From a virus: 25,722 bases of DNA. Positions 1-25,722 of this stretch are shown piece by piece (the stretch's first letter is position 1; the number at the start of each line of letters is the position of its first letter). The stretch spans positions 1-25,722 of the IMG/VR virus record IMGVR_UViG_3300037264_001066. One strand, 5' to 3'. Both the position numbers and the translations under genes were made by a program. The notes under the pieces are model-generated. The model worked only from the letters and a program-made list of their open reading frames with translations, made no database searches and was not told where the DNA came from.

Positions 1-1209
1 GTACTCTTCGAGGGTGAGAGTCTTCGCCTCGCCTTCGTATTCGATGCGTCGGTCAATCGCAGCGATCTCGGCCTGGAGTCCTTTCTGCCGCAGCTCTTCT
101 TCAGCGGCGAGCTGAGCGAATATCGCATCCGTTTCGACCTTCAGCCCCTCTTTCGCCTTATCCGCAAAAGCATTCCAGAACTTTTCGTTCTCCTCTTTTT
201 TCTTCTTGTTCGTTTCGATCTCATCCGCGAGAACGTTGAGCTTGGCCTGCTTCATCAAGTCGGCGAGTTTCTTTTGTTTGTCGAGAGACTTCTCTTCTGC
301 CTTGAGCTGTTCGGTAGAGCGCTCCTTTGTCAACGAAGCGATCTTCTCCTCGATCGCCCAGAGCCGCTCCCTCTCGTCCGTTGCAAGGTTTCTTGCCTTC
401 GACAGCTTCACAAGGTTAGAGCCCTCGGCCTGTAATGACGCGAGGACGTCTTGCCGTGTCGCGCGGCCGACCTTGCTATCGTGTTCGGTCTCTTCCGTTT
501 TTGAGCGAAGGAGTTCTCTGCTTGCGGAAGCGGCTTTCTCGGCTCCGTCGGCGTGATCCTGGAGAATCTTTCTCCACTTCACCGCCGAGTCGTAGCTTGC
601 GTCCCATCCCCTCGCCTTCAAGTCACGGACGGCTTCGAGAAGCCCGATCGTCCTGGCGCTCGACTCCCTGACTTGGAAACCGTACGAAGCCCAGCTCTTC
701 GCCTCTCCGCTCAATAGAGTCCCGAGTGTCTTGAACGGACCACCGATCAGGGAGTTGATCGTCTTTGAGAATGCTTTCCATGAATCATCAAGGAGGTCCG
801 TGGCAAGCGTCGTATCTTCGCCGGCTGCCTCTGCAATCTTCAGTCCCGTGGCGAAACCACCAGCCAGCGCAGCACCTGTGCCCATTGCCGACATTCGCAG
901 GAACTTGAGCTTTTCGATACCGTCGGGAATTGTTAGGCCGAGGAACGATCGCGATTTTGAGTGCGCTTGTTCTGTGAACTGAGAGAACCCCTTGAAGCTA
1001 ACGGAAGTCTGTCGGAGAGCGTCGTCGTACTTCTTCAGAGCCGCCGAATCACCAAACAATCCTCCCGAGCTTCGGAATTCTTCCGCCTTTTGTTTAAGCT
1101 CCTCAAGACTAGCCGTTGCTTGCTCGACCTGCGAAACGGTTTTCTCCGCACCGTCGCCGGTTGAACTTAGAAGGAACTCGTATTCGAGTGTCCGTTTCTC
1201 GTCGGCCAC
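1..1209 (-). CDS. tail tape measure protein, N-terminal part (cut by left edge)
   Basis: Open reading frame of 403 codons without a stop, running off the left edge; the C-terminus lies outside the window. The GTG start at 1209 lies one base beyond the preceding gene's TGA and has an SD (GAGGAGAAC) overlapping that gene's end. Residues about 20-45 and 220-400 are rich in Lys, Glu, Ala and Leu and look like coiled coil; residues about 104-130 form a Gly/Ala-rich hydrophobic stretch (MSAMGTGAALAGGFATG). The order tail tube, chaperone candidate, long coiled-coil protein is the standard siphophage arrangement, in which this protein sets tail length and later helps DNA entry. Assignment rests on position, composition and length (at least 403 residues), not on a diagnostic motif. 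Confidence 0.8.
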   Translation of the reverse strand, partial: MADEKRTLEYEFLLSSTGDGAEKTVSQVEQATASLEELKQKAEEFRSSGGLFGDSAALKKYDDALRQTSVSFKGFSQFTEQAHSKSRSFLGLTIPDGIEKLKFLRMSAMGTGAALAGGFATGLKIAEAAGEDTTLATDLLDDSWKAFSKTINSLIGGPFKTLGTLLSGEAKSWASYGFQVRESSARTIGLLEAVRDLKARGWDASYDSAVKWRKILQDHADGAEKAASASRELLRSKTEETEHDSKVGRATRQDVLASLQAEGSNLVKLSKARNLATDERERLWAIEEKIASLTKERSTEQLKAEEKSLDKQKKLADLMKQAKLNVLADEIETNKKKKEENEKFWNAFADKAKEGLKVETDAIFAQLAAEEELRQKGLQAEIAAIDRRIEYEGEAKTLTLEEY

Positions 1210-1210
1210 G

Positions 1211-1861
1211 TCAGTTCTCCTCACGCTGCGCGCGAATCCACGCCTCGGCCTCGGGACCGGAGATCGTCACATCTTCTCCGCCGGGTATGAAGAGGAATGC
1301 TTGCTCCAGAGTCGCGACCTCACCGGAGATCCCGCGCTCGTCTGACTGCCTCTTCTCAGGCCTCTTCCGCTCCATGTACCTCTCGCACGCCGAGAGAAGA
1401 GAGAGCCACGCCTCGGGCCGCATCTGCGCCTGACGCTCGATGGTTCGGTGAGTGATCATCTCGACCGCGAGGCAGAGATCCTCGATCTGATCAGGGTTCG
1501 CCGCTCGTTCTCCGTCGGCATCCGACGAAAGAAGCTCGGAACGAATGCGGCCCCAGTCATGCTCCTCGGCGTAGAAGCGAACGATCGCGTCGGAATCGGA
1601 CTCGGAGAGAGCCACCGACGGGAGGCCCGTCACGATTCGACATGCGGCGTCGAACTCGGTCGCGAACCGCCGCGCCTCCGCGCCGCCATCCGTCGACGCA
1701 GCCCTCACCGCATCGTCCGGAAAGTCGATGGTGATGAGTTTGAGAAGCTGCTCCAGAGAAAGCGGGCGGAGCGGGAGCGCCACTCCGGCGGAGAGTCGAA
1801 CCGTTTTCTTGACGGCGGGCCGGCCGTCTGCGTCCGCTCCGAAGAAGTCCGAGACGGCCAT
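1211..1861 (-). CDS. putative tail assembly chaperone
   Basis: Protein of 216 residues starting at ATG 1861 with SD AGGAGAGG just upstream. It sits between the tail tube gene and the tape measure gene, where phages encode the chaperone that coats the tape measure protein during tail assembly. Residues 20-60 contain a Pro/Leu-rich segment followed by LEQLLKLITIDFPDD; the C-terminal half is acidic and helical, with no membrane segment or enzyme motif. Many phages make a longer form by ribosomal frameshift, but the tape measure start lies one base past the stop and I see no second open frame for an extension. The function is inferred mainly from position. Confidence 0.65.
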   Translation of the reverse strand: MAVSDFFGADADGRPAVKKTVRLSAGVALPLRPLSLEQLLKLITIDFPDDAVRAASTDGGAEARRFATEFDAACRIVTGLPSVALSESDSDAIVRFYAEEHDWGRIRSELLSSDADGERAANPDQIEDLCLAVEMITHRTIERQAQMRPEAWLSLLSACERYMERKRPEKRQSDERGISGEVATLEQAFLFIPGGEDVTISGPEAEAWIRAQREEN

Positions 1862-1895
1862 GCCTCTCCTCTGCTCCGCCGGCTCGGCGGATCTC

Positions 1896-2591
1896 CTACG
1901 AGTTGCTCGTGACGATCGTCCGCTTCCAGATCCGTCCGGTCGAGGTAGTCGCCGTGACCGCCGGCGTGACCGTCCAGTCCCAGCGGGCGCGGATCTCGAT
2001 CGGCATTTTCGCGACGCCCTTCTTCTGGAGCACCCAATCCCCAGCCGGGACGATGAGCCCCGCCCAGACCTGGTAGTACCCCATGAACGACATGAACCGG
2101 AAGAACGGGTCGGAGCCGACAGGGAAGCTCTCGTTCGGGCAACGAAGAAGGACCTGGTAGTAGCGAGCGTTGTCATCGCCAGGCATTCCGCCGTACCCGA
2201 GCTGCTTGATATCGGGCGCGCCGCTCGTGTCCGCCGCGACGTTTGTCGCCGCGAGAACGCTCGCCCCTGACGGGTTCGTGATCGTCACGTCGGAGCCGAG
2301 CAGAAGAGCGACCATCTCGATCGGCGCCTCTTGGAGGACACACTTGATCGTCGTGCCCTCTTTCGTCTTGATATCTCCGGAGGCCTCGAATTCTTCCTCG
2401 CCCTCGATTGGCGCGTACTCTCGAATCGGAGTCATCGAGAACCCGCCGTCATCGATCTGGCCGGCGTAGTGGAGTCCAGTCGCTGCCGGGTCGACTCCTC
2501 CGGAAACGTACTCGGCGAGGTACATGCGCGCCGCCCCTCGGATTCGATTGACGTCCTTCGGGAGATTGGTCGGGAAAGTAACGAGAGCCAT
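1896..2591 (-). CDS. major tail tube protein
   Basis: Protein of 231 residues with a strong SD (AGGAGG) nine bases before ATG 2591. The N-terminal part has the alternating beta-strand pattern and acidic loop (IEGEEEFEASGDIKT) common in siphophage tube proteins, followed by a segment resembling 'valine/leucine-rich strand plus Gly/Asn loop' (VALLLGSDVTITNPSG). There are no membrane segments. It follows the tail terminator gene and precedes the chaperone candidate, matching the usual tail-gene order. It would polymerise into hexameric rings around the tape measure to form the tail shaft. Family membership is inferred from pattern, size and context. Confidence 0.75.
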   Translation of the reverse strand: MALVTFPTNLPKDVNRIRGAARMYLAEYVSGGVDPAATGLHYAGQIDDGGFSMTPIREYAPIEGEEEFEASGDIKTKEGTTIKCVLQEAPIEMVALLLGSDVTITNPSGASVLAATNVAADTSGAPDIKQLGYGGMPGDDNARYYQVLLRCPNESFPVGSDPFFRFMSFMGYYQVWAGLIVPAGDWVLQKKGVAKMPIEIRARWDWTVTPAVTATTSTGRIWKRTIVTSNS

Positions 2592-2603
2592 GGCGCGATC
2601 CTC

Positions 2604-3185
2604 CTATGCGGTCGGGTCGAAGAAAAGATGAGAGTAATGGAAGGTGCAGCTCACGGCACCCCTGCCGATTGTCGGGTCAGAGAATGGATCCGGGACGAAA
2701 TTTCCGATCGTGGCGGTTACGCTGCTCCCGCCGCCGAGATTGAAGTCAGAGAGGATGGCGACGATCGAATCCTGGAGAAGCTCTTCTAGCGCTTGCACGA
2801 TCGCGATAGATCGCTCCGGCTCGTCGCCGTTCGCTGCCACCGTGAGGTAAAGCGCGACGGACCAATTCGCCTCCGAGCTCCAGCCGTCCGCGTCATTGTC
2901 GCCCTCGAAGAGAGTCGGCTCCTCGATCACGAGGTTGATGCACGGAAGTTCCTCCGGCGGCATGTCTATGGCCGGGACGTGGGTGAGCAGGACTTTCCGA
3001 ACGGTCGAGAGGAACACGTGCCCGGCGCCGTTCTCCAGGCGACCGTCCGCCGAACCAACCTGGAAAGCCGGAAGCCCCTCCTGGATCCGAGAGAGCGCCT
3101 CGACAGCGCGGCGGAGGATCGCGAGCCGGCGCGTCGTCGGTCGGACGTTCGGAAAGACGTGCGGGTTGAGAGTCTCGGTGCTCAT
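2604..3185 (-). CDS. tail terminator / tail completion protein
   Basis: Protein of 193 residues. The ATG at 3185 overlaps the previous gene's TGA in ATGA, so the two are probably translationally coupled. An N-terminal helix with ILRRAVEALSRIQEGLP leads to beta strands (CINLVIEEPTLF, SVALYLTVAANGD) and a helix rich in Glu/Leu (AIVQALEELLQDSIVAIL), then a terminal strand pair (AVSCTFHYSHLFF). This alpha/beta arrangement is typical of proteins that cap the tail tube and join it to the head. Its place between the connector genes and the tail tube gene supports this role. No enzymatic motif is seen. Confidence 0.65.
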   Translation of the reverse strand: MSTETLNPHVFPNVRPTTRRLAILRRAVEALSRIQEGLPAFQVGSADGRLENGAGHVFLSTVRKVLLTHVPAIDMPPEELPCINLVIEEPTLFEGDNDADGWSSEANWSVALYLTVAANGDEPERSIAIVQALEELLQDSIVAILSDFNLGGGSSVTATIGNFVPDPFSDPTIGRGAVSCTFHYSHLFFDPTA

Positions 3186-3841
3186 GCCGCCTTCTTCTCA
3201 AGCGCCTGAGCGAACCGAAAGCGCGTTGCCGCCGTTCGACGCACCTGTGTCGATACCACTGCCGGCCCGAGGACCGGGATCGCCGGAACGACGACGCTTT
3301 TGTAGAGGGCGAAGAGGATCTTCGGCTTTGCCTTCCGCGATGCCATCTCGGCGAGCACGCCACGATAGTTCCCAGAGAGCTGCACGCGGCCTTGTGCGTC
3401 GCGCGTGGCGCCCTTTGGCGGCAGCCAGACGAGCCGACCGGCGTAGAGGCTCGGGCCGCCACGAGAGATGCCTGATGGCGTCTTGGCGCGCGGGAGTGGT
3501 ATCGCCAGAGCGAGAGTCTTCTGGCCCTTCCTCGGTCCCGAGAGAGCAGGCCCCTTGCCAGCCGAGACGACGCCGCCCTCTTCTCGGAGCCGCGAGCGCG
3601 GGTGCGTGCTGTAGACCGAGAGGCTCCACTTCCCGCCGCTCTTCGCCGGCTGCGTCATCTTCCAGCTTCGGCGCATGTCTGCGAGCCTGGCTCCCGGAAG
3701 CCCCTCCTGGATCTTTCCGAGGAGGATGTGCCCCTGGTCGAGCACCGCGAGCCGAGCGGCCGAGTCGAGCATCGCGAACCGACGGCGAAGCTCCGCGGCG
3801 GTAATCCCTTCGGTGTCCTTCCGAACGATCGCGAGCTTCAC
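3182..3841 (-). CDS. HK97 gp10-like / virion morphogenesis neck protein
   Basis: Protein of 219 residues from GTG 3841, which overlaps the preceding stop as GTGA. An ATG-started frame extends upstream but lies over the connector gene, so the GTG is preferred. The N-terminal half is helical (TAAELRRRFAMLDSAARLAVL); then basic strands with Ser/Trp (GGKWSLSVYSTHPRSRLREEGG) and a C-terminal basic tail follow. Small basic proteins with this layout lie between the head-tail connector and tail terminator in many siphophages, where they complete the neck or tail attachment. It is longer than the typical gp10 proteins (about 110-160 residues). Function is inferred from context and overall pattern. Confidence 0.6.
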   Translation of the reverse strand: MKLAIVRKDTEGITAAELRRRFAMLDSAARLAVLDQGHILLGKIQEGLPGARLADMRRSWKMTQPAKSGGKWSLSVYSTHPRSRLREEGGVVSAGKGPALSGPRKGQKTLALAIPLPRAKTPSGISRGGPSLYAGRLVWLPPKGATRDAQGRVQLSGNYRGVLAEMASRKAKPKILFALYKSVVVPAIPVLGPAVVSTQVRRTAATRFRFAQALEKKAA

Positions 3842-4455
3842 GCCGGCACCCCAGCGATTCCCGAGAAGTAATGCCGGCGGTCCTTGAGACCGTCGAGCGT
3901 GAGCCTCTCGGCCGGCGGGATCTCTCGGACGTAGATCACGGTCTGGCCGGGGAGAACCCGTTGCTGATCGCCCCAGCGCTCTCGCTCCTTGAACATGATC
4001 ATTGCGACCGCCTCGGCCAGGGAACGAATCGACTGCGGGACGTCCTCGTATGCGTAGCCAGCGGTCCACTCCACGAAGACGTTCTCCCAGTCGCAGCGCG
4101 GGAAGCGCGACGGGTAGATAACGCTGATCTCGTCGAAGTAGGCCGAGACCTGATTCGCTGCGAACTGCGTCGAAGTCCCAACCGGGATCGTCGACCCGTT
4201 GACCGAGAGCGACGCGATCGAGTTGACGGGCTGGTAGGGGAGATGGAGCCGCGACTTGCCGTGTCCCTTGAATCGGCGCCGGTAAGGGTTCGCGGGATCG
4301 GCGAGGACTCTGATCGCTGCCTCGCGCTCGATCCATTCGCATGCCTTCTCGGCGAGGAGTTCCTTGAGTGGTTCGCTGAGTCCGTCACCACGCGGATTCG
4401 TCGAGACAAGTCGCGCCGTGATGTCGGACGATGAGATCCAAGCGCGGCCGGCCAC
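3838..4455 (-). CDS. head-tail connector protein (gp6-like)
   Basis: Protein of 205 residues. The pattern LHLPYQPVNSIASLSVNG, then FVEWTAGYAYEDVPQSIRSL and a helical segment with AVAMIMFKERERWG, matches the gp6/gp15-type connector fold. In that family an alpha-helical bundle carries a loop of Pro-rich strands and a conserved 'Y-T-A-G-Y...V-P' like motif. The connector forms a ring on the portal and bridges to the tail. It follows the capsid genes and is coupled to the next gene by GTGA. An N-terminal extension of about 40 residues precedes the recognisable part. There are no signal peptides or membrane segments. Confidence 0.72.
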   Translation of the reverse strand: MAGRAWISSSDITARLVSTNPRGDGLSEPLKELLAEKACEWIEREAAIRVLADPANPYRRRFKGHGKSRLHLPYQPVNSIASLSVNGSTIPVGTSTQFAANQVSAYFDEISVIYPSRFPRCDWENVFVEWTAGYAYEDVPQSIRSLAEAVAMIMFKERERWGDQQRVLPGQTVIYVREIPPAERLTLDGLKDRRHYFSGIAGVPA

Positions 4456-4458
4456 GAC

Positions 4459-4737
4459 TCACCCCGAGACAGTGAAACCAGCGCGCCGGGCTTCGTCAGC
4501 TTCTTCGGCGAGGATCACACAGCAACCGTTTGCGTCCCGCTTGTACGAGCGCGATGTACTCCCGAACGTCACCGACTTCGCGCCTTCCGGGAACCTCGCG
4601 AGGAGCGTGGCCTCGGCAGAGACGACGAGGCGACGAGGGGAGACGACCGTGACTTCGGCCGCTTCTGGTTCTGGCTCGGCCGGGACCGGCTTCGCTTCCA
4701 CGACGACGGGGGCCGCTTTCTTCGAACCGAATGCCAT
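4459..4737 (-). CDS. small hypothetical phage protein downstream of capsid
   Basis: Protein of 92 residues starting at ATG 4737 with SD AGGAGAG. Residues 10-30 are Ala/Pro/Glu/Val-rich and probably disordered; the remainder ends in a compact segment (KRDANGCCVILAEEADEA, then RRAGF near the C-terminus) with a Cys-Cys pair. I recognise a recurring type of small protein found just after the capsid gene in siphophages, but not a named family. It is separated from the capsid gene by a 140-bp gap with two hairpins. The next gene starts three bases after this gene's stop, so the two are probably one transcription unit. A minor head or decoration role is possible but not shown. Confidence 0.65.
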   Translation of the reverse strand: MAFGSKKAAPVVVEAKPVPAEPEPEAAEVTVVSPRRLVVSAEATLLARFPEGAKSVTFGSTSRSYKRDANGCCVILAEEADEARRAGFTVSG

Positions 4738-4761
4738 CTGACCACTCTCCTGGTTTGCGAC

Positions 4762-4787
4762 TCGGGGGGCTCTCTCGCACCCCCCGA
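4762..4787 (-). terminator. GC hairpin between capsid and downstream gene
   Basis: Perfect 8-bp inverted repeat (TCGGGGGG and CCCCCCGA) with a 10-base loop. It lies 25 bases before the start of the next minus-strand gene, without a clear T tract after it. It may be an attenuator or RNA-processing/stability stem rather than a full terminator. Confidence 0.35.
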
Positions 4788-4845
4788 ACCGCGGCTGCCT
4801 GCTTGACCGTAACCTCAGGGACAAGAGGTTCGGCTCAAAGAGCAA

Positions 4846-4871
4846 GGCCGGGCGCGAGAGAACGCCCGGCC
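4846..4871 (-). terminator. candidate rho-independent terminator after capsid gene
   Basis: Perfect 9-bp GC stem (GGCCGGGCG and CGCCCGGCC) with an 8-base loop, beginning 9 bases after the capsid stop codon. On the minus strand it is followed by TTGCTCTTTG, which is T-rich but interrupted, so termination may be partial. Partial termination here would give more capsid mRNA than downstream tail mRNA. Confidence 0.5.
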
Positions 4872-4880
4872 GATGGAGGC

Positions 4881-6371
4881 CTACGCCTCCGAAACGTTCT
4901 TGAGAACAACTCCACCGCCACCGAAGTAGATTTTGAGAACTTCGTTGGCTCGGACCGAGAACGGCCACACTGGGCCACCGGGGACCGTGCTTCCCGGTGC
5001 GTCCGCCGCCGTCACGGAGTAGTCGATTTGGTAGTAATCCCGCGCGACGGCCATCTCCATTGCAGAGCCGACGTTCGAGTAGTCGTAGGGGTTCGTCATC
5101 CGGGGCCCGATGATCATGTTCTTCGGGAAGGTTCGATGGGAGACAATCTCCACATCCTCGCCCGTGAACGGATTCAGAACTGAGGCGATGCGCAGGCCGC
5201 CCTTCGCCTCCATGTTTCCGTCGTTCCCATTGAGGTTGATTCGCCACGCGGGTGCTGTGGCCCCGGCGATCAGCGAGATGATCTTTCGGTGAAGTCTGGG
5301 TTCCATCATGAACACGGTGGGCCCAACGCCGGTAGCGAGGTACGCCGCCTGCATCGCATCGGTGAGCTGAGTCACCCCGCCGAGTCCGTCGGACGTGAGC
5401 GAGCCGTTGTTCAGAGTGGAGTACTGGACTTGGAGGTCGGAGTCCTCGACGTACTGCGTCAGAACGCCGTCGAAGTCGAGAGCGTTCTGCGAACCGTCGA
5501 CCGTGTTCTCGACCGGCGTTCCGATCTGAGAAACCGAGGTGAGGACGAAACGGTTGACGGTGACGGTGCCGGAGTACTTGTACGTACCGGCGCCACCTTG
5601 CTGGACCCACATGTTGTACGCGACCGCGCCCTTCACGTCCGCCCAGCTGTAGGTGATCATGTCGTTCAACGCTGCAACTTCACCCACCGAGGTCGCGGAC
5701 GGGAGAGCCTCTCCTGCCGTGTTCGTGTTCGGGTTGTAGCCTGCGATCTGGCTCTGCCGATACCCCTGGAGCGTGAGAGCCGAGACCTTGAGGCGATACG
5801 TGTCCGCGGCGAGACCGCCACCGGCTGCGACGACTCCGGTTGGAGCTGCGGGCGGGGTGAGGATCGCGACCGTCCGGCCGCCGATGATGATGTCCTCCTC
5901 CATGACCATGAGGGTCTGGAGCAGTTGGAGAACGGCGAGGGCGCGGACGTCCTGGTAGTCCTGCCCGTAGATCTGCGCGTCGAAGGTCGTGTAGTCGAGC
6001 GCCGAGATCTGCTTCAGTCTCGCGCTCTTGTCCTTCTCGGTCTTGCGATTCGCCGCTGGTACGCCGGTCTGTGCAGCCGAGCCCCAGTTCCCGCTCGTGT
6101 TAATCGCGGTGATGACTTTCCACTCGAGGAGCTGCGAGACGACTTTCGGCGTCACTCGCGGAATCATCCGGCGAAGGATCGCGGTGAGGGCGTAGAGAAG
6201 TTTCGCCGGCGCATCGAGAGAGCGCGCCTGGAGTCCCAGTTCGCTGGTGTAACCTGGACTGTTAGACAAGTCCTTTCGGACCGTCGTGTCGAGCGCCGAG
6301 GCGATTGCCATCTTGTAAGCCTCGAGCGCCTGACTAACGCCGGGCACCGATGGGCTGATGTTCGGGTTCAC
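4881..6371 (-). CDS. major capsid protein with Ig/FN3-like insertion
   Basis: Protein of 496 residues from GTG 6371 with SD AAGGAG. N-terminal helical region (residues 1-60) then a core typical of HK97-fold capsids: VVSQLLEWKVITAIN, a long internal stretch, a helix GVGPTVFMMEPRLHRKIISL, and a C-terminal GGPVWPFSVRANEVLKIYFG. Residues about 173-285 break the pattern: Pro-rich entry (LTPPAAPTGVVAAGG), TYRLKVSALTLQGYRQ, a central TYSWADVKGAVAYNMWVQQG and a final strand ending VLTSV, which resembles a beta-sandwich domain of the fibronectin type III/Ig type inserted in the capsid. It follows the prohead protease, the usual order. Length fits a capsid with an added domain of about 110 residues. 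Confidence 0.8.
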   Translation of the reverse strand: MNPNISPSVPGVSQALEAYKMAIASALDTTVRKDLSNSPGYTSELGLQARSLDAPAKLLYALTAILRRMIPRVTPKVVSQLLEWKVITAINTSGNWGSAAQTGVPAANRKTEKDKSARLKQISALDYTTFDAQIYGQDYQDVRALAVLQLLQTLMVMEEDIIIGGRTVAILTPPAAPTGVVAAGGGLAADTYRLKVSALTLQGYRQSQIAGYNPNTNTAGEALPSATSVGEVAALNDMITYSWADVKGAVAYNMWVQQGGAGTYKYSGTVTVNRFVLTSVSQIGTPVENTVDGSQNALDFDGVLTQYVEDSDLQVQYSTLNNGSLTSDGLGGVTQLTDAMQAAYLATGVGPTVFMMEPRLHRKIISLIAGATAPAWRINLNGNDGNMEAKGGLRIASVLNPFTGEDVEIVSHRTFPKNMIIGPRMTNPYDYSNVGSAMEMAVARDYYQIDYSVTAADAPGSTVPGGPVWPFSVRANEVLKIYFGGGGVVLKNVSEA

Positions 6372-6387
6372 GTTTCGTTCTCCTTCT

Positions 6388-6403
6388 CGACGCCTTCGCG
6401 TCG
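6388..6403 (-). promoter_or_regulatory. hairpin just upstream of the capsid Shine-Dalgarno
   Basis: Perfect 6-bp stem with a 4-base loop (CGACGC, GAAG, GCGTCG on the minus strand). It lies in the 36-base gap between the protease stop and the capsid GTG, immediately before the AAGGAG. It could protect or cleave the mRNA, or tune capsid translation. Confidence 0.35.
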
Positions 6404-6407
6404 ATTC

Positions 6408-7949
6408 TTACCTCGCGGCTCCCGATTTGTAGAGCGAGAGAGCGAGCTGATTCCGGATCGACTGCTCGGTGACTTCGATTCCCTGGCTCCGGAGATTCCG
6501 GAACGCGGAGTCGACGATCACGTCAACGTCTCCCGGTCCTTCCGTGGCTCCGCCGAGGTTGATGCTCTTCTCGACGGATCTGCCGGTCACGGGCGTCCTG
6601 TCGCTGATGGCCGGTTGGCGCTCGACCACTCCGATCCGTTTCGCAAGGTCCGCGAGTTCGACACGCAAACTCGCCCCCAAGCCCTCGACGGCCTTGAGCA
6701 CATCGCTCGATCGGTCCACCGCTGCAACGTCACCGCCCTTTGCGGCCTTCTCAATCTTTCCGTCAACGGCCGGCTTCGCCTCGTTCTGCTCGGCGACTTC
6801 TCCACCGCCCGCATCGATTTTCTTCTTCGTGTCGAGTTCCTCGCCTTTGTCCTTGGGAGCCTCTTCGGCGTTCGGCTTTTTCTCTTCCGCTCCCTCGGCC
6901 TCGGCCGCTTCGTTCTTCTTCTCTTCTTCGGCTTCTCCGAAATCGTTCGCAAACTTCTCGACGGCTTCGGCGTATGCGCGGAGCTGCGTGGCCATTTCTC
7001 CCATGGCCTTCTTCTCTTTCTTGTCGAGCTTGTAGGAGACCGCACCCTTGATCACGTCGAGAGATCGAGCTGCACCGTCGGACGCGGTGACCGTCGCTGA
7101 CGCCGCCTCCATCGCCGCGCTGTAGAGTTTCGATTGCCTAATTTCCTCGATGCTCCCGAGGACTTCCGCGAGAACTCGAACGCAGTACGCGCCATGCTCC
7201 GAGACCTCGTCGACGGCCATCTTCGCGGCTTCGGCGAGGTGCATCTTCGCGGCGTCGAGATGAGCCACGATTCCCAACTCATCCGCGGCCGGGTTAGCCG
7301 GCTCGGCCGGAGGAGGCTCGGCGGCAGGGGTCGCCGTCGGCGCTTCGTCCTGCTTCGTGACGGTCGCTTTCGAGTCGAGATCCTTCGTCATGGTGACTTT
7401 CTCCCCGTCGCTCTTCGCGACCGTGATCGTGGTATTCGGTACATCGGGGCTGTCGACGAGCGACAGCTCGACCATTCGCCATTGCTTGAGAACGCTGATC
7501 GTGTCGCCCTTCATCGTCTCGGGGATGCCGTACTTGGCCACGAGCGCATCGTCGACTCGCGCTGCTGATCGGCCTCCTCGAGTCGCCGCCTTGCCGCCGA
7601 CGGAGTAGCCGGTCAACGTTCCATCGAGAACCTTCTTGACCGTGTTCGGGGCCCCTGAGCTGACCCTTCCACGTACGAAGATCCTTCGCCCGTCGTCCTC
7701 GAAGTCGACCGAAAGCTCGCGGCCAACCGCAAGGTTCGGATCGTGTTGCTCTCGAATGTTCCCGGGCCATCCCTCGAAGGCTTCTTTCGCGCCCTCGTAG
7801 TCGATGACTTCTCCGGATCGGCCGAGCTGCTCCGTCATCGCGTAGCCCTCGACGATGAGCGAGCCGTCGGGCTGCGGCTCTGTCTTCGTGAACGGCACGA
7901 AGAAGGCGACGGGGTCGGTTGGTCCTGGGAGATGGTGAGCTTGGGACAA
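6408..7949 (-). CDS. prohead serine protease (XkdF-like) with long C-terminal region
   Basis: The protein is 513 residues from TTG 7949, chosen because GGAGAG lies 8 bases upstream; the frame stays open to a TTG at 8102. Near residues 15-40 FVPFTKTEPQPDGSLIVEGYA starts the domain. IREQHDPN carries the probable catalytic His (about residue 69) and GYSVGGKA the probable Ser (about 116), with WRMVELSLVDSP after it. This fits the phage prohead protease family (Pfam XkdF-like type). The C-terminal half (about 190-480) is Ala/Glu/Lys-rich and coiled-coil-like, and may act as the scaffold/delta domain cut off in head maturation. It lies just before the capsid gene, as usual. Start uncertain. Confidence 0.75.
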   Translation of the reverse strand: MSQAHHLPGPTDPVAFFVPFTKTEPQPDGSLIVEGYAMTEQLGRSGEVIDYEGAKEAFEGWPGNIREQHDPNLAVGRELSVDFEDDGRRIFVRGRVSSGAPNTVKKVLDGTLTGYSVGGKAATRGGRSAARVDDALVAKYGIPETMKGDTISVLKQWRMVELSLVDSPDVPNTTITVAKSDGEKVTMTKDLDSKATVTKQDEAPTATPAAEPPPAEPANPAADELGIVAHLDAAKMHLAEAAKMAVDEVSEHGAYCVRVLAEVLGSIEEIRQSKLYSAAMEAASATVTASDGAARSLDVIKGAVSYKLDKKEKKAMGEMATQLRAYAEAVEKFANDFGEAEEEKKNEAAEAEGAEEKKPNAEEAPKDKGEELDTKKKIDAGGGEVAEQNEAKPAVDGKIEKAAKGGDVAAVDRSSDVLKAVEGLGASLRVELADLAKRIGVVERQPAISDRTPVTGRSVEKSINLGGATEGPGDVDVIVDSAFRNLRSQGIEVTEQSIRNQLALSLYKSGAAR

Positions 7950-8060
7950 CTCGGTGACTCTCCGTTCAGCATCGCGCTGCGCGAAAGCCGACGGCCGAAC
8001 GGCCGCGGACGCTCCCGATATGCGCTCTCGGGTTCGTCCGAACTCTTGTCCCTGCGGAAG

Positions 8061-8090
8061 AGTATCCGCCCTCACTCCGACGGGCGTCAA
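8061..8090 (-). promoter_or_regulatory. candidate sigma70-type promoter for the protease/capsid unit
   Basis: TTGACG (-35, five of six consensus bases) lies at 8090-8085 and GATACT (-10, four of six) at 8066-8061, with an 18-base spacer. The predicted start near 8053 would give a leader of about 100 bases before TTG 7949. A palindrome (8095-8122) abuts its -35. Confidence 0.4.
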
Positions 8091-8094
8091 GTCA

Positions 8095-8122
8095 GGACAC
8101 AAGTTACCAGGAACTTTTGTCC
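8095..8122. repeat. imperfect palindrome with GGACACAAGTT arms
   Basis: GGACACAAGTT and AACTTTTGTCC are inverted with one mismatch around a 6-base loop. The core AAGTTACCAGGAACTT (8101-8116) recurs with two changes at 8249-8264. It abuts the candidate promoter, so it could be an operator or a REP-like element. Confidence 0.5.
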
Positions 8123-8194
8123 CCCTGGGCTGTCAGGAGCGTTCCGGTGGTTTGGAAGGCAAACGCTAGGCGAATTTCTGCCAAATAGGGATCC

Positions 8195-8220
8195 GGGGAC
8201 AAACTCGCGGATTTGTCCCC
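8195..8220. repeat. palindrome GGGGACAAA / TTTGTCCCC
   Basis: Perfect 9-bp inverted repeat with an 8-base loop. GGGGACAAA also occurs at 8116-8124 on the minus strand, so the element is repeated. Confidence 0.5.
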
Positions 8221-8247
8221 TATGCAGGTCCAGCGAAAATCTGGAAG

Positions 8248-8265
8248 AAAGTTACTTGGAACTTT
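8248..8265. repeat. palindrome AAAGTT / AACTTT
   Basis: Perfect 6-bp inverted repeat around ACTTGG. Its 16-bp core differs by only two bases from that at 8101-8116, so it is a second copy of that element. Confidence 0.45.
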
Positions 8266-8290
8266 CGGAGGGAGTTTCTCGCAGGAGCGA

Positions 8291-8322
8291 CCCGACAAAT
8301 CTATACGGGTATATTTGTCGGG
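8291..8322. repeat. 32-bp palindrome with GACAAAT arms
   Basis: CCCGACAAAT pairs with ATTTGTCGGG, and after a 2-base bulge ATAC pairs with GTAT, making a 14-bp stem around GG. It carries the GACAAA motif seen in the other palindromes here. It could form a hairpin or cruciform, but has no T tract of terminator type. Confidence 0.5.
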
Positions 8323-8354
8323 TAATTTTCTCGCATGCGACGAAACGACCGAGG

Positions 8355-8390
8355 CCAGGTGCAGACCAGGTGCAATGCACCTACCTGCAC
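8355..8390. repeat. CAGGTGCA operator-like cluster
   Basis: CCAGGTGCA occurs twice in direct orientation with starts 11 bp apart (8355 and 8366), one helical turn. The second copy pairs with TGCACCT to make a perfect palindrome at 8368-8382, followed by CCTGCAC. The spacing and symmetry suggest binding of a dimeric regulator. It begins 10 bases beyond the head-morphogenesis gene's stop codon. Confidence 0.45.
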
Positions 8391-8399
8391 ATGCTCTAG

Positions 8400-8990
8400 C
8401 TACGCCGCCTCGGCGAATTCCAGCATGCTCGGCTCGTCAGGGTGCGGCTCCTTGACGAAGCGGCGATATCGGCCGATCTCCGAGGGGACGATCACGTATC
8501 CGGTGCGCTGGCAGTTCGGGTGAGCGATCGGATGATTCCGCCACGTTTCGAGCGTCCAGATGGCCCCGTTCGCAAACTTGCACCACTCGTCCGATGTTCC
8601 GTCGATGATCTTGACCAGCTCGTAGCCGTCATCCTCGGCGCGATCGATGAACCCGACGTTCGAGGCAAGCGCCTCTTCCGTCCTTGCGATCACGAGGGCG
8701 CGGTCGCGGCCGAACTCTTTGAAGAGCGCGGCCTGGAGCTCGGCCACGTCGAGGTACTTTCCCTCTTCCGCCATGCGCCGAATCTCAGCGACGCGCGCGA
8801 TCGAGTCTCCCTTGAGCTGCTCGGAGAGTCGGCGGAGGCGCCGCTCGACGTACTCGATCCCGCGCTCGAAGGCTCGCTCTCGGTTCCCGACGGCTCGCTC
8901 GGCGCCTGGGAATGAGGCTCCCTGATAGGCACCGATGAATGCCCGGATGAGCGCGTCGAGAAGCTCAGTCTGCGCGGCCGTGTACGCCAT
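8400..8990 (-). CDS. phage head morphogenesis protein (SPP1 gp7 / Mu F-like)
   Basis: Protein of 196 residues. Residues about 95-165 carry the family pattern: ALVIARTEEALASNVG, a Gly-Tyr helix end (DDGYELVKIIDG), SDEWCKFANG and the Cys-Pro ending HPIAHPNCQRTG. These resemble the SPP1 gp7/Mu F-type domain found in minor capsid proteins just after the portal. This group helps head assembly or DNA ejection. It is shorter than most family members (often over 250 residues), so the N-terminal portion may be reduced. It lies 12 bases after the portal gene, as is standard. The Cys-rich C-terminus may bind metal. Confidence 0.72.
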   Translation of the reverse strand: MAYTAAQTELLDALIRAFIGAYQGASFPGAERAVGNRERAFERGIEYVERRLRRLSEQLKGDSIARVAEIRRMAEEGKYLDVAELQAALFKEFGRDRALVIARTEEALASNVGFIDRAEDDGYELVKIIDGTSDEWCKFANGAIWTLETWRNHPIAHPNCQRTGYVIVPSEIGRYRRFVKEPHPDEPSMLEFAEAA

Positions 8991-9002
8991 CGCGGGCGAG
9001 CC

Positions 9003-10955
9003 TCACTTCTTCGGCAGCGTTGACGGTGGCGCATCAGCCGCGAGAATCGCGGGGGCGATCTCGGCGAGGTACGCGGTTACCGCCGATTGGATTCGTCGCT
9101 GATTCCGAAGCTGGCCTGGTCGCTTCTTCAACCGATCCTCAGCCGCCTTGAAAACAGCGTCGGGATCGGCACCGTCGACGAGAGAAGCACGAACGTCTGC
9201 GGCGATCTCGTCGGGGATGGCGGCGTTTACGAACGAACGAGCCGGCCCGTTCTTCGCGACGACTCGGCGCCAGGTCGCGAGTTCTGAGCGCGCGGCTTTG
9301 TAGAGTTCGCCATCGGCTGGCTTCTCGATCTCGGCTTTCTTCTCTTCGATCGCAACTTCTTCTTCGGCGTCGGACTGGATCGCCAACGGCGGAGGGGCCG
9401 GGAGACCAAGACGCGAAGCGATGGCGCCTCGAATGTCGTTGATCATCCCCTCGTCGCCGAGAGCCTTCATTCGCTCAAGGGCCAGCGTCAGCTCGTTGAA
9501 CGAGATGCCCGCTTCTACGACGGCGGCCGCTGGTTCCTCGTCCGATCCCTCTCCGTTCATCGGGAGAGCCGGCACGCCGGAGACGATCGGGCCGACAGGA
9601 AGCGCGCGGATCTCGTCATCCGGAGCCATGCCGAGAATCTGCTCGGACACGTACGAGCGCCTGAGAATCCCCTCGTTCATGAAGATCTGAAGAACGCCAG
9701 CGCGCTCAGGGGATACGTCGGTCTCGTCGATCACCCACGCGAACTTGAGCAGATCGTCACCGGCGCGCTGCTCCTCCAGCTCGGTCACGATCGAGGAGAT
9801 CGTCGCCTTGAGCGGGCGAGTGCCGAGGTCCGTGTTCATCCCCTCGGCGACTTCCGCGGTTGCGCGGTTCTGCATCGTGACGAACGGCATCGGGTTGACC
9901 GAGAACATGGCGCAGATTACCCGCGCGATCCACTCGTCTTGCTCGCGAGACCAGACTGGCTCCTTGATCTCCTTCGGCGATGCGTTCGGTGGGAGCGGCA
10001 CGAGGCGCCAGCGCGCGGCGTCGTCGCCCGTGAGCTGTTCGTTCAGGAGGTCGAACCACATCCTCACGCTGTCCGGAGCCATGTCCGGGACTTGGACGAA
10101 GACACGCGGGATCGAACCGTCGGTGTAGTACGAGAGATTGAAGCACCAGCGGCGAATGCCCATTACGATGTGAAGCAAGCACATCTCGACGAGCGAGCGG
10201 CCGTAAGGGGAATCAACCTGCGGATTCGTTGGCCGGTAGAAAAGCTCGTTCGCATCGTAGCTGCCGCGGATGATTCCGTGGATAACCTGCTCATATGCCG
10301 GGTTCGGCGCTTGCGGCGTGTGCCCGAAGTTGTCGATCAGGAGCTTGATCGTCTTGCCGTCGACCTGGCAGAAGGAGTGAACCCGACCGCCCTTGTCGAA
10401 CTGCGGATAGACAGTCATCGCGTCGGTCACGAAGATCTCGAAGAGGAGTCCGAAGAGCCATTGGTCCCAGCGGAGATTGTCGAGGCGGTTCGGTTTCTCC
10501 CAGAACTTCCTAGCCTCGTTGATCCGCGCGAGAACGAATGGATCGCGCGCCACTAGCGGGTCTCGCGGCTGGAACGTGAACTCCATCGAGGCCATTTCAT
10601 CGGAGCGCGCTCGGATCGCGTACTGGAGAACGTCGTTCTGTCGCGTTACCGCGGCGAGGATGCTGAATGCGTTCTGATCTCCGAACCCAGCGCGGGGCGT
10701 TCGCTGGAGGTTGACCGATGAGGGGAAGTCGAACGCGCGCGGGACGACGCCTTCGTAGAACGGTGGGAACGGAATGCCGGGAGCCGGGAAGTCGCGAGTG
10801 TTGAACGCCGGCCCGTTGACCGACGGAGCTTCGAGACGAGAGACCGCCGGCCGGCCGATCATGTCCATCGGCTGCTGCGTCGTGACGAACTGCGACGGGT
10901 TCGCGCCGAAGAGATCGAGCGGCGCGGCGATTGTCTTCATCACTTCGCGGATCAT
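9003..10955 (-). CDS. portal protein with long C-terminal extension
   Basis: Protein of 650 residues. ATG 10955 overlaps the terminase stop as ATGA, so this start is preferred over an open frame extending upstream. Core portal features: ILAAVTRQNDVLQYAIRARS, a Trp/Leu-rich region RLDNLRWDQWLFGLLFEIFV, VDSPYGRSLVEMCLLHIVMG and ARVICAMFSVNPMPFV with a following Asn-rich turn. The portal forms the dodecameric DNA channel at one head vertex and docks the terminase. After about residue 470 the protein has an extension rich in Glu/Lys/Ala and ending in basic helices (LKKRPGQLRNQRRIQSAV), beyond the usual portal length. Order terminase, portal, head morphogenesis is the standard packaging module. 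Confidence 0.82.
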   Translation of the reverse strand: MIREVMKTIAAPLDLFGANPSQFVTTQQPMDMIGRPAVSRLEAPSVNGPAFNTRDFPAPGIPFPPFYEGVVPRAFDFPSSVNLQRTPRAGFGDQNAFSILAAVTRQNDVLQYAIRARSDEMASMEFTFQPRDPLVARDPFVLARINEARKFWEKPNRLDNLRWDQWLFGLLFEIFVTDAMTVYPQFDKGGRVHSFCQVDGKTIKLLIDNFGHTPQAPNPAYEQVIHGIIRGSYDANELFYRPTNPQVDSPYGRSLVEMCLLHIVMGIRRWCFNLSYYTDGSIPRVFVQVPDMAPDSVRMWFDLLNEQLTGDDAARWRLVPLPPNASPKEIKEPVWSREQDEWIARVICAMFSVNPMPFVTMQNRATAEVAEGMNTDLGTRPLKATISSIVTELEEQRAGDDLLKFAWVIDETDVSPERAGVLQIFMNEGILRRSYVSEQILGMAPDDEIRALPVGPIVSGVPALPMNGEGSDEEPAAAVVEAGISFNELTLALERMKALGDEGMINDIRGAIASRLGLPAPPPLAIQSDAEEEVAIEEKKAEIEKPADGELYKAARSELATWRRVVAKNGPARSFVNAAIPDEIAADVRASLVDGADPDAVFKAAEDRLKKRPGQLRNQRRIQSAVTAYLAEIAPAILAADAPPSTLPKK

Positions 10956-12400
10956 GCGGCGATCCTCCCGAGTCTCTCTCTCTCTTCTCGTTCGAGGCGC
11001 TTCTGCTTGAGGCTCTCGAGGAACCCGATGTAGCCGTGCCCACCGGTGTAGATCGGCGGGGCTGATGCGATCATCAGCGAGTCGAACCGATCGGGCGATG
11101 AGAAACCATCCGGCGTCTTGATCAGCTCGATTTTCCCGCCGGTGATCGGTTTGAATCGGACTTGGAGGATCTGACTTCGGAGGATCGGATCTCTCGGGAG
11201 GGAGATGGCGCGCTCGTTGATGCGCTTGACGAGATGCCACGCCGCCTCGGTCGAGCGGTTCTTGAAGCGCTCCGGCTGGTTCGCTGCCGCGTTCGCGACG
11301 AACTCTTCGACCTTCCCGTCCCAGCCCCAGCTCTTGATTTCGCTCACCGGGCCGGCGCCGTAGCCGATCGCGTCGACTGCGATCGTTCGAGCTCCAGCTG
11401 TCCGCGCGCGCTCGACGGCGATGGAGGATATCTGCACCGTGTCCCGAATTCTCATGCAGACTTGGCCGATGAGATCGTCGCCGATCATGGTCGAGATGAC
11501 GCTCTCGTCTCCGTCCGTCGAGAACGCCACGTCAACGCCGATCCGCGGTTCGCCCTTGAGACTCGGCGCTCTCTCCATGCACGCATCGACCGCTGCTGGG
11601 CTCGCGCTCCAGGCCCCTCCGTCGTCGTCGAGGTATTGAGCCATCCCGCGAGCGAGGAACTCCGGTGCGTCAATTCCGCCGCAAGCGAAGGCCAGCTCAT
11701 CACGTGCGTGCTCTGCTCCTGGGATACCGGCGCGGATCATCTCCTCGATGGTCCCGACGTAGCGGAGAACGTCCGTTCGCGGCGACGTGTCGAGTTCGTA
11801 GAACGGGCCGGCCTTCTGCCACGGCGTCGTTATCCACGCGTCGATCGTTTCGGGTGCGTCGAGTGATCCCTGCGTTGCGCGAATGACCTGCGCCGGAACA
11901 GCCTTCGCCTCGTCGACGAATCGCCCCGCAGCGAACGCAGAGTGAGAGCCCTCGAGGTTCTCGAAGTTGTCGGACGCGACGCCGTAGCCAAACCAGTCCG
12001 CCTCGATCTCCAGCCGACACGAGTCGAGAACGCGCCCATCGGGGAGGAGAAGCGAGCGGAGCCACGCCGCCTTGATCTCGCGCCAGAGCAGGTTCGAGAC
12101 CTGCCGCCACGTCGGCGCCGTCGTGATCGCGCGAGAGCCGGGGCGCGTGAACATGTACCAGAGAAAGAGCCACGCCATGAGGCGCGTCTTGCCCCAGCCG
12201 TGGCACGTCCGCATGAGGAGCTTGAGATGCTTCCGGCCTGCTTCGAGTTCGAGCCCGATGTCGACGAGGACTCGCTCCTGTTCGTCGCGTGGTTCGTCAC
12301 CGATGACGTGCCGAACGAAAAGCAGCGGCTCGTGGCGGAGGAGAATCAACCCATCCGCGATGCTATTCCTCTCGACTCTCATGGATTCTCGTTGACTCAC
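10952..12400 (-). CDS. terL: large terminase subunit
   Basis: Protein of 482 residues from GTG 12400; an ATG at 12382 is an alternative. The ATPase domain has a Walker A-like motif RTCHGWGKT (residues 64-72), the following ITTAPTWRQV segment, an EGSHS motif (150-154) and a Walker B-like FVDEA (161-165). The nuclease domain begins with IGVDVAFSTDGDES (Asp at about 290), has further strands with Asp, and ends at SPDRFDSLMIA (435-445), which carries two more Asp residues. These are the expected metal-binding acidic residues of the RNase H-like domain. The enzyme pumps DNA into the prohead and cuts concatemers. ATGA coupling to the portal gene supports the assignment. Confidence 0.88.
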   Translation of the reverse strand: MSQRESMRVERNSIADGLILLRHEPLLFVRHVIGDEPRDEQERVLVDIGLELEAGRKHLKLLMRTCHGWGKTRLMAWLFLWYMFTRPGSRAITTAPTWRQVSNLLWREIKAAWLRSLLLPDGRVLDSCRLEIEADWFGYGVASDNFENLEGSHSAFAAGRFVDEAKAVPAQVIRATQGSLDAPETIDAWITTPWQKAGPFYELDTSPRTDVLRYVGTIEEMIRAGIPGAEHARDELAFACGGIDAPEFLARGMAQYLDDDGGAWSASPAAVDACMERAPSLKGEPRIGVDVAFSTDGDESVISTMIGDDLIGQVCMRIRDTVQISSIAVERARTAGARTIAVDAIGYGAGPVSEIKSWGWDGKVEEFVANAAANQPERFKNRSTEAAWHLVKRINERAISLPRDPILRSQILQVRFKPITGGKIELIKTPDGFSSPDRFDSLMIASAPPIYTGGHGYIGFLESLKQKRLEREERERLGRIAA

Positions 12401-12422
12401 GCCCGCTCTGGTCCTCTCTCGC

Positions 12423-12635
12423 TCACTTCCTGAGCGGGAGGACTTTCTTCGGGCCGACTTCCTGGCAGAACGTCGCGGCGTACTTCTCCTCCATCTCGAC
12501 TACGAAGAGTTGCTGCTTCGTCGTAGCGAGCTGCGCCTCTGACGTCAACCGCCGTCGCGACCGATCGAGCTTGTCGAGGTTCTGCCGCTCGTCCTCGGTC
12601 ATCTGCTTCGTGAGCTGCTCCATGGTGATCTGCAT
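12423..12635 (-). CDS. small coiled-coil-like hypothetical protein
   Basis: 70-residue protein starting at ATG 12635 with a GGGAAAG SD. It is highly charged and helical (MTEDERQNLDKLDRSRRRLTS then a Lys/Leu/Glu-rich part) and ends in basic residues, so it may form a short coiled coil. Its ATG frame runs between the fibre-like gene and the terminase. I recognise no family. A role in packaging or as a small assembly factor is possible from position only. Other open frames over this DNA are low in complexity and lack good starts. Confidence 0.6.
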   Translation of the reverse strand: MQITMEQLTKQMTEDERQNLDKLDRSRRRLTSEAQLATTKQQLFVVEMEEKYAATFCQEVGPKKVLPLRK

Positions 12636-12667
12636 GCTTTCCCTTTCGTCCCTTCGTTGATTCGGTC

Positions 12668-14131
12668 CTACCCAGCAATGAGACCGTGACCTGTCGAGGC
12701 CCGTGCGCGGGCGAGCAGTGAATTCAGCGCGGCTCGCGCCTCTACATCGATGACGGCTCCGCCGGTCGCGTCGGCGACGGCAGCGCCCTGGGCGGCGACG
12801 ACCTGCGTTCCATTGACGAGATACGAGAGCGAGTCCCATGACGTGTAGGCCGAGTCATCCGCGACACGCGCCCGGAGCGTTGCGCCGGAACGGACGATCG
12901 CAGGGAATGACGACGTGATGCCGTCGAGGCAGAGCCGAATCGGCGTAACGCCAGCATCCCCGCTTTGAATCTGCACCGTGTGAGTCGCGATGCCGGCTCT
13001 CGAGATGTGCGGCGAGCCCGTACTATTCCCGAGCCACAGTGTTCCGCCGCTTGTTCCTGGGCCACGGAGCTCAATGTTTCCAAGAATCATCGACGTGTGG
13101 AAGCTCTGCCCGCTGACCCGATTCCTCCATCTGATTTCATTCGCAACCGCCGAGAATTCGCCACGAATAAACTCGGTCGCGTTGTCGAATCCGAAGAAGA
13201 TCGAACTCCCGTCTGCGAATGGGGTCTGAAGTTTTATCGCCGTCGGTGTCGAGTTGATGTAGTTCGTATTTCCTGGCGTGAACCCATAGCGCGACGAGAC
13301 AACGTGCCCGTCTATAGAAATACTCCCAACCTGTGGCGTCGGTGGCGGTGTCGCCTGTAACACGACCGCCGCCAGCGTTGCCCATGACGGGAGGCCAGCG
13401 GCAACGGTTAGAACCTGCCCCGCCGTCCCGATCGGGAGAGCCGAGATCGTGTCGAGCGCCGAGGCGTAGGGCAGCGCGCCTGATGCGAACGTCGAGAGCC
13501 CCGTGCCACCGTGCGGGACGTCGACGACGGGGAGCTGTGCGTTGAGCGCCGTGCCGGAGATGTCGGTGAACGCGATGTTCGCCCACGCCGAGAGCCCGGC
13601 GACCGTCCCGAGGAACTGGCCGTTCGTTCCCGGAGTGAACTGCGAGAGCGCGAGCGAACCGGAGATCTGTGAGAACGAGTAGTCACCGATCTCCGCTATG
13701 ACGTCCGGGCCGACTCGACCGAAAACACTCATCACCCCCATGCCCGCAGCCGTGTCGACGTAGCTCTTCGTCGCTGCGTCAGTGCTCACGAGCGGATCGG
13801 CGAGCCCGTGGAGAATGAGCCCCTGGAGATCGAGCGAGACGCTGACCGGGAGCGGGTTCACGCCAGCGAACGGCACAATCGCCTTCGTCCCGAGGCTCTC
13901 GAATGTTCCCGCGCCCGCGTCGCTGATCACGTCGAAGAATGCTGGGACCGGCGCCGAGCCGTCACCGACTCTGAGGTTTCTCGGCGTCGCCGTGTAGAGC
14001 CCCGAGATCAGCGTGCCCTCTACCGCGTTCGCCTCCTCGGCATAGAAGAACCCGAGACCGAGCGAGAGGTACGCTCGCCCGAGTTGATTGAAGTGACCCG
14101 AGACAAGATCCTCGGTCGGTCGGACGTTCAT
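12668..14131 (-). CDS. tail fibre / receptor-binding-like protein
   Basis: Protein of 487 residues. ATG 14131 overlaps the previous gene's stop as ATGA; an open frame extends 17 codons upstream but overlaps that gene. Features: a short N-terminal stretch (VRPTEDLVSGHFNQLGRAYL), a TDAATKSYVDTAAG motif and HGGTGLSTFASG, both usual in fibre shafts. Two shaft repeats with GTNGQFLGTVAGLSAW and GTAGQVLTVAAGLPSW differ at few positions. A beta-rich globular portion follows and the protein ends with a helical EARAALNSLLARARA. There is no signal peptide. The chaperone-like terminal helix is typical of trimeric fibres. It lies just upstream of the terminase instead of after the tail genes, which is unusual. 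Confidence 0.72.
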   Translation of the reverse strand: MNVRPTEDLVSGHFNQLGRAYLSLGLGFFYAEEANAVEGTLISGLYTATPRNLRVGDGSAPVPAFFDVISDAGAGTFESLGTKAIVPFAGVNPLPVSVSLDLQGLILHGLADPLVSTDAATKSYVDTAAGMGVMSVFGRVGPDVIAEIGDYSFSQISGSLALSQFTPGTNGQFLGTVAGLSAWANIAFTDISGTALNAQLPVVDVPHGGTGLSTFASGALPYASALDTISALPIGTAGQVLTVAAGLPSWATLAAVVLQATPPPTPQVGSISIDGHVVSSRYGFTPGNTNYINSTPTAIKLQTPFADGSSIFFGFDNATEFIRGEFSAVANEIRWRNRVSGQSFHTSMILGNIELRGPGTSGGTLWLGNSTGSPHISRAGIATHTVQIQSGDAGVTPIRLCLDGITSSFPAIVRSGATLRARVADDSAYTSWDSLSYLVNGTQVVAAQGAAVADATGGAVIDVEARAALNSLLARARASTGHGLIAG

Positions 14132-14859
14132 GCTGATGCCTCCGTCACTAACAGTTCCTCCCAGCCAGCGGCCGGGAGCCATTCGATATCACCGGCGACG
14201 ACGTTCTTGATTCCAACGTCGAGGATGATGAGCTGCGGTTCATCGATGTCGGACGGCCCGAAGTTCACGAGAGCGAGCGCGTGGTCTCCGTCCGTGAACC
14301 CGGACGCTCCCGCGACCACGGCTGCCGCGATCGAGCCAGGCGTCCCGAGTCCCGAGAGGTTCCCATTGGTCGCGCTCTCGTCGTCGAAGGGCTCGACCTC
14401 GACGAGATCCGCGTCGGCGACGTCCGGGTAGGTCGCGTTACCGAGGACGATTCCAGTCGCCGCGAACCCGTTCGCCCCCTCGGCCGCGAGATAGAGCGTC
14501 GTGCCCGTGGTCCGCGTCGCGTAGATCCGCTGCGTGACCGTGCCCGTCGGGCCAGCTGGGAACATGGCCGAGAGCCGACGGAACCCCGGACTCGTTATGA
14601 GCGGCGCGGTGATCGGACCCGGCAGAGTCCAGCCGCCGTAGATCGGTAGGGCCAGCACGCCGTCGTCGGGAATCCCGAACCCCTTCGCCACGTCGGTCAC
14701 GTCGCGATTGCGGAAGAGCACGGTTCCGGGTCGGTCGCGTCTCCGGCCTGTCATGAAGATCAGATCTTGCGGCGAGGAGAAGTCGATCGGCGCCCCTCTG
14801 CGAGTGAACCGCCTCACGATGAGCTGCCCGACGGAACGTTGCTTGACGCGAGTCTGCAC
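14128..14859 (-). CDS. hypothetical virion-associated protein beside the fibre gene
   Basis: Protein of 243 residues from GTG 14859 with SD GAGAGGGG, chosen over an open frame that runs upstream across the preceding gene. The N-terminus is basic (VQTRVKQRSVGQLIVRRFTR). The body is beta-rich, with many Gly/Ala and Asp residues: WTLPGPITAPLITSPGF, TQRIYATRTTGTTLYLAAEG and LVEVEPFDDESATNGN. A C-terminal segment ends ECELL-like (WEELLVTEASA). I recognise no family. The ATGA coupling to the fibre gene suggests a tail-tip or fibre-associated role, such as baseplate or connector piece. Other possibilities cannot be excluded. Confidence 0.6.
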   Translation of the reverse strand: MQTRVKQRSVGQLIVRRFTRRGAPIDFSSPQDLIFMTGRRRDRPGTVLFRNRDVTDVAKGFGIPDDGVLALPIYGGWTLPGPITAPLITSPGFRRLSAMFPAGPTGTVTQRIYATRTTGTTLYLAAEGANGFAATGIVLGNATYPDVADADLVEVEPFDDESATNGNLSGLGTPGSIAAAVVAGASGFTDGDHALALVNFGPSDIDEPQLIILDVGIKNVVAGDIEWLPAAGWEELLVTEASA

Positions 14860-14875
14860 CTTTCGCGCCCCTCTC

Positions 14876-15133
14876 TCAGCTCGGGCGAAGCGGCCGGAGC
14901 CGGACTTCGAAACGTCGCTCGATGAATCGCCGGAGGCTCTCGTTCGGGCCTCCACCGAATGGCGTCTCGGCGAGAGCCATCGGAAACCCGACGCGCATCT
15001 CTCGGCGCGGGACGGTTCCGAGCGACGCCTCGACGACGCCGACCTCATCCGAGTCGGCAGCGATCACCGGCCCGACCGCGAACGGAAACGGGAATGCTCC
15101 GGGAAAGCCTATCGCGTCTGATCGCCTCGCCAC
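14876..15133 (-). CDS. small hypothetical protein in the fibre module
   Basis: 85-residue protein starting at GTG 15133, without a clear SD. The sequence is Phe/Gly/Pro-rich near the start (IGFPGAFPFPFAVGP) and basic at the end (RRFEVRLRPLRPS). No domain is recognised. It is followed, after a 16-base gap, by the beta-rich gene that in turn couples to the fibre gene. All three genes lie between the small-terminase candidate and the large terminase. It may be a fibre- or tail-tip-associated piece, but there is no direct evidence. Confidence 0.5.
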   Translation of the reverse strand: MARRSDAIGFPGAFPFPFAVGPVIAADSDEVGVVEASLGTVPRREMRVGFPMALAETPFGGGPNESLRRFIERRFEVRLRPLRPS

Positions 15134-15165
15134 GACGGAGAGCGTAGGCCCCCCGCCTCACGGCG

Positions 15166-15657
15166 TCAAGCCGGAGGCTCCTCCTCGGGCTTCGGCGGGA
15201 GGACTTCGACGACGATCGGCTTCTTCGACCGAGCCTCTTCGATCTCGCGTCTCCAGGTCTCGATCCGATCCGGCGTCGCGTTCTGCGTGAGGAGTTCGCG
15301 GAGCGTTTTCGGCTGCCCGTTTCCGTTCTCCTCCTGAGTCGCCAGGATCTCATCGGCGGTCACCTCATTGGGCGGCATGAGGACGCGAACGAGAGCGATG
15401 TACGGGTACGGGTTGCCGCCGAGGAGAAGCTGGTGGATCGTCTGCTTGGCGAGTTCCAAGTCCTCGCTGACGTACTCGATCATCCGTCGGCGGACTGTCA
15501 GGCGGAGCTTCTGCGACTTGCCGCCGCTCCCCTTCGGCCTGCCCGGGCCTGCTTTCGGATGGAACTTGAGCCACCAGCCGCGAGTCTTGTTCGGCGGCTT
15601 GACGACCTCGGGTTCAACGATTGGCTCGGGTAGATTCCCGTCGCTCTCGGTTCCCAT
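15166..15657 (-). CDS. candidate small terminase subunit
   Basis: Protein of 163 residues. A GPGRPKGSGGKSQKL stretch (residues 38-51) is followed by a helix with RRRMIEYVSEDLELAKQTIH and then LLLGGNPYPYIALVRVLMPP. Proteins with a GRPKGS entry, helices and a 'Y-x-x-L-V-x-x-L-x-P' segment are often the small terminase-like proteins near terL, which recognise the packaging site. The N-terminus is Pro/Glu/Val-rich and probably disordered; the C-terminus is charged. The start lacks a clear SD. It is unusual that about 2.5 kb of fibre-like genes separate it from the large terminase. This identification is moderate and needs comparison with known families. Confidence 0.55.
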   Translation of the reverse strand: MGTESDGNLPEPIVEPEVVKPPNKTRGWWLKFHPKAGPGRPKGSGGKSQKLRLTVRRRMIEYVSEDLELAKQTIHQLLLGGNPYPYIALVRVLMPPNEVTADEILATQEENGNGQPKTLRELLTQNATPDRIETWRREIEEARSKKPIVVEVLPPKPEEEPPA

Positions 15658-15708
15658 CGAAGAAACAATACTCCGAAAACTACTCGCCGGCTTGTCCGCG
15701 CGGTGGCT

Positions 15709-16002
15709 TTACGACGCGAGGAAACTCATCGCGCCGCGGATCACGAGCGTACCGAGTGCGGTGCCGACGACCCCGAGAACGAGCCACGTGATGCAGCCTC
15801 GCATCGCTCCGAGAACCTTGGTGATGTTCTCTTCGATCCTGTCGAGGCGTTTCTCAACGTTCGTGATCGCCTCGGCGGTGAGTTCGTTCGTGACATGGAT
15901 CACCTCGAGCGCTGCCGCTTTACCGGCGGCTTCGGCCGCGAGTTGAAACGGATTCGGCGGGGCGTTCACTGGCGGTGGCGGGACGGGTGGGATTGTGCTC
16001 AC
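15709..16002 (-). CDS. XhlA/holin-like small membrane protein
   Basis: 97-residue protein from GTG 16002, coupled to the preceding gene by GTGA and with an upstream GAAAGGAAG. It has a Pro-rich N-terminus (IPPVPPPPVNAPPNPF), then a helical heptad-like region (NVEKRLDRIEENITKVL) and one hydrophobic segment near residues 72-95 (GCITWLVLGVVGTALG). Coiled coil plus one C-terminal membrane segment is the layout of XhlA-type proteins, which help the holin/lysis step. No endolysin is visible in the window, so the lysis role remains inferred. Another possibility is a membrane anchor for a head/tail or replication factor. Confidence 0.6.
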   Translation of the reverse strand: MSTIPPVPPPPVNAPPNPFQLAAEAAGKAAALEVIHVTNELTAEAITNVEKRLDRIEENITKVLGAMRGCITWLVLGVVGTALGTLVIRGAMSFLAS

Positions 16003-16427
16003 GGCTTCGCTTCCTTTCGGGTTTGCGGGATGAGTTCGACGAGAGCCTCTTTGACCTTCGCCTTGATGAGAGCCTGAGCCCATGTCGCGAGAGAGCCATC
16101 CGGGAAGATGCTCGCGAGCGCAATGGCTTGGCGTAACTTCTCCGCTGCGACGATCGGCTGGAGACCGGACGCGGCAGCGAGCGCCTCCTCGTCTACCGTA
16201 ACGCCGCGCCAGAGCCAGCGCCAATGTTCGAAGCTCGGTCCTATCGGCTCGGCTTCTCGCGGCCGCGTCCACTCTTTGCGCGCGACGGACGGCCACGCGG
16301 AGACGACGGAGAGGAGCTTCGCGTCATTGAGGAGATTCTGCGCGGAGATCACCGGCCGATAGGTTTCGAACCCGTCGCCGGATCGGTACGGGTCGAGCTT
16401 CGCGTCAAGCTCGTCGAGCTGGCTCAC
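15999..16427 (-). CDS. hypothetical helical, possibly winged-helix protein
   Basis: Protein of 142 residues with GTG 16427 overlapping the prior stop as GTGA. The middle (EALAAASGLQPIVAAEKLRQ, then a short turn and AIALASIFPDGSLATWAQALI) looks like helix-turn-helix with a following Phe-Pro-Asp-Gly turn, a pattern found in winged-helix proteins. The start is rich in Asp/Tyr (LDELDAKLDPYRSGDG). I recognise no named family. Gene order puts it between the nuclease-like gene and the small membrane protein. It may be a DNA-binding regulator or packaging factor; no catalytic motif is visible. Confidence 0.5.
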   Translation of the reverse strand: MSQLDELDAKLDPYRSGDGFETYRPVISAQNLLNDAKLLSVVSAWPSVARKEWTRPREAEPIGPSFEHWRWLWRGVTVDEEALAAASGLQPIVAAEKLRQAIALASIFPDGSLATWAQALIKAKVKEALVELIPQTRKEAKP

Positions 16428-16873
16428 GCTGCGAGCCTCGTGTTAACGGCGACGAGTAGCGGGTGCGTCGCCTTGAGATCTTCCGACGTCACGAGCCCGT
16501 CCGCGACGAAGATCAGCTCGGCTCTCCACGCTGCACGATCCTCGCGGTGGAACAGGATGACTTCGAACGCGCGGAACTTCGGCAGTCCAGCGTCGACAAT
16601 TTTCCGATTCCTCGCCGACCTGTTGTTCGTCGTCGTGACCTGGTAGAGAATCGGCGTTCGGTCTTCTTTCACCGCCAGCCCGTCGAAAACGCCGAAGAGG
16701 TCGTTCTTCTCGGAGATGTAGATCTGCTTCATCTCGCCCGTGGCTCGGTCTCGGATCCCCTGCATTCGTCCGGTGAGCTTGGCCTGCTCGACGGTCCAGC
16801 CCGCGGCTTCGAGTCGATCGGCGATTTCGTTCTCGAGGCGCTTGCCCTTCGCTCGTGAGCTTGCGCGGTTCAT
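16424..16873 (-). CDS. PD-(D/E)XK nuclease-like protein
   Basis: Protein of 149 residues. The N-terminal helix KGKRLENEIADRLEAAGWTV carries Glu14, followed by NDLFGVFDGLAVKED (Asp58 and Asp64) and a strand ILYQVTTTNN. Helix-Glu, Asp-containing hairpin, then a strand is the core of the restriction-endonuclease-like fold, used by Holliday-junction resolvases and repair nucleases. The usual E-x-K is replaced by Q-V-T (residues 78-80), so activity is not certain. Start ATG 16873 overlaps the stop of a microprotein as ATGA. It could act on recombination junctions or packaging DNA; the exact substrate cannot be inferred. Confidence 0.6.
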   Translation of the reverse strand: MNRASSRAKGKRLENEIADRLEAAGWTVEQAKLTGRMQGIRDRATGEMKQIYISEKNDLFGVFDGLAVKEDRTPILYQVTTTNNRSARNRKIVDAGLPKFRAFEVILFHREDRAAWRAELIFVADGLVTSEDLKATHPLLVAVNTRLAA

Positions 16874-16992
16874 TCGTCGTGCTCACTGACCCAAATCCTT
16901 GGCTGACCGAAGAACTTGTGAGGCACTTGACCAAGCCGACAAAGCTTGTCGAGATTTTGCATCAGCTCTTCCCTCATTTCTTCAGCTGACAT
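16870..16992 (-). CDS. microprotein with MerR/excisionase-like C-terminal pattern
   Basis: A short ORF of 40 residues (from ATG 16992) or 35 (from ATG 16977). It ends in an ATGA overlap with the nuclease-like gene and starts next to the preceding gene's stop. Its C-terminal half (LCRLGQVPHKFFGQPRIWVS) resembles the second helix and wing of small MerR/excisionase-type DNA-binding proteins (pattern G-x-x-P...G..R/W). It is far too short for a full domain. The exact fit between neighbours supports translation, but it could be a leader peptide without function. Confidence 0.4.
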   Translation of the reverse strand: MSAEEMREELMQNLDKLCRLGQVPHKFFGQPRIWVSEHDE

Positions 16993-17338
16993 CCGTGGCT
17001 GGCTCGTCCGTTTCCTCGCCTTCCGGCTCGACGAACTTCAACCGCGGCTTGGCGTGTCGGATGAACTCAACCTTGCGATCTTTCTCCGGCGCCGGTGAAA
17101 CCAGCACGAGATAGTCCTCGATGCGAAAGAGTGCCGCCTCGTCCTTGACTGGGAGGGCGGCTAACAGCTCGTTCTTCGCGTCCGTTCGTTTCTTCCGCGC
17201 TTCGTTCATCTCCTTGCACGGGAGCGCGTCGAGCGTAGTCTCCGCCTCGGCGACTCTCGTGATTGCCTCGACGGCGTTCTTGTTCGTGATCTTCGTCTCG
17301 CGAAGATCGCTTTGCGGGTTCTTCTTCGGGTTCGGCAT
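16982..17338 (-). CDS. hypothetical coiled-coil protein
   Basis: 118-residue protein starting at ATG 17338 with SD AAAGGGG; an open frame extends upstream but lacks an SD. The N-terminus is basic (PNPKKNPQSD), then a helix rich in Ala/Glu (NAVEAITRVAEAETTLDAL), a charged KKRTDAKNELLAAL segment, and a beta-containing C-terminal half (YLVLVSPAPEKDRKVEFIR). The end is acidic. No family recognised. Overall layout resembles small phage DNA-metabolism proteins with a helical hairpin, but the function is unknown. It lies between the small unknown gene after the replication protein and a microprotein. Confidence 0.65.
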   Translation of the reverse strand: MPNPKKNPQSDLRETKITNKNAVEAITRVAEAETTLDALPCKEMNEARKKRTDAKNELLAALPVKDEAALFRIEDYLVLVSPAPEKDRKVEFIRHAKPRLKFVEPEGEETDEPATDVS

Positions 17339-17366
17339 GTCTTCCCCTTTCGTTGTTGTTTGCGAC

Positions 17367-17759
17367 TTACAGCGCGCTGCTCTCTTGATCTTCACCAAAC
17401 CAATTGCCGCTGCTCTCGCGCATGATTCCGGCGATTGTGACGCTGATCGGGCAACGCTCAAAAGGCGCCCAATCCCACGAGTTTCGGATCTGAAAAAATC
17501 TCCGAGTGTGGTGCCACTCTCCGTCACAATAGGATTTCCCGTCACCGACCGGCAAGTCTCTCCTGCGCCAGTGGCACGGCAGAATCAGGTGATCCTCGCG
17601 AATGCTCGCGAACGCTCTGGGGAGAGCCCTGTCGACCGGAGACAGCACGTCATCTGGTTTTCCTTGTTCTCTCTTAACGGCGACGTCTAGCCCTTCGATG
17701 CTATCAACGCCCATTTCGTTTGGCTCCGCAGAGCGCGCTTCGTCGTACAGACGTTTCAT
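17367..17759 (-). CDS. hypothetical protein after replisome-organizer gene
   Basis: Protein of 130 residues if ATG 17759 is used. The open frame extends upstream to ATG 17942, which has a strong SD (GAGGAGGGG) but would overlap the previous gene by 122 bases with an unusual Ser/Arg-rich leader. The C-terminal part is notable: residues include CHWRRRDLPVGDGKSYCDG, EWHHTRRFFQIRNSWDW and a final FGEDQESSAL, with two Cys and several His/Trp residues. No domain is recognised. It might be a small zinc-binding or DNA-associated protein. Codon content differs from the neighbouring shadow frames, so this is the best coding candidate, but its start is uncertain. Confidence 0.5.
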   Translation of the reverse strand: MKRLYDEARSAEPNEMGVDSIEGLDVAVKREQGKPDDVLSPVDRALPRAFASIREDHLILPCHWRRRDLPVGDGKSYCDGEWHHTRRFFQIRNSWDWAPFERCPISVTIAGIMRESSGNWFGEDQESSAL

Positions 17760-17820
17760 TTCCGCGAACGCCGCGCTCGTCTTGCGCTCGTCTTGCACTG
17801 AGCAATCGGCAAGCCAGCCA

Positions 17821-18786
17821 TTAATTTTTCGGAGGGAGTGTCCAACCGAGATCACGGGCGGCTTGTCGCTCTGCCTCGGTGTATCCGTCCTCGCCGATGC
17901 CGTGGAGTTGCCGCGACTTCGAGAGCGGTTTATTCCGGTCATCGTATTTCCCCTCCTCGATTTTCGTCAGCGTTCCGGTGCGGATGAGAAACTCAAAATC
18001 TGCGACCCAGTGCCGGGCGTTGTCGCCAAGGCAAAACGATGAGCCGGCGATACGCCGGATAGCCCGCTCCCAGACCCCGATGTCCGGAACCTCGTGGAGT
18101 CGGGCCTTGGCCTTGACGAGTCTCGGGCCGCGAAGCGGGAGGCGAACGCGAGGGAGTGGAGCGCCGGCACGGTTCCACATCTCGGCGAGCTCGTCGGGCC
18201 CTGGTCCCCTCGCCGGCTTGGAGTGAGGGTCTCCCGGGCCGGAGGCTCCGGGAGACGAGGGCGAGGGCTCGGACTCGCCCGGCCAATGTGACTCCCTCTC
18301 CTCTCCTTGAGCGGGAGCGGGAGCGGGAGCGGGAGCGGGAGCGGGAGCGGGAGGTGCTACGTTTGCTAGCTGATTGCTACCCGATGCCATGCGATTCCTC
18401 GCCTTTGCTAGCCCACCGAGTCTTCCGGCCTCCCGGCGTTGGCTGCGAATTGTGATCCCGTCGATTCGCCTCTTCTCCTCGTTACTAGATCGACGTTTCA
18501 CATAATTTGGGGCGTGGTCGAAGTAGTCGTGAATCTCCCACTCTCCGGGCTCTTCGGCCTCGTCGATCCATCTACCAAAACGTAGCTCCTCGAACAGTTT
18601 GCAAGACTCTCCGGGCCATTCTGCGCTCGCCTCGACCGCCTCCGGCGACCCGATCAGGGGGTCGCCGTTCTCGTTTGCTACGTCCCAAAGGGTCTCGAGG
18701 AGGCCTCGAACGTACGGCTTCGGGAGCTTCAGCCGGAGGACGAGGAGCTTGAATTTCGGGCAGCGGTCGAGATTCGGTCGCGCCAT
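17821..18786 (-). CDS. replisome organizer-like phage replication protein
   Basis: Protein of 321 residues. The N-terminal domain has MARPNLDRCPKFKLLVLRLK and GLLETLWDVANENGDPLIG, then IHDYFDHAPNYVKRR and a basic helix with EKRRIDGI. Positions about 145-160 form a Pro-Ala repeat linker ((PA)7) and a Ser/Pro/Gly stretch follows. The C-terminal domain (from about residue 200) has VWERAIRRIAGSSFCLGDN, ARHWVADFEFLI and a TKIEEGKYDD tail. The combination of N-terminal DNA-binding-type domain, flexible linker and C-terminal W-x-x-x-F...EGKYD-type domain is common in phage replication-initiation/replisome-organizer proteins, which bring the host helicase to the origin. Start at ATG 18786 has a weak SD. 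Confidence 0.7.
   Translation of the reverse strand: MARPNLDRCPKFKLLVLRLKLPKPYVRGLLETLWDVANENGDPLIGSPEAVEASAEWPGESCKLFEELRFGRWIDEAEEPGEWEIHDYFDHAPNYVKRRSSNEEKRRIDGITIRSQRREAGRLGGLAKARNRMASGSNQLANVAPPAPAPAPAPAPAPAQGEERESHWPGESEPSPSSPGASGPGDPHSKPARGPGPDELAEMWNRAGAPLPRVRLPLRGPRLVKAKARLHEVPDIGVWERAIRRIAGSSFCLGDNARHWVADFEFLIRTGTLTKIEEGKYDDRNKPLSKSRQLHGIGEDGYTEAERQAARDLGWTLPPKN
18309..18350 (-). repeat. GAGCGG hexanucleotide repeat inside the replication gene
   Basis: Seven perfect tandem copies of a 6-base unit (read GAGCGG on the plus strand). In the gene's minus-strand frame it encodes a Pro-Ala repeat. Six-base units change the linker length without shifting frame, so copy number could vary by slipped-strand replication. 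Confidence 0.75.
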
Positions 18787-18796
18787 GAAGGTTGCG

Positions 18797-19033
18797 TCAG
18801 ACAGCCGACTGACCGGAATCCTGGATTCGCTCCTGGGTTACAGACGGTCTCGGCGCCAGGATCTTCCTGGCCCGCACGAGAAGCACAGTCCGGGCCCACG
18901 CCGACACGGCCGCCCAGTCCTCTTGGTCGGCGGCGCGTCGCAATTCCCGGAGCTCCGATTCGCGCAGGGGGATGTCGAGTCCGCAGCTTCTTCGTTTGTA
19001 CTTCGGCTGGGGTTTTGGTCCTCGCTTGGCCAT
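18797..19033 (-). CDS. putative ribbon-helix-helix-type protein
   Basis: 78-residue protein from ATG 19033, with AGAGGTG just upstream; a GTG two codons further upstream would be a poor start. The N-terminus is basic (MAKRGPKPQPKYKRR). The following SCGLDIPLRESELRELRRAAD and VSAWARTVLLVRARKI have a strand, helix and second helix as in small plasmid/phage ribbon-helix-helix proteins. It is the first gene of the minus block and lies across the divergent intergenic region from the recombination operon, so it could control either direction. Family placement is only from pattern. Confidence 0.5.
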   Translation of the reverse strand: MAKRGPKPQPKYKRRSCGLDIPLRESELRELRRAADQEDWAAVSAWARTVLLVRARKILAPRPSVTQERIQDSGQSAV

Positions 19034-19039
19034 GGTCAC

Positions 19040-19198
19040 CTCTGGCGGCGGATCATAATCTGAGACGAAGAAAAAAAGAAAGCGGAAAAGATAAGCGAAG
19101 AAGATTTACATCGGAATCAGAATAAGATATAGTTCCTGAATCGAAGCCAGCCACGAACCCCGAGGGGCGACGGTGGCAGAAAGAAAAAGGAGACGAAA
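19040..19198. promoter_or_regulatory. divergent control region, A/G-rich
   Basis: About 160 bp between the two divergent blocks. The plus strand from about 19062 to 19104 is an almost pure purine tract (AAGAAAAAAAGAAAG and following), unusual in this GC-rich genome. A TATGAT on the minus strand at 19057-19052 could be a weak -10 for the leftward block, without a good -35. The strong rightward promoter is listed separately. The tract may also favour local melting. Confidence 0.55.
19105..19133 (+). promoter_or_regulatory. strong sigma70-like promoter for rightward genes
   Basis: TTTACA (-35, five of six consensus bases) at 19105-19110 and TATAGT (-10, five of six) at 19128-19133 are separated by exactly 17 bases. 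The predicted start near 19140 gives a leader of about 60 bases before ATG 19199, which has the SD AAGGAG. Confidence 0.7.
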
Positions 19199-19327
19199 AT
19201 GACCTACGAAATCCGCGAATGCAGAGCCTCCGGGCGCAACTGGAACGGCCAGGTCGTCGAGCCGCTCCGTGGGAATCCGGGAGGCTACAACTGCGTTACG
19301 GACCGGCTGCGAATCTCCTGGAGCTGA
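19199..19327 (+). CDS. 42-residue hypothetical protein
   Basis: ORF of 42 residues with a strong SD (AAAAAGGAGACGAAA) and ATG 19199. The protein has MTYEIRECRASGRNWNGQ near the N-terminus and ends YNCVTDRLRISWS, with two Cys, two Trp and two Tyr; no family is recognised. It is the first gene after the rightward promoter, a position where phages often encode early host- or regulation-directed microproteins. A 119-bp gap to the next gene holds GC-rich inverted segments but no clear gene. Confidence 0.55.
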   Translation: MTYEIRECRASGRNWNGQVVEPLRGNPGGYNCVTDRLRISWS

Positions 19328-19446
19328 CCCGCCCGAGAACTCTCCGGAGATCCCGGAGGGTTCAATCGGCGGGCCGGATTTCCCGGTCCACGAACGCGCC
19401 GCGAGCCCTCCCGAGGGATGGCCGGGCGCAAGAAAGGACGGACACC

Positions 19447-20532
19447 ATGAAGCAGGGAAGATCGATCGTCGAACTCGCGCAGGAGCTGGAGCGGCAACGG
19501 GAGACGAGGAAAGACTATCTCGCCCAGCAGTCAGCCATCCGGATGGAGCTGGCGCCCGTCGTCGCGGACGAGCCGGCCAACCCGATGCTCTCGGGGCTGA
19601 ACGGGCGGGCGCTCGGACTCAAGGAGTACGCGCACGGCCAGCTCGCGGGCGACCTCAGAATCCCGAAGGAATACTACGACCGGATGAGGACGGCCGCCCC
19701 GGAGCTGCTCGCGACGAACGTCAACGCGTGGCTCGGGAAGCGCGGAGCCGGGAAGAAGCTGGTCAGGACCCTCGACGGGAACGTCCGGGCCTGGCTCTCT
19801 CCGAAGTACCGCCCGCTCGACAACGCCGAACTCGCCGAGGCGGTTCTCCCGACGTTCGCCGATCTCGGTGCACAGATCGAGAGCGCGGAAGTGACCGACC
19901 TCCGTCTCTATCTCAAGGCCACGATCCCGAGCCTCAAGCGGGAGGTCCGCGGCTCCCGCCAGGTCGGCGACATCGTGACCGCCGGGATCGTCGTCTCGAA
20001 TTCCGAGGTTGGCGCCGGCGCGGTCCGGATCGAGCCGCTCGTGATGCGGCTCGTTTGCCTGAACGGCCTGATCGTAAACGCCGCCGTCCGGAAGTACCAC
20101 GTCGGCCGAGGTCTGGAGAGCGAAGAACTGATGGAACTTCTTCGAGACGAGACGCGGCGCGCCGACGATCGAGTCTTCTGGGCGAAGGTCCGCGACGTGG
20201 TGGAGGGGTCGTTCCGGCGGGACGTCTTCGATAAGTTGGTCGACCAGATGGAGACTCTCACCGGGGTCTCTCTCCCCGCCTCCGCCAACCTTGCCGAGAC
20301 GGTGGACGTGATCGTAGAGGAGGTGTCCCTCCCGCGCTCTCTCGCCACGCCGATCCTGCATAACCTCGCGGCCGGCTCGGACCTGACCGCTTGGGGCGTG
20401 GTCAACGCCGTGACCGCGACGGCTAACACTCTCGACGACTACGAGCTGGCGACGGACATTGAGCGGGCCGGCGGCAAGCTCCTCGGCATGGAGCCGAGCC
20501 AGTGGGGCCAGCTCATCGCCAAGGCGGCCTGA
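19447..20532 (+). CDS. DUF932-family phage/plasmid protein
   Basis: Protein of 361 residues from ATG 19447 with SD AAAGGA; a longer open frame upstream lacks a start fit. Features: LQLAGD-like entry seen as HGQLAGDLRIPKEYYDRM, then GNVRAWLSPKYRPLDNAEL, IVVSNSEVGAGAVRIEPLV and a central LVCLNGLIVNAAVRKYH, and C-terminal helices with TANTLDDYELATDIERAGG. These match the DUF932 phage/plasmid-like family: 'AWLSPKYRPLDN' and 'SNSEVGAGA...CLNGL' are typical. Members occur in phages and plasmids near recombination and replication genes; their exact role is not established. It is the largest early gene here. Confidence 0.75.
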   Translation: MKQGRSIVELAQELERQRETRKDYLAQQSAIRMELAPVVADEPANPMLSGLNGRALGLKEYAHGQLAGDLRIPKEYYDRMRTAAPELLATNVNAWLGKRGAGKKLVRTLDGNVRAWLSPKYRPLDNAELAEAVLPTFADLGAQIESAEVTDLRLYLKATIPSLKREVRGSRQVGDIVTAGIVVSNSEVGAGAVRIEPLVMRLVCLNGLIVNAAVRKYHVGRGLESEELMELLRDETRRADDRVFWAKVRDVVEGSFRRDVFDKLVDQMETLTGVSLPASANLAETVDVIVEEVSLPRSLATPILHNLAAGSDLTAWGVVNAVTATANTLDDYELATDIERAGGKLLGMEPSQWGQLIAKAA

Positions 20533-20557
20533 CCCAGAACCGAACCGACACGATCAG

Positions 20558-20583
20558 GAGGGGCGCCGGGCTCGGCGCTCCTC
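20558..20583 (+). promoter_or_regulatory. GC hairpin upstream of a small early gene
   Basis: Ten-pair stem with one G-T pair (GAGGGGCGCC and GGCGCTCCTC) and a 6-base loop. There is no T tract and an SD follows within a few bases. It may be an RNA stability or attenuation element rather than a terminator. Confidence 0.35.
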
Positions 20584-20599
20584 CGGAGAGGAGCACACC

Positions 20600-20806
20600 A
20601 TGATCCGCCTCACCCGATACCAGCGCCTCGTCCTCGGAGTGGCGAGCGTCGACCAGTCACGGCGCCGCGCGGCCGAGCTGTACAACGATCTCGCGCTCAT
20701 CCGCAGAGGGCGCGAGGAGCGAGACCGGCACCGGGCTGCCGTGATGGAGCTCGCGATTGAAGACGCGCTCCGAGCCAAGGGGCTCCGAGCCGAAACCACG
20801 AACTGA
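20600..20806 (+). CDS. small helical hypothetical protein
   Basis: 68-residue protein with SD GAGAGGAG before ATG 20600. The sequence is mostly helical and basic (VDQSRRRAAELYNDLALI, then RRGREERDRHRAAVMELA), ending with a short tail. No domain recognised. It sits between the DUF932-like gene and the annealing protein gene with regular SD-led spacing, so it probably belongs to the same operon. Function unknown; a short DNA-binding or partner protein is possible. Confidence 0.55.
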   Translation: MIRLTRYQRLVLGVASVDQSRRRAAELYNDLALIRRGREERDRHRAAVMELAIEDALRAKGLRAETTN

Positions 20807-20824
20807 CCGACGAAAGGACACACC

Positions 20825-21772
20825 ATGAAACCCGAAGATCCGAACATCGAAACCGCGCTCGCGAAATCCTCGCCCGGCTCGATCGCCCGACTCCTGGCCG
20901 AGCGGCCCGACCCGGCGAACGTCGAGGCGATTCACCGACTGCTCGACTTGCAACTGAGATATGACGCCGAGGCCGCGCGGCGCGCGTACGTCGACGCGAT
21001 GAGCCAGTTCAAGGCGTCGCCGCCGAAGATCCTGAAAAACAAACAAGCACGACTCGAGCGCAACGGCACGATTCTTTTTTCCTACCGTCATGCCTCGCTC
21101 GATCACATCGTCTCGGAGGTTGCCCCGGCGCTCTCGGTCCACGGTCTCTCGCACGCGTGGTCTACCAGCACGGACGCGGGGAAGGCGCGCGTCACCTGCC
21201 GCGTCACCCACCGGCTCGGCCACGCGGAAGAGACGACGCTCGAAGCTCCGTTTGACACGAGCGGCAGTAAGAACGCGATCCAGGCGGTCGGCTCTACCGT
21301 CTCCTACCTCCAGCGGTACACGCTCCTGGCCCTGCTCGGGCTCTCGCCGCATGACGTTGACGACGACGGAGCGGCGATGGGGGATCGAGCGCCGATCCAG
21401 CAGCCGCAGCGCCGAGCGGAGCCGAGCCAGGGGGACCACTTTCCGCCGCGTGCGCCCGTGCGGATCGAATCCCTCGAGGATGCCGAGGGAGCCATCGACG
21501 ACGCGCCGGGCGGAGAGACCCTCTGGCCGATCGAGTGCAAGCTGACGAGCGGCGAGAAAAACGGGAAGCCGTGGACGCGCCACTCTGTCACGTTCGACGG
21601 GGGGCGACGAGCCGATACGTTCGACACCAAATTCGGTGCCGAGATTCAAGCTGCGATCCGCGGAGGACTCGCCGTCCGCTGCACCATGGAGCCGAACAAG
21701 AACGCGAACTATCCGCCGTCCATCACGAGCGCCACGGCGATCGCGTCGCGCGAAGTAGGCGCGGACGGTTAG
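20825..21772 (+). CDS. erf: Erf-family single-strand annealing protein with C-terminal extension
   Basis: Protein of 315 residues with SD AAAGGA. Residues about 84-185 show the Erf pattern: FSYRHASLDHIVSEVAPAL, HGLSHAWSTST, then GSTVSYLQRYTLLALLGLS with DVDDDGAAM at the end. The family anneals complementary single strands in phage recombination, normally with a partner exonuclease. Residues about 227-315 form a second part after a linker: KLTSGEKNGKPWTRHSVTF and IRGGLAVRCTMEPNKNANY resemble a beta-barrel ssDNA-binding type. A RecB/Cas4-type nuclease lies two genes downstream, making a recombination pair. C-terminal domain identity is only suggested. Confidence 0.82.
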   Translation: MKPEDPNIETALAKSSPGSIARLLAERPDPANVEAIHRLLDLQLRYDAEAARRAYVDAMSQFKASPPKILKNKQARLERNGTILFSYRHASLDHIVSEVAPALSVHGLSHAWSTSTDAGKARVTCRVTHRLGHAEETTLEAPFDTSGSKNAIQAVGSTVSYLQRYTLLALLGLSPHDVDDDGAAMGDRAPIQQPQRRAEPSQGDHFPPRAPVRIESLEDAEGAIDDAPGGETLWPIECKLTSGEKNGKPWTRHSVTFDGGRRADTFDTKFGAEIQAAIRGGLAVRCTMEPNKNANYPPSITSATAIASREVGADG

Positions 21773-21774
21773 CC

Positions 21775-22014
21775 GTGTACCGCAAGGGCGACGCCACGCT
21801 ACGGCGTCACGACGAAAGCATGTGCGGACACGAAGCGGATGAGCCGTGTGTTCTTGGGTACGACTCACGGAGCAGCAACGTTGAGCCGACGCCGCTTCCT
21901 GTCGCCGAGCTTCCACACTCGTGCGGCGAATGGGTCATCGGGGGCGCGGACGAGGTGCGGATCATGATCGAGGATCTTCTCTCGCTCTTGGCGGAGCTGA
22001 GGGTTGGGCCATGA
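21775..22014 (+). CDS. hypothetical protein with Cys/His motif
   Basis: 79 residues from GTG 21775, or 64 from ATG 21820; neither has a strong SD. The ORF ends in an ATGA overlap with the nuclease gene, so it is probably translated. Residues include MCGHEADEPC near the middle and a later PHSCGEW, giving several Cys and His that could bind a metal. The C-terminal half has a helix MIEDLLSLLAELR. No family recognised. It may accompany the nuclease as a small partner. Confidence 0.45.
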   Translation: MYRKGDATLRRHDESMCGHEADEPCVLGYDSRSSNVEPTPLPVAELPHSCGEWVIGGADEVRIMIEDLLSLLAELRVGP

Positions 22015-22628
22015 CTCACCCCCTCGTCACCCTCGACGAGTCGACCCACACCTACCGCCTCGCGGACGGTCAGACGGTCCCCGGCGTGTCGGAGATACTC
22101 CGGCGCGTCGGGATCTCGGAGCTTCCGCCGATCTCACCCGAGAGGCTCGAGGCGGCGCGGGAGCGGGGCTCGGCGATCCACGCAGCCTGTGAGCTGATCG
22201 ATGAGGGGACCATCGATTGGTCGACGATCGATCCCGTGATCGCCGGCAACGTCGCAGCGTTCGCGGAGTTTCGCGCCCGGATCCGGCCGGTCACCGTGGC
22301 TCGGGAGGCGATCGTCTACTCGCGCAAGTGGGGCTTCGCCGGCCGACTCGACTGGGTCGGATACCTGATCGTCGTCGGTCGAGACCTCGCCATCGCCGAC
22401 TACAAGAGCGGCACGCCGAGTGCGTGGACCGAACTCCAACTCGCTCTCTACCGTCTCGCCTGGAACGAGGAACACACGGACCAGCGGGCCGGATCTCTCT
22501 ACCGCCTCGACCTGCCAGCGAGCGGGCGCCCGCGCCTCGTCTCCTGCGACCGCCCCGGACTCTCGCACGATGCCGAAGTCGTGCTCGCATTTTTCAGAAT
22601 CCTCAACCGATACCGAAAGGACGCCTAA
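22011..22628 (+). CDS. RecB/Cas4-like PD-(D/E)XK exonuclease
   Basis: Protein of 205 residues with ATG 22011 overlapping the prior stop. Early residues TVPGVSEILRRVGI and ERGSAIHAACELI (His57) are followed by KWGFAGRLDWVGYL (Asp114), then LAIADYKSGTPSAWTELQ (Asp130 and Lys132) and LQLALYRLAW (Gln143). These form the RecB-family nuclease order: H, D, D-x-K and Q-x-x-x-Y. The family trims DNA ends to create single strands, which an annealing protein such as the Erf protein upstream can pair. A Cas4 identity would need Cys clusters, and none are visible. This fits a phage exonuclease. Confidence 0.78.
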   Translation: MTHPLVTLDESTHTYRLADGQTVPGVSEILRRVGISELPPISPERLEAARERGSAIHAACELIDEGTIDWSTIDPVIAGNVAAFAEFRARIRPVTVAREAIVYSRKWGFAGRLDWVGYLIVVGRDLAIADYKSGTPSAWTELQLALYRLAWNEEHTDQRAGSLYRLDLPASGRPRLVSCDRPGLSHDAEVVLAFFRILNRYRKDA

Positions 22629-22629
22629 C

Positions 22630-23034
22630 ATGTCAGACCAAAGCGTTGCGACGATTCTCCAAATCCCCGGCGAAACGATTGGGGCCGTCATTGCCAGCGA
22701 AATGACAAAGGCCGTTACGGGCCGGGAGGATCTCGTCAAGTCCATCGTCGAGAACTTCCTCTTCGCCCAAATCGAAGATCCGAGCGACCGCTACTCAAGC
22801 AAGAAAACGACGCGCGTCGAGCTTGTCTTGCGCGCGGAGCTTACGGCGATTCTGAAGGAAGAAATGATCAAGTGGCTCGAAGGCCAGCGCGGGGCGATCA
22901 AGGAAACGCTACACAAACGGATTCGCTCGAAGGCCCAAATCGGAGCGCTTGTCGACGCGATGATCGGCACGGTGACGAGTGCCGCAAACGACCGATATCG
23001 GATGGACATCAAGATCCTTCCGTACAGCACGTAG
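22630..23034 (+). CDS. hypothetical phage DNA-metabolism protein
   Basis: Protein of 134 residues with SD GAAAGGA and ATG 22630, right after the nuclease gene. It is helical and charged: IGAVIASEMTKAVTGRED, then LVKSIVENFLFAQIEDPSD, and a C-terminal strand ending KILPYST. No family recognised. Its place between the exonuclease and the coiled-coil recombination-associated gene suggests it belongs to the recombination operon. No catalytic motif is visible. Confidence 0.65.
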   Translation: MSDQSVATILQIPGETIGAVIASEMTKAVTGREDLVKSIVENFLFAQIEDPSDRYSSKKTTRVELVLRAELTAILKEEMIKWLEGQRGAIKETLHKRIRSKAQIGALVDAMIGTVTSAANDRYRMDIKILPYST

Positions 23035-23050
23035 GAAAGGAACCGACCGA

Positions 23051-23734
23051 ATGAACGCTCAAGAGGCTGTGCTCGAAGAGGAGGCCGTGACCCTCGCCGC
23101 GCAAGCGAAGGCCCTAGCCATCACCGATCTCGACGGCTACGTGGCCGCCGGGAATTTCCTCACCGGCGTCATCAAGCCGATGAGAAAGCGGATCGAAGAG
23201 GAACTCGGCCCGGTCCGCGAGGCGAACCACAAGGCGTGGAAGCTCACCGTGGCCACGATGAAGCGGCTCGACGATCCGCTCGAGGCGGCGGAGTCCCACG
23301 TCAAGCGGGGGATGGAGCGCTACAAGCTCGAAGAGCGGCGACGGCTCGAAGAGGAGGAGCGGAAGGCGTCGATCGAGCGCGAGCGAATTCGGCGCGAGGA
23401 AGAGGACAAACGCCTGGCCGAAGCGGCGGAGATGGAAACCGCAGGGCTCGGCGCGGAAGCGGAGGCCTATCTCTCGGAGCCTGTCGCGCCCGTCGCGCCG
23501 CTGGAAGCGATGGCACCCGCTCCCGCGAAAGCGGCCGGAGTCGGGGCATCCTACTCATGGGACTTCCGCGAGATCGACCCGCGCAAGGCGAAGCCGGAGT
23601 TTCAGGTCGTGACACTCGACTCGGCGAAGATTCGAGCGCTCGTTCGCTCCTTCGGCCCGCGAGCCGTCGAGATGATCGGCGAAGGGTCGATCGAGGTTTT
23701 CGAGCGAGCCACGATCTCGGCGAGAGCGAAATGA
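23051..23734 (+). CDS. coiled-coil protein associated with phage recombination genes
   Basis: Protein of 227 residues with GGAAAGGAACC upstream. Residues 1-100 are helical with GNFLTGVIKPMRKRIEEEL and AAESHVKRGMERYKLEERR, followed by a very charged RLEEEERKASIERERIRRE coiled coil to about residue 130. A short Ala/Pro-rich linker leads to a compact domain of about 60 residues: YSWDFREIDPRKAKPEFQVV and KIRALVRSFGPRAVEMIGEG. This N-terminal coiled coil plus 'W-x-F-x-I-D...P-E-F' domain recurs in phages beside Erf/RecT-type genes. Its action is not established. It overlaps the next gene as ATGA. Confidence 0.68.
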   Translation: MNAQEAVLEEEAVTLAAQAKALAITDLDGYVAAGNFLTGVIKPMRKRIEEELGPVREANHKAWKLTVATMKRLDDPLEAAESHVKRGMERYKLEERRRLEEEERKASIERERIRREEEDKRLAEAAEMETAGLGAEAEAYLSEPVAPVAPLEAMAPAPAKAAGVGASYSWDFREIDPRKAKPEFQVVTLDSAKIRALVRSFGPRAVEMIGEGSIEVFERATISARAK

Positions 23735-24057
23735 GCGACGCAACCAGGACGAATGACCAGCCGCCCGAGGGCGTCGTGCAGTGCCTCGCCGAGCTGCCAG
23801 CCGCCGCGCGCGGAGTGAAGCTTGAACGAATCCTCCGCGTCGCCCAGGAGGCATTCGCCGCACCGGACGAGGAGACGGCGACGTTCTACTTTCAGGCTCT
23901 CGGCGCGCTCGTCATGGCGCTCACGATGGAGGCCGGCGTGGCTCCGGTCGGCCCGCTCGGCTTCGCGGATGACAACGCTCTTCGGATCTCTGACGTCGGG
24001 GCGCTCGTGGTCGTGCAGAGGATGCGCGCGCTCCTCGAGAACGAGGTGCCGTCGTGA
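23731..24057 (+). CDS. hypothetical early protein
   Basis: 108-residue protein with ATG 23731 overlapping the previous stop as ATGA. After a short polar start, residues 20-70 are helical (LAELPAAARGVKLERILRV, then AQEAFAAPDEETATFYFQA), and GALVMALTMEAGVAPVGP follows. No membrane segment is clear. The protein lacks a recognisable motif. It is coupled downstream by a GTGA to a 38-residue ORF. Function unknown. Confidence 0.6.
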   Translation: MSDATRTNDQPPEGVVQCLAELPAAARGVKLERILRVAQEAFAAPDEETATFYFQALGALVMALTMEAGVAPVGPLGFADDNALRISDVGALVVVQRMRALLENEVPS

Positions 24058-24170
24058 AAGACATGCAGGAGCAACTCGATGATTTGCTTGCCCAAAGCGG
24101 AGCAAGCCTTGGGATTTTCATCAGCGACGATTTTGAACCCGAGCCCGGAGCGCCGGGCCGTCCCGCCTAA
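24054..24170 (+). CDS. 38-residue acidic hypothetical protein
   Basis: GTG 24054 overlaps the prior stop in GTGA; an ATG three codons downstream is an alternative. The product (MKDMQEQLDDLLAQSGASL start, then IFISDDFEPEPGAPG) is acidic and short. The overlap suggests coupled translation, but no family is recognised and it may be a small leader or partner. Confidence 0.45.
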   Translation: MKDMQEQLDDLLAQSGASLGIFISDDFEPEPGAPGRPA

Positions 24171-24190
24171 CACTAAACGAAAGGAATCCA

Positions 24191-24484
24191 ATGACAGCCA
24201 AGAAAACGAAACTCCCCTACGTCGTCGTCCGCACCTACTCCGCAGGAGTCCACGTCGGCGAACTCGTCTCGCGAAAAGGAAAAGAAGCGATGCTCTTGAA
24301 CGCCAGGCGGATCTGGTCGTGGCGCGGCGCGAACTCGCTCTCGGAAATCGCAACGGCTGGCGTTGACGACGGCTCGCGCGTCAGCGTTCCGGTTCCGTCG
24401 ATCGAGCTTACTGAGGCGATCGAGATCATTCAGACCACGGAGGCCGGAGAGGCCAATCTCCGCGCGGCAAAATGGACGTCGTGA
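24191..24484 (+). CDS. DUF6948-like phage protein
   Basis: Protein of 97 residues with SD GAAAGGA. Features: PYVVVRTYSAGVHVGELVS, then LLNARRIWSWRGANSLSEIA and SIELTEAIEIIQTTEAGEA with a final AAKWTS. The pattern V-R-T-Y-S-A-G-V, N-A-R-R-I-W-x-W-x-G-A and I-E-I-I fits DUF6948, a family of small phage proteins of unknown role. It is overlapped at its 3' end by the Gly-rich repeat ORF below; I recall DUF6948-type genes often preceding Gly-rich ORFs in phages. Confidence 0.72.
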   Translation: MTAKKTKLPYVVVRTYSAGVHVGELVSRKGKEAMLLNARRIWSWRGANSLSEIATAGVDDGSRVSVPVPSIELTEAIEIIQTTEAGEANLRAAKWTS

Positions 24485-24654
24485 AGTCGGGCTGGGGCTC
24501 GGGCTCGGGCGCTGGCGATGGCGCTGGCGATGGCTGGGGCGCTGGCGCTGGCGCTGGCGCTGGCGCTGGCGCTGGCGCTGGCGATGGCTCGGGCGAGGGC
24601 GAGGGCGCTGGCTATGGCGCTGCTGGCTATGGCGCTGGCGCTGGCTCGGGCTAA
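24472..24654 (+). CDS. Gly-rich repeat ORF overlapping DUF6948-like gene
   Basis: 60-residue ORF starting at ATG 24472, 13 bases inside the 3' end of the DUF6948-like gene in another frame. The product is almost entirely Gly with Ala, Ser, Asp and a few Tyr/Trp/Glu (MDVVKSGWGSGSGAGDG start). The DNA includes six perfect copies of GGCGCT. It may be a genuine Gly-rich peptide or a low-complexity frame made by repeats. The phage pairing of DUF6948-like genes with Gly-rich frames is recalled, not checked. Confidence 0.4.
   Translation: MDVVKSGWGSGSGAGDGAGDGWGAGAGAGAGAGAGAGDGSGEGEGAGYGAAGYGAGAGSG
24538..24573 (+). repeat. (GGCGCT)6 tandem repeat
   Basis: Six perfect copies of a 6-base unit, within a longer imperfect Gly-codon-rich region (about 24490-24654). 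In the Gly-rich ORF frame it encodes Gly-Ala units. The copy number can vary without shifting frame. Confidence 0.75.
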
Positions 24655-24743
24655 TTTCAACCGCGGTTCGTCCCTCCCGGAACCAACCTAACACGGGGCG
24701 GGCGGAAGTTTGAGAGAGGAGAGAAACCGGGTTCTAACTGCTC

Positions 24744-25526
24744 ATGAAAATTCGAACCATGACCCCCTACTGGATATCCCATGACGGTCAACACGTCATC
24801 TACAACGGCGATTGTCTTGACGTGCTGCCGACGCTGCCAAAGGTCGACGCGGTGATTACTGATCCGCCGTATGGAATAGAGGATGCGCCGATTCAAGGAC
24901 AAGAACGCACAGGGAAGCGCGTAGGGGCTGTAAACACTTGGCATCCTGCAAGCGATTGGGACAAATCAATAAATCCTGCGTGGTGTGCCGCATGTTGCGA
25001 AGCTGCGCCCGTAGTCTCGTGGATGGGCCATTGGCGCAAGCGCGCAGAAGTTGAGTCTGCGATGCCCTATCCAATCAGAGCAGAAATAGTGTGGGCGAAA
25101 GATTGCCATGTAGGACCGCCGTGTCCCGTTGCAATGCAGGACGAAAGGATCTGGCTTTTCTCGGCCTCAGGCATTGTCGCCAAGTGTTTCGATACGACGG
25201 TTTGGCGTGTTCCGATCATCCCGACGTGGGCAATGAAGGAACATAAGAACGAGAAACCTGTGGCGCTTATGCAGCGCACCGCAAAGCTACTCACAGATTC
25301 GGCGCAAATCATCCTAGACCCCTTCATGGGTAGCGGCACCACGGGAGTCGCGTGCGTCCGGCTTGGCCGCAAGTTCATCGGTGTCGAGCTGAGCCGAGAC
25401 TATTGCGACATCGCGGTGAGGCGGATGGAACGGGAGTTGAGCCAGCTGATGCTGTTCGAGCCGGAGCCGCTGAATGCCAAGCAGGGGACGATTTTCGATT
25501 CTACTGGAATTGGAGAGGAACGATGA
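24744..25526 (+). CDS. DNA methyltransferase (N6-adenine/N4-cytosine type, beta-like)
   Basis: Protein of 260 residues. The catalytic motif DPPYG lies at residues 40-44 and the AdoMet-binding motif DPFMGSGTT at 192-200, so catalytic motif precedes the binding motif as in beta-class enzymes. HKNEKP (167-172) is also characteristic. The enzyme methylates an amino group of adenine or cytosine; no restriction endonuclease is visible beside it, so it may protect phage DNA from host restriction. GC content is visibly lower than neighbours (about 53% in one line counted, versus 68% in an early-gene line). Starts 24744 and 24759 are both possible and neither has a good SD. Confidence 0.85.
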   Translation: MKIRTMTPYWISHDGQHVIYNGDCLDVLPTLPKVDAVITDPPYGIEDAPIQGQERTGKRVGAVNTWHPASDWDKSINPAWCAACCEAAPVVSWMGHWRKRAEVESAMPYPIRAEIVWAKDCHVGPPCPVAMQDERIWLFSASGIVAKCFDTTVWRVPIIPTWAMKEHKNEKPVALMQRTAKLLTDSAQIILDPFMGSGTTGVACVRLGRKFIGVELSRDYCDIAVRRMERELSQLMLFEPEPLNAKQGTIFDSTGIGEER

Positions 25527-25722
25527 AACGCCGTCATGCCGATCTCACCGAACGAGAGCGCCGGAAACAGAACGCCCGGCGCAAGGCGCGCCATACAATC
25601 GCCAATGGGCGAATCATCCTCGGCCGCTGCCCGTGCGGCGAAACGAAGGTCGAGGCTCACCACTGGCTGAGTTACCACGCGCCGCTCTTGGTCGTGGGGC
25701 TGTGCCGGGAGTGCCACCGAGC
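25523..25722 (+). CDS. HNH/zinc-finger-like phage protein, partial (right edge)
   Basis: ATG 25523 overlaps the methyltransferase stop as ATGA; the protein is cut after about 66 residues. The N-terminus is strongly basic (ERERRKQNARRKARH). It contains ILGRCPCGETKVEAHHWLSY and then VVGLCRECHR, giving C-x-C...HH...C-x-x-C-H. This pattern occurs in HNH-type endonucleases and related small zinc proteins common in phages. The C-terminus is missing, so the active-site completion is unknown. Confidence 0.6.
   Translation, partial: MKRRHADLTERERRKQNARRKARHTIANGRIILGRCPCGETKVEAHHWLSYHAPLLVVGLCRECHR

Follow-up and report, generated by a model that had tools for sequence, protein, structure and literature searches.

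Palindromes in a non-coding gap between packaging and capsid genes of a viral contig: a possible phage-specific control or spacer region

Gene order and the non-coding gap

The analyzed stretch (the window) is an entire IMG/VR virus record, a contig of 25,722 bp whose late genes all lie on the minus strand. These encode the terminase large subunit (10952-12400), the portal protein (9003-11240), a MuF-like head morphogenesis protein (8400-8990; phrog_2468, E 5.6e-5), a prohead protease/scaffold (6408 to ~7950; phrog_9427, E 2.4e-17), and a major-capsid-like protein (MCP; 4881-6371; phrog_13692). The last of these is assigned as the capsid protein by homology to proteins that carry a major capsid or major head annotation in the Arthrobacter phages Mufasa8 and Sonali and in the Alicyclobacillus phage MMB025. 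The strongest GC-corrected hairpin of the contig (4841-4871; GGCCGGGCGCGAGAGAACGCCCGGCC) immediately follows the major capsid gene on the minus strand. The right part of the contig carries early genes on the plus strand, among them those for DUF932, Erf, a PD-(D/E)XK nuclease, and a DNA methylase. A gene for a DnaD/O-like replication initiator is found at 17821-18786; within it, at 18310-18353, a GGGAGC tandem repeat encodes an Ala-Pro run and recalls the origin repeats within phage O genes. In addition, a small early gene ends in a long, repetitive, GC-rich stretch (24480-24690) that is among the strongest-folding windows of the contig.

The MuF-like gene upstream and the protease/scaffold gene downstream are separated by a non-coding gap at ~7950-8399. 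In alignments, homologues of the protease begin at about residue 52-69 of the long ORF, which places the true start of the gene at ~7900-7950 and hence the true gap length at ~450 bp. When the genes of the contig itself serve as the training set, the codon log-odds are low or negative across ~7950-8399 in all six frames, compared with ~+0.28 to +0.30 in the flanking genes; this rules out a coding gene within the gap and bears out an earlier note on this DNA, made from the sequence alone, which had described the setting as gene-free. The GC content of the gap is 0.53-0.58, against ~0.63 in the flanks.

Palindromes in the gap and their excess over chance

The earlier note had placed four palindromes at 8095-8322. 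All four are present, and in excess of chance, but the span proves too narrow, as the gap also holds one palindrome on either side that had been missed. Thus, at least six palindromes are packed into the ~450 bases. The leftmost, H (8006-8040; CGGACGCTCCCGATATGCGCTCTCGGGTTCGTCCG), has a hairpin score of 9.3, which ranks within the top 11 for the contig, and folds as minus-strand RNA. It is followed by E1 (8095-8122; GGACACAAGTTACCAGGAACTTTTGTCC), with the structure GGACA-C-AAGTT/ACCAGG/AACTT-T-TGTCC, and by E2 (8195-8220; GGGGACAAACTCGCGGATTTGTCCCC), in which the arms GGGGACAAA and TTTGTCCCC enclose the loop CTCGCGGA. E3 (8248-8265) has the core AAGTTACTTGGAACTT at 8249-8264, in common with E1, while in E4 (8290-8323; ACCCGACAAATCTATACGGGTATATTTGTCGGGT) the arms ACCCGACAAATCTA and TATATTTGTCGGGT are separated by TACGGG. 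The rightmost palindrome, E5 (8359-8390), reads GTGCAG-ACC-AGGTGC/AAT/GCACCT-AC-CTGCAC and starts, on the minus strand, 9 nt past the stop codon of the MuF-like gene. It is the only such inverted pair in the window, none of 100 shuffles yielded two matches, and its RNA fold has an energy of -21 kcal/mol. The cluster contains a further inverted pair, 8116-8124/8195-8203.

Some motifs are shared between the elements. The hexamer GACAAA, previously assigned to the arms of three of them, is present on each side of E2 and E4; E1 has it on one side only, with GACACA on the other. The AAGTTAC..GGAACTT core, noted as near-identical in two elements, is exact in E1 and E3, where the two central bases alone differ. 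Within 7943-8219 lie five of the window's 11 copies of GGGACA.

Several measures place this arrangement above chance. The summed hairpin score for 8090-8330 is 29.0, while the maximum over 2000 dinucleotide shuffles is 23.1. Structure prediction, a check proposed along with the original description, yielded z = -3.6 for folding as single-stranded DNA and -3.2 for folding as RNA. When the 50-nt windows of the contig are ranked by structure with GC correction, the gap, at 1.75% of the contig's length, contributes three of the top 14. Two sites in the window have the pattern GACAAAn4-20TTTGTC, both of them in this cluster (E2 and E4), and the pattern was seen in none of 100 shuffles. Similarly, a search of the whole window for the dyad AAGTTnCnnGnAACTT with at most two mismatches retrieves the E1 and E3 sites only, both without a mismatch, against 0.32 expected. 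Weaker dyads (at least 9 of 15 pairs) are only mildly enriched in the gap, 12 compared with ~8 expected from the whole window, which means that the excess depends on the strong hairpins and the shared motifs.

A diverged duplication with a conserved core

Aligned with itself, the gap matches best at a diverged direct repeat of 58 nt on the plus strand, with one copy at 8089-8146, containing E1, and the other at 8237-8294, containing E3. At the shift of 148 bp, the ungapped self-alignment scores 16.2, the maximum in 300 shuffles being 15.4, and the copies are identical at 36 of 58 positions. The identity is distributed unevenly: the 16-bp dyad core is retained at 14 of 16 positions, compared with 22 of 42 in the flanks, although this contrast comes from two copies only. 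The outer arms of E1, GGACA/TGTCC, have become GGAAG/CGGAG in E3 with no compensating changes. A core that is kept while the outer arms decay uncompensated fits a double-stranded site for a protein better than it fits a conserved hairpin.

The dyad centers at 8108.5, 8207.5, 8256.5, and 8306.5 are separated by steps of 99, 49, and 50 bp. The autocorrelation is highest at lag 148, and lags 100 and 50 are among the top five; since the regularity of ~50 bp was spotted post hoc, we give it little weight. The distance of 148 bp between E1 and E3 corresponds to ~14 helical turns. The core is shared by E1 and E3 only; the other palindromes (E2, E4, E5, and H) differ, and no single site is repeated in all six.

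Possible folding of the gap in RNA

It is possible, though in our view somewhat doubtful, that the palindromes work in RNA, with E5, E4, E3, E2, E1, and H forming a structured spacer of the late mRNA that serves in 3'-end protection, in RNase processing, or in setting the proportions of packaging and capsid proteins. The minus-strand RNA of 8030-8340 folds with z = -3.15, and both the concentration of highly structured 50-nt windows in the gap and the position of E5 immediately past the MuF stop codon agree with such a role. The palindromes, however, fold on both strands and as single-stranded DNA as well, so that folding by itself is no pointer to RNA, and the loss of the outer stem of E1 in its duplicate E3 also speaks against a role as a hairpin. 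No intrinsic terminator (a GC-rich stem followed by a U-tract) was found in 7800-8600, and no Rfam model matched the gap at the gathering score, the matches all being below the threshold.

Comparison with dispersed host repeats

The earlier note likened the palindromes to REP elements. REPs are present as many dispersed intergenic copies, usually with GTAG as a tag flanking the stem, and they are associated with RAYT transposases (PMC3116915, PMC3733652, PMC8266576). The tag is defined as GTAG/CGTC (PMC3733652, PMC8266576), and REP-like families without a tag exist as well (PMC3733652). The likeness found no support in the contig or the sequence collections searched, whether in copies, tag, RAYT, or consensus. 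In particular, neither dyad recurs elsewhere in the 25.7-kb contig, which was the search suggested for recognizing such elements. None of the palindromes has GTAG or CGTC directly 5' of its stem. On the minus strand, GTAG does occur twice in the gap or at its edge, at 8381-8384, inside E5, and at 8400-8403, overlapping the MuF stop codon 9 nt before E5, and a CGTC ends ~6 nt ahead of E1. The contig encodes no Y1/RAYT transposase (PF01797); as it is a fragment, and such a gene would sit in the host, this applies to the phage part only. Nor are the palindromes copies of one consensus, as REPs are, only E1 and E3 sharing a core.

Searches of larger collections gave a similar picture. The E1-type pattern with flexible spacing had no match in 2.9 million viral contigs, and with flanks it had one match in ~85,000 species genomes. 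This match, in a Caldilineales MAG, is a lone hairpin without a second copy in the same genome, and we take it as chance. The E2-type pattern GGGGACAAAn4-18TTTGTCCCC was absent from all 201 Chloroflexota genomes searched, a result with little bearing on the true host, as the phylum was chosen via the chance match. The E4-type palindrome is found in six unrelated viral contigs. The sequence AAGTTACYWGGAACTT alone was found in at least 119 stretches of viral contigs, but their flanks are unrelated and the matches are apparently due to chance or coding.

REPIN-like repeats do exist in the late operon of a distant relative. A phage or prophage related to our contig by its capsid protein (L140, IMGVR_UViG_3300005261_000056, 2051-10566; similarly L142) contains six near-identical units of ~105 bp and a diverged seventh, distributed over several gaps in both orientations, each unit comprising two palindromes (CCCTCCCCCCTGGCGGGGGAGGG ... 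CCCCCTCCCGTCAAGGGAGGGGG). No RAYT gene was found in the L140 record. L140 illustrates a phage capsid operon invaded by REPIN-like elements; the window looks different.

We consider it unlikely, therefore, that the gap is a degenerate cluster of the REP or MITE type that entered the phage from a host and is now decaying, and host-derived repeats are the disfavored explanation. An origin in the host would account for the lower GC content of the gap, for its length, which exceeds that in most relatives, and for its internal diverged duplication, and the invasion of capsid operons of distant relatives, as in L140, provides a precedent. Against it stand the lack of other copies, stem tags, and a RAYT gene in the contig, the single match of the E1 form in an unrelated genome with none in viruses, and the mutual dissimilarity of the elements. 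If the host does carry these repeats, the window would exemplify host REPs that reside within a phage capsid operon, and L140 hints that such cases occur.

Replication origins, relatives, and drift

The E2-type pattern is present in 21 viral contigs, many of the matches being isolated hairpins or clusters linked to RepA. Several of the densest clusters are at the 3' end of AAA_25 (RepA-like) genes, and PF13481 was detected in all four tested. Dense clusters of GGGGACA/TGTCCCC are seen in unrelated viral contigs at L216:3868-4000, L220:8197-8425, and L225:1990-2170, and, in L228 and L214, near the E2-type match. The AAA_25-linked clusters may represent a common type of replication-origin iteron in other phages; our search of the literature on GGGGACA in phages found nothing relevant. 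By analogy, the cluster in the window could be an iteron-like origin, as the E2 form GGGGACAAA..TTTGTCCCC matches the clusters in L214/L228, L216, L220, and L225, each of which adjoins an AAA_25 gene. We regard this as highly improbable. The cluster in the window lies between structural genes, MuF and protease, rather than beside an initiator gene, and the contig has an initiator of a different type, DnaD/O-like, with a tandem repeat of its own; hence the analogy is given little weight. Moreover, the array is sparse, with five GGGACA in 280 bp compared with the 16 found in L220 within 300 bp of the match.

A blastn search with the gap against phages and plasmids had no match, and single-protein searches with MuF, the protease, and MCP retrieved no close relatives. 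The MCP alignment comprises 80 distant relatives with 28-32% identity, too distant for covariation analysis or footprinting. As the gap is mostly short in relatives, any function would be limited to this phage or those closely related to it. A quite unlikely explanation is drift: the gap would be what is left, free of genes, of an insertion or a gene that was lost, and its palindromes would have arisen or survived with no function. The lack of conservation in relatives and the heterogeneity of the dyads agree with drift, but it does not account for hairpins and repeated cores that are well above those in shuffled sequences.

A proposed control region upstream of the protease and capsid genes

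Overall, the gap resembles a control or spacer region of a fairly ordinary kind, specific to the phage. Our best guess is that it serves as an intercistronic region controlling the protease/capsid block. More specifically, the reading that we tentatively prefer is that the palindromes belong to a non-coding control region before the protease/scaffold and MCP genes and work at the DNA level, as operators, although we would not put it at even chances, and the evidence for DNA operators and for RNA hairpins is nearly balanced. The E1 and E3 dyads, AAGTTAC(CA/TT)GGAACTT, would serve a dimeric regulator as operators, and the GACAAA..TTTGTC dyads of E2 and E4 may be sites for the same regulator or a second one. 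A weak promoter-like sequence just past E1 would then fire into the protease gene. Protein binding, promoter activity, and control of the capsid genes are all deduced here from the arrangement of the DNA.

The candidate promoter is a sigma-70-like match, TTGACG-18-GATACT, on the minus strand at 8061-8090, which adjoins E1 on its downstream side and reads into the protease gene. It matches nine of 12 consensus bases, and the mean number of such matches per shuffle of the 800-bp region is 0.1; it is a consensus match only and, being weak, may be due to chance. Beside this match, an operator function is suggested by the location of the gap between two late genes of the same strand, by the excess of dyads, and by the preservation of the 16-bp core of E1 and E3 despite the loss of the outer arms, the two elements amounting to a dyad that is repeated in non-coding DNA with its core conserved, as in operator arrays. 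On the other hand, the region is not conserved, most of ~50 distant relatives having short gaps here, the difference in conservation between core and flanks is small in a sample of two copies, and the six palindromes do not represent one site. No DNA-binding regulator was recognized among the window proteins scanned, the contig being incomplete; a small basic protein of 80 aa (18797-19039) matched no family. Operators of a phage regulator had been named as an alternative in the earlier note as well; the dyad cores are compatible with that proposal and make candidate operators.

A bolder version of the operator reading, which we find improbable, would make the ~450-bp module between packaging and capsid genes, with its palindromes ~50 bp apart, a phage-encoded switch for the capsid genes, in which a dedicated regulator loops the DNA between E1 and E3 and thereby governs when, or how much, capsid protein is made. 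If the gap is a control region, the capsid genes of this lineage would be separable from the upstream packaging genes, a feature rarely mapped in uncultured phages.

Comparison with known systems

The palindromes resemble REPs and REPINs moved by RAYT (TnpA-REP) transposases (PMC3116915, PMC8266576) in that they are short, imperfect, clustered, and intergenic, and include an inverted pair. They differ in having no copies elsewhere in the contig, no stem tag, no RAYT gene, and no common form, the host genome being outside this comparison. Like those of L140, they occupy a gap among the portal, protease, and capsid genes of phages related by MCP, but where L140 repeats a near-identical unit six times over several gaps, the window has unlike elements in one. 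The AAA_25-linked GGGGACA clusters share with the gap the GGGGACAAA..TTTGTCCCC palindromes, yet they form much denser arrays in a replication context, while the context here is that of capsid genes. Operators of the lambda/434 type and the stoperators of mycobacteriophages are short dyads with slight variation, repeated in a gene-free stretch. The gap likewise contains short repeated dyads with small variation in gene-free DNA; unlike these systems, its cluster is inside a capsid operon, with no repressor gene adjoining it or recognized in the fragment.
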